64,000 bases of DNA from Candidatus Bathyarchaeota archaeon A05DMB-2 (GCA_018475625.1 JAAKEZ010000002.1:124001-188000); one strand, 5' to 3'; shown: positions 1-64,000, counted from the first letter of the stretch. The notes: generated by a model from the sequence alone, not told the origin. Made by a program: numbers and translations.

Positions 1-28
1 AAAACTCTTCTTCAAAATTTAGCCAGAA

Positions 29-622
29 TCAACATTCAACCCGCGTTTTTTTACCTCTTTTTTGAGGAACAATCGCAATTTTCGCGTTGCCAAACACCTT
101 AGTTAATTCTTTGCCTTCAAAAAAGCGGTCCAAGAAAACCGCCAGAGCCGCGCATTCCGAGTGGGGCTGATTTCCGACTGCCACGTTGAAGTCTGAAACC
201 TCTTCGGAATAGAATTCTTTTGGGACTTTTTGGCTTCCCACAAGGATCAGAATGTCTTTTTTCAGACTTCGGATTCTTTTCAGTGCATCGCTTGCCTGCA
301 GGTTTTCTCCGTAAGCCGTCAAGTGGACAACTATGCCCCCTTGGATTTTCCAGTCTTTCACGGCGGTTTTCCAAGGCTTCCCCATTTCGAACAGGAATTC
401 TCCACCCCAGTTTCGGTTCACCTTCTCAACGGTTTCTTTTATTTTCTGGTCCACCGTGTCTGAGAGTATGAACCCAGAGGCGCCAAGTGCTCTGGCTGTG
501 AGAGCAACATGAGTGGTGAGCCGCACATCTCGTTGAGGTCTGTGTCCCCACCTTAAAACGACGATTTTCCGCGTGCTCGCTATCCCTTTACTGGTTTTTG
601 CGGCTGGTTCTGAATTTTCCAT
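29..622 (-). CDS. trm56: tRNA (cytidine(56)-2'-O)-methyltransferase, aTrm56
   Basis: Archaeal SPOUT methyltransferase that 2'-O-methylates C56 in the tRNA T-loop using S-adenosylmethionine. The protein has the family's N-terminal block LRWGHRPQRDVR followed by TTHVALTARALGA, and the C-terminal SAM-binding knot signature VGNQPHSECAALAVFLDR. I start it at the ATG at 622, giving 197 aa; the frame stays open to 676, but the extra 18 residues lie inside hflX and precede the conserved region. It overlaps the 3' end of hflX by about 35 nt on the same strand, so the two are probably cotranscribed and translationally coupled. The basic C-terminal tail ends just inside the left edge of the window. Confidence 0.93.
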   Translation of the reverse strand: MENSEPAAKTSKGIASTRKIVVLRWGHRPQRDVRLTTHVALTARALGASGFILSDTVDQKIKETVEKVNRNWGGEFLFEMGKPWKTAVKDWKIQGGIVVHLTAYGENLQASDALKRIRSLKKDILILVGSQKVPKEFYSEEVSDFNVAVGNQPHSECAALAVFLDRFFEGKELTKVFGNAKIAIVPQKRGKKTRVEC

Positions 623-1844
623 CGAGTTCCTCAACTCTTTTTCTGACTTTTTCGGCGAACCAAGGTGTTGAATCAAAAATCACCTGCACCGAGTTATCGC
701 TGTAGTCTGCTTTCTGCACGTCTGCTCTTTCATGAATCCAAGACATGAACGGCATGGTCTGATTGGTCAGAGGAACTGTGAACGATGCTTGAACGTAATC
801 TTCGAGGTTTTTCAGCACCGCTTGCTTCAACGACTCCAAGTTTGTATGGCGCAGAGCTGACAGGAGAACAGGGTTCTTGATTTTGGTTTTCAGGATTTCA
901 AGTTTTTGTTCCAGTTCTGCGTCGGTTAGAAGGTCAATCTTGTTCAGCGCTGTGACGACGGGGATTCCTGATGCGCCTATGCGTTCTATGGTTTCTAGGC
1001 AGATGCTGTTTTTGCGTTCAATCATTTCTAAGGGTTCGCTGACGTCGAGAACTAGGATTATCAGGTCGGAGTATATGGTTTCTTCAAGTGTTGACTGGAA
1101 AGCCTCTATCAACGTCAGGGGCAAGCGGTCTATGAAGCCGACGGTGTCGGTTAACAGGAATTTTCTCTTCGAGATTTCTATAAGCCGCGTCGTGGTTGAC
1201 AGCGTTGTAAATAGTGCGCCACTAACTTGCGATGTTTCAGTCGTTAACGCGTTAAACAGTGAACTTTTTCCAGCGCTTGTGTATCCTGCTAAAGAGACTG
1301 CGGAAAACCCCAGTTCTGTTCTTCTTTCGCGGTGCAAAAGCCGTTTTTCCCGTATCTTCGTGAGTTTCTTCTGGATGGTGTGCACTTGCCGTTTGACTGC
1401 TTCCTGATAAACATCTGCTTCGTAGGCGCCGAGTCCCATGAATCCAGGCTGTTCTTTCATTTTGGCTAAGCGTACTCTTTCTTTGGCGTGTGCAAGTTCA
1501 TACTTCATTGTGGCTAGCTGAATCTGGAGTTTGGCTTCGGTGGTTGTGGCTCGTCGGGTGAAGATTTCAAGTATGAGGTGGAAGCGGTCGATAGCTTCTA
1601 CTCCCGTGGCTTTCGCCAGATTGTAGGATTGGACTGGCTTCAAGGGATTGTCGAAGAGGATTTTTTCAGCGCCCGTCTCCTTTACGAGCGCGGTGAGTTC
1701 TTCTACTTTGCCCGCGCCTATTTGGTAGCGTGCGTCGGGTTCTCTGGTTTGCTCCAACTCTGCGACAATGGTGTATCCGGCGGCTTCTGCTAGTCTCCTG
1801 AGTTCCGGTAAACTTGATGCTTCCTGGTTTCGGCGTCTTTGCAC
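588..1844 (-). CDS. hflX: GTPase HflX
   Basis: Ribosome-associated GTPase of the Obg-HflX superfamily, known to bind the large subunit and rescue or split stalled ribosomes. The 418 aa protein has the HflX N-terminal domain (GAGKVEELTALV near residues 43-54), a coiled-coil linker (about 105-175), then the G domain: G1 GYTSAGKSS at about 187-195, G3 DTVGF near 233 and G4 NKID. The family normally has N in place of S in G1 (GYTNAGKS), a mild substitution. The start is GTG. The stop of the upstream MBF1 gene overlaps it as TAGTG, which implies translational coupling. It lies in the run MBF1-hflX-trm56, all linked to translation. Confidence 0.95.
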   Translation of the reverse strand: MQRRRNQEASSLPELRRLAEAAGYTIVAELEQTREPDARYQIGAGKVEELTALVKETGAEKILFDNPLKPVQSYNLAKATGVEAIDRFHLILEIFTRRATTTEAKLQIQLATMKYELAHAKERVRLAKMKEQPGFMGLGAYEADVYQEAVKRQVHTIQKKLTKIREKRLLHRERRTELGFSAVSLAGYTSAGKSSLFNALTTETSQVSGALFTTLSTTTRLIEISKRKFLLTDTVGFIDRLPLTLIEAFQSTLEETIYSDLIILVLDVSEPLEMIERKNSICLETIERIGASGIPVVTALNKIDLLTDAELEQKLEILKTKIKNPVLLSALRHTNLESLKQAVLKNLEDYVQASFTVPLTNQTMPFMSWIHERADVQKADYSDNSVQVIFDSTPWFAEKVRKRVEELDGKFRTSRKNQ

Positions 1845-2365
1845 TATGATTGCTTTCGTTCTGTCGGCTCCTCCCCGCCTTTCTTTTCAAGCTGCATCAG
1901 GTCGCCCAGTGTTAACTCGCGGTTCGGTGACTTGGGGATCTCGGTGACTTTTTCTTTTGTTATCGGAACAATAAGCTTGATTTTCAGTGCATGCTCAAGC
2001 TTGGCGACGAGTTGGTTGTTTGGCGTCATTTTTCCAGTCTCAAGTTTGCTTAGAACTGACACTTTTTCGTTGATTTTTTTGCCCAGTTCTTCGTGGGAAA
2101 GCCCGAGTTTTTCCCGTGCTTGCCTTATTTTGGAGTGGTAGCCCTCCACGACTTCTTGAGTTATTTCCACTTTGGCTGTCATGGGCTTCTTTTTTGGGAC
2201 AAACGGCGTAGGAGTTAGCTTCGGAGTCTCCCTGCTCGGAGCGGGCTCATCGTAGATGATTTTTCCATGCTTGGAGCATTCAACACATACTGTAAGCTTG
2301 GCGCCTTCAATTAATGCTTGGATTGGGCTGCCGTGGATTTTGCGGCCGCAAACTTCGCATCGCAA
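1844..2365 (-). CDS. Multiprotein-bridging factor 1 family protein (archaeal MBF1)
   Basis: Archaeal MBF1: an N-terminal zinc ribbon (CEVCG near residues 3-7 paired with CVEC) joined by a Pro/Lys-rich linker to a cro/C1-type helix-turn-helix (IRQAREKLGLSHEELGKKIN, then SKLETGKMTPN). In archaea MBF1 associates with the small ribosomal subunit. The frame is open to an ATG at 2437, but I choose the TTG at 2365: an AGGTGA Shine-Dalgarno lies 7 nt upstream, and family members begin right at the first CxxC. The resulting protein is 173 aa. Its stop overlaps the GTG of hflX by one base. Confidence 0.9.
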   Translation of the reverse strand: MRCEVCGRKIHGSPIQALIEGAKLTVCVECSKHGKIIYDEPAPSRETPKLTPTPFVPKKKPMTAKVEITQEVVEGYHSKIRQAREKLGLSHEELGKKINEKVSVLSKLETGKMTPNNQLVAKLEHALKIKLIVPITKEKVTEIPKSPNRELTLGDLMQLEKKGGEEPTERKQS

Positions 2366-2449
2366 TGCTTCTTCACCTAAATTGTTTTTATTACAAGGGT
2401 CAGGTTTATAGTTGTCGAAATCAAAGAACGAAAACAAAGGTGAATGTGT

Positions 2450-2920
2450 GTGGAAACGGCTCTCCGTAGAATCAGAAGCGTGGCGGACTATCAGTTCGGC
2501 AAAGGCGTTGGCGCACTGCTTTTTCCGGAGAACGTGGAAATCTCGTATTCTAAGGCGACGGGCAGAATTCGCTACGTGCTTTTAGACGGCGAAAGGCTCG
2601 CTACTCTCCGTCCCACTGATGGCCTGCTTTCTTTAAGTCTAACCGCTGCCAAAACTATGACCGAGAAAGCGGCTTTTGCCCGGTGCTTTGTCACGGTTCA
2701 GAACGATGTCGCAGAGTTTATCGCCAAGGGAGGCGACGTGTTCGCCGCACATGTTATCAGGGCGGATGAGGCGATACGCTCGAAAGACGAGGTAATAGTG
2801 GTTGATGAGAATAATCAGGTTTTAGCGGTCGGGCGCGCATTGTTGTCAGGTGCAGAGATGACGCAGTTCAAGATTGGCGTCGCCGTCAAGGTCAGGCACG
2901 GTTCTACAAGAGAAAGTTAA
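2450..2920 (+). CDS. PUA-domain protein of the TGT/ArcS C-terminal type
   Basis: About 156 aa that correspond to the C-terminal half of archaeal tRNA-guanine transglycosylase/archaeosine synthase: a linker (VADYQFGKGVGALLFP) followed by a PUA fold (FIAKGGDVFAAHVI, VVDENNQVLAVGRALLSG, VAVKVRHG). No catalytic transglycosylase domain is attached, so this is a stand-alone RNA-binding module. It probably supports archaeosine formation in tRNA, either as a split subunit or through another RNA target. The GTG at 2450 has a GGTGA motif 6 nt upstream and is preferred to the ATG at 2444, whose spacing would be too short. It is divergent from MBF1 and 44 nt upstream of NAC. Confidence 0.8.
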   Translation: METALRRIRSVADYQFGKGVGALLFPENVEISYSKATGRIRYVLLDGERLATLRPTDGLLSLSLTAAKTMTEKAAFARCFVTVQNDVAEFIAKGGDVFAAHVIRADEAIRSKDEVIVVDENNQVLAVGRALLSGAEMTQFKIGVAVKVRHGSTRES

Positions 2921-2964
2921 GTATATGAGGCTCTACTGCAGAATAGTTGGTGGAGCGATTTCCT

Positions 2965-3339
2965 ATGCACAGACGCATAAGTCCCCGAGAACAACGGCGC
3001 ATGATGCAGCGCATGGGCATGAACATGGACACTGTTCCAGAAGTTGAACAGGTCATCATAAAAACCAGCAGCAAAGACATAGTCGTGGAGCAGCCTGAGG
3101 TTGCGATTCTCGAAATGCAGGGACAAAAAATCTTCCAGGTCATCGGCGGACAAGTCACTGAGAAGGCTCCCGAGCGCAAAGCCGCCGCTACCACAGCCGC
3201 ACCAGTCGCGCCCAAAGTCTCTGAAGAAGACGTGCAGCTCGTGGCGGACCAGACGGGCAAAAGCTTAGATGAAGCTAGGAAAGCCTTAGAAGAGTGTGAA
3301 GGGGACTTGGCGAAAGCTATACTGCTTCTTCAGTCGTAG
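2965..3339 (+). CDS. nac: Nascent polypeptide-associated complex protein (archaeal NAC)
   Basis: Homodimeric ribosome-exit-tunnel chaperone that shields nascent chains. The 124 aa protein shows the NAC beta-barrel (VEQVIIKTSSKDIVVEQPEV, then KIFQVIGGQ) at about residues 27-65, an Ala/Pro-rich linker, and a C-terminal UBA domain (EDVQLVADQTGKSLDEARKA) at about 83-124. I start at the ATG at 2965 because a GGTGGAG Shine-Dalgarno lies about 9 nt upstream; a TTG at 2947 is in frame but poorly placed. The basic N-terminus (MHRRISPREQRRMMQ) is the usual ribosome-binding segment. Confidence 0.95.
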   Translation: MHRRISPREQRRMMQRMGMNMDTVPEVEQVIIKTSSKDIVVEQPEVAILEMQGQKIFQVIGGQVTEKAPERKAAATTAAPVAPKVSEEDVQLVADQTGKSLDEARKALEECEGDLAKAILLLQS

Positions 3340-3368
3340 CCCTTGGCAACGGTTATTTCTATATATCA

Positions 3369-4319
3369 GTGGCTTCATTTAATTTGGCGGAGGCTCGGAG
3401 ACTGGTGCAGGATTCTGATGTCGCGGTAATCGGCCACTTCGCAATAGATTCAATTCGCCTGCCGAGCCGGTCTAGCCCATTCGTAGTTTTAGGTGGTTCA
3501 GTAACCTACGTTTCTTTAGTGACCAAACGCTTGGAAGGTTCAGCCGCCATCATTTCCAAAGTTGGAGGAGATTTCCCGGAAGCTTACATGTGGTGGCTAA
3601 GGGAAGAAGGCGTTGACCTTTCCAGCGTTGCCAGGCTCGTGGATGAGCAGACCACGCGTTTTGAGCTTGAGTACAGTAAAGACTTGACTAGCAGAACCCT
3701 CAGGTTGAAGAGCAAGGCGTCGCCGATTGAGGTGAACGACCTGCCGCAGGCGCTTCAAGCCAAAGCCATTCATGTCGCGCCCATCGCTGGCGAAGTCTCC
3801 TGCGAGGTGGTTGAGCACCTGAAGAAGCATACTGAGGTATTGTCGCTTGACCCTCAGGGTCTGTTGCGGAAGTTCGATGCAGCGGGAAAAGCCACATGCA
3901 GCCTCCCAGTTGACAAACACCTGTTGAGCCTCGTCAACATCTACAAATCTTCACAGGACGAAATATGCGCGCTCACGGGGTGCCACGACCTTAACGACGC
4001 CATAAAAATGGTTCATGATTTCGGGGTGAAAAACGTGATTGTAACTTTAGGCGTTAAAGGCGCTGTGCTTTCTGTAGAGCGGACTATTTACCAGATTCCC
4101 GCATGCAATTCTGCGGTGGTTGTTGATCCGACAGGTGCGGGAGACGTCTTCATAGGCGGCTTCTTAACCGAATACATACGCCAAAAAGACTCCTACTGGT
4201 GCGCCTGCGTGGGCTCCGCCGCTGCTTCGCTGGTTGTAGAGGGTATTGGACCGACGTTTTTCGGGAAAAAAGAAGAGATTTATCGCAGAGCACACTCTGT
4301 CTATGAAAAGGAAAATTAA
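3369..4319 (+). CDS. PfkB-family carbohydrate/nucleoside kinase
   Basis: Ribokinase-superfamily sugar kinase. The C-terminal PfkB signature VDPTGAGDVFIGGF (about residues 251-264) holds the catalytic Asp and anion hole, and the N-terminal substrate-binding glycine motif VLGGSVTYVSLV is present. The start is GTG at 3369, giving 316 aa, the normal family length. The substrate cannot be read from sequence; the N-terminal lid is shorter than in ribokinase, and sugar, nucleoside or phosphosugar substrates are all possible. It follows NAC by 29 nt. Confidence 0.85.
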   Translation: MASFNLAEARRLVQDSDVAVIGHFAIDSIRLPSRSSPFVVLGGSVTYVSLVTKRLEGSAAIISKVGGDFPEAYMWWLREEGVDLSSVARLVDEQTTRFELEYSKDLTSRTLRLKSKASPIEVNDLPQALQAKAIHVAPIAGEVSCEVVEHLKKHTEVLSLDPQGLLRKFDAAGKATCSLPVDKHLLSLVNIYKSSQDEICALTGCHDLNDAIKMVHDFGVKNVIVTLGVKGAVLSVERTIYQIPACNSAVVVDPTGAGDVFIGGFLTEYIRQKDSYWCACVGSAAASLVVEGIGPTFFGKKEEIYRRAHSVYEKEN

Positions 4320-4356
4320 GCAATAGCGCATATGTACTTCGAGAAGGCGTAAACCG

Positions 4357-4566
4357 TTGGGTCGGATAGAAAAAGGGGTCAAATGTAGCGTATCAGGTTG
4401 TAGCAGAGAAGCTGCCCGTTCAATCTCATCTGGGAAAGCCAAGTCTGCTGGGCTGAACGTTAACAGTAATGAGAAACGTGCTTACCTCTGCAGAGAGCAC
4501 TATAAGGAGTTCAAGAAGAAGACTAAGAAAGACAAAACCCTCGAGAAATGGCGTTACGGCGCTTAA
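4357..4566 (+). CDS. Small putative zinc-binding protein
   Basis: A 69 aa basic protein starting at a TTG. It has a CSVSGC pair near residues 10-15 and a CREHYKEFKKK segment near residues 45-55, an arrangement typical of small treble-clef or zinc-ribbon proteins. It sits 37 nt after the PfkB kinase and 14 nt before the threonyl-tRNA synthetase, so it is probably cotranscribed with thrS. I do not recognise a named family. High Lys content suggests RNA or ribosome binding, which is inference only. Confidence 0.65.
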   Translation: MGRIEKGVKCSVSGCSREAARSISSGKAKSAGLNVNSNEKRAYLCREHYKEFKKKTKKDKTLEKWRYGA

Positions 4567-4580
4567 AATGGTGAAAAAGC

Positions 4581-6458
4581 ATGCGAATACTACAATTACA
4601 TTCTAACTACATCGTTTACAAGCCTGTGGAGAAAGAAATAGACATAGCTGAAGAAGCGGAGAAGAAAGAAAACCGCGTTGAAGAAGTCGTGGTCCTCTTC
4701 GCAGCCATCGAGGAAGGCGACACCTCAGCATCAGCGCAGAAGGCAATCGATGACACGCGAGCTTTCCTTGGAAAACAGAAAGTTAACCGAATTCTGATTT
4801 ATCCCTTCGCGCACCTGAGTAGCAACCTGTCAAAGCCAAGCGAAGCGCTGAAACTGATACGGGAGATGGAAGCTTACGCGAAGACGAAGGGCATCGAGAC
4901 ATACCGTGCTCCATTTGGCTGGAACAAACAGTTTACCATCTCCATCAAGGCGCACCCGCTGGCTGAGCAGTCCCGATTTTACGCGCCGATGACAGCTGAA
5001 GCAGAAGCCAAGAAGGAAGAAGCGGTTTCGGAGGCTGTAAAAGCCGAGGAGAAATTGAAATCTCTCTGGCACATACTTCAGCCCGACGGAAAACTGGTGC
5101 CAATCGACGACTTCAGCTTTAAAGGGCATGGTAACCTTGAGAAATTTGCAAAGTACGAAATAGCGAAGGTGCGGGCGAGCCAGCAGATGCCGCCACATGT
5201 GCCTTTGATGAAGCGGCTTGAGATAGCTGACTACGAACAGGGAAGCGACCCAGGAAACATCCGCTGGTACCCGAAAGGTCGGCTGATTAAGTCTCTGCTG
5301 GAGCAATACGTGACCGCCCGGATGAATGCGTATGGCGCCATGGAAGTGGAAACCCCGATAATGTATGACTTCAACCACCCGAGCCTCGCGGATTACTTGA
5401 ACCGTTTCCCAGCGCGCCAGTACCTGTTGAAAAGTGAAGACAAAGAACTCTTCCTCAGGTTCGCCGCGTGTTTCGGGCAGTTCCTTATGATGCATGACGC
5501 CCAGTTCTCTTACAGGCAGATGCCGCTTAAACTCTACGAGTTGACACGGTACAGTTTCAGGCGCGAAAAAAGCGGCGAAGTCGTGGGCTTAAGGCGTCTG
5601 CGTGCGTTCACGATGCCTGACTGCCACGCCTTCTGCACCGACTTGGAACAGGCGAAAGAAGAATTCAAAACGCGCTTTAGCCTGTGCATAAGCGTCTTGA
5701 ATGACATCGGCTTATCCAAAGACGACTACGAATTAGCGATACGGTTCTCCAAGGATTTCTATGAAGAAAACAAAGCTTTCATTGCAGATTTGGCGCAAAT
5801 CTACGGCAAACCCATCCTGTCCGAGGTGTGGACGGAACGGTTCTTCTACTTCATCCTGAAGTGGGAAGCTAACTTCGTGGACAATCAGGACAAAGCAGCG
5901 GCGCTTTCAACCGACCAGATAGATGTGGAGAACGCGAAGAGGTATGAGATAACTTACGTTGACGAGAAAGGCGAAAAGCAGTACCCGCTGATTCTGCACT
6001 GCTCACCAAGCGGCGCCATCGAACGATGCGTTTACGCGCTTTTGGAGAAGGCATACAAGGAGCAGCAGAAAGGCGAATTGCCCATGCTTCCGCTATGGCT
6101 TTCCCCGACTCAGGTGCGGATAATTCCGATGTCCGACCAATTTATGGAAAAAGTTGAAGAAATAGCCAAGCAAATCGCGGAGCATTGCATACGCGTGGAC
6201 ATAGATGACCGCGTGTCCACTCTGCAGAAGCGCGTCAGAGAGGCGGAGACGGAATGGGTGCCCTACGTCGTCGTTGTGGGGCAGAGAGAACTGGAATCGG
6301 GAGTCCTCGCGGTTAGAGACAGGGAAAACCACGGCAAAGTGCAAAACATGACGTTAGAGGAGTTGATTGCGAAGATTGCAGGGAAAATCGAAGGTAAGCC
6401 TTTCAAACCGTTGCCTTTGCCACTTAACCTTTCCAAAAGACCACAGTTCTACGGCTGA
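4581..6458 (+). CDS. thrS: Threonyl-tRNA synthetase, archaeal type
   Basis: Class II aminoacyl-tRNA synthetase charging tRNA-Thr. The 625 aa protein begins with the archaea-specific editing domain related to D-aminoacyl-tRNA deacylase (ILQLHSNYIVYKPV, then LIYPFAHLSSNLS and TYRAPFGWNKQF, residues 1 to about 145), which removes mischarged serine. The catalytic core follows, with motif 2 around YSFRREKSGEVVGLRRLRAF and motif 3 at PSGAIERCVYALLEKA. The C-terminal anticodon-binding domain (about 515-625) contains VRIIPMSDQF and YVVVVGQRELE. Length and domain order are complete for the archaeal enzyme, so no separate editing protein is needed. Confidence 0.97.
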   Translation: MRILQLHSNYIVYKPVEKEIDIAEEAEKKENRVEEVVVLFAAIEEGDTSASAQKAIDDTRAFLGKQKVNRILIYPFAHLSSNLSKPSEALKLIREMEAYAKTKGIETYRAPFGWNKQFTISIKAHPLAEQSRFYAPMTAEAEAKKEEAVSEAVKAEEKLKSLWHILQPDGKLVPIDDFSFKGHGNLEKFAKYEIAKVRASQQMPPHVPLMKRLEIADYEQGSDPGNIRWYPKGRLIKSLLEQYVTARMNAYGAMEVETPIMYDFNHPSLADYLNRFPARQYLLKSEDKELFLRFAACFGQFLMMHDAQFSYRQMPLKLYELTRYSFRREKSGEVVGLRRLRAFTMPDCHAFCTDLEQAKEEFKTRFSLCISVLNDIGLSKDDYELAIRFSKDFYEENKAFIADLAQIYGKPILSEVWTERFFYFILKWEANFVDNQDKAAALSTDQIDVENAKRYEITYVDEKGEKQYPLILHCSPSGAIERCVYALLEKAYKEQQKGELPMLPLWLSPTQVRIIPMSDQFMEKVEEIAKQIAEHCIRVDIDDRVSTLQKRVREAETEWVPYVVVVGQRELESGVLAVRDRENHGKVQNMTLEELIAKIAGKIEGKPFKPLPLPLNLSKRPQFYG

Positions 6459-6479
6459 TACACGATTCCTATAGTTCAC

Positions 6480-6500
6480 TTCCAAAAAATATATCAAACC
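6480..6500 (+). promoter_or_regulatory. Likely TATA/BRE promoter of ilvE
   Basis: The A-rich stretch ending in AAAAAATATATCAAA lies about 45 nt upstream of the ilvE ATG, after the thrS stop. It fits an archaeal BRE plus TATA box and would give a short leader. Confidence 0.45.
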
Positions 6501-6538
6501 ATACCGCAATAAGAAGCCTCAACACCGAAGGGAAACCT

Positions 6539-7423
6539 ATGGAAAAAGAACTGCAGGTCTACATAGACGGTGTCTACTACCCCAAATCCCAGGCTAAACT
6601 CTCTGTTTACGACCACGGACTCTTATACGGCGACGGAGTGTTCGAGGGAATCCGCGCCTACAACGGCATGGTTTTCAAGCTTAAAGAGCACATTGACAGG
6701 CTTTACCGTTCAGCTCATGCTATAACTCTGCCCATACCTTTAACGAAAGAAGCCATGACGGAGGCAGTTCTTGAAACCTTGCGGAAGAACAAACTGAAAG
6801 ACGCCTACATCCGTCTGGTCGTGACCAGAGGCGTGGGCGACCTTGGACTGGACCCACGGAAATGCCCCAAACCATCCGTAATCATCATAACAGACACCAT
6901 CGTCCTGCATGACAGCAACGCCAAGGAAACGGGCATCACAACCCTGATTTCTTGGGTCAGAAGAAACCCCGTGGACACGACAACGCATGAGATAAAATCG
7001 CTAAACTATCTGAACAGCGTCTTAGCCAAGATAGAAGCAAACGCGAACGGCGCTGACGAAGCCATATGCCTCGACAAGAACGGCTTCATATCCGAGGGCG
7101 TAGGCGAAAACCTGTTCATCGTCAAAGATGGTAAACTCTTCACGCCTCCAAGCAGCACAGGCGCGTTGGCGGGAATCACAGCGCAAGTTGTCATAAAACT
7201 CGCCGCCGAATTGGGCTACACAGTTGAGGAAGCGAACATAACGCCCTTCCAACTGTTCACCGCCGACGAGGCGTTCTTAACGGGAACAGCCGCGGAAATC
7301 GTGCCCATCAGAGAAGTTAACAAGAGGCAAATAGGCAACGGACGCGCGGGTCCGGTGACGAAGAAACTGATGGCTGCTTTTAAGAAAGCAATCGAAGACC
7401 CGTCGCAGGGCACGAGAATCTAA
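6539..7423 (+). CDS. ilvE: Branched-chain amino acid aminotransferase
   Basis: Fold-type IV PLP enzyme that transaminates Val, Leu and Ile with 2-oxoglutarate. Recognisable features are the N-terminal block YDHGLLYGDGVFEGIRAY (about residues 24-41), the RLVVTRGVGDLGLDP segment, the PLP lysine K153 in EIKSLNYLNS, and the ISEGVGENLF and LTGTAAEIVPI phosphate/carboxylate-binding motifs. At 294 aa it is the usual length. It converges with the class I aminotransferase to its right, leaving only 7 nt between the stops. Confidence 0.95.
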   Translation: MEKELQVYIDGVYYPKSQAKLSVYDHGLLYGDGVFEGIRAYNGMVFKLKEHIDRLYRSAHAITLPIPLTKEAMTEAVLETLRKNKLKDAYIRLVVTRGVGDLGLDPRKCPKPSVIIITDTIVLHDSNAKETGITTLISWVRRNPVDTTTHEIKSLNYLNSVLAKIEANANGADEAICLDKNGFISEGVGENLFIVKDGKLFTPPSSTGALAGITAQVVIKLAAELGYTVEEANITPFQLFTADEAFLTGTAAEIVPIREVNKRQIGNGRAGPVTKKLMAAFKKAIEDPSQGTRI

Positions 7424-7430
7424 TCGTGGC

Positions 7431-8669
7431 TTATCCATAGCCAACGTGCTTAAGAGCTTCTCCCTTTTGTTTATTCTTCATAAACTGCTCTAAAGCGTTG
7501 AAGGCTGCATCCAATTCTTCTATAGGCGGCAGAAATACTATTCGGACGTGGCCCTTGCCGTAAACTGGGTCGAAACCGGAACCGTTGACGGTTAGAACGC
7601 CGGTTTCTCTGAGCAGTTCTAAGACGAAGGCCATGTCGGTTTTCCATCTTGAGCCTACTGCGTGGATTTTGGGGAAAATGTAGAATGCGCCTTCGGGTTT
7701 CGTGGTGCTTATGCCATCTATCTCGTTAAGCCGTTTCCAAGCGAAGTCTCTTCTCTGCTTCATCTTTTCGAGTATGCCGTTGACGAAGTCTTGCGGTCCG
7801 TTGAGCGCCGCTGTTGCGGCTATCTGCACGGGAGTATTGGCGCATATGCGTATCCGGCATTCCTTCTCAACCGCCTGTTTCAACTCATCGAGTTGTTTGC
7901 CTTCGCCTTTGAAGTACAGGTAGCCTAAACGCCAGCCTGTCATCTGGTAAACTTTTGAGAAGCCGTTTAACCCGACCACGGGCACGTCTTTGGACAGGCA
8001 AGCGGTGCTGACGAACTCTTTCTCGTAAGTTAATTGGTCGTAGATTTCGTCTGACAGAACCAGCAGGTCGTGTTCGCCTGCGATGTCAAGTATTTGCTGA
8101 ATCGTCTTTCTGTCGTAGACTGAGCCTGTGGGGTTGTTGGGATTGATGATCACGATGGCACGAGTTTTATCGGAGATTTTGCTCCGCAAATCATCGATGT
8201 TGGGTTGCCAATCTTCTTCTTCGATGGTTTCATAGGAGACGGGGGTGCCGTCAAAGAATCTGGTGTAAGAAATGTACGGCGGGTAAGTTGGTCCTGGGAA
8301 AAGAATCTCGTCGCCTTTCTGGACAAGAGCTGCGAGAAGCATCTGTATGCCCTCCGAAATGCCTTCTGTGACTATCACGTCCTCGGCTGCGATGTCCACG
8401 TTGTTGACTCTTTTTTCCTTCTTCGCTATGGCTTCCCTCAACTCAGTTCTTCCTTCGGAAGGAGAATAGTAATTATCGTCCTGTTCAACTGCCCTGCACA
8501 GGGCGTCTTTGACGTTTTGGGGGGTTTTGAAGTCAAACGCGGCTGGGTCGCCGATGTTTAGGTAGTAGATTTTCTTGCCGTCTTTCACGAGCTGCTCAGT
8601 GTGGGTTATCACGTCTCGTATGGCGTACTCGATTGTTTTCGCCCTCGAAGTTACCTTGACTCTCACCAT
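7431..8669 (-). CDS. Class I aminotransferase, probable alanine aminotransferase
   Basis: Fold-type I PLP aminotransferase of 412 aa, of the archaeal AlaT/AspC-like group. It shows IGDPAAFDFKTP at the N-terminus, YYSPSEGRTELREAI, the INPNNPTGSVYD cofactor motif, SDEIYDQLTYE, and the PLP lysine in GFSKVYQMTGWRLGY. The C-terminal arginine motif GHVRIVFLPP binds the substrate carboxylate. The likely reaction is alanine plus 2-oxoglutarate to pyruvate plus glutamate, but a broader range (aspartate or aromatic) cannot be excluded from sequence. Confidence 0.88.
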   Translation of the reverse strand: MVRVKVTSRAKTIEYAIRDVITHTEQLVKDGKKIYYLNIGDPAAFDFKTPQNVKDALCRAVEQDDNYYSPSEGRTELREAIAKKEKRVNNVDIAAEDVIVTEGISEGIQMLLAALVQKGDEILFPGPTYPPYISYTRFFDGTPVSYETIEEEDWQPNIDDLRSKISDKTRAIVIINPNNPTGSVYDRKTIQQILDIAGEHDLLVLSDEIYDQLTYEKEFVSTACLSKDVPVVGLNGFSKVYQMTGWRLGYLYFKGEGKQLDELKQAVEKECRIRICANTPVQIAATAALNGPQDFVNGILEKMKQRRDFAWKRLNEIDGISTTKPEGAFYIFPKIHAVGSRWKTDMAFVLELLRETGVLTVNGSGFDPVYGKGHVRIVFLPPIEELDAAFNALEQFMKNKQKGEALKHVGYG

Positions 8670-8901
8670 TTTTGAGCAGCCTGCAGAGGCAGATGTGGCT
8701 CTTCAAAAACATAAAGCTTCCTAACACCCATCGCGATGGCGCAACGCGTTAGAGGGCAAAAGCAAAAAATCATGTTGCGAGGAAGCTCTTTTTTCATGAG
8801 TGTGGAAACAACTTCTTTTTCTCAATTCCCCGATTTTGAACTCATAGGAGTTTAATCTTTCACAGGGCTTTATATTTCACTAAGCTTTTATCATCGTACT
8901 A

Positions 8902-8915
8902 CTCAATATATACTC
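8902..8915 (+). promoter_or_regulatory. Probable TATA box of the AOR gene
   Basis: CAATATATAC lies about 30 nt upstream of the ATG at 8942, with GGGTGA as a Shine-Dalgarno between them. A second candidate, TTTATATTTC, lies near 8869. The 272 nt gap upstream contains no credible gene. Confidence 0.4.
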
Positions 8916-8941
8916 CAAAAGTTAGAATTGGGTGAAAATGT

Positions 8942-10771
8942 ATGTACGGTTGGAACGGAGTTTTTTTGCAAGTCAACCTGAGCAAGAATAAGGCGGTTGC
9001 GGAAACATACAACGCAAGTTTGGCACTTAACTTTTTGGGCGGAAGAGGCTTCGCAATCAAAATTCTCTGGGACAAGCTTAAGCCTGGAACCGACCCACTT
9101 TCGCCTGATAACAAGCTTATTTTTGCTGCTGGCCCGCTTACAGGATTTGGTGTGCCGAACAGTGGCAAGCTGGTTGTTGCCGCCAAGAGTCCGTTGACAG
9201 GGGGTTACGGAGACGGTAACATTGGGACTTATGCTGCCGTGCAGATGCGTAAGGCTGGGTTCGACGCGGTCATCATCGAGGGCAAAGCAGAGGTGCCCGT
9301 GGTTCTGCGCATCAAGGATAAAGTCGCCGAGTTCGTGGATGCCAAAGATTTTTGGGGTTTGAACTCGTTCGAGACCGAGGCTCAACTGCACAACCTTTAT
9401 GGAAGGTCAGCAGGCATCGTCTCCATCGGCCCAGCAGGGGAACACCTTGTCAAGTTCGCCACCGTAGTTTCTCAGGAAGGGCGCGCTGGTGGAAGACCTG
9501 GAATGGGAGCCGTTATGGGCTCCAAGAACCTCAAGGCGGTAGTGTTTGAGGGTTCTGGGGACCTGTCTGCAGCGGATCCGAAGGATATGAAGGCTCTTGG
9601 CACAGACGGCTATAGGGAAGTCTTGACGAAGCCTAACTATCCTTTTTGGAAGCGGCAGGGAACAATGTCTACGATAGAGTGGAGTCAGGAGAACAGTGCT
9701 CTGCCCACATGCAATTTCAGTGAAAGCGTTTTCGACAAGGCTGACAAGTTAGGCGGGTTTGCCATGGAGAAAATCAAGGTTGCGAACCGTGGCTGTCCAC
9801 AGTGCAACATGACATGCGGAAACGTTGTGAAAGATTCTGAGAAAAAAGATGCAGAACTTGACTATGAAAACGTGGTCATGCTAGGTTCAAACATCGGCGT
9901 CGGCAATCTTAAGCAAGCTGCAGCCTTAAACCGCATGGCTGATGAACTTGGCTTGGATACGATTTCGCTTGGAAACGTTATTGGCTTCGCCATAGAAACT
10001 TCCCAAAGAAAACGGATACTCGAGAAGTACCATTGGGGAAAATACAGGGAACTTAAGATGTTGGTTGAAGATATAGCTTACAGGCGCGGTTTCGGCGATA
10101 TCCTAGCTGAAGGTGTACAGGCTGCCGCGGCTAAAATAGGCCACGGTGCAGCCGATTGGGCTATGCACGTCAAAGGTTTGGAGATAAGTGCTTACGACTG
10201 CCACGCTGCCCCCGCCATGGCGCTGGCTTACGCCACCAGCTCCATTGGCGCTCATCACAAAGACGCCTGGGTAATTGGCTGGGAAATCCAATTTGGAAGG
10301 AGTAGTTACAGCGACGAGAAAGTTGAAAAAGTCATCGATTTTCAACGCCTCCGCGGCGGAGTGTTCGAGTCTTTGGTGCTCTGTCGCTTCCCCCTTGTTG
10401 AGCTCGGCTTCGAATTGGAGTGGTACCTGAAGTTCCTGCGCGCGGCGACTGGCACAGAATTAAGCTGGCCAGCCCTGAACTACATCGCTGATAGGATATT
10501 AAGCCTGATTCGAGCCTTCTGGATACGCGAGTACGGCAAGAACTGGACGAGCGAGATGGACATGCCGCCCTTGCGGTGGTTTAAAGAGCCGTTGACGCAA
10601 GGACCTTTGAAAGGGGCGAAGCTTGACTCAGAGAAATTCTCTGCTATGCTGCAGAATTACTATAAGAAGAGAGGCTGGGATCAGAGAGGAATACCAAAGA
10701 AGGCAACATTGACCAAACTCGGGATGTCCACCGTCGCTAAAGAACTTGGCAAATACGTGGAATTATCCTAA
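8942..10771 (+). CDS. Aldehyde:ferredoxin oxidoreductase family protein (tungsten/molybdopterin)
   Basis: AOR-family oxidoreductase, 609 aa, expected to carry a bis-pyranopterin tungsten (or Mo) cofactor and one [4Fe-4S] cluster and to oxidise aldehydes to acids with ferredoxin. The N-terminal cofactor domain shows LGGRGFAIKILWDKL, AGPLTGFGVPNSGKL and QEGRAGGRPGMGAVMGSKNLKA. The cluster ligands are visible as CPQCNMTC (about residues 285-292) and a distal Cys in LVLCRFPL (about 480). It stands alone between convergent or divergent genes with no tungsten transporter nearby, so the substrate is open. Length is typical. Confidence 0.93.
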   Translation: MYGWNGVFLQVNLSKNKAVAETYNASLALNFLGGRGFAIKILWDKLKPGTDPLSPDNKLIFAAGPLTGFGVPNSGKLVVAAKSPLTGGYGDGNIGTYAAVQMRKAGFDAVIIEGKAEVPVVLRIKDKVAEFVDAKDFWGLNSFETEAQLHNLYGRSAGIVSIGPAGEHLVKFATVVSQEGRAGGRPGMGAVMGSKNLKAVVFEGSGDLSAADPKDMKALGTDGYREVLTKPNYPFWKRQGTMSTIEWSQENSALPTCNFSESVFDKADKLGGFAMEKIKVANRGCPQCNMTCGNVVKDSEKKDAELDYENVVMLGSNIGVGNLKQAAALNRMADELGLDTISLGNVIGFAIETSQRKRILEKYHWGKYRELKMLVEDIAYRRGFGDILAEGVQAAAAKIGHGAADWAMHVKGLEISAYDCHAAPAMALAYATSSIGAHHKDAWVIGWEIQFGRSSYSDEKVEKVIDFQRLRGGVFESLVLCRFPLVELGFELEWYLKFLRAATGTELSWPALNYIADRILSLIRAFWIREYGKNWTSEMDMPPLRWFKEPLTQGPLKGAKLDSEKFSAMLQNYYKKRGWDQRGIPKKATLTKLGMSTVAKELGKYVELS

Positions 10772-10798
10772 GGTAGCGCTGCTGCCGCAACCCTTAGA

Positions 10799-12241
10799 CT
10801 AGTAGGAGCGGGCGAAGTAAACCATTTCCACCGCTTTTTCTCCGCAGTAAACGCAGCCAGCTATGGGTTCTTCCTTCTCGAAGGGGCGCAACCTGATAGT
10901 GGCCCCTGTTTCTTCCTTTATTTTTTCTTCGCATTTTGCGTTGCCGCACCAAGAAGCTTTGAGGAACCCGCCCTTCTCAGATAGCACTTTTTTGAATTCG
11001 TTATAACTCTTTATGGTAGTGGTTTTTTCTTCCAAGGCAATTCGGGCTTTGGCGTAAAGGTTGTGCTGAATCTCCTCCAGCAAAGTCTCCACTGTGCTTA
11101 CTGCCTCATCTTCTTTGACCACACATTTGGCGCCTGTGTCCCGTCTTGCCAGCGTCACTCGCTTTTGTTTAAGGTCTCTTGGGCCTATCTCTATTCGGAC
11201 TGGGACACCTTTCAGTTCCCAATGGTTGAATTTCCAGCCTGGCGTGTATTCTTCCCTGTCGTCTAAGACAACGGCGAGATTTTTCTCTTTGAGTCTAGCC
11301 TCGATTTCTCTGGCCTTTGCCTTTATCGCTTCTAGGTCAGCGCCCTTGTAGGGTATGGGCACTATGACAACATGCACAGGAGCCACCTTAGGAGGCAGTA
11401 CTAAGCCTTTGTCGTCGCCGTGGACCATGACGACTGCGCCTATCAGCCTGGTGGTTATGCCCCATGAGGTTTGCCAGACGTAGTGGTCTTGTTTGTCTTC
11501 TCCGATAAATTTTATGTCGAAGACTTTGCCGAAGTTTTGTCCTAGGTTATGGCTGGTTCCCATCTGCAGCGCTTTGCCGTCGGGCATTATGGCTTCAAGC
11601 GTTGTGGTGTAGAGAGCTCCAGCAAACTTTTCATTCTCGGTTTTCACCCCGATAAGCACTGGAATCGCAAGGTATTTTTCCATGAGATCCTTGTACTCGA
11701 GGAGGATGTCCATCACTTCTTTTTCTGCCTCTTCGCTTGTGGCGTGGACGGTGTGTCCTTCCTGCCAGAGGAACTCGCGGGTTCTGAGGAAAAGTTTGGT
11801 GGCTTTTGTTTCCCAGCGGACGATGTTGCACCATTGATTAATCTTAATGGGCAGGTCTCTCCAACTTCTGACCCACTTGGCGAAGGCGTCGTACATTATA
11901 GTTTCTGACGTGGGTCGGATAGCAAGTTTCTCCTCCAGCGGGGAACTGCCGCCTTCTGTTACCCACGCGACCTCGGGCACGAAGCCTTCGAAATGCTCAG
12001 CCTCTTTCTTCAAGAAGCCTTCAGGTATAAACATCGGAAAATACACGTTTTTGTGACCTGTTGCCTTAATTTTCTTGTTGAAAACTTCTTGGATTTTCTC
12101 CCATATTGCATAAGCATGCTCTCGGATTATCATGCAACCCTTCACGGGCGCGTAATCTGCCAGCTCCGATTTCAGCACGGTTTCCATGTACCACTCTGAG
12201 AAGTCTACACTTTTCTTCGTGGTTATTCCAGTGTCCGACAT
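10799..12241 (-). CDS. proS: Prolyl-tRNA synthetase, archaeal/eukaryotic type
   Basis: Class II synthetase charging tRNA-Pro. The 480 aa form starting at the ATG at 12241 (MSDTGITTKK) matches the archaeo-eukaryotic type, which lacks the bacterial insertion domain. Visible blocks are FSEWYMETVLKSELADY, KNVYFPMFIP, LAIRPTSETIMYDAFAKW (motif 2 region), LRTREFLWQEGHT, and MGTSHNLGQNF. The C-terminal domain has the zinc-binding Cys set in SWCGNAKC and AGCVYCGEKA, and the chain ends with a terminal Tyr typical of the family (YFARSY). An in-frame upstream extension to 12295 has no support. Confidence 0.96.
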   Translation of the reverse strand: MSDTGITTKKSVDFSEWYMETVLKSELADYAPVKGCMIIREHAYAIWEKIQEVFNKKIKATGHKNVYFPMFIPEGFLKKEAEHFEGFVPEVAWVTEGGSSPLEEKLAIRPTSETIMYDAFAKWVRSWRDLPIKINQWCNIVRWETKATKLFLRTREFLWQEGHTVHATSEEAEKEVMDILLEYKDLMEKYLAIPVLIGVKTENEKFAGALYTTTLEAIMPDGKALQMGTSHNLGQNFGKVFDIKFIGEDKQDHYVWQTSWGITTRLIGAVVMVHGDDKGLVLPPKVAPVHVVIVPIPYKGADLEAIKAKAREIEARLKEKNLAVVLDDREEYTPGWKFNHWELKGVPVRIEIGPRDLKQKRVTLARRDTGAKCVVKEDEAVSTVETLLEEIQHNLYAKARIALEEKTTTIKSYNEFKKVLSEKGGFLKASWCGNAKCEEKIKEETGATIRLRPFEKEEPIAGCVYCGEKAVEMVYFARSY

Positions 12242-12311
12242 TGCCGTTCGCTCATTCTGTTTGTACTGGCTACATATAACCATAACGCATAGCATCTTGC
12301 CAAGTGTTGCT

Positions 12312-13661
12312 TCAGAGAGACTCAGAAAACGAATAGAGCTTGTCCCTGTTTGCCCACAAGAGGCTGACGTAAACCAGTATGAAAGCTGAGACTTGGAATA
12401 GCCAAAGATAACTCCGTTTCAGGAATGGAGTGAGAGTGACGAAAGAGTAAGTGAATCCGCCTTCTGCTTTGAACATTATCCAATCCATGTTAAACAGCAG
12501 GTTCACCATCATCGGGTTTGCTATCATCGATACCAGCAACAAAAATAGACCCACCAACGCAACGCTAGCAACCAAAACTCCATATTTGCCACTGCTTCTC
12601 CCTGCAATAATAGAAGAACATTTCTTCGCCAAGGATGCAGCAAGGAAGCAGAAAAACGGCAGCGCCAAATAGTTATACTTAATCGAGTTAGCGTAAGGAA
12701 CCAGCATGTGGTTGCCAACCACCAAAAACACGCTTAAACCCACGATGCTTACGATGGTCACCACAGAGACTACATCAAAAAACACAACTTTTTTTGAGGC
12801 CTCTCTTTGCAAAAATGAGAGCATAACCGAGAGAACGCAGGATGCCAAGAAAAAAGCGCCTAAAATCTCAGCCAAGAAACTCACGCTGAAGAAAGGCGAC
12901 GGCGTAAACCCCTCTGGCAAAAGGAGCACAAAATCGTCATGCCCCGTCAAGGACAGCAAGCCGCGCCCCGAGATAGGATCATACCACAGATACTGAACAA
13001 GAAATGCAAGCAACACAAAGAGCCCAATCTCCGCTGAAAAGCGCTTCCAACTCCTTGGTCTATGATAAGTGTAAACGAGCGCGAGTGGAATCAGCATGAA
13101 CACCGCGTAAGTCTTTGTCAGCAACGCCAAACCAAAAAGGAAACCTGCCGCAGCCACCAACTTCAACGATTTCCTGCGTATTGCCCAAATCCCCACCAGC
13201 AGATAAAGCAAACTGAAGAAAAGATACTGAGCGTCCGCAAGGAAAACCCTTGACATGATAACCTGCCACGGAGCCAAGCCGAAAAAAGCCGCGGCAAACA
13301 ATCCAGTCCTCGGTCCATACATCACCTCACCGATTTTGTACACGAGAAAAACGCATCCGACGGCGAAAAGGGTTATCACGTTTACACCTGTAGTGTAGTA
13401 CACGCCAAACACCTTGAAGAAGGCGGCATCTATGTAGAAGCCGAACGGCTGCACATTTATCATGTTGCCGAAAGTCGTGTAAGGAAAGCCCCATTTGATT
13501 ATGGCTGAAGCCGCGGTGTATTCAATCTGAGAATCCCAGTTAGAATACGGTCCCATGGAGACGAACAGCAAGGCTGAACCAAGCAAAACGCCGAATAGCG
13601 GAAGATGCCTCCCCAACAGGTTCTTCAATGCCTCAAACGTGTCTCGGTTAAGCCGCACCAC
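12312..13661 (-). CDS. GT39-family integral membrane glycosyltransferase
   Basis: A 449 aa polytopic membrane protein with around ten hydrophobic segments, resembling PMT/ArnT-type (GT39, GT-C fold) glycosyltransferases that use lipid-phosphate-linked sugars. The first external loop carries the acidic NWDSQIEYTAASAI motif (near residue 42), the usual catalytic region, followed by YTTFGNMINVQPFGFYIDA. Further segments include AAFFGLAPWQVIMSRVFLAD and LALLTKTYAVFMLIPLAL, typical of this superfamily. The sugar donor and acceptor are unknown; cell-envelope or S-layer glycosylation is the usual role. It lies 71 nt beyond the proS start, on the same strand. Confidence 0.8.
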   Translation of the reverse strand: MVRLNRDTFEALKNLLGRHLPLFGVLLGSALLFVSMGPYSNWDSQIEYTAASAIIKWGFPYTTFGNMINVQPFGFYIDAAFFKVFGVYYTTGVNVITLFAVGCVFLVYKIGEVMYGPRTGLFAAAFFGLAPWQVIMSRVFLADAQYLFFSLLYLLVGIWAIRRKSLKLVAAAGFLFGLALLTKTYAVFMLIPLALVYTYHRPRSWKRFSAEIGLFVLLAFLVQYLWYDPISGRGLLSLTGHDDFVLLLPEGFTPSPFFSVSFLAEILGAFFLASCVLSVMLSFLQREASKKVVFFDVVSVVTIVSIVGLSVFLVVGNHMLVPYANSIKYNYLALPFFCFLAASLAKKCSSIIAGRSSGKYGVLVASVALVGLFLLLVSMIANPMMVNLLFNMDWIMFKAEGGFTYSFVTLTPFLKRSYLWLFQVSAFILVYVSLLWANRDKLYSFSESL

Positions 13662-14032
13662 AGACCCAATCCTCAGTTTGACATCTGCATGTTTGCCTTT
13701 AAGCCTTTAAACTTAATAAATTCGAAGCAAAAGCAAGCTTTCACGCGGCGACGGTGAACCAAATAGTGGAGGGGTCTGCGCCAGCGGAGACAGTGCAAAA
13801 CCAGCCTATTTGGCGCCTATTAGTGGTTCGATGCAGAAAACTATAGAGGGGAGGGTCGCTATTGGCGCAGAAACAAGCCAAAACCATGTTAAAAACTATA
13901 ATGAAGTGGCTATAGACAAAAATCATAAAATAGTTTAGCCAACAACAAGCTGCAAAACTGCGAAGGGCTGTGGGAAAAAGTTATAGAGTAGACAGAACAT
14001 TAAGCCTTCACCAACAAGAAGGTTAAACCATA
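13662..14032. other. Intergenic region between GT39 and ino1
   Basis: No credible gene. The right end holds the ino1 promoter. Near 13839-13855 it contains a TATA-like AACTATAGAGGGGAGGG in plus orientation, one copy of the recurrent TATA plus G-rich motif described in the findings. Confidence 0.5.
13974..13988 (+). promoter_or_regulatory. Promoter (BRE/TATA) of ino1
   Basis: GAAAAAGTTATAGAG is an A-rich BRE followed by a TATA box, 45 nt upstream of the ino1 ATG. A Shine-Dalgarno-like AGAAGGTT precedes the start. Confidence 0.5.
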
Positions 14033-15112
14033 ATGCCTGAAATCCGCGTAGCACTTGTCGGTGTCGGAAACAGCGCCAGCGCCCTCATACAAGGAACCCA
14101 ATACTACAAAAACGCTGAAGAAAGCACCACCGTTCCCGGGTTGATGCACGTAAACTTCGGCGGCTACCATATCCGCGACATAAAATTTGTCGCCGCCTTC
14201 GAAGTTAACCGCGCCAAAATCGGCAAAGACCTCTCAGAAGCCATCTTCACGCCTCCCAACTGCGTCGTAAAATTCGCGGCCGTCCCACAATTAGGCGTAA
14301 CGGTTTCCCCGGCGCCAATCATGGACGGCGTTGCACCGCACATGCGCGAAGTATTCAACGTCTACGACGAAAAAACCCAAAGCGCCGCCGACATCGTCCA
14401 AGTGCTGAAAAACGCCAAGGCGGAAGTGCTTGTGAACTACCTGCCAGTCGGAAGCCACGAAGCTACACGCTTCTACGCCCAAGCCTCTATGGACGCTGGT
14501 TGCGCATTCGTAAATTGTATGCCTGAATTCATCGGCTCCGACCCGGAATGGGCCAAGAAATTTGAAGAAGCTGGATTACCTGTGCTCGGAGACGACATAA
14601 AAAGCCAAGTCGGCGCCACCATCCTGCACAGGAATCTTGTGCGCCTCTGCTTGGACAGAGGCGTAATCGTTGACGAGACTTATCAGCTGAATCTCGGCGG
14701 CGACACAGACTTCCTGAACATGACCGTTGAAGAGCGCCTCAAAACGAAGCGTGTCAGCAAGACTGAAGCCGTCACAAGCCTCGTCCCATACGAGTTGCCC
14801 ACCAGAATAGGTCCCTCGGACTACGTGCATTTCCTGAAAAACAAGAAAATCTGTTACATCACGCTGAAAGGCAGAAAATTCGGCGACCGACCCATAACCA
14901 TGAATGTCAAGCTCGAGGTTGAAGACTCACCGAACAGCGCCGGTGTAGTCATCGACCTGATAAGAGCCGCAAAACTAGCTTTAGACCGCAAAATCAAAGG
15001 CACGCTACTGAGCATTTCCGCATACGCATTCAAACATCCGCCCATTCAGGTGCCTGACCCTATGGCGCGCCAGTGGACAGAAGACTGGATTGCGGGCAAA
15101 AGAGAACGCTAA
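14033..15112 (+). CDS. ino1: Inositol-3-phosphate synthase (Ino1 family)
   Basis: NAD-dependent cyclisation of glucose 6-phosphate to 1L-myo-inositol 1-phosphate, the first step toward archaetidylinositol lipids and inositol solutes. The 359 aa archaeal short form shows the Rossmann motif VGVGNSASALIQG (about residues 9-21), VNYLPVGSHEATRFYAQA, the active-site region FVNCMPEFIGSDPEW, GDDIKSQVGATILHR (catalytic Lys), and ETYQLNLGGDTDFLNM. The fit to the family is strong over the whole length. Confidence 0.95.
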   Translation: MPEIRVALVGVGNSASALIQGTQYYKNAEESTTVPGLMHVNFGGYHIRDIKFVAAFEVNRAKIGKDLSEAIFTPPNCVVKFAAVPQLGVTVSPAPIMDGVAPHMREVFNVYDEKTQSAADIVQVLKNAKAEVLVNYLPVGSHEATRFYAQASMDAGCAFVNCMPEFIGSDPEWAKKFEEAGLPVLGDDIKSQVGATILHRNLVRLCLDRGVIVDETYQLNLGGDTDFLNMTVEERLKTKRVSKTEAVTSLVPYELPTRIGPSDYVHFLKNKKICYITLKGRKFGDRPITMNVKLEVEDSPNSAGVVIDLIRAAKLALDRKIKGTLLSISAYAFKHPPIQVPDPMARQWTEDWIAGKRER

Positions 15113-15206
15113 ACTATAGCACCTCTATATTTCTATCAAAAAGTGTTCATGAAACCTTTTAAAGGTCGAAAATCAAACACTACTCACTATTCAGAGGTGC
15201 AAATGC

Positions 15207-15623
15207 ATGGTGAAAGTAGATGGATACGAGGTGCCAGAAGGCCTTTACTACTCAAAAGAATTTGCATGGATAAAAATTGAAGGAGAAAAAGTCCGCATGG
15301 GCATAACAGACTACGCCCAAAAACAACTCAGAGAAATAGTCTACGCTGAACTGCCGGAAGCAGGCGCGGAGGTGAAGCAGAACGAGCCATACGGCACCGT
15401 GGAATCGGTGAAAGCCGTCTCCGACTTGGTCGCGGCTGTAAGCGGAACCGTGGAGGAAGTCAACTCTGAGGTGCAGTCCCGCCCTGAACTCTTGAACGAG
15501 GACCCGTTTGACCGGGGCTGGCTTATTATAGTGAAACCCTCGAACCTGCAAGTGGAACTGCCGAACCTCATGGACTTCAATCAGGCGGTTGAGTGGCACA
15601 AGAACCAAGTGCAAACGAAATGA
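15207..15623 (+). CDS. gcvH: Glycine cleavage system H protein
   Basis: Small lipoyl-carrier protein of 138 aa. The lipoylation site is K69 in GTVESVKAVSDLVA, and the fold signatures VRMGITDYAQKQL and ELPEAGAEVKQNEPYG precede it. GcvH shuttles the aminomethyl group among GcvP, GcvT and dihydrolipoyl dehydrogenase, none of which is in this window. Its stop overlaps the next gene's start by ATGA, so it is translationally coupled to a flavin disulfide reductase-like protein. A TATA-like CTTTTAAAG lies about 50 nt upstream. Confidence 0.95.
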   Translation: MVKVDGYEVPEGLYYSKEFAWIKIEGEKVRMGITDYAQKQLREIVYAELPEAGAEVKQNEPYGTVESVKAVSDLVAAVSGTVEEVNSEVQSRPELLNEDPFDRGWLIIVKPSNLQVELPNLMDFNQAVEWHKNQVQTK

Positions 15624-16981
15624 AGGCAGCCATCATGGCTAAACGCATAATAGTAATCGGAGCCAACGCAGCAGGTGTAGAAGCGGCTTCAGCGGCGCGC
15701 AAAAAAGACCGCACAGCCGAGATTATACTGATTACACAGGAGAAAACCGCTGGATACTCGCGCTGCGGCTTGCCCTTCGTCATCGGCGGACAAATCTCCA
15801 GTTTTAACGACCTAATCGTTTACCCACCTGCTTATTTCCAAATGCTGAAACTGACGTTGAAGAACGAGACAAAAGTCACAGCCATAAACACCAAAGAGAA
15901 AACAGTCACAACCGCCGATAAAGCAGGCAGCACAGAGACTCTGCCATACGACAGCCTTGTGATTGCCACAGGCGCTGACGCGTTCATGCCCCCAATCAAA
16001 GGAAGAGAGAAACAGGGAATTCTCTCGCTGCGAAGCCTAGAAGACGGAGAGAAAATCCTTCAAGCAGTCCAGAACGGCGCCAAATCAGCAGTCATCATGG
16101 GCGCAGGCTTAATTGGACTGGAAACAGGTGTGGCTTTAATTGAACGCGGCTTGAAAGTAACAGTCGTCGAGATGCTGCCGCAGATTCTGCCCCAGATGCT
16201 TGACGCTGACATGGCAAAGCTGGTTCAAGAGCACTTACAAGAAAAGGGCATGTGCATCCTCACCTCGAAAACCGTCGAGGAATTCCTCGGTAACGACAAG
16301 GTGACGGCGATTATGGCAGGTGGCGAACGGATGGAGGCGGACTTGTTCATCAGCGCTTTCGGCGTGAGAGCGAACACAAAACTGGCAGTTGACGCTGGCA
16401 TACCACTGGGCGAGACCAGAGCCATAAAGACCAACGCGCGGATGGAAACCGACGTGAAAGACGTTTACGCCATAGGCGACTGCGCTGAATCTTTGAACTT
16501 AATTACGCATAAGCCGACGTGCGCGCAGCTTGGCACCATCGCGGTTAGGCAGGGCAAAGTGGCTGGTAAAAACGCTGCCGGAGACTACTCGTTATTCACG
16601 GGTGTCCTAGCATCAGCCGTTACCCGCTTGTTCGACGTTGAAGCAGGCGTGACGGGGTTGACTGAAGCCGCCGCGGCAAGAGCCAAAATCGAAGTGGTCA
16701 CAGGAGTCATCAGCTCAAAGACTAAGGCTGACTATTATCCCACGGCGAAGCCAATAAAAGTCAAACTCGTCGTCGAGAAGGAGTCGCAGCGCATAGTCGG
16801 CGCGCAAATAATCGGCGGTGAAGAAGTGACCCAGCGCATAAACGCTCTCAGTTTCGCCATTCAGAAGGAGATGACGGTGCGCGAGTTAGCCAAAGCCGAC
16901 ACGGCGTATGCGCCGCCGCTATGCGAGACGTGGGAGCCCATGGTTTTAGCGGCTGAAATGGTTCTGATGAAGCTTCGCTGA
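15620..16981 (+). CDS. CoA-disulfide reductase/NADH oxidase-like flavoprotein
   Basis: FAD/NAD(P)-dependent oxidoreductase of the single-cysteine CoADR/Nox group, 453 aa from the ATG at 15620. The FAD motif IVIGANAAGVEAASAAR is N-terminal and the redox Cys is C49 in GYSRCGLPFVIGG. The second dinucleotide motif is IMGAGLIGLETGVALIERG, followed by VYAIGDCAE. It lacks the CxxxxC pair of dihydrolipoyl dehydrogenases, so it is not a standard GcvL. The 4 nt ATGA overlap with gcvH nevertheless implies a joint function. An alternative start is the ATG at 15635. Confidence 0.88.
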   Translation: MKAAIMAKRIIVIGANAAGVEAASAARKKDRTAEIILITQEKTAGYSRCGLPFVIGGQISSFNDLIVYPPAYFQMLKLTLKNETKVTAINTKEKTVTTADKAGSTETLPYDSLVIATGADAFMPPIKGREKQGILSLRSLEDGEKILQAVQNGAKSAVIMGAGLIGLETGVALIERGLKVTVVEMLPQILPQMLDADMAKLVQEHLQEKGMCILTSKTVEEFLGNDKVTAIMAGGERMEADLFISAFGVRANTKLAVDAGIPLGETRAIKTNARMETDVKDVYAIGDCAESLNLITHKPTCAQLGTIAVRQGKVAGKNAAGDYSLFTGVLASAVTRLFDVEAGVTGLTEAAAARAKIEVVTGVISSKTKADYYPTAKPIKVKLVVEKESQRIVGAQIIGGEEVTQRINALSFAIQKEMTVRELAKADTAYAPPLCETWEPMVLAAEMVLMKLR

Positions 16982-16985
16982 AGCG

Positions 16986-17027
16986 CCTTTCCTTTTTTTC
17001 TCTTCTTGTTTGCTCATTTGTCTTTTA
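16986..17027 (+). terminator. T-rich transcription terminator
   Basis: Runs of T (CCTTTTTTTCTCTTCTTG, then TGTCTTTTAATGG) immediately follow the flavoprotein stop. Oligo-T tracts on the coding strand are the usual archaeal termination signal. Confidence 0.45.
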
Positions 17028-17033
17028 ATGGAG

Positions 17034-17222
17034 TTAACCAGTTTGCTCCTTCCTTACTTGTTTTCGTTCAAGTTTTTCTGTTAGTAGAAGAGCAAGACCA
17101 CCAGGTACAACTACATCCAACAGGCTGTCGGACTGGTTGAGTTTCGCGTTTTGGTTTGGTACTGCTGTTCCGCCATCTTTTAGCGGTATGATTGTTATGA
17201 ATTTCGCCCATTTTGATTTAGA
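17034..17222 (-). pseudogene. Start-less open frame, possible gene remnant
   Basis: The minus strand stays open for about 62 codons with coding-like composition (KFITIIPLKDGGTAVPNQ near the start, LLDVVVPGGLALLLTEKLE later). It has no ATG, GTG or TTG near its beginning and abuts the ruined vapC. I cannot name it; it may be a remnant of a decaying neighbour or chance. Confidence 0.2.
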
Positions 17223-17593
17223 TCATAATTGCTTCCTTAACCCTTTGGAAATGTGGGTCACCTGTTACGATTTTTGATTTAAATTTTCGCGCAGCGGCCA
17301 ATATGTAGGCGTCAGCTAAACCAAAGTCTTTTATGGTTTTTCGCATTTCACAGTGAGTAAGCCCCGCTTGAAGCGAAGCACCTCGTCTACAGCAATAACA
17401 TGAGAATTGCTTACCAAGACATCATAAGCGATTTTTGCATCCATGCCCTTGCGCGCAACCTTTTTCACCAAGAGTTACTGCACAAGTGTAGACTTCATCG
17501 TCGTTTTCAATGAATGCTGCCACTTTTTTTGCCCGAATCGCTTCCGTCCAAGTATTCAATCCAAGCGTAAGTATCAATAAAATGCTTAGTCAT
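17218..17593 (-). pseudogene. vapC: vapC PIN-domain toxin, multiply frameshifted
   Basis: A PIN-domain ribonuclease can be pieced together only by changing frame at least three times. The first segment, MTKHFIDTYAWIEYLDGS, contains the first catalytic Asp. Then come EAIRAKKVAAFIENDDEVYT, KVARKGMDAKIAYDVL, and finally KTIKDFGLADAYILAAARK with KIVTGDPHFQRVK, which carry the later acidic residues. Read straight from the ATG at 17593, the protein stops after 29 residues. The ATG overlaps the 3' end of vapB by 8 nt, the usual vapBC arrangement. It would have cleaved RNA (commonly tRNA or rRNA) when free of VapB. It is inactive as written unless the assembly contains indel errors. Confidence 0.85.
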
Positions 17594-17786
17594 GGGTTTT
17601 CAGCTCATCTTCGGCCTTAAACGGACCTACGCCTTTCAGAATGCCGAAACCTTCCTTGCGTAGCTTCTTAACGCTGATTTCGATGATTTCGCCTTCTTTT
17701 ATCTTCTCGCTTTCAACTAATTCTTTGGGCAAAGTTACCACTAATGAGCCTCCAACCTTTCTTGTTTTGACTAAACACTCAGTCAA
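17586..17786 (-). CDS. vapB: VapB-type antitoxin, AbrB/MazE fold
   Basis: A 66 aa swapped-hairpin AbrB-like protein: TRKVGGSLVVTLPKELVESEKIKEGEIIEISVKK is the DNA-binding fold, followed by a short acidic toxin-binding tail (FKAEDELKTHD). VapB neutralises VapC and autorepresses the operon. This gene is intact, while the overlapping downstream toxin is broken, so it may survive as an orphan antitoxin or regulator. The AT-rich upstream sequence (about 17795-17830) holds likely promoter elements. Confidence 0.85.
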   Translation of the reverse strand: MTECLVKTRKVGGSLVVTLPKELVESEKIKEGEIIEISVKKLRKEGFGILKGVGPFKAEDELKTHD

Positions 17787-18030
17787 TGTATCATCATTAT
17801 ATTTAGTGTTACTTAAGTTACATTTATCTTTCTGTTAACGAGGTATCCAATTTTACAAAACGATAAATGCGCAGAGAAATCCAACCGAGACCGCGGAATT
17901 CGCTCAGTTCAGGCTGTTCACTCTTTCGATCAATTAATGTTAAAGCTTCATGTTTTTTATCCAAAAATGTACCAAAAGCTGATAAACCCCTTTTTTCTCT
18001 ACATCTGCCATCGTCAGAAGGGAATTAAAA

Positions 18031-19512
18031 ATAGGCTGCGGCATCTTCGGGGCAATAAATTTCGAAAAACAACCTGTCTTCCCATACGTTTATTGGGGTC
18101 TCCGCGCCCAAAACCACCGAGGGCACCAGTCCCACGGGTTCCTGACCTACAACGAAGGAAAATTCTGCATCTACAAAAACCTTGATTTGGTGCCTAAACT
18201 GCGAACAAGCGCCATGCAGGAGTGGTTCGGGCGCCTACCGGGGCACATCGGTATCGGCAACGTTCGTTACACCACATCAGGCAAATGCGACGACACATCG
18301 CTGTTGCAGGGCACGCAGCCAGTCACCGGGAAAGCAGATGGAATCGAACTTGCAGTCTCATTCAACGGCAACATCGTCAACACCGCACAACTGAGAAAAG
18401 AGATGGAACAGCAGTTCCCTGATTTCATGTACACTTGCGATTCAGACCTGGTCTGCCACAAACTGCTTCTCGAACTGAAAATAGGCAAAGACCTAACATC
18501 AGCCGTAAGCGCATGCATCGAAAGCCTCGACGGCGCATTCTCCGTGACAGGCATAACTGGGAACGGCGACTTCTTCGCCTTCAAAGACCAGCACGGCATC
18601 AAGCCTTTGTGCGCTGGACACAGCCCAGATGGAAAAACTTGGGCGTTCTCCTCGGAGACCGTGAGCTTAGACATAAACGGGTTGATAAGGGATTTTGAAC
18701 TGGAACCAGGCGAACTCGTCACGGTTTCAGAAAGCGGTTTTAAACGCACACAAATCATCAAGAACCCGCGCAAGGCGTTTTGCGCGTTCGAATACGCTTA
18801 TTTCGCCAGACCCGATTCACGGTTTGACGGCAAATACGTTTACGAAATCCGCGAAGAATTCGGAAGAAACATTGTACGCGAGTACCCTGAAATTGTAAAA
18901 GACGCAGACATCATACTCTCCGTGCCGGAGACAGGCGACGACCCAGCCATGGGCATCCACGAGGCGTCTGGACTGAGGTGGGAAAGGGCATCCCGCAGAC
19001 ACCGTTACGTAACAGAGAGAGCCTTCATCTTACTCAACAAGGAGCGCTACAACACCATAGACCACAAAGTCAACATTTTAGGTTCCAAGGTTAACGGAAA
19101 ACGTGTCATAATGACCGAAGACAGCATAGTCCGCGGTGATACCACAAAAATCATAATAAAAAAAGTGCGCGCTGCAGGCGCCAAAAAAGTCTACATGTTC
19201 GTCACATTCCCACGAATAATTGGCCCTTGCTTCTACGGAATCGACATGGCCACTTACGGGCAACTCATCGGCTCAAGGCACAGCGCAGAGGAAATCGCGA
19301 AAATCATAGGCGCAGACGCCGTCTGCTACCAGTCAATAGACGGGCTTGTACACGCCACAGGTCAGACCAGAGACCAGTTATGCCTCGCCTGCATCACAGG
19401 CGAATACCCGACGCCTTTGGCACAGAAAATGGCTGACGAGATGAAGCAGAAGTTCCTTAATGGCTACGAGGAAAAAGGCAGAATCTACGAGCTCGATGAG
19501 GCATCCACGTAG
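18031..19512 (+). CDS. purF: Amidophosphoribosyltransferase (glutamine PRPP amidotransferase)
   Basis: First committed step of purine synthesis: PRPP plus glutamine to phosphoribosylamine. The class II glutaminase domain must begin with an exposed Cys, and GCGIFGAINFEKQPV with LRAQNHRGHQSHG is encoded from 18031 onward. The PRTase domain has the PRPP loop VIMTEDSIVRGDTTKIII. No ATG, GTG or TTG exists between the in-frame stops at 17980-17985 and the Cys codon at 18037. The best start is ATA at 18031, with AGAAGGGA about 7 nt upstream, giving 493 aa. The first normal start (GTG 18187) would delete the catalytic Cys. The PRTase part (ERAFILLNKERYNT) is divergent from bacterial PurF. It heads the purine cluster. 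Confidence 0.85.
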   Translation: MGCGIFGAINFEKQPVFPYVYWGLRAQNHRGHQSHGFLTYNEGKFCIYKNLDLVPKLRTSAMQEWFGRLPGHIGIGNVRYTTSGKCDDTSLLQGTQPVTGKADGIELAVSFNGNIVNTAQLRKEMEQQFPDFMYTCDSDLVCHKLLLELKIGKDLTSAVSACIESLDGAFSVTGITGNGDFFAFKDQHGIKPLCAGHSPDGKTWAFSSETVSLDINGLIRDFELEPGELVTVSESGFKRTQIIKNPRKAFCAFEYAYFARPDSRFDGKYVYEIREEFGRNIVREYPEIVKDADIILSVPETGDDPAMGIHEASGLRWERASRRHRYVTERAFILLNKERYNTIDHKVNILGSKVNGKRVIMTEDSIVRGDTTKIIIKKVRAAGAKKVYMFVTFPRIIGPCFYGIDMATYGQLIGSRHSAEEIAKIIGADAVCYQSIDGLVHATGQTRDQLCLACITGEYPTPLAQKMADEMKQKFLNGYEEKGRIYELDEAST

Positions 19513-19574
19513 CGTCAAGCGGTAAAGCAAATTAAGCGTTCCAATTAATCCTCTAACACGCATGGTGACCTCTG

Positions 19575-20990
19575 ATGGATAAAGTTGGCATACTCGTCGT
19601 TTCATACGGCGCCCGCGAAGCAACCATGGTTGACGCCTTCGCAAGAAGCCCTAACTACAAAGTTGAGCTTTACGTCGCGGACAAGCAGCGCAATCCCTTC
19701 AACGTGGAAAAAGCCGCCAAACACAAAGTTATTCCTGATTTGAATGTTGAAGAAATCTGCAAGTTCGCCGAAGCCCACAAGGAAAAAATCGACTTCGCCA
19801 TGGTGGGTCCAGAAAAACCCATCATCGAAGGCGTGCGCAACCAAGTGGAACGGCGAACAGGCATACCAGTTATCTGTCCAAGGCAGGAGTACGCCATAGA
19901 AGCCAGCAAGGTGGAGCAGCGCCTACTTTTCCAGGAAATAGCGCCCGAAGCCAACCCGCGCTTCAAGATTTTCAGCCCAGACGACTACAAAAGCGGTGGC
20001 GACGTAAGAAGAGATGTTTACAGGTGGCTTGACGAGCTGGAGAATAAGGCTGTAGTGAAACCTGACAAGCCCGCGGCTGGAAAAGGCGTCGGTGTCTGGG
20101 GTGACCACTTCGCCACCCGGAAACAGCTCTTCGAGCATTTCATGTCAAACTTCCAGTATAGCTCCGTCATTATAGAAGAGAAGGTGGACGGCGAGGAATC
20201 CAGCTTCCAAGCACTATGCGACGGGAAACACTTCGTTCCACTGCCTGACACGCGGGACTACAAGCGAGCGTTTGACGATGATAAGGGACCGAACACGGGC
20301 GGAATGGGCTCCTACAAAGACGCAGACGACAAGCTGCCTTTTCTAACCGCCACAGACAGAGAAAACGAGTTAGCTCTCGCCACGAAAATTTTCCAAAAAT
20401 GGAAGACAAAAATAAGCGATGACACGGCTTTGAGGGGTATCCCCCTGTATCTGGCTTTCATGCACACTGGCTCTGGAATTAAGGTTCTTGAGAACAACAG
20501 TCGCCCAGGAGACCCCGAAATCATAAACCTCATCCCCATTTTGAAGGAGGATTTTGTGGACATCTGCTTCAAAATCTTGGACGGCAACCTGACCCGCGTT
20601 GACTTGGAGAGGGCGGCTACCGTTCTGACCTACAAGGTTCCACCCAGCTACGGCGGCTACGCAGATGTTTATCCAAGCTTGGTAGACAACGCGGCGATTA
20701 ACACCGCAGTGGATTTCTCAGGGGTTCATGCGTTAGAGAGCAAGTATGGTGACAGAATCCGCGTTTATCCAGGCGCCATGGAACTAAGAAACGGCAAAGC
20801 GTACGCGCTGAAGTCCCGAGCCGTCGGCGTGTTGGGCATCGGAGAAAACATCGAGGAAGCGCGGCAAATTTCTCTGGAGGGCGCCCGAGCGATTAAAGGT
20901 GGGGCACTATGGAACAGGACTGATATAGCGTCGAAGCAGCACATAGCCAAAAGCGTAAACCACATGGATAGGTTGAGGCGCAAGCCGTGA
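19575..20990 (+). CDS. purD: Phosphoribosylamine--glycine ligase
   Basis: ATP-grasp enzyme converting phosphoribosylamine plus glycine to GAR, the step after PurF. The 471 aa protein shows the ATP-grasp glycine loop KPDKPAAGKGVGVWGD, VIIEEKVDGEESSFQA, the GPNTGGMGSY loop, and the metal-binding ENNSRPGDPEIINLIP. It is somewhat longer than bacterial PurD (about 430 aa) and its N-terminus (VGILVVSYGAREATMVDAF) is adapted. It overlaps the next gene by GTGA, implying coupling. Confidence 0.93.
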   Translation: MDKVGILVVSYGAREATMVDAFARSPNYKVELYVADKQRNPFNVEKAAKHKVIPDLNVEEICKFAEAHKEKIDFAMVGPEKPIIEGVRNQVERRTGIPVICPRQEYAIEASKVEQRLLFQEIAPEANPRFKIFSPDDYKSGGDVRRDVYRWLDELENKAVVKPDKPAAGKGVGVWGDHFATRKQLFEHFMSNFQYSSVIIEEKVDGEESSFQALCDGKHFVPLPDTRDYKRAFDDDKGPNTGGMGSYKDADDKLPFLTATDRENELALATKIFQKWKTKISDDTALRGIPLYLAFMHTGSGIKVLENNSRPGDPEIINLIPILKEDFVDICFKILDGNLTRVDLERAATVLTYKVPPSYGGYADVYPSLVDNAAINTAVDFSGVHALESKYGDRIRVYPGAMELRNGKAYALKSRAVGVLGIGENIEEARQISLEGARAIKGGALWNRTDIASKQHIAKSVNHMDRLRRKP

Positions 20991-22069
20991 AGCGCATCTT
21001 CATTTCCGACTGTGAAGGACCCATAAGCAGAAACGACAACGCGTTCGAGATCACTGCCCGATTCGTGCCAGACGGCGACAAACTCTTCACCCTCATAAGC
21101 AAGTACGATGATGTGCTCGCTGACGTTCTCAAGAAGCCCGGTTACTCAGCTGGAAGTACGTTAAAGCTGATTTTGCCCTTCCTGAAAGCCTACAACATCA
21201 CAGACAAACTTATGGAAGAGTTCTCCGCCAAAAACCTAATCCTGATTGCCAGCAGCAAAGAAACCCTGCGGCACGTGAGGACAATCGCCAGCTCCTTCAT
21301 CGTCAGCACAAGCTACGAGCATTACATCAAGGCTCTCTGCAAAGCACTGGATTTTCCCTTCGAAAACACATACTGCACCAAGCTCAGCATCGACAAGTAC
21401 ACGATAACTTCACAAGAAAAAGCGCAACTACGAGAGTTGGCACGAGAAATCGCACAGATGAAGCTGATTAACATTCCACCTTCAGCCACATCAATTCAGG
21501 ACTTTTCCGGCAAGGACCAAGAAACAATCAAGCGGCTTGACGAAATTTTCTGGACTGAGATGCCTAAAATGGGCATCGGCAACATCTTTTCTGAAGTGAT
21601 AACCGTCGGCGGCGAACAAAAAGCTGAAGCCATAGCAGACGCCCTGTCGAGGCTACAAGCGCGCTTGAGCGATGTGATGTACGTGGGAGACAGCATAACC
21701 GACGTGGAAGCTTTCAAACTCGTTAAAGAGAACGACGGCTTAACCGTCTCCTTTAACGGCAACAGCTACGCGGTGAAAAACGCAGAAGTAGCGGTGCAAT
21801 CCGAAAACAGCACAGTAACAGCCTTAATCGCTGACCTCTTCTGCACCCATGGAAGGGAGCGAACCCTGCATGTGCTTGAAAACTGGAACAGAGAAGCACT
21901 GCGAAAAAGTCAGGTCAGCCAGCCTCTGCTTGACAAGTTTTTGGCGCTGTACCCTGAGACTTTGCCCAAGGTTCAAATAGTGACACATAGAAATATGGAA
22001 TTAATCGCAAAAGAAAGCAGCGAGTTTAGAAAAAAAGTCAGGGGAGAAAGCATTGGGAGACTTGGATAA
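20987..22069 (+). CDS. HAD-superfamily protein, COG4030/EhaR-like
   Basis: A 360 aa haloacid-dehalogenase-fold protein starting at a GTG that overlaps purD by 4 nt. HAD motif I is [13 protein letters not shown] (nucleophile D8, general acid E10) and motif IV is [13 protein letters not shown] (about residues 230-242), so phosphatase activity is plausible. It resembles the archaeal group annotated as energy-converting hydrogenase subunit R/COG4030, whose function is not established. The setting, between purD and ftr in a coupled run, hints at a phosphatase or regulator in purine or C1 metabolism; that is inference. The C-terminal third has no motif I recognise. Confidence 0.75.
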
Positions 22070-22070
22070 A

Positions 22071-22982
22071 ATGTCTGTAAACTCTAAGGTTGAGGATACA
22101 TACGCCGAAGCCTTTGCCGGAGTTTTTTGCCGAGTAATAGTCACGGCTGATGATGAGCGAACAGTGCGTAGCGCAGCGGAGGATTCGACTGCCACGCCCT
22201 CCGTGGTCATCGGCAGAATAGAAGGCGGCGTTGAGAAGTGGCTTGGCGAAAAGGAGACTCCTGACCACCGCAAAGGCGCGCTTCTGCAGTTCTGGGGCGG
22301 ATTAGACCCGAAAAAGCGGTTTTCCGATTCATTGAAAAAGTTTGAGGCTGAACTCTCTTACAGAATCCGCCAAGACATTTTAGTCAAGCCTTTCACAGCG
22401 GTTTTCGATGCACTCCCTGATGCGGAAGGGAAACTGGACATGATGACACGCGTGGGACACTGCGGCGACGGTTATGAATGGGTTGAGAAACGAAGCGGCA
22501 GAGAAGTCATCATCGTGCCGTTGATGGTTCCAGACTTCATCATCGAACGATATCTGGGCTATGCGCGCGGCGTCATGGGCGCGAACTTCTGGGTAATGTG
22601 CAAAACAAAAGAGGCACTGCGAAAGGCGGGAAAAAAGGCTTTAGAAGCCATACATACAGTGAACGGCGTTGTCACACCGTTTGACGTTTGCTCGGCGGGT
22701 TCAAAGCCTGAGACCCGCTATCCCATAATTGGTCCAACCACGAATCACTCGTACTGCCCAAGCCTGAAGCCGCGTTTGGGCGAAGCCTTAAAGGTGCCTG
22801 ACGGCGTGCACTACATTCCAGAGATAGTGATAAACGGAGTTTCGATGGAAGCGGTCAAAGCCGCCACCAAAGCCGGAATCGAAGCAGTCCTCAACATCGA
22901 TGGCGTCTTGCGGGTTTCTGCTGGCAACTACGGCGGCAAGCTGGGCGCTTATAGAATTAACTTGCGTGAGCTGTTCCCATGA
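22071..22982 (+). CDS. ftr: Formylmethanofuran--tetrahydromethanopterin N-formyltransferase
   Basis: Transfers the formyl group between methanofuran and tetrahydromethanopterin in the archaeal methyl branch of the Wood-Ljungdahl pathway and methanogenesis. The protein follows Ftr along its length: [19 protein letters not shown] near the start, [43 protein letters not shown]-like and [10 protein letters not shown] segments, and the diagnostic end [20 protein letters not shown] use the ATG at 22071, one base after the HAD stop, with GGAGA upstream; the TTG at 22053 is an alternative. 303 aa is normal length. It overlaps the following pfkB by ATGA, placing a C1-carrier enzyme inside a purine operon. 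Confidence 0.92.
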
Positions 22983-23893
22983 GCGGCTTTGACGTCGTCG
23001 GTTTCGGCGCCCTCAACGTGGACAAACTCTTCAGAGTAAACCATCTTGCCAAGGCGGAAGAGGAAAGCTTCATCGAGGACACCGCTGAGGCATGTGGCGG
23101 TTCAGCCGCAAACACCGCGGTTGGCTTAGCGAGGCTCGGATGCAAAGTGGGCTTCATCGGCAAAGTGGGCTGCGACAGGGAAGGCGACCTGCTAGTCAAC
23201 GACTTCGTCAAGGAAGGTGTGGACACAGCAGGCATAATCCGCGTTGCACAGGGCAAAAGCGGTTCGGTTCTGGGTTTCGTGGACAAGAAAGGCGCACGAG
23301 CGTTGTATATTGACCCCGGCGTCAACAGCACCATTACGCCAGATGAGGTAAACAACAGATACGTTGCACGAGCGCAGTTCTTGCATTTAACCTCGTTCGT
23401 CGGAGACACATCATTTCAAACACAGAAAAAACTCTTGGACACCATCCCCAACAGCGTCAAGGTCAGCTTCGACCCCGGCGCCTTGTACGCAAGGAAAGGA
23501 TATGCGGCTCTGGAACCAATTCTGAATAGGACATACCTTTTGATGCCTAACGCCATCGAACTTCAACTCTTGACGGGAAAATTGGATTATTGCCAAGGCG
23601 CCGACTTAATGGTTGGACGCGGCTGCAAACTTGTGGCTGTCAAGCTAGGCAGGGATGGCTGTTACGTTACAGACGGTCGTGAACGGCACCTGATAGAGCC
23701 GTTCAAGGTAAAAGTGGCGGACACTACCGGGGCGGGGGACGCGTTCTGCGCGGGCTTCCTCTATGGCTTGCTAAATGCCAAGAGCCTTTACGAGTGTGGG
23801 AGACTGGGCAACTTTGTGGCTTCAAGGTGCATCATGAAAATGGGCGCCAGAGCGGGACTGCCTTTCGCTGAGGATTTAGAATCTCTTGGTTAA
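22979..23893 (+). CDS. PfkB-family kinase, ribokinase-like
   Basis: A 304 aa sugar or nucleoside kinase with both PfkB signatures: [21 protein letters not shown] (about residues 39-59) and [19 protein letters not shown] (about 246-264). The N-terminal [11 protein letters not shown] block is ribokinase-like. It is translationally coupled to ftr and ends 18 nt inside the convergent purQ. In a purine cluster, ribose or nucleoside salvage (for example inosine or adenosine kinase) is a reasonable guess but not proven. Confidence 0.88.
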
Positions 23894-24694
23894 GTGGTCG
23901 ATTAGGCTTTCGAAAATGAGTTTTCCGTCGCCATACTGCGGCACTTGCTCCCGCCGTGTCCAGTCAGGCTGCTGCCACCAGTAAAGTGCACGTTCAGGAT
24001 GCGGCATCAAGCCGAAAATTGTTCCTTCACGGTTGCAGATGCCAGCGATGTCGTGGAATGAGCCATTCGGGTTCGTTGGGTAGCTGCCTTCCGCGTATTC
24101 GCCGCTCTCGTTGCAGTACCGCAGAACCAGCATGTCGTTCTCGTACAGTTTATCAAGCAGCTGCTGCTCCTTCTCTTTGGGGAACAGGAACCTGCCTTCT
24201 GAGTGTGCGACGGGTATGTGGAGCACTTTTCCCGTCGGGATTTTGTTTGTGAATATGCATTTGCCCTTGTTCTCATGCTTGAGGTGAATCCAGCGGCAGT
24301 TGTAGCCCTGCGGAATGTTCGTTGCAAGCGTCGCCTCAGGATAGGCGCTTACGCCCTCGAATCCGGGTAGCAAACCGTACTCGACGAGCACCTGAAAGCC
24401 ATTGCAAATGCCCAGAATCGGTCTGTTCTCTTCGATGAAAGTTTTCAGCTCTTTGTCCAGCTCAGCGGACAGCCATCTTGCGAGTATGACGCCTGCGCGC
24501 ACGTAATCGCCGAAGGAGAAGCCGCCTGGAAAAACGAGAACCTGATAGTCCAAGAGGTTTCGTCGTTTGATTAGCTCGTTCAGGTGCAGCGTCTCAGCTT
24601 GCACGCCCAACTCTTGGAAGGCACGCTGGGTTTCGGCGTCGCAGTTTGTTCCGCCCACGCGCATGACGCAGACTTTTATCTCTTCCCGCTTCAC
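23876..24694 (-). CDS. purQ: Phosphoribosylformylglycinamidine synthase, glutaminase subunit
   Basis: Class I glutamine amidotransferase that feeds ammonia to PurL. The 272 aa protein shows [19 protein letters not shown], the catalytic Cys in [14 protein letters not shown], and the His-Glu pair in [11 protein letters not shown]. The start is GTG, three bases after the purL stop, so purL and purQ are coupled. It is slightly longer than the separate bacterial PurQ (about 225 aa), in line with archaeal forms carrying insertions. Its end overlaps pfkB tail to tail. Confidence 0.95.
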
Positions 24695-24697
24695 GTG

Positions 24698-27082
24698 CTA
24701 CACCCCGCTGCTCAGAGTTCGTTTCCAACTTGCCCGCAAATCAGCAATCGGCACATCCACGACTGCAGGGCGCTTCAACCCTTGAATTATGAGCCGCGGG
24801 TTCTTGGTGACCCTGCCTATTTCCGCGTGAACCCTGCCCTTCATCAACTTTTCAAATTCTTCTCGGTCTTTCTCCGTGACTTCTACTAGGATACGGCTGT
24901 TTGACTCAGAAAATAACAAGAAGTCATCTCGCGTTATCAACTTTCTCGGCACCGCTCGCAAATCCATCTCCAAACCATAGCCACCTGCAAACGCCATCTC
25001 TGCGGCAGCCACAGCCAATCCACCTTCCGAGAGGTCATGACAAGCTTTTACAACTCCCTCGCCTACGGCTTTCGTTAAGGCGTAATAGGTTTTGCGTGCT
25101 TGCGTCGCGCGCGTTTTAGGCACTGACTTACCCAAGAATCCTTTTAGCTTATAGTATTCTGAGCCGCCCAGCTCAGGATAAGTGTTGCCCACAAGGTAGA
25201 GCAGGTTGCCCGGCGTTTTCAAGTCCATCGAAACGGCTGAACGTATGTCGGGAACAATGCCCACCGCCGTGATTAGCAGTGTCGGTGTGACCGCCCCAAT
25301 GGGCGACTCGTTGTACAGGCTGTCTTTGCCCGAGATGAACGGCGTCCTGTACGCAGTGGCAATGTCGTAGCAAGCTTCACATGCACGCACGAGAGATCCT
25401 AACCTTTCGGGTTTTTCGGGGTTCCCCCAGACGAAATTATCCAGCAACGCGATTCGGCGTCCGCCAACTGCCACGTTATTTCGCACAGCTTCGTCTATGG
25501 CGGCGGCTGCCATCCAGTAAGCGTCGATCTTTCCGTAGTTCGGGTTCATGCCGCACGAGATTGCGACGCCCTTCCATGAGTTGTCGAGTGGTTTGATTAT
25601 TGAGGCGTCGTTGGGTCCAGCGTACTTGCCGTGCAGCGGCTTTAGCGCCGTGTTCCCCTTCACTTCGTGATCGTAAGTGCGCACTACGCTTTCTTTGCTG
25701 GCTATGTTCGGCGCCGACAACAACTGCAACAACGCTTCAGTGAGGTTTTCAGGTTCAGGGAACTCGGGCTCTTCAAAGCTGACGACGGGGTAGGTTGCGG
25801 TTTTCATGCTTTCTGGAGGCTTGAATAGGAACTGCATGTCGATGTCCGCAACTGTGACGCCTTCAAAGCTAAGTTGGAGCCGTTTTTCTCGGGTGAGCTT
25901 TCCCACCGCGGTGGCTTCAACGCCTTCTTTCTCGAAGACCGCCAAAGCCTGTTCAAGGTTTTCCGGCGGAACCGTTAGTAACATGCGTTCTTGTGATTCG
26001 GAAACGAAGATTTCCCACGGAGCCAAACCCGCGTATTTCAGCGGTACCTTGCTCAGGTCTACTGTGGCGCCGCAACCGAATCGTTCTGCTGTTTCGCCGA
26101 CGGCGCTTGACATTCCTCCACCGCCCAAGTCGGTAGTGGCTGAGGCGAACTCGCGGTCTCGGATTTCCATCAAGGCACGTTTCAGTTTTTCCTCCTCAAT
26201 CGGGTCGGCGATTTGCACGGCGGGTCGGCTGACTTCTTCAGATTTCTCGGTAAGTTCGGCGCTGGCGAAGGTGACGCCGTGTATGCCATCGCGTCCTGTT
26301 TTTCCGCCCGCCACAACGATTACGTGGCCTGCTTGTGCGTTTTTTCTGAACTTGCGGAGCGGAAGCAAGCCGATGCAACCGCAGTAAACGACCACGTTTC
26401 CAGTGTAGCTTTCATCGAAATAGATGGCGCCGTTGACGGTGGGAATGCCCATGTTGTTGCCGTACGCGCCGATGCCTGCGGTGACACCCATGTAAACGTA
26501 CTTTGGGTGCTTCACGCCAGCTGGAAGCTTGGTGTAATCGTAATCGAGGGGTCCAAAGCCCAGCACGTCGGTGCAAGCAATCGGATCAGCCCAGACACCG
26601 AGTACATCACGTATTACGCCGCCCACGCCCGTGGCTGCCCCGCCAAACGGCTCCACTGCGGATGGGTGGTTGTGAGTTTCGACTTTGGCTGCGATGGCGT
26701 AGCCGCGGTCGAAGCTTATGATGCCTGCGTTGTCTTCGAAGACGCTGACGCACCAGCGGGGGTTGATTTCGCGTGTGGCTTTGGCGATGTAGGTTTTGAA
26801 GAGGCTGTTGATTTCTTTGCCGTCGATGCGGATTTTTCCTTTGAAGGTTTTATGGTAGCAGTGCTCGCTCCATGTTTGTGCTATAGTTTGGAGTTCCACG
26901 TCGGTGGGGTTTCGCTTTTGGGCTTGGAAATAGGCTTGGACTTGTTTCATCTCCTGCAGGCTTAAGCCTAAGCCGAGTTCGCTGCTGATTTCGAGAAGCT
27001 GCTGGTCGGATGCGTTCTGCGTGTTAATTTCGTGCAGGCTAAACGGGGTATCTCTGCTGCTGTAGAGGCTGCTCTGCGTCAT
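24698..27082 (-). CDS. purL: Phosphoribosylformylglycinamidine synthase, large subunit
   Basis: ATP-dependent conversion of FGAR to FGAM. The 794 aa small-type PurL shows LQTIAQTWSEHCYHKTFKGK, AAKVETHNHPSAVEPFGGAA, VAGGKTGRDGIHGVTFAS, TDLGGGGMSSAVGE and CHDLSEGGLAVAAAEMA. This type needs separate PurS and PurQ partners, and both flank it: purS overlaps by ATGA and purQ follows after 3 nt. This fixes the complete PurSLQ complex. Confidence 0.97.
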   Translation of the reverse strand: MTQSSLYSSRDTPFSLHEINTQNASDQQLLEISSELGLGLSLQEMKQVQAYFQAQKRNPTDVELQTIAQTWSEHCYHKTFKGKIRIDGKEINSLFKTYIAKATREINPRWCVSVFEDNAGIISFDRGYAIAAKVETHNHPSAVEPFGGAATGVGGVIRDVLGVWADPIACTDVLGFGPLDYDYTKLPAGVKHPKYVYMGVTAGIGAYGNNMGIPTVNGAIYFDESYTGNVVVYCGCIGLLPLRKFRKNAQAGHVIVVAGGKTGRDGIHGVTFASAELTEKSEEVSRPAVQIADPIEEEKLKRALMEIRDREFASATTDLGGGGMSSAVGETAERFGCGATVDLSKVPLKYAGLAPWEIFVSESQERMLLTVPPENLEQALAVFEKEGVEATAVGKLTREKRLQLSFEGVTVADIDMQFLFKPPESMKTATYPVVSFEEPEFPEPENLTEALLQLLSAPNIASKESVVRTYDHEVKGNTALKPLHGKYAGPNDASIIKPLDNSWKGVAISCGMNPNYGKIDAYWMAAAAIDEAVRNNVAVGGRRIALLDNFVWGNPEKPERLGSLVRACEACYDIATAYRTPFISGKDSLYNESPIGAVTPTLLITAVGIVPDIRSAVSMDLKTPGNLLYLVGNTYPELGGSEYYKLKGFLGKSVPKTRATQARKTYYALTKAVGEGVVKACHDLSEGGLAVAAAEMAFAGGYGLEMDLRAVPRKLITRDDFLLFSESNSRILVEVTEKDREEFEKLMKGRVHAEIGRVTKNPRLIIQGLKRPAVVDVPIADLRASWKRTLSSGV

Positions 27083-27330
27083 TTTTGCTCCTCAACACTG
27101 ATTGTGTAGTTATCCTTGGTCGGGTTTGCGAGAAGCCGTTTCGCCATCTCTTCTGCTTTCGATCTGGCTTCCCTGAGCGTTTGTGCATCGATAAGGACGT
27201 TGTAAACTTTGCTCACGTTAACCGCATCGACCATGTAGCCGAGTTCTTTCAGTAAGCGTGCTACGGTCTCGCCTTCAGGGTCGCTGTGACCTGGTTTGAG
27301 GCTGACTTCGATTTTCGCGCGGTATTTCAT
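27079..27330 (-). CDS. purS: Phosphoribosylformylglycinamidine synthase, PurS subunit
   Basis: An 83 aa bridging subunit that links PurL and PurQ. It matches the family: AKIEVSLKPGHSDPEGETVARLLKELGY at the start, then VSKVYNVLIDA. Its stop overlaps the purL ATG (ATGA). Complete. Confidence 0.95.
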   Translation of the reverse strand: MKYRAKIEVSLKPGHSDPEGETVARLLKELGYMVDAVNVSKVYNVLIDAQTLREARSKAEEMAKRLLANPTKDNYTISVEEQK

Positions 27331-27387
27331 GGGCTAAAATGCTAAGCGTACGGATTTAAACGCTTTCATCACTAAAACTGCAAAGCA

Positions 27388-28467
27388 CTATGCCAAAACT
27401 AAGCTCTTGTTTCCGTAGTGAACCTCTATTCGTTGCTTGTCGGTAACTTTGCCTATCAGCTCAGGTTGCACACCAGCCTTCTCCAGCGCGGTGATTGCTT
27501 TTTCTTGGTCTGTTTTGCTCACGATTATGGCGAAGCCCCATCCCATGTTGAACGTTCGGAACATCTCCTCGTCGGTTATGGTGTAGCCGAGCTCCAGCGC
27601 CGTTCGCTGAATCAGACTGAAAACAGGTTGGGGCCTGAAGTTGCTGAATTCGAAGCCTATGCCCGACGAGAAAGCTGTGAGGTTGTTAAATTTTAAGTAG
27701 CCGTCGCCCGTGATGTGCACGGCGGCTTTGATTCTGGCTGTTTCCGCGGCTTTGAGGAGCGGCTTCACGTAGATTCGCGTGGGCTCCAGCATCTCAGTGA
27801 TGATTTCTCTGTCGAGCGGTTCGGGTTTATCGTGGGGTTCATGTTTTCCGCCCCATTGTTTGAGGAGAATTTTGCGCGCAAGAGTTATCCCATTGCTGTG
27901 CAAACCTGAACTGGGCAAGCCGATTATCGGGTCGTCTGGTTTGATGCTTGCGCCAGTGATTATCTGATGTTTGGCGACTTGCCCTATGGCGGCGACTATC
28001 ATGTCGAAGCCTGCGCCCTCCGCGATGCCGTTTATGATTTCGGCTACGTCGCCGATTTCGCCGCTGACAACTGGGCACTCCGCCATTTCGGCGCCGCGGG
28101 CCACGCCTTCGAGCCATTCCTTGACTAGTTTGGGGTTGCTGGCTTGTGCATGGATGTTGTCTGAGATGGCGAGCGGTGTGGCTCCTGAACGTATGACGTC
28201 GTTCACCGCCATGGCGACGGCGTCGATGCCTATGGTGTCGTATTTGCCGGCGAGTTGGGCGAGGAGGACTTTGGTGCCAACGCCCTCAATTGTTAAGTCG
28301 AGATACGTGTCTTTGGACAGCGGAAAAACATTGCTGAATGGCAGGTGCATGATGGGTCCGAAGCGGCTGAACTTGTAGGTTTTCTGCAGGGTTTGCAGTG
28401 CTTTTTTGGATTCGTGACGTTGCTCTCGGTTTACGCCGGCGTCGGTGTAGGTGTAGTTTTTGGGCAT
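27388..28467 (-). CDS. purM: Phosphoribosylformylglycinamidine cyclo-ligase (AIR synthetase)
   Basis: Converts FGAM to AIR, the step after PurSLQ. From the ATG at 28467 the protein is 359 aa. It shows IEGVGTKVLLAQLAGKYDTIG, AVNDVIRSGATPLA, VVSGEIGDVAEII, GLPSSGLHSNGITLARK and the C-terminal NMGWGFAIIV. An in-frame extension to 28530 looks like leader sequence (MEQNRYQHPTPTEH) and is not conserved-looking. A TATA plus G-rich element lies about 120 nt upstream. purS follows after 57 nt. Confidence 0.95.
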   Translation of the reverse strand: MPKNYTYTDAGVNREQRHESKKALQTLQKTYKFSRFGPIMHLPFSNVFPLSKDTYLDLTIEGVGTKVLLAQLAGKYDTIGIDAVAMAVNDVIRSGATPLAISDNIHAQASNPKLVKEWLEGVARGAEMAECPVVSGEIGDVAEIINGIAEGAGFDMIVAAIGQVAKHQIITGASIKPDDPIIGLPSSGLHSNGITLARKILLKQWGGKHEPHDKPEPLDREIITEMLEPTRIYVKPLLKAAETARIKAAVHITGDGYLKFNNLTAFSSGIGFEFSNFRPQPVFSLIQRTALELGYTITDEEMFRTFNMGWGFAIIVSKTDQEKAITALEKAGVQPELIGKVTDKQRIEVHYGNKSLVLA

Positions 28468-28572
28468 CGCGTGTTTTCTCCTATCTATGTGTTCTGTTGG
28501 TGTTGGGTGTTGATAACGATTTTGCTCCATCTTTGCGAATGGCAGAGGCTGGTTAAGCTGGGAAACCTATCT

Positions 28573-28603
28573 GCTCTGAGGCTCTACCCCTCCCTTATAT
28601 AAA
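28573..28603 (-). promoter_or_regulatory. TATA plus G-rich promoter-like element with CCTCAGAGC box
   Basis: Read on the minus strand: TTTATATAAGGGAGGGGTAG, then CCTCAGAGC. It lies upstream of purM and shares the nonamer and G-rich tract with the element at 34631-34666. The TATA is near-palindromic, so use in the plus direction (toward tRNA-Gly) cannot be excluded. Confidence 0.5.
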
Positions 28604-28684
28604 CCAGAATAGGCTCGTCTTCGACCAAAAGACTAAAAATACAGAAGTCGCCATTGACCTAAAACAGCCACAACGAAAACAAGA

Positions 28685-28758
28685 GCGGTCTTAGTCTAGT
28701 TTGGCTAGGACATCAGCCTCCCACGCTGACGACCCGGGTTCAAATCCCGGAGACCGCA
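28685..28758 (+). tRNA. tRNA-Gly (anticodon CCC)
   Basis: The cloverleaf closes cleanly: acceptor GCGGTCT/AGACCGC, D stem GTCT/GGAC, anticodon arm TCAGC-CTCCCAC-GCTGA (anticodon CCC), and T arm CCGGG-TTCAAAT-CCCGG. The discriminator is A and CCA is genomically encoded (28759-28761). No intron. It reads GGG codons. An A-rich TATA-like stretch (CTAAAAATAC) lies about 50 nt upstream. Confidence 0.96.
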
Positions 28759-28761
28759 CCA

Positions 28762-29296
28762 CGCCACCAGCATACCCCAGTCTCCCAAATCGAAGACAAA
28801 GAAAATCTGACACTTTTCTGCGGCACAAAATTTTCCAACAGCACAGGTGACTGATTAAAAAAGTTTAAGGTGCCACGTTGAGTCTAAACCCCACATCAAA
28901 CACCATACCGACGTCAGTGCTTACCTAAAACACCGAAGTGCCATAGGCAGCTACTTAACAACAGTTGACGCCGCCGTAAGGCATATTCCTCAACCTTGGC
29001 AATAATTAATTGCTCAATTAGGGAGTTTAAACCTGTGTTGGCTCACCACGTTACAACATTAAAATTGGTAGTGCTTGAAGAGAGGGACAAGGAAAAATCA
29101 AATTCAACTTGTCCGAGTAGCTAGATTGCGTTGGTTTACGCTTCGGGTGAAGCTCTATAAATAGAAGGGGTATAAGTTTTTCCACACACCAGAGAAAACA
29201 AACAATGGCACCCAGCATTTCCTGAGGGCATCTGGCATGTGTCCTTTGATAAATTTTAATAATCATTTCAGCATCAGTGTGTATGCGTGAAACGAG
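28762..29296. other. Gene-free intergenic region
   Basis: 535 nt with no convincing coding frame. It holds a strong TATA-like CTATAAATAGAAGGGG (29154-29169, plus), one of the recurrent TATA plus G-rich sites, about 130 nt ahead of the Trm112 gene, which leaves room for a long leader or an unannotated small RNA. Confidence 0.4.
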
Positions 29297-29569
29297 ATGA
29301 AAAAGAAATTAATGGACATCCTCGCTTGCCCAATAGACAAGTATCACCCGCTTGAACTCCACGTTTTCGAAGAGAAAGACGAAATCGTCGAAGGACTAAT
29401 CGTCTGCCCCAAATGCTTGAGATGGTACCCCATACGCGACGAAATCCCAGAGATGTTGCCCGACGGACTGCGGAAAGAAGCAGAAGACCTGCCATTCCTG
29501 AAGAAATGGCAAGCCAGCATACCGGAGAAAATTGTTAAGGAAGGCAAACCGTTCCATCTAAAGCAGTAA
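29297..29569 (+). CDS. Trm112 family protein
   Basis: A 90 aa small protein that in archaea and eukaryotes activates several RNA and protein methyltransferases (Trm9, Trm11, Mtq2 types). Diagnostic features are LMDILACPIDKYHPLELHV at the start, CPKCLRWYPIRDEIPEMLPDGLR in the middle, and the two-Cys zinc-ribbon knuckle. One Cys pair is incomplete in the first half (single C in ACPID), common in archaeal members. No partner methyltransferase is adjacent. Confidence 0.88.
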   Translation: MKKKLMDILACPIDKYHPLELHVFEEKDEIVEGLIVCPKCLRWYPIRDEIPEMLPDGLRKEAEDLPFLKKWQASIPEKIVKEGKPFHLKQ

Positions 29570-29570
29570 A

Positions 29571-30521
29571 TTACGGCTTCAGTTTCACAGCCCTGTTTTT
29601 CGCCGAAGACTGCAACGCAGCCTCAGCAATTTTCAGCGCTCTCAAGCCATCAGCGCCAGTTATCACCGGCTTCTCCTTTTTTGTAATGCAATCAGCGAAA
29701 TGTTGCAGCTCAAGCTTCAAAGGCTCCTGAAATGGATATCTCGGCTGCAGGTTTTTCTCCGCGCTCTCAACCCACAACTCTTGCGTGATGTAATCAAGCC
29801 TCATTATCGCGTCGCTACCAGTAACCGTCAAAGTTCGTGTCTTATACGGCGTCAACCAGTTCGACTCGATAAAAGCGCTCTTCCCATCCTCGAAAGTGAG
29901 CATTATCTGCGCGTAATCCTCAAACTTCCTGTGTCTCATGCTTCCAGCCTTCGCGTAAACGCTGCAGGGTTCTTCACCAGAAATGTACCGCATGATGTCG
30001 ATGTCGTGAATCGCCGTGTCCTTCACCACTCCGACGTCGCCGATTCTTTCAGGCCACTGCGAAACCCTCTTCGCTGTAGCGCACACGAGTTCCCCGATTT
30101 TCTTGCTCGCAACTGCCTCTCGAATCTGTTGCAGTCCTGGAATGAACCTCATCAGAAAACCAACTGTCAAGTGCAGACCATTTTTATCAGCGGTTTCCAG
30201 AAGCTTCTCCGCCTGCCGCGTATTGGTAGCCATTGGTTTCTCCACCAAAACGTGCTTTCCAGCCTTCAAGGCTTTGAGGGCTTCCTTAGCAAGCATGGTT
30301 GACCACGTGCACACACTTACCGCTTCGATTTCAGTGTTCTTCAGCATCCGCGTGCTACTTGTGTATGCTTTCGCGCTGAATTGGTTAGCAACGCTTTTCG
30401 CTCTTTCAGCATTCGCGTCGCAGACAGCTATGAGTTCCGTGGATTCGAGTTCTTGATAAATTCTGGCGTGATTTTTCCCCCAGAAACCTGTTCCGATAAC
30501 TGCCACGCCAAGTTTCTTCAT
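29571..30521 (-). CDS. Gfo/Idh/MocA-family NAD(P)-dependent sugar dehydrogenase
   Basis: A 316 aa oxidoreductase with N-terminal Rossmann fold (VAVIGTGFWGKNHARIYQ), the conserved EKP motif in HVLVEKPMATN (catalytic Lys near residue 95) and the DTAIHDIDIMRYI helix. The best-fitting known relatives are UDP-GlcNAc 3-dehydrogenases that start UDP-GlcNAc3NAc synthesis. It overlaps the nucleotide-sugar-dehydrogenase-like gene by ATGA and follows glmM and a pyrophosphorylase, so a UDP-amino-sugar substrate is likely. Confidence 0.82.
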   Translation of the reverse strand: MKKLGVAVIGTGFWGKNHARIYQELESTELIAVCDANAERAKSVANQFSAKAYTSSTRMLKNTEIEAVSVCTWSTMLAKEALKALKAGKHVLVEKPMATNTRQAEKLLETADKNGLHLTVGFLMRFIPGLQQIREAVASKKIGELVCATAKRVSQWPERIGDVGVVKDTAIHDIDIMRYISGEEPCSVYAKAGSMRHRKFEDYAQIMLTFEDGKSAFIESNWLTPYKTRTLTVTGSDAIMRLDYITQELWVESAEKNLQPRYPFQEPLKLELQHFADCITKKEKPVITGADGLRALKIAEAALQSSAKNRAVKLKP

Positions 30522-31864
30522 TTCTTCACGTCACCTCTTCCCAAGCAACGATATATGAAACCTTCTTTTTCAACTTTCTGCGGTTCAACAAGCCCTACCA
30601 AATCCACGATTGCCGCAGGTATCCTCATCACAGCTCTAAGTTTCTGGAAGTTTAAACGTTTAAACTGATCATAACTATTAAGTATAATCAAGCAGTCTGC
30701 GCTTTCCACTGCCTCATTCAGGCTTCGCTTAAGCGCACGTGTGGTGCTTAAGGTTTCGTTTTTTCCGAGTAGCGGATCATAAACACTCATTTTTGCACCT
30801 TTCTTTTCTAACATTTTGACCAAGCGGTCAGCGGCTGTTCCCTGTTTAACAGTTCCAAGCGCTGCAACTCGTGCTCTTCTCATCGTCTTCCCGCAGCTTC
30901 TCAGTGCATTCTGCACTATGTTAACCGTGTGCTTCACCATCTCCTCGTTGATTTGCCTAGCCAGCTTCGAAAGCCTAAGCTTGGTGTTGAGGTTCTCCGC
31001 GTTTTCAAGCAGAAAATAGGCTTCCTTTCGGTTTCTTTCCTCCGCGATGGTTGGAGAGAGGTTTGAGTCTTGCAGATCCACGAGTTTTACCACCGCAGAA
31101 TAGTCAACTCCAGCGCTTTCACAGAAAATAGCCAACTCGTTAGCTAAAGCGGTTTCCGCGTCCTTTTTGGCCGCTGTGAACAAAACGGCTAATTCCGCTG
31201 TTTTAAAGTCCATTATCTTCCTAACGCATTTGCTGAGTGTCGCCAAAATCATTGAAGCGGCTTCCAAGCTTTTCTTGTCCAAAGCAGCCACCCAAAACTC
31301 TTGGCTACTGATTGGGATTACTGGCTGCTCGCCTGAACACAGCAAGGGGTTGTAGGCTAAACCGAAATCTTCGCCGACCCTGAGTCCTGACGTGTTTTCT
31401 AAAGTTTCTTTTATAACGCTTTCATTGAAGCCGAGACCTGCTGTGCCCACGTAGATGAACAGTGCGCCGTGGCGAAGTGCGGCTCCAACCTGCTTGCAAC
31501 TGTTTTCCACCTCCGCGTAATTCAGGCTTTTTTTGTCGTCAATCTTCGCCGCAACAGTCATGACTATTATATCGCTTTGCGAGACAGCACTTTTCAATTC
31601 GCTTGTGACGCTGAGCTGTTTAACTCCAATAAGGCGTTTCAACTTGGCTTCTGTTGCTCTCTCCGAGAAATCCATTTTTCCCTTTGCCACTCGTTTAACG
31701 ATGCTTTGGTCAGCGTCTACACAGATGACTTTGAAGCCTGCTTCAGCAAAGGCAACTGCGTAAAGAATGCTTTTTTGCCCGCATCCTATAACACTCACCG
31801 TGTATTTTCCGCGTTTCTCCGCTGTGTCTATTTCTTCTGGTTTAAGGTTTAAAACTGCAGACAT
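30518..31864 (-). CDS. Degenerate nucleotide-sugar dehydrogenase-like protein
   Basis: A 448 aa protein with the overall layout of UDP-glucose/UDP-ManNAc dehydrogenases: N-terminal Rossmann (VSVIGCGQKSILYAVAFAEAGFKVICVDAD), central helical region (LRLSKLARQINEEMVKHTV) and C-terminal Rossmann (VAALGTVKQGTAADRL). Two hallmarks are missing. The first glycine motif has lost its last Gly (GCGQKS), and the stretch that should hold the catalytic Cys (GxGGHCxP) reads DSNLSPTIAEERNRKEAYF with no Cys. It is probably catalytically inactive as a four-electron dehydrogenase, or altered. It is coupled to the Gfo/Idh gene and downstream of glmM. Confidence 0.75.
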   Translation of the reverse strand: MSAVLNLKPEEIDTAEKRGKYTVSVIGCGQKSILYAVAFAEAGFKVICVDADQSIVKRVAKGKMDFSERATEAKLKRLIGVKQLSVTSELKSAVSQSDIIVMTVAAKIDDKKSLNYAEVENSCKQVGAALRHGALFIYVGTAGLGFNESVIKETLENTSGLRVGEDFGLAYNPLLCSGEQPVIPISSQEFWVAALDKKSLEAASMILATLSKCVRKIMDFKTAELAVLFTAAKKDAETALANELAIFCESAGVDYSAVVKLVDLQDSNLSPTIAEERNRKEAYFLLENAENLNTKLRLSKLARQINEEMVKHTVNIVQNALRSCGKTMRRARVAALGTVKQGTAADRLVKMLEKKGAKMSVYDPLLGKNETLSTTRALKRSLNEAVESADCLIILNSYDQFKRLNFQKLRAVMRIPAAIVDLVGLVEPQKVEKEGFIYRCLGRGDVKK

Positions 31865-31889
31865 GGATGAGCGTTCTCCGCTTACTCTG

Positions 31890-33257
31890 CTAAATGGCTG
31901 TGAGGATTTTTCTAAGCATTGCGCTATAGTCTTTAACTAGTTTTAATGCTTTTTCATGACTCTTGGCTTCCGCGTATAACCTGTAAACGTTCTCGGTGCC
32001 GCTGGGTCTGATGAGTATGGCGCTTCCGTCCTCAAACCAGATTTTCACTCCGTCAACGGTGCTGACGTTTGCGCCTTTCACCTGCTCGTGCAGTTTTTCC
32101 AGCAGCTTCTCTTTCTTATCTTCTGGGCATTCCACGCTTCCTTTCTCTATGAAGTATTGCGGTTGCTCCGCGATGAGTTTCGAAAGCTTCTTTCCAGTCT
32201 TTGCCATTATTTCTAGGATTAACGCTGTTGTCATGGCTCCGTCGCGGACTGCTTGATGTGGACCATAAAAAACTCCTCCGTTTTCTTCTCCGCCTAGTTT
32301 GGCGTTAATTTCTTTCATTTTCTGTGAGACTGTGACGCTTCCAACTTTGGTCCACACAATTTCGCCCCTATAAGTTTCTGCGGTTTCTTTAATTAACGTC
32401 GAAGAACTTACGGGAGTGACGATTTGTGCACCGGGGTTTTCGATGAGGAAGTACTTTTCAACCACCGCGAAAGTTTTGTCTCCCATGTAAACCTGCCCTT
32501 TTTCATCAACAAAGATGGAACGGTCAGCGTCGCCGTCGAAAGCCACGCCTAAATCTGCGCCTACAGCTTTCACTGTTGCAGCCAACACGGTCAGGTTTTC
32601 TGGTCGCGGTTCCGGTAGTCGTCCTGAGAAGGTTCCGTCGATGTTAGCGTTTATGCTTGTGACTCTGCAGCCTAGTTCTCGCAGAAGCTGTGGTGCGGTT
32701 AACCCGCCGACGCTGTTCGCCGCGTCAATCACCACGTGGTAATGTTTTTCTGCGATTTGGCTGGTGTTGACGTGTTTTTTGACGGCTTGCACGTACTCGC
32801 CGTTTACCACTGGCATTTCATAAGTTGTGCCTAGCTTGTTCCACTCGGCGAGAACTATCTTGTTTTCGTAGTAGATTTTCTCTATGTCGGCTTCCTGTTC
32901 GTGGGAAATTTCGATTCCGTCCTTCCAGATGACCTTTATGCCGTTATATTCAGGCGGATTATGCGAAGCGGTAATTATCACACCACCAGCCATGCAGTGG
33001 TTCTTGACCGCAAACTGCAGCGCGGGTGTTGGAGCCATTCCGGCGAAGAACACGTTGCATCCTGTGGCTGTTAAGCCTGCGATTACTGCCTTGGCGAGCA
33101 TAGGACCGCTGGTTCTGGCGTCGTGTCCTACGAGTAGGTTTTTTTTGTTGAAGAATGTTCCAATTGCTGTGGCAATTTTCGCGGTTGTTTCAGGTGTTAA
33201 TTCTTTGTTGGCGAGCCCGCGGATGCCGTTTGTTCCGAAAAGTTTTTTTGAGTCCAT
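31890..33257 (-). CDS. glmM: Phosphoglucosamine mutase (archaeal GlmM)
   Basis: A 455 aa alpha-D-phosphohexomutase interconverting glucosamine 6-phosphate and 1-phosphate on the way to UDP-GlcNAc. It shows FGTNGIRGLANKELTP, the phosphoserine loop VIITASHNPPEYNGIK (S98), the metal loop AFDGDADRSIFVDEKG, and the C-terminal phosphate-binding IRPSGTENVYRLYAEA. The adjacent pyrophosphorylase supplies the next step. Phosphomannomutase activity is possible, as in several archaeal homologues. Confidence 0.93.
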   Translation of the reverse strand: MDSKKLFGTNGIRGLANKELTPETTAKIATAIGTFFNKKNLLVGHDARTSGPMLAKAVIAGLTATGCNVFFAGMAPTPALQFAVKNHCMAGGVIITASHNPPEYNGIKVIWKDGIEISHEQEADIEKIYYENKIVLAEWNKLGTTYEMPVVNGEYVQAVKKHVNTSQIAEKHYHVVIDAANSVGGLTAPQLLRELGCRVTSINANIDGTFSGRLPEPRPENLTVLAATVKAVGADLGVAFDGDADRSIFVDEKGQVYMGDKTFAVVEKYFLIENPGAQIVTPVSSSTLIKETAETYRGEIVWTKVGSVTVSQKMKEINAKLGGEENGGVFYGPHQAVRDGAMTTALILEIMAKTGKKLSKLIAEQPQYFIEKGSVECPEDKKEKLLEKLHEQVKGANVSTVDGVKIWFEDGSAILIRPSGTENVYRLYAEAKSHEKALKLVKDYSAMLRKILTAI

Positions 33258-33274
33258 TTTTCAGGTCTCCGCAG

Positions 33275-34363
33275 TCAATAGATGATTTTGGATTTTAATA
33301 TGTTTTCAGAGACTTCTTTGGCTGGGCAGACTGCTGCTTCTTCTGGGAGTGTGATGTTGTCTCTGATTTTTGCTTGGTCTGCCACGATGCAGCCTTTGCT
33401 GATCTGTACTTTTTTTCCAATTACGGCGCCTTCGCCGACTATAGCGCCGTTTATGATGGCATAATCGTCTATTTGTGCGTCTGGGAAGATTACTGTGTCG
33501 CTTATATGGACGTTTTTTCCGATGGTGACATTTTTTCCGAGGATGGCGTATGGTCCTATGACGGATTTTTCGCCGATGGAGACCCCTTTGTCGAGTGCTA
33601 CGGGTTTTTTGATTTCTAATTTGCCTGTTTTTCTGATTTTATGTGTTTTGGTTAGTGTGTCGAGGATAATTTTGTTTGTTTGCAGGTATTCTTCTGGCTT
33701 GCCAATGTCAATCCATAAGCCGTGGATTACGTGTCCGAAGAGTTTTCCTTGCTGGGCTAGTTTCGGGAAGATTTCGCGTTCCATTGAAATTTTTTTCCCT
33801 TTTGGTATGAGGGGGAAGATTTCGGGACTTAGGACGTATATTCCAGCGTTTATGAGGTTGGTTGGTGCTGTGCCTTTTGTTGGTTTCTCTATGAATCGTG
33901 TTATGCGGTTGTCGTCTGCCAGTTCCGCCACGCCGTATCTGCTTGGGTCTTCGACTTTGCAGAGGGCGATTGTGGCTAATGCTTGGTTTTTTTTGTGTTC
34001 TTCTATGATTTCGTTGTAGTTGGCGTTTTCGAATATGTCGCCGTTCAAAACCAAGAAGGATTCCGAGTTTCCTAGGAGTTTTTGGGCTTTTTTTACTGGT
34101 CCTGCGGTTCCGAGTGGCGTTTTGGGCGGGTCAATGGAGTATTTTATGCGTAGTCCGTTTTTTGGGATTTTCTGCCTTTTTATGTAGAACTCGGTTTGCA
34201 GGTTAACGGCTAATATTGCTTCTTTGATGTTGTTTTTGACGAGGCGTTCGAAAATCCATTGGAGTAGCGGCTTGTTGACTATGGGGAAGAGGGTTTTGGG
34301 TCTCGTGCAACTCAACGGTCTTAGTCTGGTGCCGAATCCGCCTGCAAGGATTAGGGCTTTCAG
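33275..34363 (-). CDS. NDP-sugar pyrophosphorylase with left-handed beta-helix (GlmU/Glc-1-P nucleotidyltransferase type)
   Basis: A 362 aa nucleotidyltransferase. The N-terminal nucleotide-binding motif ALILAGGFGTRLRPLS and TRPKTLFPIVNKPLLQW identify the family, with LVLNGDIFEN and GLWIDIGKPEEYLQ as sugar and metal sites. Hexapeptide repeats (IGEKSVIGPYAILGKNVTIG onward, about 245-340) form a left-handed beta-helix, as in archaeal bifunctional GlmU-like enzymes. A TAA lies directly before the CTG at 34363, and no ATG/GTG/TTG precedes the motif. GGTGA lies 6 nt upstream of the CTG, so I assign CTG. Starting at the TTG at 34315 would delete the active-site loop. Beside glmM, UDP-GlcNAc formation is likely. 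Confidence 0.88.
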   Translation of the reverse strand: MKALILAGGFGTRLRPLSCTRPKTLFPIVNKPLLQWIFERLVKNNIKEAILAVNLQTEFYIKRQKIPKNGLRIKYSIDPPKTPLGTAGPVKKAQKLLGNSESFLVLNGDIFENANYNEIIEEHKKNQALATIALCKVEDPSRYGVAELADDNRITRFIEKPTKGTAPTNLINAGIYVLSPEIFPLIPKGKKISMEREIFPKLAQQGKLFGHVIHGLWIDIGKPEEYLQTNKIILDTLTKTHKIRKTGKLEIKKPVALDKGVSIGEKSVIGPYAILGKNVTIGKNVHISDTVIFPDAQIDDYAIINGAIVGEGAVIGKKVQISKGCIVADQAKIRDNITLPEEAAVCPAKEVSENILKSKIIY

Positions 34364-34837
34364 TTAGCGTCACCTTGGAGCTTAATACTATCTGCGTGTT
34401 TTAATATAAACAGTTATGGTGAGAAGCCGTTTACTGGGCTACTTGTAATTTGGGTCTTCGAGGATGTGGCTAGCTGGAGTTGGTTTCTGTTAGGCGCTGC
34501 TGGTTGCTGCTGACTGCGGTTTTGTTGTGCGATTTTTGTCTATACCCCCTCTGTATATAGATTGAATTGATGGTTGAATGGCTTCTGGAATAGCGGTCCG
34601 GAATAGATTCCACTGCGTCAGAAACTATGTGCTCTGAGGTGACTACCCCTCCCCTTATTTAAAGGGACCATACAGCGGTGATGTCTCTGAAGGATACCCT
34701 TCTCTATTGTTTTCTGCAACGATTAGCTATTAGGCTCCAAATGTGCTGGTTTTTTCTTTGCTGACATGCGTGTGTACTTATTAACGTGTGCCACGTTTCT
34801 TATGGTTTAAAGGAAAGACGAAAGCAGGATCAGGTAA
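34364..34837. other. Intergenic region with two promoter-like elements
   Basis: 474 nt without a credible gene. On the minus strand it carries CTATATACAGAGGGGGTATA (34541-34560) and TTTAAATAAGGGGAGGGG (34646-34663) followed by CCTCAGAGC (34631-34639), likely promoters of the sugar-nucleotide operon. It is bounded on the right by the VTT-domain gene. Confidence 0.45.
34631..34666 (-). promoter_or_regulatory. TATA plus G-rich element with CCTCAGAGC box
   Basis: A near copy of the element in front of purM: TTTAAATAAGGGGAGGGG, then TAGT and CCTCAGAGC on the minus strand. It is about 270 nt upstream of the pyrophosphorylase start. Confidence 0.5.
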
Positions 34838-35434
34838 ATGGCGCCAATCATCGAGTTGCTAGTAGTCTGGTTAATTTCGTTCGGGTTTAATCTTATACCC
34901 TTCGCTGGGCCCTCAAACCTTTTCATAGCTTCCACCGCTGCGTTAAGCTTACATTCTGCTGACCCGGAAACGTTGATCGCTGTCGGATTTCTGGTCGCTC
35001 TGGGCGCTACAATGGCAAAAAGCATACATTACTTGGTCACCTTCTTCGCCAGCAAGCACCTGAACGAAAAAAGACGCCAGCTACTCGATGCCGACGCAGC
35101 AAAAATAAAACGCTGGGCTTTCCTGATCCTCTATGCCGCAGCCGCCACGCCAATTCCCGACGAGCCAGTTGTCATACCGCTTGGTCTTATGAAGTACAGT
35201 CCCACCAAGTTCTTCACAGCCTTCTTCCTGGGGAAAATCTCTATAACCATAATCGGCGCGTACCTTGGCGCTTGGAGCGAAAACGCCTTCACCCCATGGC
35301 TAAGCCAAGAAGCCATGATAATCCTCTCCATAACCCTCACCGTCGCCGTAACCATTATCCTGCTCAAAGTGAATGTGGCCAAGGTCATTGAAAGAATATT
35401 TAAACGGAAAATCAGCCTCCCAAAAAACCAGTGA
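34838..35434 (+). CDS. VTT-domain (DedA/SNARE-associated-like) membrane protein
   Basis: A 198 aa membrane protein with about five hydrophobic helices. The central re-entrant region GAYLG and the segment PIPDEPVVIPLGLMKYSPTKFF with LGKISITIIGAYLG match the VTT/DedA group, proposed lipid scramblases or transporters. The N-terminal segment is FNLIPFAGPSNLFIASTAAL. The C-terminus is short and basic, presumably cytoplasmic. It is followed after 22 nt by the Tma20 homologue. Confidence 0.78.
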   Translation: MAPIIELLVVWLISFGFNLIPFAGPSNLFIASTAALSLHSADPETLIAVGFLVALGATMAKSIHYLVTFFASKHLNEKRRQLLDADAAKIKRWAFLILYAAAATPIPDEPVVIPLGLMKYSPTKFFTAFFLGKISITIIGAYLGAWSENAFTPWLSQEAMIILSITLTVAVTIILLKVNVAKVIERIFKRKISLPKNQ

Positions 35435-35456
35435 GGAGAAGACTTAATATTCGCTC

Positions 35457-35978
35457 ATGCTGAGAGAATTCGTAATGCCCCAAAAACAGCTAAGACACTC
35501 GCTAAAGGCAAAAGAAGCCAAACAAATCCTAAATCAAGCCTCAGAAAACCTGAAATTAGACATGGAAAACCTCGTAGGAACCAGAGTAAACGTTGAAGTC
35601 GCAGAAGCCGACTTCGGCAGTATCTACCTCGTAAACCAAAAACCCATACTCTACAAAGCCAGCGATGGCATTCTGCCGACGCTCCTCTTCACTGAGCTCC
35701 ATGCACGTATGCCCAAAGTCGTGGTGGACATGGGCGCTGTCCCATACGTTTGCAAAGGCGCAGACACAATGGCACCTGGAATTGTGCGCGTTGAGGGCGA
35801 ATTCAGCAAAGGCGACCTTGTCTTGGTCGTGGACGTGAAGCACGGCAAAGCACTCGCGCTGGGCGAAGCGCTCTACGACGCCGAAACCGTACGTCAGGCC
35901 AAGCAGGGCGCGGTCGTCAAAAACCTCCATTATGTCAGCGACAAAATCTGGAACTTCGCCAAAACCCTAACCGAATAA
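35457..35978 (+). CDS. Tma20/MCT-1-like ribosome-associated PUA protein
   Basis: A 173 aa RNA-binding protein of the COG2016 group. An N-terminal pre-PUA domain (KQLRHSLKAKEAKQILNQAS through LLFTELHARMPKVVVDMGA) is followed by a PUA domain (PYVCKGADTMAPGIVRVEG, then DLVLVVDVKHGKALALGEAL). Eukaryotic Tma20/MCT-1 works with Tma22 in ribosome recycling and tRNA eviction from 40S subunits; the archaeal homologue is inferred to act on the small subunit. The start may be the ATG at 35475 instead. Confidence 0.88.
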   Translation: MLREFVMPQKQLRHSLKAKEAKQILNQASENLKLDMENLVGTRVNVEVAEADFGSIYLVNQKPILYKASDGILPTLLFTELHARMPKVVVDMGAVPYVCKGADTMAPGIVRVEGEFSKGDLVLVVDVKHGKALALGEALYDAETVRQAKQGAVVKNLHYVSDKIWNFAKTLTE

Positions 35979-36023
35979 CCCGTGGCACGTCATATATTAG
36001 CTTGGTACAGTCTTTCCATGTAC

Positions 36024-36042
36024 GCTTTAAAGTTTATATAGG
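36024..36042 (+). promoter_or_regulatory. BRE/TATA promoter of cdc48
   Basis: CTTTAAAGTTTATATAGG, a BRE-like A tract followed by a TATA box, lies about 60 nt upstream of the GTG at 36097. A strong GGAGGA Shine-Dalgarno precedes that GTG by 6-7 nt. Confidence 0.6.
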
Positions 36043-36096
36043 AATAAACCTCTGTTTCAACACGTTTACCTTAACAATCCATATGGAGGATTCTAC

Positions 36097-38268
36097 GTGA
36101 GCGAGATTCAATTACGCGTCGGAGACGCACGGCAAAGAGATGTCGGCAGAGGCATCGCGCGCATCGACCAGCGAACCATGCAAAAACTAGGCATAAGCGC
36201 CGGTGACGTCATCGAAATCGTCAACAAACGCACCACCAGCGCCATCGCTTGGCCAGCGTACAGCGAAGACCAGAACCGCGACATCATACGCATAGACGGC
36301 TTCACACGCAAAAACTGCGGAGTAGCTATAAACGAATACGTCATCGTCCGCCCCGCAAAAGTCAAAACCGCGCTCGCCATAACGCTTGCACCGGTGGACA
36401 TGCGCCTGAATGTGGATGATGATTTCACAAACTTCGTCCGTAACCGCCTCATGGAACGCACACTCGTCGAAGGTGACACCACCCTCGTCATGATGCTCGG
36501 GCACGCCATACCCTTCACGGTCAGCAAGACTCGTCCACACGGCATAGTTAAAGTTACAGCCGAAACTAGGCTCACCATTCTGAACGAACCCGCACCCGAA
36601 GCAAAAGGGCTGCCTAGAACCACGTACGAGGACATAGGTGGCTTGCACGAAGAAATTCAGCGCGTCCGCGAAATGGTCGAGCTCCCTCTGAGGCACCCTG
36701 AACTTTTCCAGCGCCTCGGCATCGAACCTCCAAAGGGTGTTCTGCTTCACGGTCCACCAGGCTGCGGCAAAACTCTCTTGGCAAGAGCGGTAGCGAACGA
36801 GTCGGAGGCGAACTTTTACAGCATAAACGGTCCAGAAATCATGAGCAAGTTCTACGGCGAGTCCGAGGCAAGGCTGCGCGAAATCTTCCAGCAAGCCCAA
36901 CAGAACTCGCCCAGCATCATATTCATAGATGAACTGGACGCCATCGCACCCAAACGAGAAGAAGTCACAGGCGAAGTGGAAAGACGCGTAGTCGCACAGC
37001 TTCTCGCGTTGATGGACGGCTTGTCAGGAAGAGGAAACGTCATAGTCATAGGCGCCACCAACAGACCCGGCGCACTCGACCCTGCGCTCCGCAGACCAGG
37101 CAGGTTTGACAGGGAAATCGAGATTGGCGTTCCAGACAAGCAGGGCAGATACGAGGTGCTACAGATCCACACTCGCGGAATGCCCTTAGCCGAAGACGTT
37201 GACCTCAAGAAGTTGGCGGAGATGACGCACGGCTATACGGGCGCTGACTTGGCAGCGCTTGGCAGGGAAACAGCCATGAAAGCGCTCCGGAGGTACCTGC
37301 CTCAGATAAACCTTGAAGAGGAACGCATACCTCCCGAGGTGCTGGAAAAGATGGAAGTTAACATGGATGACTTCGTCAACGCCTACAAGGAAGTTACTCC
37401 CACAGCCATGCGAGAAGTTTACATTGAAGTGTCAACTGTTCACTGGGATGACGTAGGTGGACTGGACGAAGTGAAACAACACCTGAAAGAAGCGGTGGAG
37501 TGGCCTTTGAAAAACCCTGAAATGTTCAGCAGGCTCGGCATAAAACCGCCTAAAGGCATACTGCTCTATGGACCGCCAGGCTGCGGCAAAACTCTCTTGG
37601 CAAGAGCAGTGGCGACGGAAAGCGAAGCCAACTTCATATCCATCAAAGGGCCAGAAGTCTTCAGCAAATGGGTGGGCGAGTCGGAAAAAGCCATACGCGA
37701 GGTCTTTCGCAAAGCCCGCATGGCAGCGCCAGCCGTAATATTCCTCGACGAAATGGATTCACTTACTCCACGACGTGGCTTAGGCTTCTCCGACAGCGGC
37801 GTGACAGAACGCGTCATAAGCCAGTTGCTCACTGAGATGGACGGAATCGTTACGTTAGAAGACATAGTGGTCATTGCAGCCACGAACAGACCCGACATGG
37901 TGGACTCGGCGGTCCTAAGACCGGGAAGATTCGACAGGCTGATTTACGTTCCTGAACCAGATGAGAAGAGCAGGCTTCAGGTGTTCAAAATCTACACGAA
38001 AGGCATGCCGCTAAGCAAGGATGTGGACTTGAATCAGCTAGCCGCCCAAACCAAGTATTACTCAGGCGCAGACATCGAATCCTTATGCAGAGAAGCCGCC
38101 ATGCACGCTCTTCGAAGAGACGTAAGCAGCAAAGAAGTCACCATGAAAGACTTCCAAGACGCCATAAAGGAAGTGGGACCTTCAATAACGCCTGACATGG
38201 AGAAATGGTACAAGAGTTTCCATCAGCAGTTCCGGCAAGTGCAGAAGCCGGCAACGCCGGTGGCTTAA
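36097..38268 (+). CDS. cdc48: CDC48/VCP-like AAA+ ATPase (VAT)
   Basis: A 723 aa hexameric unfoldase. The N-domain (double-psi barrel, residues about 1-90, and the four-stranded CDC48_2 barrel, about 105-170) is followed by two AAA modules. D1 has Walker [18 protein letters not shown] (near 215-231) and Walker [14 protein letters not shown]2 has [17 protein letters not shown] (near 490-506) and [12 protein letters not shown]. Arginine fingers lie in the RRPGRFDRE and LRPGRFDRL regions. The GTG start is fixed by GGAGGA. The C-terminus (QKPATPVA) lacks an obvious HbYX proteasome-docking motif. A small winged-helix-like gene follows after 9 nt. Confidence 0.97.
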
Positions 38269-38277
38269 GGAGCAAAA

Positions 38278-38511
38278 ATGATGCCTGCGGTTAAGATTTG
38301 GAAAACTCGTCCCACTTACGTTGCTTTACTGGAAATCTTGACCAAAAAAGGCGACATGGTTGAGGACGACCTTTATGACGCGTTAAAAGGCGAGTTCGAT
38401 GATTTAGGGTACAAAGACTTTAACGACCTTCTGCTGACGCTGGAGGTCAGCGGCAAAATCCGCACTTCCTCCCTTTCACGCGGAAAGAGACGCGTCGAGC
38501 TTGTCCAATAA
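38278..38511 (+). CDS. Small winged-helix-like protein downstream of cdc48
   Basis: A 77 aa protein preceded by AAGGAG at good spacing. The pattern TRPTYVALLEILTKKGDMVEDDLYDALKGE, then FNDLLLTLEVSGKIRTSSL with a basic end (SRGKRRVEL) looks like a winged helix with a beta-wing. It is cotranscribed with cdc48 and could be an adaptor or regulator; no characterised family is recognised. Its end overlaps the possible TTG start of the next gene. Confidence 0.7.
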   Translation: MMPAVKIWKTRPTYVALLEILTKKGDMVEDDLYDALKGEFDDLGYKDFNDLLLTLEVSGKIRTSSLSRGKRRVELVQ

Positions 38512-38518
38512 GTCCTTC

Positions 38519-39751
38519 ATGATGACGCACAACGCGCAAGATGTCATAGTCGTCGGAGGCGGACCCGTCGGCTCATTCGCCGCATGGAACTTAGCCAAAC
38601 GCGGAATCGAAGCCACGGTTTTTGAGGAGCATGCAGCCATCGGCGTGCCTTCGCATTGCGCTGGGCACCTGAGCATCCGTAGCCTAAAAAACTTGGGTTT
38701 GTACCCGCTTCCTGGGAAGATAGTTGAAAACACTTTTTCTGCTGCAAACTTTTACTCCTCTATGGGCACCAGATTCTCGGTTCGGCTTGCCCAGTCCGTG
38801 ACCGCTGCCGTTAATCGAACACTCTTTGACCAGTACTTGGCGGAGAAGGCGGAAACTGCTGGAGCCCATTACCGCCTGAACACGCGAGTTCAATCGTTGC
38901 TGATAGACGACGGGTTCGTTAAAGGCGTGAACCTCGCCGAGGGGGATGGGGCGGAAGAGAAAGCCTACGCAAAATTGGTCGTTGACGCCGAAGGCATATC
39001 CTCCAGACTTCTGAAGCAGGCGGGCTTGTCAGCACTTAACCTTGGAGGACTGGTTTACGCCGTGGAGACGGAAGTGGAAAACGTTCAAGACGTGGAGCCA
39101 GACGCGGTTGAGGTGTACGTGGGAAAAACGTTCGCGCCGGGTTTTTACGCGTGGCTTATTCCCCGGTTGGACGGAACGGCGAAGGTTGGACTCGCCGCCA
39201 AAAACAGGAACCCGCGAGAGTGTCTGCAGAGGCTCATGCGGAAGCATCCGGTAGCTTCAAAGCAGCTTGCCAAGGCGAAAATCACTCAGACCGCGTTTCA
39301 CTCCATCTCGCTCGGCGGACCCATCCCCAAAACTTATTCGAACGGTTTCCTTGCTGTTGGTGACGCGGCGTCACAGGTTAAGCCCACCACGGGTGGCGGC
39401 GTAGTCTTCGGGTTAACATGTGCAGAAATCGCGGCGGAAGTTGCCACCGAAGCCATACAGAGAAATGATGTGTCCTCGGATTTTCTGCGGTTTTACCAGC
39501 AGCGTTGCGTGGACGCGTTGAGTTTCGACTCCAGCGTGATGCTGAGAACAAGACGGTTTCTGGATTCGCTTTCAGACGAGAAGTTGGATGAGGCCTTGCG
39601 TTTCTGTGCACGCTTGGGTTTGGGCAAAACGTTGGGAAGCGTGGATGAGATTGATTTTCAGGGACAGGCGTTTCTGAAGCTTTTGACGAAGCCTGCCATG
39701 TTTGCAGCTTTGGGTTATTTCTTGCTGCTGTACTTTTCTGCAAACCCTTAA
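38519..39751 (+). CDS. Geranylgeranyl reductase family flavoprotein
   Basis: FAD-dependent reductase of about 410 aa, of the type that saturates isoprenoid chains in archaeal lipids. It shows the FAD motif VIVVGGGPVGSFAAWNLAKRG, VFEEHAAIGVPSHCAGHLS with the conserved Cys, AWLIPRLDGTAKVGLA (the PxxYxWxFP-like substrate region, degenerate) and GDAASQVKPTTGGGVVFGL (second FAD motif). The C-terminal helix FAALGYFLLLYFSAN is hydrophobic. ATG codons at 38519 and 38522 are the likely starts; a TTG at 38501 is also in frame. Exact lipid substrate not determined. Confidence 0.87.
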   Translation: MMTHNAQDVIVVGGGPVGSFAAWNLAKRGIEATVFEEHAAIGVPSHCAGHLSIRSLKNLGLYPLPGKIVENTFSAANFYSSMGTRFSVRLAQSVTAAVNRTLFDQYLAEKAETAGAHYRLNTRVQSLLIDDGFVKGVNLAEGDGAEEKAYAKLVVDAEGISSRLLKQAGLSALNLGGLVYAVETEVENVQDVEPDAVEVYVGKTFAPGFYAWLIPRLDGTAKVGLAAKNRNPRECLQRLMRKHPVASKQLAKAKITQTAFHSISLGGPIPKTYSNGFLAVGDAASQVKPTTGGGVVFGLTCAEIAAEVATEAIQRNDVSSDFLRFYQQRCVDALSFDSSVMLRTRRFLDSLSDEKLDEALRFCARLGLGKTLGSVDEIDFQGQAFLKLLTKPAMFAALGYFLLLYFSANP

Positions 39752-39795
39752 AATCTTAAGTTAACAACTTGATAGGAGATGCTGGGGAAAAACGA

Positions 39796-40158
39796 ATGGG
39801 CGAATTCGAATACAAGCAAGTTCTCGTGTTCCGCGCCGACCTCAAGCTTAGCAAAGGAAAAATGGCGGCACAGGCTGGGCACGCGGCGGTTTCCGCGGCG
39901 GAGGAAGCCCGCAAACGCCATAGGGGCTGGTGGGAAGCTTGGCTGTTCGAGGGACAGCGTAAAATAGCCGTCAAAGTGAAGAGTGAGAAGGAGCTTTTGG
40001 AGCTTGAAGAGGCAGTGAAAGACTTGGGGTTGCCAAACGCCTTGATTGTTGACCGAGGCTTAACAGAGATTCCTCCCGACACGGTTACGTGTTTGGGGAT
40101 TGGACCTGCGCCCGCAGAGCAGGTAGACAGGTTGACGGGCAAACTCCCGCTGTTGTAA
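39796..40158 (+). CDS. pth2: Peptidyl-tRNA hydrolase, archaeal/eukaryotic type
   Basis: A 120 aa Pth2 enzyme that recycles peptidyl-tRNA. The signature KQVLVFRADLKLSKGKMAAQAGHAAVSA with the catalytic Lys and Asp, the middle VKVKSEKELLELEE, and the end DRGLTEIPPDTVTCLGIGPAP are all present. I start at the ATG at 39796 after a GGGGA motif; a TTG at 39769 is possible. It lies 19 nt ahead of truD. Confidence 0.96.
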   Translation: MGEFEYKQVLVFRADLKLSKGKMAAQAGHAAVSAAEEARKRHRGWWEAWLFEGQRKIAVKVKSEKELLELEEAVKDLGLPNALIVDRGLTEIPPDTVTCLGIGPAPAEQVDRLTGKLPLL

Positions 40159-40177
40159 ACGCTGGGCGGTAAAACAT

Positions 40178-41551
40178 TTGCCTGTTCCAGAAATTGATGA
40201 ACAGCTCGGCATCGGCACATATCTTACCGATACTCTGGGAATAGGCGGTGTCATCAAGCAGTCGGTTGACGACTTCACGGTTGAGGAGATACTAGTCGAT
40301 GGCTCCAAAGCCACAATCGAAGCTGCAGAAAGCCGGGCGTTAGGCGCTTCATCTGACAGACAGCGGTATCTGCTGTGCGTGTTGGTTAAGCGCAACTGGG
40401 ACACGTTCATAGCCCTCAAGAACATCGCCAAGCAACTATGCATAAGTCAACGGCAGATTTACATCGCAGGCATAAAAGACGCCAAAGCGGTCACCGCGCA
40501 GCACCTCACGATTGAGCACGGCTCAGTGAAGGACACCGCCCGAATCAAAGCTAAAGACATTGAGCTTCGCTCAGTTGGGTATGTCCGCGAGGCGTTGTCA
40601 CTATTTTACCTGTTGGGCAACAGCTTCACCGTAAAAATCACGGCTATCCATCATCCCACTGAAGCCATCAGAGAGCAGGTCTCGGAAACGATGAAGCAAC
40701 TGGAGGCTGCTGGCGGGTTGCCCAACTTTTTTGGGCACCAACGTTTCGGAACAACACGCCCCATAACACATCTGGTGGGCAAAGCCATGGTTAAGGGCGA
40801 CTTGGAAGAAGCTGTCATGCTGTTTCTGGCCAAACCCAGCGCCAACGAGCACCCAGACTCCAGACAGGCACGCCAAGAACTGCAGTCAACTGGGAATTTC
40901 AAGGCAGCTCTGAAGAACTTTCCCAGACAGCTTCGATTTGAAAGGCTGATGCTTGCACGTTTGGCTGAGAATTCCGGCGATTTTGCTGGTGCTTTCAGGC
41001 GGTTACCGCTGAGGCTTCTGGTGCTTTTTGTTCAGGCGTTCCAGTCGTACCTGTTTAACCGCTTCTTAACTGAGCGCATCCGCAACGGTTTCTGTTTGAA
41101 CAGGGCGCAGGTTGGTGATTGGGTGGTGAGCGTGGAGCGTTCAGGGTTGCCCATGATTAACGTGGCTAAAATGGTCGAGGAGAACAATCTCAATGATATT
41201 AACGAGTCTGTCCAAGCGAGGCGGTTGCGTGTTGCCCTTCCAATCGTGGGAGCCAAACAACGGTTTTCACAAGGCATTATGGGACAGATTGAGCGTCAGG
41301 TTCTTGAGGAAGAAGGCGTTGAAACAGAGAATTTCAAAGCGAGCGCTCTGCCTGAATTAGGAAGAAGAGGCGGGTTGAGGGCTGTCGTGGCGCCAGTCAA
41401 GGGCTTCCAGCTGCTTGATGTTTCACCCCGCACCGACGACGATAGATGGTGCGACGCCACGCTTGAATTCACTCTGCTACGGGGCTGCTACGCCACGGTG
41501 CTGCTTAGGGAGATAATGAAGCCTGCTGACCCTGTAGGCGCCGGATTTTAG
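40178..41551 (+). CDS. truD: tRNA pseudouridine synthase D
   Basis: Makes pseudouridine at position 13 of tRNAs. The 457 aa protein contains the catalytic Asp in IAGIKDAKAVTAQ (near residue 101), the motif NFFGHQRFGTTRPITHLVG, and the TRUD insertion domain followed by LFVQAFQSYLFNRFL. The usual AGTKDRRAVT is slightly changed here, but the Asp is kept. The start is TTG. Length is normal for archaeal TruD. Confidence 0.94.
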   Translation: MPVPEIDEQLGIGTYLTDTLGIGGVIKQSVDDFTVEEILVDGSKATIEAAESRALGASSDRQRYLLCVLVKRNWDTFIALKNIAKQLCISQRQIYIAGIKDAKAVTAQHLTIEHGSVKDTARIKAKDIELRSVGYVREALSLFYLLGNSFTVKITAIHHPTEAIREQVSETMKQLEAAGGLPNFFGHQRFGTTRPITHLVGKAMVKGDLEEAVMLFLAKPSANEHPDSRQARQELQSTGNFKAALKNFPRQLRFERLMLARLAENSGDFAGAFRRLPLRLLVLFVQAFQSYLFNRFLTERIRNGFCLNRAQVGDWVVSVERSGLPMINVAKMVEENNLNDINESVQARRLRVALPIVGAKQRFSQGIMGQIERQVLEEEGVETENFKASALPELGRRGGLRAVVAPVKGFQLLDVSPRTDDDRWCDATLEFTLLRGCYATVLLREIMKPADPVGAGF

Positions 41552-41602
41552 CGCAAGGAATAGCCGTGGCAACACTGATAAGTAAGTGTAGAGACGATAT
41601 AC

Positions 41603-42208
41603 ATGCGGAAGGCTTTTACGGTGCAGAACGACCAAAAAATTGTAGTACACGTTCACAGACCTGACTTGAAGGAGAAACTCTTCTTCTTCGCCTCCGGGCT
41701 GCTGGTTGGCGTTCCCTTCACCGTGGTTTTCCTCCAGATAGTCGATGTCGTCTATTTGGCGGTTCCAGCTTTGTTGGCGCAACTCGGCTCTGTGGGAATC
41801 ACTACGCCGTTTATAAAGGAGTTCGCCAAGGTTTTCCCGCTGTTTTATCGCCATGGCGAAAACGAAAGGTCCATCACGACTTTGGGCGTTTTGGCTGGCT
41901 TAGGGTTTGGTTTGACGACGTTCGCTATAGGAGCCGCCGCTGTAGGTTTATCGTACGTGGCATTTTTGCCGTGGATATTTTTTGATGGCGCTAGCGCTGG
42001 AATAACCGCTTTTGGCATAGCGAAAAAAAGAACAGTGCCGTTTTTCCTTCTAGCGGTGGCGCTTCATGCGGCGAGCAATTTCTCGTTCTTCATAGGGGAC
42101 GCGTTCTTCTATGGGGTGGGGCTCGCCTTGGTGGGCGTCACTATTTTGCTAGCGTGGCACCTCTATCGGGGAACCTCAGAGAGAAAAATCGTAGAGACGG
42201 CGACCTGA
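41603..42208 (+). CDS. Multispan membrane protein, degenerate PrsW/CPBP-like
   Basis: A 201 aa protein with about six hydrophobic helices. The run PFIKEFAKVFPLFYRHGENER, LAGLGFGLTTFA and ALHAASNFSFF follows the spacing of archaeal PrsW-type intramembrane proteases (EExxK, GFxxE, Hxx). The first Glu of EE and the Glu after GFG are absent, so protease activity is doubtful. A non-enzymatic membrane role, or a relative outside PrsW, is possible. It stands alone between truD and the convergent nadM. Confidence 0.5.
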   Translation: MRKAFTVQNDQKIVVHVHRPDLKEKLFFFASGLLVGVPFTVVFLQIVDVVYLAVPALLAQLGSVGITTPFIKEFAKVFPLFYRHGENERSITTLGVLAGLGFGLTTFAIGAAAVGLSYVAFLPWIFFDGASAGITAFGIAKKRTVPFFLLAVALHAASNFSFFIGDAFFYGVGLALVGVTILLAWHLYRGTSERKIVETAT

Positions 42209-42213
42209 GGCTT

Positions 42214-42738
42214 TTAGATTTTATCGGTCCTGTTCAAGTCGCGCAGCCTGTTCACGCCATCTATCTCATTTATAAAGTCCGCCACGCTCTTGGGTACGAG
42301 CAACATCCAGTTGTCGCCCTTAAGCATTCGTTCGCGCACCTGAGTTGAGGTGTAGAGTTTCCGCTGGAAGAAGCGTATGCTCTTGACATTGTAGCCTTTT
42401 TCCATGAAAAGCCTGCGTGTCAACGGCTCATTAGAATAAACAACGTTGAAGCGGGGCGTATAACCCTCCAGCGCGGAAACCCACAACATGTGCAGGTGAA
42501 CGTCCGCGACTGGAACAATCCAGAGCCTAGCATAATCCACGCCTGATTCCTGGAGGGCGCGGCGAATCATGACAAGCCTTTCGCCAGCCGTGAATGGGTT
42601 GTTGATGTTGTGGCTGTACTGGGCGCTACCGATCACGATGACGAGCTCGTCAACTTCCTTTAAAACCTCTTTTATGGCTTCGAGGTGCCCCATGTGGAAA
42701 GGCTGGAATCTTCCGACGTAAAGACCGCGATTAACCAT
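42214..42738 (-). CDS. nadM: Nicotinamide-nucleotide adenylyltransferase (archaeal NadM)
   Basis: Forms NAD from NMN and ATP. The 174 aa protein has the nucleotidyltransferase motif YVGRFQPFHMGHLEAIKE (residues about 7-24), SAQYSHNINNPFTAGERLVMI, and the second ATP motif YTSTQVRERM. It fits the archaeal NadM family over its whole length. It ends 6 nt from the convergent membrane protein and lies 108 nt from the tRNA-Met 3' end. Confidence 0.96.
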   Translation of the reverse strand: MVNRGLYVGRFQPFHMGHLEAIKEVLKEVDELVIVIGSAQYSHNINNPFTAGERLVMIRRALQESGVDYARLWIVPVADVHLHMLWVSALEGYTPRFNVVYSNEPLTRRLFMEKGYNVKSIRFFQRKLYTSTQVRERMLKGDNWMLLVPKSVADFINEIDGVNRLRDLNRTDKI

Positions 42739-42848
42739 TTGTGCTGTGCCTGCATTTTGAGGTTGACGGCACGGGCTTTTATGATTTGCGATTCCAGAAC
42801 CAAAACAGCATCCAGCTTAAAGGTAGCCCAACAGGTGTTTGTTTGTGG

Positions 42849-42953
42849 TGCCGGGGGCGGGATTCGAGCCCGCGACCTCTGGCGTTGAGCGTTTAGCCCC
42901 ATTCGTCTCCAGATTATGAGTCTGGCGCCCTAGCCAGGCTAGGCTACCCCGGC
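42849..42953 (-). tRNA. tRNA-Met (CAT, elongator), with a 30-nt intron
   Basis: Minus strand: acceptor GCCGGGG/CCCCGGC, D arm GCCT...GGGC, anticodon arm CCAGA-CTCATAA-TCTGG (anticodon CAT), T arm GCGGG-CTCGAAT-CCCGC, discriminator A, and encoded CCA (42846-42848). A 30-nt insert (42879-42908) separates the complete anticodon stem from the variable loop AGGTC. Removing it gives a typical archaeal elongator Met tRNA. The intron is therefore after position 43/44 and not the usual 37/38. The CAT anticodon could in principle be tRNA-Ile2, but the acceptor and T arm match elongator Met. Its 5' end is the integration site of an element. Confidence 0.93.
42940..42953. repeat. Left attachment-site repeat (in tRNA-Met)
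   Basis: A 14-bp direct repeat, TAGGCTACCCCGGC, formed by the 5' acceptor strand and D-stem start of tRNA-Met. It matches the copy at 50253-50266. Confidence 0.7.
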
Positions 42954-43008
42954 TGTTTTTTATGGAGTTTTTCTTGACCTCGACTGTTTTAGTAAAGTTT
43001 GCGGTTGT

Positions 43009-43971
43009 TTATTTACATTTTCGGAAGAGTTTGCCGCCGTCGTTGTATTCGCCTGTGATGTATTCGAAGCCTGTTTCGATGAGTTCTATTGCTTCGCCGA
43101 TGTTATGAGCGACTCTGCAAGTGAAGTTGTCGTCAATGTCTTTGAATAGCTTTTGGTCAAGCTGTACGTAGATCAGGATGTTCTCGAGTTTTTTGTATTC
43201 TAAGAGGGCTGCAACGTGCAATGGGTCTTTGGTTCTATGGTATTCTATTGTGGCTTTCCAGTGCCTGAAAGTGTGGAAGTGTATTTGGAGTAGGCGTGGG
43301 TTTTGAAGGTTTTCTGCGAGTCTTCGTCTTGCCAGTTGAAGTGATGATTTGAGAGAGCTTATTGGGCCTTCACCGAAGATTTTTGGGCTTGTTTTCGGTA
43401 GTGCGTTTAGCATGGCTGTTAGTTTGTGGCTTGTGTTCCAGATGCGTGGGTTGCTGTTTTTCTCTGGTTCGTTTAGGATGATGATTCGTCTTTCAAGGTC
43501 TACGTCTGTCCATTTTAGTCTTTTTGCTTCGCCGCATCGCATGGCTGTTTCTTTTAGTAGTTGTAGGAATGTTGCCAGTTTTTTGTTGCAGCTTGCGATT
43601 AACGCGTCGATTTCTTGTTCGGTTGGGATGAAGGGGATTTTACGTGTTATTTTGCATTTTGGTTTTTCCCAGTGCATTCCGTTGACTTTGAGGAAGAGGT
43701 TGTATGAGTTGATGACGTTTTTGCGTCGGTTGTCGCTCCATTTCTGTTTCATGATTACTTCTTTGACTGAGTCGGTGTCCAGTAGGTTGGCGCCTCGTTG
43801 TTGTAGAATTCTTAGGGCGCCGTTGGTTGTGCGTATTGTCTCTTTAGCGTAGCCTTGTTTTTCCATGTACCAGATGCATGAGACGATTTTTCCTTTGATG
43901 TCTGGTGTTTGCTCTGTGGCCCCCGCAGCCTGTTTTTCTATTCGGGTTTCCACTTTGACCAAGGTTTGCAC
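43009..43971 (-). CDS. Tyrosine recombinase (phage-type integrase)
   Basis: A 320 aa site-specific recombinase. The N-terminal SAM-like core-binding domain (YMEKQGYAKETIRTTNGALRIL, about 35-60) precedes the catalytic domain. That domain shows the first Arg in ETAMRCGEAKRLKWTDVDL, the HxxR box in IHFHTFRHWKATIEYHRT, and the nucleophilic Tyr in ENILIYVQLDQ. It lies 55 nt from the tRNA-Met 5' end, the attachment site inferred here. The reading frame is intact, so it may still be active. Confidence 0.9.
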   Translation of the reverse strand: MQTLVKVETRIEKQAAGATEQTPDIKGKIVSCIWYMEKQGYAKETIRTTNGALRILQQRGANLLDTDSVKEVIMKQKWSDNRRKNVINSYNLFLKVNGMHWEKPKCKITRKIPFIPTEQEIDALIASCNKKLATFLQLLKETAMRCGEAKRLKWTDVDLERRIIILNEPEKNSNPRIWNTSHKLTAMLNALPKTSPKIFGEGPISSLKSSLQLARRRLAENLQNPRLLQIHFHTFRHWKATIEYHRTKDPLHVAALLEYKKLENILIYVQLDQKLFKDIDDNFTCRVAHNIGEAIELIETGFEYITGEYNDGGKLFRKCK

Positions 43972-44085
43972 CGCCTTTGTGGCGATGGGCGCTCGCTTGT
44001 CTGGGTCATGGCACCCTTGGCAGTTAGAAAGTATGGCTTAAGAGCTATTTATTGATCCGTTCAGAATTTTTTGTAGAGGGTTTTA

Positions 44086-44106
44086 TGTGTGTGCGTGTGC
44101 GCAGAG
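44086..44106. repeat. GT-rich repeat, copy 1
   Basis: TGTGTGTGCGTGTGCGCAGAG, next to the stop of the tautomerase-like gene. Related in sequence to copies at 44441-44455 (same orientation) and 44596-44613 (inverted). Confidence 0.5.
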
Positions 44107-44316
44107 TCATGGTACTTTTGTCTTTGCGAGTTTCTCTGAGTCTGAATGTAGTTTTCCGCCTGTTGCCCAGTTTGTTTTAGGCGCTTCGTAGATGATTATT
44201 TCCACAGCTTCTTTTGGGATTCCTATATCCTCGAATACCTTGGTGATCCCTTCAACGATTTTCCGTTTACTTTCTTTGCTAATGCCCGCCCAAACGGAAA
44301 CCTGAACCACTGGCAA
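44107..44316 (-). CDS. 4-oxalocrotonate tautomerase family protein
   Basis: A 69 aa small tautomerase with the catalytic Pro directly after the start (MPVVQVSVWAGISKESKRK), as required for the free N-terminal proline. The second half (KVFEDIGIPKEAVEIIIYEAP) matches the family helix and strand. Substrate is unknown; known members act on enol-keto acids. Located within the putative element and flanked by GT-rich repeats, so it may be cargo. Confidence 0.85.
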   Translation of the reverse strand: MPVVQVSVWAGISKESKRKIVEGITKVFEDIGIPKEAVEIIIYEAPKTNWATGGKLHSDSEKLAKTKVP

Positions 44317-44846
44317 TACAATTCACCAATAAAATAAGAGCACTGCTAAATATATTTAACACCTGCGTGTTTTTCATCAAATTTGGCATAAAATTTGCGA
44401 AGCTTTCTTCTATAAGGGTTGTCTACGTTATTTTTCAGTTTGTGTGTGTGCGTGCACTCTCTTTTAGTCTCTCTGTTTCTTTATAGAAATATGCTTCTTC
44501 TTTGTGATGAAATAATAGTCTCTCCGCTAACTACCTTTGCCTTATTCATCTTCGTTTATTCCTACTCTAAGCGTGTTTAGTCTCTGTTAGAGTCTCTGCA
44601 CACGCACACACTAAACTTTTTCAGCGTTTGTCTTCTTTTCCTGTTTTGCTATTGTGTCTGTTTTTTTGTTGGCTGGCTGTTCATGTTTGTTGATGTTTCT
44701 TCATTGTTTCTTTTCGGGAGTAGGCTTTGAGGAGCGGTAGGTTTTCCTCAAGCTTTTGGTGTTTCGGTTTGTGTTTATAAAGGGTTTTGTGATTCGACAT
44801 TTCTGGTCTGGGGAGAGAAGAGTGAAAGTGAAAAACGTAGGAAAAA
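44317..44846. other. Intergenic region with inverted GT-rich repeats
   Basis: 530 nt with no convincing gene. It holds GTGTGTGTGCGTGCACTCTC (44442-44461) and its approximate inverse CTGCACACGCACACACTAAAC (44596-44616), each associated with repeated AGTCTCT motifs. A TATA-like GTTTATAAAG near 44772 is the likely hsdR promoter. Confidence 0.45.
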
Positions 44847-47813
44847 TTGCAGGAGAAAGGCTGGAGATTCGTTTCTGCCGACAATTTGGAACGTGAAAGT
44901 CTTGAAGAGCCTCTGCTTACTCCTGTGCTGATTAGAGCCTTGAAACGTTTAAATGCTGACATAGGCATAGGCGACGAAGAAATAAAACAAGTCGTGAACG
45001 AGTTAAAACTTAAAACAAGCGGAGCAGAATACTGCAAACAAATCCTCAACAACATGAAAGACGGCATCCTAATAAAATTCGAAAAAGAACGCGAAGTCAA
45101 ACGGGTTAAACTCTTCGACTACGACAACATTAACAACAACGAGTTTATCGTAAGCCGCCAAGTCATCCACCAAAGCGGCGACAAACAAATCCGCAACGAC
45201 ATAATCCTATACATAAACGGCATCCCAACAGTCAACATAGAATGCAAAAACCCCACAAGCCTAACAGAAAACTGGTACACAACCTATAAGCAAATACAGG
45301 AATACCAACAAACAGTTCCAGAACCATACAAATACATCCAAATAGGCGTAGCAGCCGAACAAACAGCCCGCTATTTTTCCACAGCCCCATGGCAAAAAGA
45401 AGACGTAAAAATCCACCAGTGGCGCACCCCAGACAAACCCGACCCGTTAGACGCCCAAACAGAAATGCTAACCCCACAAACCCTACTCAACATAATACGC
45501 AACTACACTTTCTTCCGCATAGAACACGGAGCCACAACCAAAGTCATAACCCGCTACATGCAATACCAAGCAGCAGAAAAAATCTACAACCGTGTAACCG
45601 CCCACTTACAAGGAAAAACAGACAAAAACAAAGGCTTAATCTGGCACTGGCAAGGCTCAGGCAAAACGCTAACCATGATATTCGCCGCCAACAAACTCTA
45701 CAAAGACCCGCAACTTGAAAACCCAACCATATTCTTCATAGTAGACCGCGAAGAACTCCAAGAACAACTCTACCAAGAATTCACCGCCCTTTACATAACA
45801 AAACCCGAAACCGTAGACACCATAAACACCCTAAGACAAATCCTAAGGCATGACGAAAACAGAGGAAAACGCGGCATCTTCATAACCCTAATCCACAAAT
45901 TCCGCCCAGAAGAACTCACCCAACTCCAAAACGAACTCAACGCCATAAGCCAAACACAAACAACAATACAAAACCGCAAAAACGTCATCCTCTTCATAGA
46001 CGAAGCCCACCGCACCCAATACGGCATCCTCGCCTCCCAAATGAAACAAACCCTAAAAAACGCCCTCGCCTTCGCCCTAACAGGCACACCCATAGCTAAA
46101 CCAGCCAGAGACACATACCAAGAATTCAGCTACCCACCAGAAGAAACATACTTAGACAAATACTTCATAACCGACAGCATCCAAGACGGCTTCACACTTC
46201 CAATCGCCTATCAACCCCGCCTCGAAAAAGACGTCCACCTCAAAAAAGAACTCCTCGACACCTTCATACAAGTAGAATTCGAAGAAATCCCAGAAGAATA
46301 CCGAGAAAAAACCGAAGAACGCATAAAACAAAAACTCAACGCCATAAAAGTCTTCCTCGAAAACCCAGAACGCATAAAACTCGTAACCCAAGACATAGCC
46401 CAACACTTCAAAGAAAACCTCGACGGCAAATTCAAAGCATTAGTTGTAGCCGTCAACCGACTCGCATGCGTCCGCTACAAACGCGAACTCGACAAACACC
46501 TACCAAAAGAATACTCAGAAGTCGTCATGACCTTCACAAGAACCGACCCCCAAGAAATCCAAGACTACCAAAAAGAATTAACAACCCGATACCACGGCAA
46601 AGACATCGAAGACACAAGAAAACAAATAATCGACAACTACAAAGAACAAGACTATCCCAAAATCCTCATAGTAACAGACATGCTCCTCACAGGCTTCGAT
46701 GTCCCAATCCTCCAAACCATATACCTCGACAAACCACTAAAAGAACACAGACTCCTACAAGCTATAGCCCGAACAAACCGACCATACAAAGACATCAAAG
46801 AAGCAGGTCTCATAATCGACTACGTAGGCATACTAAAAGAATTCACCAAAGCCTTCGAAAACTACACCAAAGAAGACATCCAAGGCGTACTCCTCGACCT
46901 AAACACACTAACCCAAGAATTCACCCAACTCATCGACCAAACCACTGCACTCTTCCAAGACATCCCCAAAGACCAGGACGACAGACAAACCATGCTCAAA
47001 GCCTTCGAAACCATAACAACAAACGAACAAAACGCCAAAAAATTCCAACAAAACTACCGCCACCTAAGAAAACTCTTCGAACTCCTCGGAACTCAGCCAA
47101 TAAAACTCCAAAAACTCAAAGAATACACATGGCTCACACAAGTCTACGACTACTACATCCACTGGCTCAGACAAGAACGATACGAAGAATACCGATACGT
47201 CCCAAAATACTTCCCAAAAACCCTCAAATACGTCTACAAAACCACACAACTCGCAGACATAGAAAAACAATACCCAACCATCCAATTCGACGCAGACTAC
47301 CTCAAAAACCTCCAAGAAAAAATAAAAACCAAACAAGAAAAAGCCGCAAACATCCTCTTCACCCTAAACCGCTTCATCATCATAGACAAACACAGAAACC
47401 CCATATACGAAACCCTCACCCAAAAAGTCGAACGCATACTAAAACTCTGGAAAGAAAAAACCAAAGACTACGAAAAAATCTACAACCAAGCCGCCCAAAT
47501 CGTAAACGAAATCCAACAACTCCAAACCCGCCAAAAACAATTAGCTTTCACAGACCTACAATATGCAATACTCCTGACCCTCGAGCAAAAACTCCCCCAA
47601 AGCAAAGACCTCACCACAGATGTCCAAGAACTCACCAAACAGCTCCAACCACAACTATTCAAAGGATGGCAAACCCAACAAACCACAAGAAAGACCATAG
47701 AACGCGAAACCCGCAAATACCTAAGAAAATACATCAAACAACACGGCTTAAGCTTAGCAAACCTCGACGAACTCCACCAAAAAATAATGGAAAGCGTGAA
47801 AACTTATGGATGA
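44847..47813 (+). CDS. hsdR: Type I restriction enzyme HsdR-like subunit (orphan)
   Basis: A 988 aa restriction-translocation protein. The N-terminal nuclease domain shows RNDIILYINGIPTVNIECKNPT, a PD-(D/E)xK active site (ECK near residue 131). The helicase follows: Walker A in WHWQGSGKTLTM (about 266-277), the DEAH box in LFIDEAHRTQYG (about 382-393), and motif VI in EHRLLQAIARTNRPY. The C-terminal helical region contacts the methylase in type I systems. No hsdM or hsdS is in the window. Codon choice is strikingly A/C-rich (CCA, ACA, AAA, ATA), unlike the neighbours, suggesting transfer. The start is TTG, since an in-frame TAG precedes it. Confidence 0.88.
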   Translation: MQEKGWRFVSADNLERESLEEPLLTPVLIRALKRLNADIGIGDEEIKQVVNELKLKTSGAEYCKQILNNMKDGILIKFEKEREVKRVKLFDYDNINNNEFIVSRQVIHQSGDKQIRNDIILYINGIPTVNIECKNPTSLTENWYTTYKQIQEYQQTVPEPYKYIQIGVAAEQTARYFSTAPWQKEDVKIHQWRTPDKPDPLDAQTEMLTPQTLLNIIRNYTFFRIEHGATTKVITRYMQYQAAEKIYNRVTAHLQGKTDKNKGLIWHWQGSGKTLTMIFAANKLYKDPQLENPTIFFIVDREELQEQLYQEFTALYITKPETVDTINTLRQILRHDENRGKRGIFITLIHKFRPEELTQLQNELNAISQTQTTIQNRKNVILFIDEAHRTQYGILASQMKQTLKNALAFALTGTPIAKPARDTYQEFSYPPEETYLDKYFITDSIQDGFTLPIAYQPRLEKDVHLKKELLDTFIQVEFEEIPEEYREKTEERIKQKLNAIKVFLENPERIKLVTQDIAQHFKENLDGKFKALVVAVNRLACVRYKRELDKHLPKEYSEVVMTFTRTDPQEIQDYQKELTTRYHGKDIEDTRKQIIDNYKEQDYPKILIVTDMLLTGFDVPILQTIYLDKPLKEHRLLQAIARTNRPYKDIKEAGLIIDYVGILKEFTKAFENYTKEDIQGVLLDLNTLTQEFTQLIDQTTALFQDIPKDQDDRQTMLKAFETITTNEQNAKKFQQNYRHLRKLFELLGTQPIKLQKLKEYTWLTQVYDYYIHWLRQERYEEYRYVPKYFPKTLKYVYKTTQLADIEKQYPTIQFDADYLKNLQEKIKTKQEKAANILFTLNRFIIIDKHRNPIYETLTQKVERILKLWKEKTKDYEKIYNQAAQIVNEIQQLQTRQKQLAFTDLQYAILLTLEQKLPQSKDLTTDVQELTKQLQPQLFKGWQTQQTTRKTIERETRKYLRKYIKQHGLSLANLDELHQKIMESVKTYG

Positions 47814-48378
47814 ACTTGTTGAATACACGGTAGCCTACCGCAACGTAAAACACCCACGCCTCGAATACAAAACAGGCACCCTATTGTTAATATTGCCTAA
47901 GGGCTCCAAAAACGAAAAACAAACACTCGAAAAATACCAAAAATGGATACACAAGAAAGAACTCACCATCAAAAAAGCCTTAGAACAAGCCAAAACCAAA
48001 AAACTCGTCAGCAGAACAGACAAAGAACTAAGAAGCCTCATCCACACACTCGCCCAAAACTACCAAACACAACTCAACACAAAAATCAACAAAATCTACT
48101 TCAAGAAAATGAAGACAAAGTGGGCAAGCCACAGCAAAAACGGAAACCTAACCGTCAACACCCTCCTAAAATACCTGCCCCCAGACCTAATTGAATACAT
48201 AATTTATCACGAAACAACACACTCCGTAGAAAGAAAACACAATGAAAAATTCTGGAGCATCATAAATAAAAAATTCCCAGACTACCAAACCAAAGAAAAA
48301 GACCTACTAACCTACTGGTTCACAATCCAAAAGAATTTGGTCAACCTAACGTCGTCGAAAATAAGGAGTAATGTTTGA
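47806..48378 (+). CDS. YgjP/M48-type zinc metalloprotease
   Basis: A 190 aa metallopeptidase-like protein with the zinc-binding helix HETTH in IIYHETTHSVERKHNEKFW (about residues 133-151), the later Glu ligand region and the upstream KTKWASHSKNGNLTVN block typical of YgjP (COG1451). Members of this family often sit next to hsdR in type I restriction loci. It overlaps hsdR by 8 nt and shares its unusual base composition. The substrate is unknown. Confidence 0.85.
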   Translation: MDELVEYTVAYRNVKHPRLEYKTGTLLLILPKGSKNEKQTLEKYQKWIHKKELTIKKALEQAKTKKLVSRTDKELRSLIHTLAQNYQTQLNTKINKIYFKKMKTKWASHSKNGNLTVNTLLKYLPPDLIEYIIYHETTHSVERKHNEKFWSIINKKFPDYQTKEKDLLTYWFTIQKNLVNLTSSKIRSNV

Positions 48379-48428
48379 CACGGCAACTTGTCAAGAGCTA
48401 ACAAGAAGCTTCTGACAGCCAACACCAG

Positions 48429-50132
48429 TTAAGAGAGTAGCATGAAAAGTGGTGCTGGAATCGCTACAAAATCTTCACTCAGACGAGTTTCCTTGCCTCT
48501 ATAGACCAATATTCCTCTAACTCCTAACTGTGTACTCATCCTTACTACCTTCTTTACATGATCACTATCAACTTCCTCACCAGAATAAACCTCTACAGGA
48601 ACAAGCCTCCCCTTGATGTCTACCAAAAAATCTATTTCCCTACCAGACTGCGGCTTATAATAGAACATCTTTCTCTTCAACAGCCTCAAATCCTGAATCA
48701 CTTCTAAAGAGAACACCATATGAGCGACATTACTGGCCACAACCATTTCCGTCATAACCCCTCTCCAACGATCTGACATATTCAAAACCATAGAATAAGC
48801 ATCCCTATTCCCGGCGCTCATCGCCTTAAAAGCATAAAACATCAACGGATCCCAGAAATAGAATTTCCTTGGAGTTTTCACCGGCGACCTACGCCTACCG
48901 AACTCCTTCAGCTTTGCAACTTCAAGAAGCACAAACGCATCCACAAGATAGTCCAGATATTGTTTAACCGTATTATGCGAAATACCAAGCTTAAGCGCTA
49001 AGCTATTGGCACTCGTTTCCTTTATAGGAACAGTCTCATATAACCCACCAGGAGCCTCAAGCAATTCCCACAAAATATTGTAAAGCGTGTCTTCGTTCAG
49101 ACGCCATTTCATGGCATCTTTGACCGCAAGATCGATAAACTCTGAATAAACACTCGGATCAATTCTTCCCAAAGCAAGTTGTTGCCGAATCGCCAGCGGA
49201 AAACCACCCGTTAGAAGATAGTTCTCAAAATAGGCATACAACTCATCCAGATAAGCCTCAGCCATCTCCAACGCTACTGGCATTTTGCCAGCGGGTTTAG
49301 CAAGCTCCATAAAGGCTTCAAGTCTTTTCTGAACCTCCAAAAACCTCTCATTAGTAAAGAAGTCCCTTAGAGCACGTCTTCCAGCCAACTGCTCCTTATA
49401 GTATGCATATTCAGCAAACTTCATCGGAAAGAGCAACTTATCGTTGCCACCTTCCAACATTACTCCCTTTCTCAACCCAAGAACCTCAGCCCCTTTCTTA
49501 ACATCCAAACTGTGACTACCTGTAATCAACAACTTTACCCTGTTCTTTGTTAGAAGACCAGCATCAAAAAGATCCTTCACAGCCACCTGCCAATTCCGCA
49601 AACTACTAACTTCATCCAGAAAAACGTAAGCGCTTCCAGGATAGTCTCTCCTTCTGGCAAGAAAATCGCGAATTATGTTTGCTAAGCCTTCAACACCGCC
49701 CAAGCCAGCTCTATCGCACCGAATATAAACCACCTTGAGCGGATTGGCCTCCTTTGGGTGAGAAAGAGAATAAAGAAGAAGCTCTCTTAACAAAAGCTTG
49801 ACAAGTGTAGTCTTTCCAACCCGCCTTGGCCCCCTTATGCTTACAAGAACATAACCTTCTGCAGTATCAAACAGGATATTCTTTCTCAAGAGAAAAAGAA
49901 GCCTCGGCATCCATATCTCATCAATCCTCAACGCAGCACCCGCTCTTCTCTGTTGACCAAGCTCTGGATCTCGCTCCCCCATCTCCTCAGTCAAAGGTAC
50001 CCTAAGCAACTTTTCCATTTCTTCAGGCGACGTTTTCTCCACAGTTTTCACTAAACCCTCCAGGAAACTCAGGAAATCAGGTCTCCACCACCAATTATCC
50101 TCAACAACAGTTGATATTGACAAGTTTATCAT
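48429..50132 (-). CDS. AAA ATPase with DUF4143-type nuclease-like domain
   Basis: A 567 aa ATP-binding protein. The P-loop is GPRRVGKTTLVK (residues about 101-112) and Walker B is AYVFLDEVSSLRNW (about 167-180), giving an AAA_14 module. A winged-helix segment follows (LALKLGISHNTVKQYLDYLVD), then a C-terminal DUF4143-like domain resembling a PD-(D/E)xK nuclease fold (QSGREIDFLVDIKGRLVPVEV). Many archaea carry families of such proteins, whose role is unknown. The gene sits directly behind a perfect inverted-repeat operator and lies inside the element. Confidence 0.85.
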   Translation of the reverse strand: MINLSISTVVEDNWWWRPDFLSFLEGLVKTVEKTSPEEMEKLLRVPLTEEMGERDPELGQQRRAGAALRIDEIWMPRLLFLLRKNILFDTAEGYVLVSIRGPRRVGKTTLVKLLLRELLLYSLSHPKEANPLKVVYIRCDRAGLGGVEGLANIIRDFLARRRDYPGSAYVFLDEVSSLRNWQVAVKDLFDAGLLTKNRVKLLITGSHSLDVKKGAEVLGLRKGVMLEGGNDKLLFPMKFAEYAYYKEQLAGRRALRDFFTNERFLEVQKRLEAFMELAKPAGKMPVALEMAEAYLDELYAYFENYLLTGGFPLAIRQQLALGRIDPSVYSEFIDLAVKDAMKWRLNEDTLYNILWELLEAPGGLYETVPIKETSANSLALKLGISHNTVKQYLDYLVDAFVLLEVAKLKEFGRRRSPVKTPRKFYFWDPLMFYAFKAMSAGNRDAYSMVLNMSDRWRGVMTEMVVASNVAHMVFSLEVIQDLRLLKRKMFYYKPQSGREIDFLVDIKGRLVPVEVYSGEEVDSDHVKKVVRMSTQLGVRGILVYRGKETRLSEDFVAIPAPLFMLLS

Positions 50133-50135
50133 CCA

Positions 50136-50159
50136 ATCTTGTCAGTGAGTTGACAAGAT
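50136..50159 (-). promoter_or_regulatory. Inverted-repeat operator of the AAA/DUF4143 gene
   Basis: ATCTTGTCA and TGACAAGAT form a perfect 9-bp inverted repeat with a 6-nt spacer, 4-27 nt upstream of the ATG. A third half-site (TTGACAAG) lies at 50117-50124 inside the gene. The site overlaps the probable TATA (TTATATC, minus) and transcription start, so a repressor bound here would block initiation. Confidence 0.7.
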
Positions 50160-50252
50160 ATAAGCTTTTCCCACAATAACCATTATAAGAAGAAAAAGGA
50201 TAAATCAACCAGAAAAAAGGGATTTGCGGGGAACGCTTATTCTGAGTGAAAA

Positions 50253-50266
50253 TAGGCTACCCCGGC
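50253..50266. repeat. Right attachment-site repeat
   Basis: Exact 14-bp copy of TAGGCTACCCCGGC, the 5' terminus of tRNA-Met, same orientation as the copy at 42940. No other tRNA-like sequence surrounds it, as expected for the far end of an integrated element. Confidence 0.7.
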
Positions 50267-50374
50267 ACAAGCTGTTTTCCAGTTTGGAGATAGCAGCTAC
50301 TACCTGAGTTTCCCTTCTGCTTGATAAAGATTTTCGGTTGACGCATTACTTTGCGCGGCATGGTCAAAAAATGT

Positions 50375-50587
50375 TTAGGTTTCGGCTGGTTCTTGCATTA
50401 TGCAGGGTTCTTTCTTATTTGCTCTCCTGCAACTGGCTTTTAAACTGTTGAACTCGGGGCAGTCGAAACAACTTACGGCTTTTTGGTTCGCCGCTGTATC
50501 TGGTTTTGCTCTTTTTTGCGCCAATTTTCTCACGAGGTGATCCAAGAATAGTTTGCTTGACACTGTTAATTTGTTTTGCGTCTTCAA
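50375..50587 (-). CDS. Small Cys-rich hypothetical protein
   Basis: A 70 aa frame with a basic N-terminal half and a Cys-rich end (SCFDCPEFNSLKASC, then EPCIM). The motif DCPxxxSL recurs in the frame at 50878-51114. No known family is recognised and no clear Shine-Dalgarno is seen, so this is a tentative gene. Confidence 0.4.
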   Translation of the reverse strand: MKTQNKLTVSSKLFLDHLVRKLAQKRAKPDTAANQKAVSCFDCPEFNSLKASCRRANKKEPCIMQEPAET

Positions 50588-50619
50588 CCAGAAAGGGCGA
50601 CGGCTCCCCTGTAAAGCGT

Positions 50620-50763
50620 TTAGTCATCTATTATTTCAAGCATGGGTTTTCCGCAGCAGACTGGATTATTCTGCGCATGACAATCATGCGAGCGCGTGCA
50701 GTTGCAAGCTTCGTAGGCAGCTTCAACTTTTTTACCGCAGACTTTGCATTGAAACGTGGGCAC
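50620..50763 (-). CDS. 47-aa Cys-rich zinc-ribbon-like protein
   Basis: A short frame starting at GTG: PTFQCKVCGKKVEAAYEAC, then NCTRSHDCHAQ and VCCGKPMLEIIDD. It has seven Cys and two His, arranged as CxxC plus CC pairs typical of small zinc or iron-binding ribbons. The composition is clearly protein-like and the frame ends in a proper stop. It could be a small zinc-finger or rubredoxin-like domain protein; function is unknown. The Shine-Dalgarno is weak. Confidence 0.65.
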   Translation of the reverse strand: MPTFQCKVCGKKVEAAYEACNCTRSHDCHAQNNPVCCGKPMLEIIDD

Positions 50764-51454
50764 TCTTGTTCGCCGCCCAAACATGAGAGGCGAGACCCTA
50801 AAAAGCGTTGTTCTAAAGGAAGGCTACAGATACTCTTAAATCGCATAAGCTTACTTCAATTATAATTGCGCAGTCTCTTACCCATGCTTATCCCCAAGAC
50901 TGTGCAGGTTGGGGCAGTCGCTGCTTAGGCAGTTTTCTGCTGCCTCATCCTTCTGCTTACTTTTTGAAGATAATTGTGGAGAGCGTGTTTTGTGACGAAA
51001 AAGAGGGAGAGGGAAAGAGTCGTTTCGAAATTTTATGCACAGAGGCTGTGCGGATGTGTTTGACAGTGATAGCAAAGTACTCAATGCTATTCGCGTAAGT
51101 TTGAACCCTAGCACGTAGCTTCGTGGTTGAGCGGTTTCCCGCGCGTTGAAGCTCTGAGGTTTCCGGGATAGACTTTGACTCTTTCCCTCATATAATAATA
51201 GACATGAAAATTATTTAAGAATTGTGCACTGAGAAGCCATTGAGGCTAACAGGCAATCCTGAATTACCCAAAAAATAAAAGCGTTTATTTTCTGTTTTAA
51301 CCTCTGTTTTACAAGAGGTTGGAATGGCGTAAAGAGCCCATTTTTCAATTTAAAAGACGCAGTCGTTGAAGCGTTAACATCTCTTGGGGTTCCGGCGCAG
51401 TCTCCGAGGCAAGGGAATACGTAGAGAGTATGTGAGAAAGGCTTTCGCAGAGCG
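50764..51454. other. Gene-poor region right of the element
   Basis: About 690 nt with no strong gene. On the minus strand it holds a weak frame at 50878-51114, and near 51151-51200 the nonamer CCTCAGAGC with an upstream TATA-like TATTATATGAGGGA, a third copy of the shared promoter-like element. Confidence 0.4.
50878..51114 (-). CDS. Tentative small protein with C-terminal DCP motif
   Basis: A 78 aa frame whose C-terminus AENCLSSDCPNLHSLGDKHG resembles the Cys-containing segment of the small protein at 50375-50587 (CFDCPEFNSL). The N-terminal half looks non-coding, so the true gene may be shorter or absent. Reported because the motif is repeated. Confidence 0.25.
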   Translation of the reverse strand: MLGFKLTRIALSTLLSLSNTSAQPLCIKFRNDSFPLPLFRHKTRSPQLSSKSKQKDEAAENCLSSDCPNLHSLGDKHG

Positions 51455-52168
51455 CTATTTTCTTTTTCTCTCAATCTTCTCCACACCAGAAGCCGTTCCA
51501 ATATACGCAGCGTCTGCCAAGCCTATGAAAAGTCCAGTTTCAACCACTCCTGGAATCATCTTCAGCTTCCGTTCAAGCGCCTCAGCGTCATCTATAACTC
51601 CGAAAACAGCGTCGATGACTGCGTTGCCGTTGTCCGTTATCACAGGTCCCAGTTTGCCCTTTCCCTCTCGCAGAACAGCTTTCCCGCCAACCGCTTCTAT
51701 CCCGCGCTGCACCACGGCTATGGCAAACGGCAACACTTCAACTGGCACTGGATGACTGTTTTCACCGAGCGTCGCCACTTTCTTGTGCTCGTCTGCGATG
51801 ATGATGTTCTGTTTTGACGCTGAAGCCACGATTTTCTCTCGCGCCAACGCTGCGCCCATGCCCTTAATCAGGTTCAGTTTCGGGTCTATCTGGTCAGCAC
51901 CGTCAATAGTTAAGTCAACCACTGGATGCTCTTCAAGCGTGGTCGCTGGGATTCCATGCTTAACTGCCAACAGAAACGCTTGATAAGATGTTGGCACGCC
52001 AAGCACGCTTAAGTGCTCTCGCTTTGCTCTTTCGCCGAGTGCTTCTATGGCGTAAGCGGCTGTGCTGCCACTGCCCAAGCCGACGATGAAGCCGTCTTTA
52101 ACGTGCTGGACCGCCGCGTAAGCTGCTTTTTTCTTCGCCGCCTCCACCAGTTCCCGTTCAGGTTTCAA
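51455..52168 (-). CDS. rpiA: Ribose-5-phosphate isomerase A
   Basis: Interconverts ribose 5-phosphate and ribulose 5-phosphate, supplying the ribose for PRPP and so for the purine pathway. The 237 aa enzyme shows FIVGLGSGSTAAYAIEALGE, VPTSYQAFLLA, the catalytic DLTIDGADQIDPKLNLIKGMG, the REKIVASAS region, and the closing VVETGLFIGLADAAYIG. The start is TTG, overlapping the preceding coiled-coil gene by 11 nt, so the two are probably cotranscribed. Confidence 0.96.
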   Translation of the reverse strand: MKPERELVEAAKKKAAYAAVQHVKDGFIVGLGSGSTAAYAIEALGERAKREHLSVLGVPTSYQAFLLAVKHGIPATTLEEHPVVDLTIDGADQIDPKLNLIKGMGAALAREKIVASASKQNIIIADEHKKVATLGENSHPVPVEVLPFAIAVVQRGIEAVGGKAVLREGKGKLGPVITDNGNAVIDAVFGVIDDAEALERKLKMIPGVVETGLFIGLADAAYIGTASGVEKIERKRK

Positions 52169-52886
52169 TTTCCATCTGCCCCAGTTTGTCCAAGACTTTC
52201 TCCACTTCGCTCCTGATTTCGTCTATTCGCTTTTCGGCTTCGGTCTTCTGGCTTGACTTTTCCGAAGGCTCTTTCTTTTTCCGCTTCTGTTTTGGCTTGC
52301 CCTCTTCCTCTTCTTCCTCCTCAACTTCCTCAGTCTCCTCCGGTTCAGGAGCTTGCGCAGGCATTTTGATGGGTATCTCTTTTAAGGGTTTGATGTCGAT
52401 TTTTGAGCGAAGTTCTTCTACTTTCAAGTTTAACTCGCCGAAGCGTTCGCTGAAAAGCTTCATGAGGTCTTCCTGCATGCTCTCAAGCTCATGTAAAGCC
52501 ACTATTGTTTCATCTTTAGCCATGGACTCTTTGATAACCATCATGCGAGTCTTATACGAAGCTGCAAGCCTTTCACGTTCTTGCTCGCTGATTTTCCCTT
52601 CCGCATGAGCCTCATATAATCGGCGGATAGCGTCGCTTAAAATTTCCCGCTCCAACTCCAAAATCCGCAGCTCATCCTTAGCCTGAACAGCGTCAGTTGC
52701 CTGCACACTCTTAGAAATTTTAAAAGGCAAACCTGCAAACGCTGGCTCCACCGCCGTCTGCTGCGGCTTTTTTCCTGGTTTGCTCCCGCGTCTGCGCATG
52801 GCGTAGATGATGATGACGCAGGCGATAATCACCGCTACCACTATTGCTATGAGAGTTGTAGGGTCATCGAGAGCCATGCTATCCAC
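52158..52886 (-). CDS. Membrane-anchored coiled-coil protein
   Basis: A 242 aa protein with one N-terminal transmembrane helix (TLIAIVVAVIIACVIIIYAM, about 11-30), a basic stop-transfer (RRRGSKPGKK), a long helical coiled coil (about 70-165), then an acidic run (EETEEVEEEEEEEGK), a Lys-rich run (KQKRKKKEPSEKSS) and a final amphipathic helix. No enzymatic motif. The cytoplasmic domain may act as a scaffold. It overlaps rpiA. A TATA plus G-rich element (AAATAAGGGAGGAGG, minus) lies about 110 nt upstream. Confidence 0.75.
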   Translation of the reverse strand: MDSMALDDPTTLIAIVVAVIIACVIIIYAMRRRGSKPGKKPQQTAVEPAFAGLPFKISKSVQATDAVQAKDELRILELEREILSDAIRRLYEAHAEGKISEQERERLAASYKTRMMVIKESMAKDETIVALHELESMQEDLMKLFSERFGELNLKVEELRSKIDIKPLKEIPIKMPAQAPEPEETEEVEEEEEEEGKPKQKRKKKEPSEKSSQKTEAEKRIDEIRSEVEKVLDKLGQMEIET

Positions 52887-52985
52887 TGTACTTCATTGCT
52901 TTTGGTGTATATATAAATTAATATAACCGATTCTAACCGCGCTGCGCATGTTTTCTGGCGGAAATACTGTCGTGCGAAAGATGTA

Positions 52986-53004
52986 CCTCCTCCCTTATTT
53001 AAAG
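52986..53004 (-). promoter_or_regulatory. TATA plus G-rich promoter-like element
   Basis: Minus strand CTTTAAATAAGGGAGGAGG, upstream of the coiled-coil/rpiA genes. It matches the elements at 28584 and 34643, but the CCTCAGAGC box is absent here. Confidence 0.45.
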
Positions 53005-53103
53005 AAATAAACAGCGACATCCAGTTGGCGCGGTTTGGGGAAATCTTTAACATGCTCAGACTTCCAATCTATTAATATAGGTTCACGCGTCAAGGGAACA
53101 CTG

Positions 53104-54525
53104 ATGAGTCTACTGAGCCACGACAGCTTCTGGAACGCCATAATCAGCATGCCTACCACAAAAAAAATGTTAGACCTATCCCTGAAAAAATGCAGCGCCT
53201 GCGGCAGAACCGTACTTGAAGTGGCACTGGACGATTACGTGGGCAAAACGGACAAGAAATGCCAGAAATGCGGCGGCTTCTACTCACAAGTGATACGGTT
53301 CTGGATTGAATTCCTCCGCAAAAGCCTGTCCCTGAAGAGGGATAAAGTAGAGAAACTCTTAGGTGACCCATACGCGAGAAGAGCAATCACCAACATAGCA
53401 CGCTCCTTCAGATACTACGGCATAAAAAAGCCGCTTTCCCTTTACGCACCGTTTCTGGTAGTGTGGGATTTCACGCACCAATGCAACCTAAACTGCAAAC
53501 ACTGCTACTCAAACTCAGGCGCAGTTTCGCAGGCAGAACTCAGCACTGCTGAAGCGCTGGATGTAGTCGACCAGTTGGCGGATTTCGGCGTAACCGCCCT
53601 CGCCTTCTCAGGCGGCGAACCCCTCTCCCGAAAAGACTTCTTCGAAGTCGCAAGCCACGCCGTCGAACGTGGACTGTACGTTTCGGTCGCCACAAATGGA
53701 ACCCTACTCACCAAGGAGAACGTGAAGAAGTTGAAGCAGGCACGAATAAACTACGTGGAAGTCAGCATCGACGGCGCCACCGCACAGACTCATGACGCTT
53801 TCAGAGGAGTCCCCGGCGCGTTCGACAAGGCAGTGGCTGGGCTTAAAAACTGCGTGGAAGCAGACTTGTGCGCCTGCATCGCCACCACGGCAACCAAGAG
53901 CAACTTGGCGGAGATGCCTGGAATCCTGGATTTAGCGGAGGAAATCGGCGCGGAAAGGTTCACCTACTTTAACTTCATCCCGACTGGGCGCGGAAAAGAG
54001 CATTTCGACCAGGACCTGACGGCTGAGGAACGGGAGAAGCTCATGCTGTACCTGCTGAATAGGATGTCGAAGGGGTGCAAAACCACGATCCTAACGACGG
54101 CACCGCAGCTGGCAAGAGTCGCGCTACAATGTCAAGGATCAAAAGGAACAGGAGAAATAACCATGTCTATGGCGCACATGCAGACCGCCCGCGTAAGCAA
54201 GAAAGCCGTGCCGCTGGCTGACTTCATCGGCGGATGCGGCGCCGGACGCTTGTACTGCTCAATCAGTCCGCAGGGCGATGTGCACCCGTGCGTTTTTTTC
54301 CCCGTAAACGTGGGCAACCTTAAAACCGAGAGGTTCGGGGACATCTGGCTGAACAGCAGAATCTTTAACGCCTTGAGAGACAGGAGCAACCTGCGAGGAG
54401 CGTGCGGCACATGCAAGTACAAGTACATCTGCGGCGGATGCCGAGCCCGAGCGAGCGCTTATCATGATGATTTCTTGTCTTCCGACCCGGGTTGCGTGTT
54501 AGCGAAGGGATTGAACAGTGCCTAG
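53104..54525 (+). CDS. Radical SAM protein with SPASM-type C-terminus
   Basis: A 473 aa enzyme starting at the ATG at 53104 (GGGA 6 nt upstream, TATA-like CTATTAATA near 53069). An N-terminal zinc-ribbon-like segment (CSACG, then CQKCGGFY) precedes the radical SAM core with CNLNCKHC (about 127-134) and FSGGEPLSRKDF. The C-terminal SPASM Cys set includes GGCGAGRLYCSISPQG, HPCVFF, and CGTCKYKYICGGCRARA, which bind auxiliary Fe-S clusters. Such enzymes modify peptides or cofactors, including haem d1-type and peptide maturases. The DUF362 gene overlaps its end. Confidence 0.9.
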   Translation: MSLLSHDSFWNAIISMPTTKKMLDLSLKKCSACGRTVLEVALDDYVGKTDKKCQKCGGFYSQVIRFWIEFLRKSLSLKRDKVEKLLGDPYARRAITNIARSFRYYGIKKPLSLYAPFLVVWDFTHQCNLNCKHCYSNSGAVSQAELSTAEALDVVDQLADFGVTALAFSGGEPLSRKDFFEVASHAVERGLYVSVATNGTLLTKENVKKLKQARINYVEVSIDGATAQTHDAFRGVPGAFDKAVAGLKNCVEADLCACIATTATKSNLAEMPGILDLAEEIGAERFTYFNFIPTGRGKEHFDQDLTAEEREKLMLYLLNRMSKGCKTTILTTAPQLARVALQCQGSKGTGEITMSMAHMQTARVSKKAVPLADFIGGCGAGRLYCSISPQGDVHPCVFFPVNVGNLKTERFGDIWLNSRIFNALRDRSNLRGACGTCKYKYICGGCRARASAYHDDFLSSDPGCVLAKGLNSA

Positions 54526-55480
54526 TATGCAGCCGAAAACCGTCAAAATCACCCGAGTCCATGAAGATGTAGGTGAGGTTCTGAAGGAAGCAGTTAGAGA
54601 CGCGGGGTTGCGTGGGAAACGGATGGTTTTCGTGAAACCCAACCTGAGCCATCCTGAATACGTGCCCGGCGTGGTGACAAGTCCTGCACTGATGCGGGAA
54701 CTGGTCGGCTTCCTCCGCGACGGCGCCGAGGAAGTGGTGGTTGGCGAGTCCAACGGCTTCAACTATCCATGCTGGTCAGCGTTCGAGAAAACAGGATTAG
54801 AAAAAGCCGTGAAGCAAGCAGGCGGCACAGTGATTAACCTGTCAGAGGACAAAGTTGTGAAAGTAAAATTATCGGGCAATGGTACTTTGGAGAACCTGTT
54901 TCTGCCCAAAACCGTGTTGGACGCGGATGCGGTGGTGGATGCGGCGCTTATGAAAACCCACGAGTTCGCCGTGTACAGCGGCGCCATAAAAAACCTCTTT
55001 GGCTGCGTGTCCAGCAACAGGCGCATCTACCTGCATCCGTACCTGCCAGAGGTTTTCTACTGGTTATACGCAATCTTTAAGCCTCATCTAACAGTTATGG
55101 ATGCAAGAACAGGAATCGAAGGCAACGGTCCCACCAAAGGCAAACCCGTCAAAATGGATTTAATGCTAACAGGCAACGATGCATTAGCTCTCGACATTAT
55201 CGCCACACGAATCATGGGGTTAAACTGGAGACAGACTTATCTCAGCTACATCGCTACCAAAACAGGTTTACGCGAGGAAGCCATCAAGGTGGAGGGCTTG
55301 CAGGTTAATGAGGTAAAGCGGCGGTTCGAGCTTCCGAGAATCGATTTACCCGTGAAGGCGCAGATGGAGATTTACAAGCACGAATTCTTGACCAAACTGC
55401 TTTTCTGCTCGCTGGATGTGGTTAAGCTCTTTCAGAAAATAACCGTGGCGTACAGGGGAGAGCCGATAGAAGTCGGTTAA
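54518..55480 (+). CDS. DUF362-domain protein
   Basis: A 320 aa protein overlapping the radical SAM gene by 8 nt. Typical DUF362 features: RMVFVKPNLSHPEYVPGVVT, EEVVVGESNGFNYPCWSAFE, and AALMKTHEFAVYSGAIKNLFGCV. No ferredoxin-type Cys cluster is attached, unlike the longer members. The family's biochemical role is not established. Coupling to the SPASM protein suggests a shared pathway, and its end converges with a GT4 gene (4 nt overlap). Confidence 0.85.
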   Translation: MPSMQPKTVKITRVHEDVGEVLKEAVRDAGLRGKRMVFVKPNLSHPEYVPGVVTSPALMRELVGFLRDGAEEVVVGESNGFNYPCWSAFEKTGLEKAVKQAGGTVINLSEDKVVKVKLSGNGTLENLFLPKTVLDADAVVDAALMKTHEFAVYSGAIKNLFGCVSSNRRIYLHPYLPEVFYWLYAIFKPHLTVMDARTGIEGNGPTKGKPVKMDLMLTGNDALALDIIATRIMGLNWRQTYLSYIATKTGLREEAIKVEGLQVNEVKRRFELPRIDLPVKAQMEIYKHEFLTKLLFCSLDVVKLFQKITVAYRGEPIEVG

Positions 55481-56670
55481 CCCAGCGCTTCATCATAGAC
55501 CCTGAGCACCTTTTTGACTATGAGACGCCAGTCAAACCGTTCCTCGATGACCTTCCTCGCCAGAAACGCCATCTCCGACGCGGCACTGGGATGTTCCAGA
55601 AAATACAGAATCCTATCCGACAGCTCCCGCGCATTGAAAGGCTGCACCAGAAAACCGTTTCTGCCATCCTCAATCATCTCAGGGATGCCGCCGACGCGTG
55701 TGGTCACCACGGGCAGTCCAGTTGACAGTGCTTCCAGCACAGCGAAGGGAAGGTTCTCGTAGAACGTGGAGAACGCGAAAACGTCAGCCGCTTGATAAAG
55801 CCGAGGCAACTTCCTGTCGGGATAGTACCCCGTGAAGACTATTTTGTCGTTTACGCCGAGTTTCTGGGCGTGCGCCACCAGCTTCTTCATTTCGTCGCTC
55901 TGTCCTTTGCCGCTGATTATGAACCTGGCACGCGGGAACCTGCGAACCACTGCAGGCATACTCTCTATGAGCGTGAATAAGCCTTTTCTGGCGTACAACC
56001 TGCCGACGGAGAGTATCGCAATGCCATCGGGATTAAATCCGAGCCCCTGTTTGGCTTTGCGTTTGTCGCTCGCGGGCTGGAACTTGTTGGTGTCAACGCC
56101 GTTGTGGATAACGCGAATCTTGTCCTCTCTCACCTTATAGTACTGAAGTAACTCGCGCCTAGTGAAGTCGCTCACAGCGATAATTTTGTTGGAACGCTTT
56201 AGCATGCTTTCCTCGAAGATGCGCAGGAACCAGTTGAAGCTCACCATGAATTTCTCGTTCGAGTTAAGCCTACTGTACGGCTCTCCTCGAATCGCCTCCG
56301 CTTCGCCCTTCCAAGTGGAGTGAACCGTGGAAATCAACGTTTTTCCGAAGTTTGAGGGAACGGCGAAGCTGGGAACCAGAGGAAGGTTGGCATGCACGAT
56401 GTCCACGTGTACGCCGTCGCGGACGCTGTTCAGCTTTCTGAAAGAAGACCCGGCAAACAGGAACGATTTCACAATCGGAGTTTTAGATGTTCTGAGGAAT
56501 AAGACGGAAAGCTTCTCGTTAACTTGGACATCGCCGGCTTGACTGTAACCCGTCACTACGCAGATGGAGTACCCATGTTTCATGAGCTCGTTGGATAGAT
56601 AGTAAACGTAGGCTCCCGTGCCTCCAGACAACGGCACATACTCCGGAGAGATAAAGCACACCTTCGGCAT
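55477..56670 (-). CDS. GT4-family glycosyltransferase
   Basis: A 397 aa retaining, GT-B fold enzyme. It shows the N-terminal FISPEYVPLSGGTGAYVYYL, the acceptor-side VIHNGVDTNKFQPAS, the donor-binding LSVGRLYARKGLFTLIE, and the C-terminal catalytic STFYENLPFAVLEALSTGLPVVTTRVGGIPE (EX7E). The donor sugar nucleotide is unknown. It is followed closely by two GT2 genes on the same strand, so a lipid- or protein-linked glycan assembly locus is likely. Confidence 0.92.
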   Translation of the reverse strand: MPKVCFISPEYVPLSGGTGAYVYYLSNELMKHGYSICVVTGYSQAGDVQVNEKLSVLFLRTSKTPIVKSFLFAGSSFRKLNSVRDGVHVDIVHANLPLVPSFAVPSNFGKTLISTVHSTWKGEAEAIRGEPYSRLNSNEKFMVSFNWFLRIFEESMLKRSNKIIAVSDFTRRELLQYYKVREDKIRVIHNGVDTNKFQPASDKRKAKQGLGFNPDGIAILSVGRLYARKGLFTLIESMPAVVRRFPRARFIISGKGQSDEMKKLVAHAQKLGVNDKIVFTGYYPDRKLPRLYQAADVFAFSTFYENLPFAVLEALSTGLPVVTTRVGGIPEMIEDGRNGFLVQPFNARELSDRILYFLEHPSAASEMAFLARKVIEERFDWRLIVKKVLRVYDEALG

Positions 56671-56676
56671 CTTTTG

Positions 56677-57669
56677 CTACCGCCTGTCCCCTGCTATGTA
56701 TCTGAACGAGGTAATAACTGCCCCAGCAAACCACGCGAAAGACCTAACAAAATACAGCACCAAAAGCCGCATGGCGGTTTTATCCTTGAACTTGACCGCA
56801 GCCCTGACCGCGGAGAATAAGTAGTAAACAAACATAATCAACAGGAGCGCGCCGGCAACGTACCACAAAAACCGCAGCAACGCAAAAATGCCCAAGATAG
56901 CGAAGACCACGACTGCAAGAATCAGGATGGGCTGAACGTTCATGGCGAAATCGGTTATCTCGTCACCCTTAGCTAAATTCGCGTGTTTAAAGTAGAGTTT
57001 GAGGGTGTTTTTCCCGTACTGAAGCTGCTGCTTAAAATACGCACGCACCGTAGACCTGTTGAAGTGGTAGCACTTGACGCTCGGCTCATAAGCTATCTTG
57101 TAGCCCATAGCCGATATTCGGAAACCCAAATCCGTGTCGTACTGCGAGGGCAGTTTCTCGTCGAACCCGCCAGCCGCTTCGATAACGCTTTTCTTCAACA
57201 GGAGGTTCATGGTGGCAACACGCCCAACATATTTTCCTATGCGCGCATAGCGGTTCTTGAGGTCGTACCCGATGCACCGCGCCCAAGCATTCTCCACGTT
57301 CCAAGTTTCGATGCTGCCGCTGGCGCCTGCCACATGCGGGTCTGACAAATGACCGACCAGTTTGCTCAGCCATTCTTTCTCCACCTTCGCGTCGGCGTCT
57401 ATGAAACCCACTACTTCGTTGGTTATGGTTTTCATGGCGTAGTTGTACGCTGCCGGAGCGTTAAGAGGTGCAGATACAACTTTGGCGGGGTATTTCTCAG
57501 CTATTTTCACGGTAGCGTCTCTGGAGCCGCCGTCCATAACAATGACCTCCAGCAAGTCTTGAGGGTAGTCTATCTCGAAAATCGACTTAAGACATTCGCC
57601 GATGGTCTGTTCACTGTTAAGCGCCGCCACGATTATGGAAACTTTGGGCAGAGGCACATCAGCCGCCAT
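56677..57669 (-). CDS. GT2-family glycosyltransferase with C-terminal membrane helices
   Basis: A 330 aa inverting GT-A enzyme. It shows VSIIVAALNSEQTIGECLKS, the VIVMDGGSRDATVKIAEK motif, VGFIDADAKVEKEWL (DxD metal site), and SQYDTDLGFRISAMG in place of the usual ED acceptor motif. Two hydrophobic helices follow (ILILAVVVFAILGIFALLRF and AGALLLIMFVYYLFSA), anchoring it at the membrane. It sits between the GT4 and the polyprenol-phosphate GT2 genes. Confidence 0.9.
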   Translation of the reverse strand: MAADVPLPKVSIIVAALNSEQTIGECLKSIFEIDYPQDLLEVIVMDGGSRDATVKIAEKYPAKVVSAPLNAPAAYNYAMKTITNEVVGFIDADAKVEKEWLSKLVGHLSDPHVAGASGSIETWNVENAWARCIGYDLKNRYARIGKYVGRVATMNLLLKKSVIEAAGGFDEKLPSQYDTDLGFRISAMGYKIAYEPSVKCYHFNRSTVRAYFKQQLQYGKNTLKLYFKHANLAKGDEITDFAMNVQPILILAVVVFAILGIFALLRFLWYVAGALLLIMFVYYLFSAVRAAVKFKDKTAMRLLVLYFVRSFAWFAGAVITSFRYIAGDRR

Positions 57670-57672
57670 TCC

Positions 57673-58374
57673 TCACAGACCTCCCAGATACGCTGTAACT
57701 ATCGACAAGAGAATCTTGACGCCGTCAACCAAAGGGTCCACACTTGACCTACCATAAGTCCGCTGCTCAAACGTTATCGGCACCTCCACGACTCTGAAGC
57801 CTTGCCGTGCGGTCTTTACGAGCATCTCCGATTCTATCTCGTACTCCCCCGATTTTAAACGCATACGCGTTAAAACCTCGGATTTCATCGCGCGATAGCC
57901 TGACTGAGAATCGGAAACCGCGGTTTTTGTGAAAATTCTTATCAGGAAATTGAAGAGGCGCACTCCGAACGCGTTAAGTTTCCGGGCTGTGGCTGGATTT
58001 TGATTTAAGTACCGGGAGCCGATGACGAGGTCAGCTTGGTTTTGCAGCACTGGAGCCAGCAACAGCGGAAGCTCCTCGGGACGGTGCGACCCGTCGGAGT
58101 CTATGGTCACGGCTATTTCGCCCTTGGCCTTCGCCAAACCAGCCCTTAACGCGTAGCCTTTTCCCATGTGCTCCTTCAACTGGTAAACCTTGGCGCCTTT
58201 TCTTTTAGCCATTTCCAGCGACCGGTCTCTCGAAAAGTCATCAATCACTATCACCTCGTACCTGAAGCCAAGTTTTTCCATGACCGCTTTTACCCGCTGG
58301 ATAATGTAGCCTACTGTCTGTTCCTCATTAAACACGGGAATTATAACGGAAAGCAGCATTTCACGGTTGACCAT
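57673..58374 (-). CDS. GT2-family polyprenyl-phosphate glycosyltransferase (DPM1-like)
   Basis: A 233 aa soluble GT2. It shows LSVIIPVFNEEQTVGYIIQR, VIVIDDFSRDRSLEMAKRKG, VTIDSDGSHRPEELPLLL (DxD), and VIGSRYLNQNPATARKLNAFG, all typical of dolichol-phosphate mannose/glucose synthases. Three nt from the next GT2 gene, so cotranscribed. The product likely feeds a lipid-linked donor to membrane enzymes such as GT39. Confidence 0.92.
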   Translation of the reverse strand: MVNREMLLSVIIPVFNEEQTVGYIIQRVKAVMEKLGFRYEVIVIDDFSRDRSLEMAKRKGAKVYQLKEHMGKGYALRAGLAKAKGEIAVTIDSDGSHRPEELPLLLAPVLQNQADLVIGSRYLNQNPATARKLNAFGVRLFNFLIRIFTKTAVSDSQSGYRAMKSEVLTRMRLKSGEYEIESEMLVKTARQGFRVVEVPITFEQRTYGRSSVDPLVDGVKILLSIVTAYLGGL

Positions 58375-58390
58375 TTTATTAAGATGCTGA

Positions 58391-59017
58391 ATGAAAGAAT
58401 TTATAAAGTTTGGCTGTAAACTCTATCAGGCGCTTAACAGAACAAGACTGATGCAGAGAATGGAAACGAAAATGCAGGGCAGAACCGAAAAAGAACGACC
58501 AGTTTGGTTTTCCATGTGGTTTTTGGCGTCAATCGCCACTTTCGGCGTCGCGTTTTTCCCCATGTTTTACCGTCTTATCGAGAACAGGAACAGGCATTTT
58601 CGCCACGAGACACTATTGGAAAAGCAGATTATAGCTTTCCTGAAAAAGCAAGGCAAAGAGCAACCTGCGACAGTGGATGACTTCCGTGAAATGAACGCGA
58701 AAGCATGGGCTACTGCCGTCATCCTCATAGTCCCAGCGTTTGCGATAACTTACATCCTCTCCAGAGACCTGCTTGTTCACGAGAGACGTCAAGACATGTT
58801 TCTCGCCGCTGTTTTCCCAGAGAGAATGTTCATGCCGCAGACGATACCAATAAAAAAATATGTCTTGATAACCATAGTTACTCTGGGCGTTGGAATAGTT
58901 TACTGGCTCTACAAGGTCATCAATCAGTATAACGCCCACTTTAAAGCACAGCAGGAGATAGAAAAAGAGATAATCAAGCTGATGGAGGACACGAAAGTTG
59001 GCGAGAAACGCATGTAA
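58391..59017 (+). CDS. Internally duplicated membrane protein
   Basis: A 208 aa protein with about four hydrophobic helices. Two repeats can be aligned: FGVAFFPMFYRLIENRNRHF followed by LLEKQIIAFLK, and LGVGIVYWLYKVINQYNAHF followed by EIEKEIIKLMED. They suggest a duplicated membrane-hairpin plus helix domain, loosely like DUF4234. It is divergent from the GT2 gene, and its end overlaps the CobD-like gene by 20 nt. The start may be one of the ATGs at 58451-58472. Confidence 0.6.
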   Translation: MKEFIKFGCKLYQALNRTRLMQRMETKMQGRTEKERPVWFSMWFLASIATFGVAFFPMFYRLIENRNRHFRHETLLEKQIIAFLKKQGKEQPATVDDFREMNAKAWATAVILIVPAFAITYILSRDLLVHERRQDMFLAAVFPERMFMPQTIPIKKYVLITIVTLGVGIVYWLYKVINQYNAHFKAQQEIEKEIIKLMEDTKVGEKRM

Positions 59018-60116
59018 AAAACGCAGGTTCGTTAGCCACGGCGGAGACGTCTGGGGTTTCAGCAGAAAATACAACATTCCCGTCGAGGAAGTGCTTGACT
59101 TCAGCGGACCCATAAATTTCCTCGGACCTTCACCTAAGGCACTGGACGCTGTGAAACAAAACGCCAAGCTGATCAGGTTCTATCCTGACCCTAACCCTGT
59201 AGAGCTACGGACAGAAATTGCCAAGTATGTAGGGCAGGGCGTTGACGCCGACAACATCATTCTGGGAAACGGCTCGATAGAACTCATCTACATGATAACG
59301 GAAGTGTTCCACCCCGGCTTCAAAGCAGTCATTCCCGTGCCGTCGTTCACGGAGTACGAGAAAGCCGCGTTAAGAGTCGGTGGCAAGCCAGTCTTCGTGC
59401 AGCTGCCAGAAAACTTCGCTTTAGAAACGGAAAGCGTTAAGAAGGCAATCACGGATGACACACGGATAGTGTGCATATGCAACCCGCACAGCCCTTCAGG
59501 AACACGCTACAGCAGAGAAACAGTCTTAGACCTCCTAGAATTCTGCCACAGAAAAGACATCATCCTCAGCGTTGACGAGAACTACATTGAGTTCACAGAA
59601 AAAGCCCAAGACACCACCATGGCGGGCCACGTGAAAAAATACGAGAATCTCTTCGTGATAAGGTCAGTTACAAAGTTCTACGGCATGCCCGGCATACGCT
59701 TCGGTTACGGCATAGCGGCCGAAACCCTAATCGACGCGCTGCAGACAGTGAGGCAACCGTGGAGCATCAACAGCCTAGCAGGCTTCGCCACACTGGCGGC
59801 GTTCAAAGACACCGAATTCATCAAAAACACTAAACGCACCATCGCAAAGGAAAGAGAGCAGTTTGCCAAAATGCTCAGCGAAACAGGCGACTTGCACGTA
59901 TTTCCGTCTGAAACGAATTTTCTGCTGGTGAAAATCCTGAACGGGAAAATCACTTCAACCGCCTTGCGGGAAGAGATGTCTAAAGAAGGAATCTTGATAC
60001 GGGATTGCAGCACTTTTGTGGGGCTGGACGACAGCTACTTCCGCGTGACAGTCAGGTCAGCCGCAGACAACTTAAAGTTCATAGAAATTTTGAGAAAAGT
60101 CCTCAAGAAAATCTAA
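58998..60116 (+). CDS. PLP aminotransferase, CobD/HisC-like (threonine-phosphate decarboxylase type)
   Basis: A 372 aa fold-type I PLP enzyme starting at a TTG. The N-terminal SHGGDVWGFSRKY with LDFSGPINFLGPSP is characteristic of CobD, which decarboxylates threonine phosphate for cobalamin synthesis. The cofactor site includes CNPHSPSGTRYS, SVDENYIEF and the PLP lysine in RSVTKFYGMPGIRFGYG. HisC or another decarboxylase function is possible. Two B12-binding radical SAM genes lie nearby, which makes a cobamide link attractive but unproven. Confidence 0.8.
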   Translation: MARNACKKRRFVSHGGDVWGFSRKYNIPVEEVLDFSGPINFLGPSPKALDAVKQNAKLIRFYPDPNPVELRTEIAKYVGQGVDADNIILGNGSIELIYMITEVFHPGFKAVIPVPSFTEYEKAALRVGGKPVFVQLPENFALETESVKKAITDDTRIVCICNPHSPSGTRYSRETVLDLLEFCHRKDIILSVDENYIEFTEKAQDTTMAGHVKKYENLFVIRSVTKFYGMPGIRFGYGIAAETLIDALQTVRQPWSINSLAGFATLAAFKDTEFIKNTKRTIAKEREQFAKMLSETGDLHVFPSETNFLLVKILNGKITSTALREEMSKEGILIRDCSTFVGLDDSYFRVTVRSAADNLKFIEILRKVLKKI

Positions 60117-60126
60117 CTAGAAAGAA

Positions 60127-61488
60127 TTAGCCAGAAAAGTAGGCTGGGCTCTTTTTTAAGACTGCGAAAAAACCTTCACGCCTAATTTTTCTAAGAATCC
60201 GCTTCGGCGACCTGTTGAAGTTCCTGTGGAAACGCCTCTGGATAGCGAGCAACGAGTCATAGTCGAAGTCTTCGGTTTTGACGTAGGCGACAAAATCCTC
60301 AAGCCGACTGTAGAGATTCTTCTGTATCACTTCTTGGTACAAGCTGCTGCCTGGAACCGCCACGAATATGTTGAACCTGCACCAGTCAGGGTCAAGTTTC
60401 CGCGCGAACCTAAACGTAGTTTCCATGTCTGCGGCTGTCTCACCAGGGATTCCCATCATGAATGAGCAGGCGGTTTGGATTCCTTCTGCCCTAGCAATCT
60501 TGAACGCGTGCTCGGTCTGCTCAAGGGTGACGCCTTTGTTTAGCTTTTCAAGGATGCGAGGTGATCCTGATTCTCCTCCGAACCATATTGTTTTGCATCC
60601 CGCGGCTTTCATTTCTCTGAGCATTTCTCTCGAGACCAAGTCGACACGAGTGTCACAAACCCATTCAATGTCCAGCTTACTCTCCTTCATCAACTTGCAT
60701 AATTCGAGGGTTAGGTTTTTTCGAACCGTAAAATTGTCATTGATGAAATAGATTCCTCGTGTGCCAAAATTCGCTTTCAAATGCTCGATTTCCCGCACCA
60801 CTCGGCTCGGGCTGAAGGAGCGGCACGTTTTTCCCCACAACTGGCTGATTTCGCAGAAGGCGCAGTTGAAGGGACAGCCTCGCATTATGCTCATATTATC
60901 CACAGGCTGGACATCCAGATACTCAATTTTTCTCTCGTAGAGGTGCATAGGCAGCAGGTGCCGCGCTGGAAAAGGAATCTCATCCAAGTTGTTGATGAAT
61001 TTGGGAGGCGTTTTCACCATTTTTCCTTCGCGTCGGAAAGCAACGCCGGCAATCGCCGCAGCACCTTGGTCGCCTTCGCCTTTGGAGAGACTGGTGGCAA
61101 GCTCAACCATGGCGCGTTCTCCCTCGCCCATCACAACGTAGTCTATCTCGGGATGCTGCAGCATGCTTTCCGGCTCGTAAGAGGGGTGCCAGCCGCCGAC
61201 AATCACCTTGCAGGAGGGAAGCACCTCCTTGACAGCCTTAGCGGTTTCAACGCACTGCCTGTAGGTTGCTGAACCGCAAGTTACGCCAACGATTTCCGGG
61301 TTAAGCTGCTTAACTTTGAGTTTCACCTCGTCGATTGGCTTCTCGAGCAGGTAGTTATCGAAGATTTCCACTTGGAAACCTGCATTTTCGAGGGCACCTG
61401 CAATGTAGGCTAGTCCTAGCGGCAGAAAATGCCTGCCGTGAATCCATGGCCCATGACTGGGCGGAGCCGTCGTCATTAACAAAATCAC
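60127..61488 (-). CDS. B12-binding-domain radical SAM protein
   Basis: A 453 aa protein. The N-terminal cobalamin-binding domain (FLPLGLAYIAGALENAGFQVEI, then VIVGGWHPSYEPESMLQHPE) precedes the radical SAM domain, with RGCPFNCAFCEISQLWG (CxxxCxxC, about 203-213), then WFGGESGSPRILEKL and MMGIPGETAADMETTF. The C-terminal part is basic. Family members catalyse methylations or C-S/C-C bond changes; the substrate is unknown. It converges with the CobD-like gene. Confidence 0.9.
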   Translation of the reverse strand: MILLMTTAPPSHGPWIHGRHFLPLGLAYIAGALENAGFQVEIFDNYLLEKPIDEVKLKVKQLNPEIVGVTCGSATYRQCVETAKAVKEVLPSCKVIVGGWHPSYEPESMLQHPEIDYVVMGEGERAMVELATSLSKGEGDQGAAAIAGVAFRREGKMVKTPPKFINNLDEIPFPARHLLPMHLYERKIEYLDVQPVDNMSIMRGCPFNCAFCEISQLWGKTCRSFSPSRVVREIEHLKANFGTRGIYFINDNFTVRKNLTLELCKLMKESKLDIEWVCDTRVDLVSREMLREMKAAGCKTIWFGGESGSPRILEKLNKGVTLEQTEHAFKIARAEGIQTACSFMMGIPGETAADMETTFRFARKLDPDWCRFNIFVAVPGSSLYQEVIQKNLYSRLEDFVAYVKTEDFDYDSLLAIQRRFHRNFNRSPKRILRKIRREGFFAVLKKSPAYFSG

Positions 61489-61755
61489 TTGTTGCTATCC
61501 CCCTCAACATCTTGAACTGCACGTACGTACACTGCTGATGAATCCCTTAAATAATGATTTCTAAAATAAGAACCTTTAGCCAAAAAAAACCGAGTAGCTG
61601 CAGAGATTAGTGTACTTTGAATGACCACATACAAGCGTTATGTATTAGTCTGCTTTGCTGCACGTTGGAGCTTTGTCAGGGCGATATGCAAAATATATTA
61701 ATTATGCATTGTGTGCTGTGTTGGATAACTTAAATAGTAGTTCTGTGCAGAACGC

Positions 61756-62647
61756 TTGATTTATTGGCTTATTGAGAGATTGGAACAGCTAAATGAAGCG
61801 TTAGTGAAACGGGGATTAATTCTGCTTGATTTAGACTTAGTCGCAAGCTGGTCAAGAGAGCTAAAGGCAATAAACGCAGGCAAGGAAGAAGCAAGATACC
61901 GCTATCTAAAATCATTCATCAAACTCTTAGCCGTCGTACATGCCTACATTCTACTATATCGGCATATGGAAAGCTTCATGCGCGGGCTAAACCAGCACGT
62001 TGACGGACTCAAAACACCTGACTACACAACTATCTGGTGGCGAATCGCAAACATGAAGGTTGATTTGGCATCCACCGTTAACCTATACAAGAATGTAACC
62101 ATCGCTGTGGACTCAAGCGGCATAAAGTTCTCTAACCAAGGCGAATGGATACATAGAAAGTGGAGAGTTCAATGGGGCTTCATCAAGGTGCATATTGTTG
62201 TTGACATGAAAACCAAGCAGGTCCTTGCAATCGAAGTTACCAAGGAGGATGTTGGCGACGGCAAAATGTTTGGTTGACTGCTGAAGAATTCAGCTAACGT
62301 AGCGAATGTTAAACGTGTTATCGGCGACGGCGCGTACGATTCTAACAGTAACTTTCTTAGAGCTAGCAGAATGGGTGTTGATGCGTTGATTAGGGTTCGT
62401 AAGAACTCTTCTTTGAAGTCGCGTAAATGTAATCCTCGCAGGCTTGCAGTTTTGGAGCAGCTTGGCAAATGATGGTTGGAGGAAAGAGAGCGGTTATGGT
62501 TACCGTTGGATGGTTAAGTCAGCGTTTTCATGTCTTAAGCAGACGTTTGGAGAGTTTATCTGCGCAGTGAAGTGGCCATACATCGTTAAGGAGCTATTGC
62601 TAAAGGCTTCGATTTACAATCTTTTCATGAAAATTAACCTAAACTGA
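61756..62647 (+). pseudogene. IS5-type DDE transposase, decayed
   Basis: Fragments of one transposase: 173 aa (MIYWLIERLEQLNEALV start; VTIAVDSSGIKFSNQGEW holds the first Asp) run to an in-frame TGA at 62275. The same frame continues with IGDGAYDSNSNFLRASRMG (second Asp), then stops again near 62470. A shifted frame resumes with GWRKESGYGYRWMVKSAFSCLKQTFGEF (Glu region) and ends at 62647. The total of about 295 codons equals a full IS5-family enzyme. No clear terminal inverted repeats were found. It is inactive as written. Confidence 0.85.
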
Positions 62648-62776
62648 CCGCTAAATTAGAAAGCAGAAGAGAACCTGCTCAAAATCTACTCAAAGATAAG
62701 CGCAGTTATGCCTAGAAAACTATATAATGGAATCATTGGTTATAGACCTTCAGTCAAGATGGGGAGAGCAGCATCA

Positions 62777-64000
62777 ATGAAGATTACCTTGGTTAATCCT
62801 CCATACCCAAGTAACGCGCACTCACACCCGCCCTTCATTCCCTTAGGAATCGCCTATTTGGGAGCGGTCTGTGAAAAAGCTGGCCACGAAGTCACAGTTA
62901 TAGATTGCCAGGCGGAGAGGCTCAGTTTTGACGCTTTCCGCAAGCGAGTAGCCCAAACAAACGCGGAAGTTGTCGGCATGACTTCCACAACCCTCACGTA
63001 CAAGTCAGCTTTGGAGAACGCTCGCATAGCCAAAGAGGAACTCCCAAACTGCACCACTGTTCTGGGCGGGTGCCACGCCACTTTCTGGGATGAAAACGCC
63101 CTCAACGAGTGCCCCAGCCTAGATATCATCGTGAGGAGAGAAGGCGAAATAACCTTCATCGAGCTGTTGGAAAAACTGAAAAGCAAGAGCAGCCTCAACG
63201 GCGTCTTAGGAGTGACCTTCCGAAACAGGGACGGCGGAATAACCCGAAACGAGGATCGCCCGTTCATCGAGAATCTGGATGACCTGCCCTTTCCGGCGCA
63301 TCACCTGTTGCCTTTAAGCTCTTTTCACGTTGTGGGGAAAACGATTTTCCCGTTAACAACCAGCCGCGGCTGCGTCTACTGGTGCGAGTTCTGTACTGCC
63401 GTCAGGATGTTCGGCAGAAGATACCGTATGCGAAGCGCCAAAAACGTGGTTGACGAGATTGAAATGATATACAAGAAGTACGGGCAGGACCAGTTCACTT
63501 TCTACGACGACGCGTTCACGGTTGACCGACAGCGAGTCGTGGACATATGCAATGAGATTCATCGACGGAACCTGCCGATACATTGGGACTGCGAAACCCG
63601 CGTGGACATGGTCGACAGGGACCTGCTACAGAAAATGCATGACGCCGGCTGCATAGCCGTCTGGTTCGGCGTGGAATCCGGCTCACAGAACGTGCTGGAA
63701 AAGATGCAGAAGAAGATTAAGCTTGACCAAACAAAACTCGCGTTTAAAACAGCACGCGAAATAGGCTTAATGACGGTGGCAAGCGTGGTCTTGGGCTTTC
63801 CAGGAGAGACTGAGGAGACAGCTTGGGAAACCATAAACTTCGTCAAGGAGTTGGATCCTGACGACATCGGCTTCTACATCGCCACACCTTACCCGGGAAC
63901 ACCTATGTACGATTTGGTTAAGTCAAAGGGCTGGCTGAAAGTCACGGATTTCAACAGGTACGACACGGCAACGCCTACTTTTGAAACACCCCAATTAAGC
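62777..64000 (+). CDS. B12-binding-domain radical SAM protein (truncated by window end)
   Basis: The frame is open from the ATG at 62777 to the window end. The cobalamin-binding domain (TLVNPPYPSNAHSHPPFIPL, IAYLGAVCEKAGHEVTVID) is followed by the radical SAM motif SRGCVYWCEFCTAVRMFG (CxxxCxxC), VWFGVESGSQNVLEKM and VLGFPGETEETAWETI. It is the same architecture as the gene at 60127-61488, on the opposite strand, and may be a paralogue. An in-frame ATG at 62759 is less well placed. The C-terminus lies beyond 64000. Confidence 0.9.
   Translation, partial: MKITLVNPPYPSNAHSHPPFIPLGIAYLGAVCEKAGHEVTVIDCQAERLSFDAFRKRVAQTNAEVVGMTSTTLTYKSALENARIAKEELPNCTTVLGGCHATFWDENALNECPSLDIIVRREGEITFIELLEKLKSKSSLNGVLGVTFRNRDGGITRNEDRPFIENLDDLPFPAHHLLPLSSFHVVGKTIFPLTTSRGCVYWCEFCTAVRMFGRRYRMRSAKNVVDEIEMIYKKYGQDQFTFYDDAFTVDRQRVVDICNEIHRRNLPIHWDCETRVDMVDRDLLQKMHDAGCIAVWFGVESGSQNVLEKMQKKIKLDQTKLAFKTAREIGLMTVASVVLGFPGETEETAWETINFVKELDPDDIGFYIATPYPGTPMYDLVKSKGWLKVTDFNRYDTATPTFETPQLS

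Follow-up and report, generated by a model that had tools for sequence, protein, structure and literature searches.

The locus considered here raises the question of whether a mobile element of Bathyarchaeia can enter a tRNA gene at its 5' end, and whether it can do so with an integrase gene that is left whole. The question is of interest, as a 2021 review regarded the use of the 5' half of tRNA genes in archaea as confined to the suicidal integrases of the pTN3 type (PMC8371274). The locus lies in a stretch of 64 kb of DNA from Candidatus Bathyarchaeota archaeon A05DMB-2, the whole of which is called the window below. The features that delimit the element and its target are the following.

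42849 to 42953, minus strand: intact, intron-containing elongator tRNA-Met(CAU) gene, 5' end at 42953 (Rfam RF00005, 57.8 bits; spliced fold)
42940 to 42953, plus strand: attL core, 14-bp repeat equal to tRNA-Met nt 1-14 (repeat search; empty-site junction in relative G001)
42954 to 43008: element-side leader (left arm) with GTCGAGGTC, a degenerate repeat of the beginning of the tRNA, about 30 bp upstream (offset 30, 0 of 300 shuffles)
43009 to 43971, minus strand: tyrosine recombinase (integrase) of 320 aa, reading towards the tRNA (PF00589, E 5e-14)
50208 to 50252: right terminus (right arm), TTTTCACTCAGAATA...CCCCGCAAATCCCTTTTTT on the minus strand, common to other elements of the family
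50253 to 50266, plus strand: attR core, second copy of the 14-bp repeat, an orphan tRNA 5' fragment (repeat; empty site)
50267 to 51454: displaced native 5' flank of tRNA-Met (aligns directly 5' of tRNA-Met in G001)
51455 to 52168, minus strand: rpiA, beyond the displaced native flank

The 14-mer TAGGCTACCCCGGC occurs in two exact copies in the 64-kb window, at 42940-42953 and 50253-50266, both on the plus strand, where 100 shuffles of the window gave an expectation of 0 copies. Beyond the window the genome has one further copy, with which a second tRNA-Met gene begins on a small contig. Read on the opposite strand, the 14-mer equals nt 1-14 of elongator tRNA-Met and covers the 5' strand of the acceptor stem, U8-A9, the 5' strand of the D-stem and A14. 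The element bounded by these repeats (42940/42954 to 50252/50266) measures 7,313 bp. An earlier reading made from the sequence alone (the sequence-only reading) had pointed to direct repeats at the tRNA 5' end and at 50253, to the acceptor/D-stem region as the attachment site and to an intact tRNA left on the left side of the element, and each of these proposals was borne out, by the repeat search, by the empty site described below and by the Rfam match together with the spliced cloverleaf fold, respectively.

The decisive comparison, which the same reading had recommended, is with a relative that lacks the element. In G001, a genome of the same genus, the order is NMNAT, tRNA-Met, the sequence found right of 50266 in the window, and rpiA, with a single 14-mer and no insert, and the tRNA directly abuts that sequence. 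When the flanks of the window are joined at the repeat, they align to G001 seamlessly, in one unbroken alignment of 1,983 bp at 89%; with the element in place, the window yields two alignments, of which the overlap on the subject is exactly the 14 repeat positions. The native flank ending CTGGAAAACAGCTTGT is found in G025 too, and in G033 in a version that is one base shorter, while rpiA is located close upstream of tRNA-Met in many relatives within the taxonomic family. The host assembly is fragmented (110 contigs, with 2% estimated contamination), which could lend some credit to the idea that the island arose by homologous recombination or misassembly and that the 14-bp repeat is a coincidence. 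However, the contig around the element is 318 kb long, the empty site is exact to the base and the same terminus returns in the related genomes G034 and G058, so that we consider the chance of such an origin negligible. By sequence comparison, the island and its 5' site can be taken as good as proven. An occupied and a different arrangement are also seen side by side in the metagenome-assembled genome (MAG) G030, in which an identical tRNA-Met gene with its 3' flank is present on contig C2, with an element leader upstream, and on C1, with other DNA and rpiA upstream; since the two differ only upstream of the tRNA, two alleles coexist in this assembly.

The target gene itself deserves some attention. 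The alignment to RF00005 places an insertion of roughly 31 nt in the variable loop, and after removal of some 30 nt behind CTGGAG the tRNA folds as a canonical cloverleaf; splicing at position 45/46, from a bulge-helix-bulge formed by CUGG/CCAG with 3-nt bulges, would fit this fold. The CAU anticodon identifies the gene as tRNA-Met, in agreement with ARAGORN when introns are allowed, whereas a default ARAGORN run misses the gene because of the intron. The tRNA-Leu and tRNA-Tyr calls of ARAGORN at the Met gene of G034 and in G007 are intron artefacts; by eye, these are Met and His genes. The sequence-only reading was right in calling the target intron-containing, but the intron appears irrelevant to targeting: a role for it was rejected in view of intron-free tRNA-His, -Phe and -Ser genes that are also approached from the 5' side, and further counter-evidence comes from family members that adjoin Met(CAU) tRNAs with predicted introns at their 3' end. 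A D-loop GGAATGGGC is common to tRNA-Met genes behind two leader types (L023, L013, L012, L019, L026) and absent from the clearly empty sites examined, except the C1 allele of G030; integration may sometimes exchange D-loop bases. On contig C71 of G000 (L187:1-95), a second tRNA-Met gene has its 3' half alone, from the anticodon loop onward, fused to unrelated sequence, which looks like the attachment site of another element, one with the 3' half of the tRNA as its target.

The integrase ORF is complete, and its stop codon lies 55 nt from the tRNA-Met 5' end, the distance read earlier from the sequence, with the att site outside the gene. Among matches with E up to 0.001, PF00589 was found alone and PF16795 (Phage_integr_3) was not found. 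The score against the NCBIfam XerA model, 73.4 bits at a cut-off of 220, indicates that the protein is not a XerA-type chromosome dimer resolvase. We propose that the element entered the start of the tRNA-Met gene site-specifically by means of this, its own, tyrosine recombinase, and assign a probability of about 93% to the account as a whole. The recombinase would catalyze the insertion, with the crossover presumably falling in nt 1-14 of the tRNA gene as attB, and attP would consist of 14 bp between the left arm, i.e. the leader beside the integrase gene, and the right arm. The predicted attP junction reads left arm ...CTCCATAAAAAACA-GCCGGGGTAGCCTA-TTTTCACTCAGAATAAGC.... After integration, attL would carry the intact tRNA, with element DNA now upstream of it, and attR the orphan 14-bp tRNA 5' fragment, at the old native flank and the far end of the element; the tRNA may then be expressed by transcription from the element side. 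Because att lies outside the integrase gene, this gene stays whole, and excision would therefore be possible in principle.

The use of tRNA 5' ends by tyrosine integrases is already known from pTN3. Thermococcales integrases of the pTN3 or TKV type use the 5' part of the tRNA (Cossu et al. 2017, PMC5495485; review PMC8371274), and pTN3 resembles the element described here in that a tyrosine recombinase acts at this part, an intact tRNA is restored and the native promoter is cut off. However, the pTN3 integrase is of the suicidal SSV type (PF16795), with attP inside the gene, which is split on integration, whereas the integrase of the window belongs to PF00589 and is whole. Furthermore, the att site of pTN3 is 41 bp and reaches the anticodon, as compared to 14 bp, ending at A14, in the window. 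Another case at a tRNA 5' end is CalSub-E1 of Ca. Caldiarchaeum subterraneum, the only one among 39 tRNA-targeting elements in a survey of Thaumarchaeota (PMC6563490); it is likened to the present element by description, and it is a single case as opposed to the clade-wide use found here. With the classical, non-suicidal archaeal integrases of the pNOB8 type, the window element has in common that att is outside the integrase gene, that this gene is intact and that it is located beside the tRNA, but the target of pNOB8-type elements is the 3' part of the tRNA, with the native promoter kept in place, whereas the window element uses nt 1-14. For bacteria, Zhao and Williams in 2002 reportedly described an element that reverses the usual orientation of the target gene, with a tyrosine integrase at a tRNA 5' end.

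The foreign-looking cargo that had been noticed between the repeats consists of four genes.

44107 to 44316, minus strand: tautomerase-like ORF of 69 aa (PF01361, E 2e-11)
44847 to 47813, plus strand: type I restriction subunit HsdR (TIGR00348, E 1e-205)
47806 to 48378, plus strand: YgjP-like metallopeptidase, overlapping the end of hsdR (PF01863)
48429 to 50132, minus strand: AAA_14/DUF4143 ATPase, of the PADLOC candidate defence family PDC-S01

Judged from its predicted HsdR and PDC-S01-type ATPase, this cargo is defence-like. Neither HsdM nor HsdS is encoded in the element, and HsdS was found nowhere in the whole genome. An hsdR gene without hsdM and hsdS is one of the observations suggesting that the element, although integrated as proposed, is now a fixed relic with an inactive integrase, a static island of defence genes. 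The others are the exchange of the box III histidine for tyrosine together with that of the neighbouring glycine for glutamate, and the loss of the integrase from the related tRNA-Met element of G058. Box III reads LEY in the window integrase and LGH in most relatives, but the nearest relative, L098, has LGY and thus the same tyrosine; moreover, the integrase frame is intact and the att sites are perfect. A tryptophan occurs at the box III histidine position in some tyrosine recombinases, which also weighs against reading the exchange as a sign of decay. Such a relic would be compatible with the main account, and we rate it as a serious possibility, with a chance somewhat below even. The substitutions in box III make the present activity of the integrase uncertain, and the LEY motif and the partnerless HsdR suggest that the element may be ageing.

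The earlier reading had treated 5'-end use as a matter of this tRNA-Met locus. It is real there, but it is not peculiar to the locus and turned out to be a clade-wide property of the integrase family. Ten other elements have paired att cores at the 5' end of a tRNA gene, for Met, His, Ser or Pro.

tRNA-Met: 6.8 kb in G034; 3.2 kb in G058
tRNA-His: 14.3 kb in G001; 8.3 kb in G007; 20.6 kb in G013; 8.0 kb in G095; 9.3 kb in G092
tRNA-Ser(GCT): 38.1-kb IMG/VR contig 3300032069_000027 (L185-L186), att at both contig ends
tRNA-Ser(TGA): 2.9 kb
tRNA-Pro: 4.9 kb

A search for attR in 10-kb flanks missed the larger elements, which were recovered by pattern searches of whole contigs. The att cores stop at about A14 in the Met, His and Ser(TGA) genes, and are 21 bp long in the Pro gene and 27 bp in the viral Ser(GCT) case. 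The right terminus GCCGGGGTAGCCTATTTTCACTCAGAATA at attR is common to the tRNA-Met elements of the window, G034 and G058. In G034 the cargo differs from that of the window, the integrase is 61% identical and the att site is the same; its attR is preceded by a leader of the window type, so that an older insertion is probably present upstream, in a tandem array. The element of G058, a genome from another family of the order, has the right terminus of the window element and no integrase, and its tRNA and attR differ at position 13, which would place the crossover at or before nt 12 unless the tRNA or attR mutated later. The tRNA-His cores of G001 are one base apart (GGCCGGGG versus GGCCGAGG). At the tRNA-His gene of G092, two integrases stand in tandem (L188 and L091) with an att core between them. 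The genome from which the window was taken holds a second case, on contig C103, with an integrase followed by the start of tRNA-His.

In the leaders between integrase and tRNA, the tRNA start recurs as a degenerate direct repeat, at an offset that depends on the integrase clade: about 30 bp in the 9 leaders from the sub-clade of the window and 21 bp in the remaining 19, spacings that are about one helical turn apart. Each offset was matched in 0 of 300 shuffles, a significance that is inflated by the shared descent of the leaders, with groups taken from the integrase tree. The repeats had been spotted by eye before the full-leader test, and were not found when the tested region reached only to about -12. 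On the right side, a signature of CCCGC, an A-rich stretch, CCC and a T-run is present in 8 of the 11 elements (p below 0.02 each); a scan of the genome for it returned the site of the window and one on contig C78. The left repeat and the right signature are putative arms of attP to which the recombinase or an accessory protein may bind. The sequence-only reading had further proposed a promoter for the tRNA on the element side. Upstream DNA from the element follows from the geometry, but in a box A scan of 28 element leaders and 18 native flanks, the sites in the leaders were weaker and scattered, none of them clear, which makes read-through from the integrase gene into the tRNA plausible. For pTN3-like elements, the integrase promoter was reported to express the recombinant tRNA (PMC8371274).

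A homologue of the window integrase (E up to 1e-30) is present in 112 of the 163 genomes of the order. The named matches are mostly Bathyarchaeota MAGs, and 14 IMG/VR contigs carry a homologue as well. The tree of 98 sequences was made with a quick method, and reliance is placed on its starred branches only. The clade of the window (45 rows, SH-aLRT 97) has all 28 of its tRNA-adjacent integrases at 5' ends, of Met, His, Phe or Ser genes, and 0 at 3' ends, while in the other large clade, its sister (41 rows), 24 adjoin a 3' end and 2 a 5' end; these target labels denote adjacency of integrase and gene, and att pairs were verified in 11 elements, including that of the window. Use of 5' and 3' tRNA ends requires 2 changes on the whole tree, and none of 500 shuffles clustered either label as strongly. 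L102, the Pro member of the 3'-end clade with its 21-bp att, probably reflects a second switch to the 5' side. The integrases L143, L149, L153 and L159 adjoin the archaeal RNase P RNA gene at its 3' end, as confirmed by Rfam for L143 and L153 and by sequence likeness for L149 and L159. L069, L096, L104, L108, L099, L118 and L139 adjoin protein genes, at the starts of cooC-like, ychF and nadC genes or the 3' ends of rtcB, where targets are assigned by adjacency and gene names are read from translations.

It could be argued that the tRNA 5' end is not chosen at all, and that the recognized sequence overlaps the tRNA start by chance, the tRNA being incidental. Distant members at the starts or ends of protein genes (cooC-like, ychF and nadC; rtcB) and at RNase P RNA 3' ends would agree with this. 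Nevertheless, that 28 out of 28 tRNA-adjacent members of the clade face the 5' ends of four kinds of tRNA gene (Met, His, Phe, Ser), with cores stopping at about A14 in the Met, His and Ser(TGA) genes, makes a chance overlap very improbable.

Site-specific entry at the tRNA start thus stands as the preferred account, and the window integrase is part of a large, little-described archaeal family of which one clade is located at tRNA 5' ends. What is new as compared to pTN3 is that 5'-end use is common in Bathyarchaeia, that it involves a second, non-suicidal integrase family, and that its short cores often stop at A14. A more far-reaching idea, which we offer tentatively and regard as rather doubtful, is that these are classical non-suicidal archaeal integrases specialized on the 5' ends of tRNAs of at least four identities, with a paired recognition site, and that, with each integration, the transcription of an essential tRNA passes to the element, which could tie the tRNA supply of the host to the presence of the element. 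Island finders restricted to tRNA 3' ends will miss such elements. Since insertion at the 5' end swaps the DNA upstream of essential tRNA genes, its effect on tRNA expression is testable. The wider clade is more interesting than the single locus: with sister clades that adjoin the 3' ends of tRNA and RNase P RNA genes or protein genes at their starts or ends, the family provides a natural experiment on the switching of the target side.
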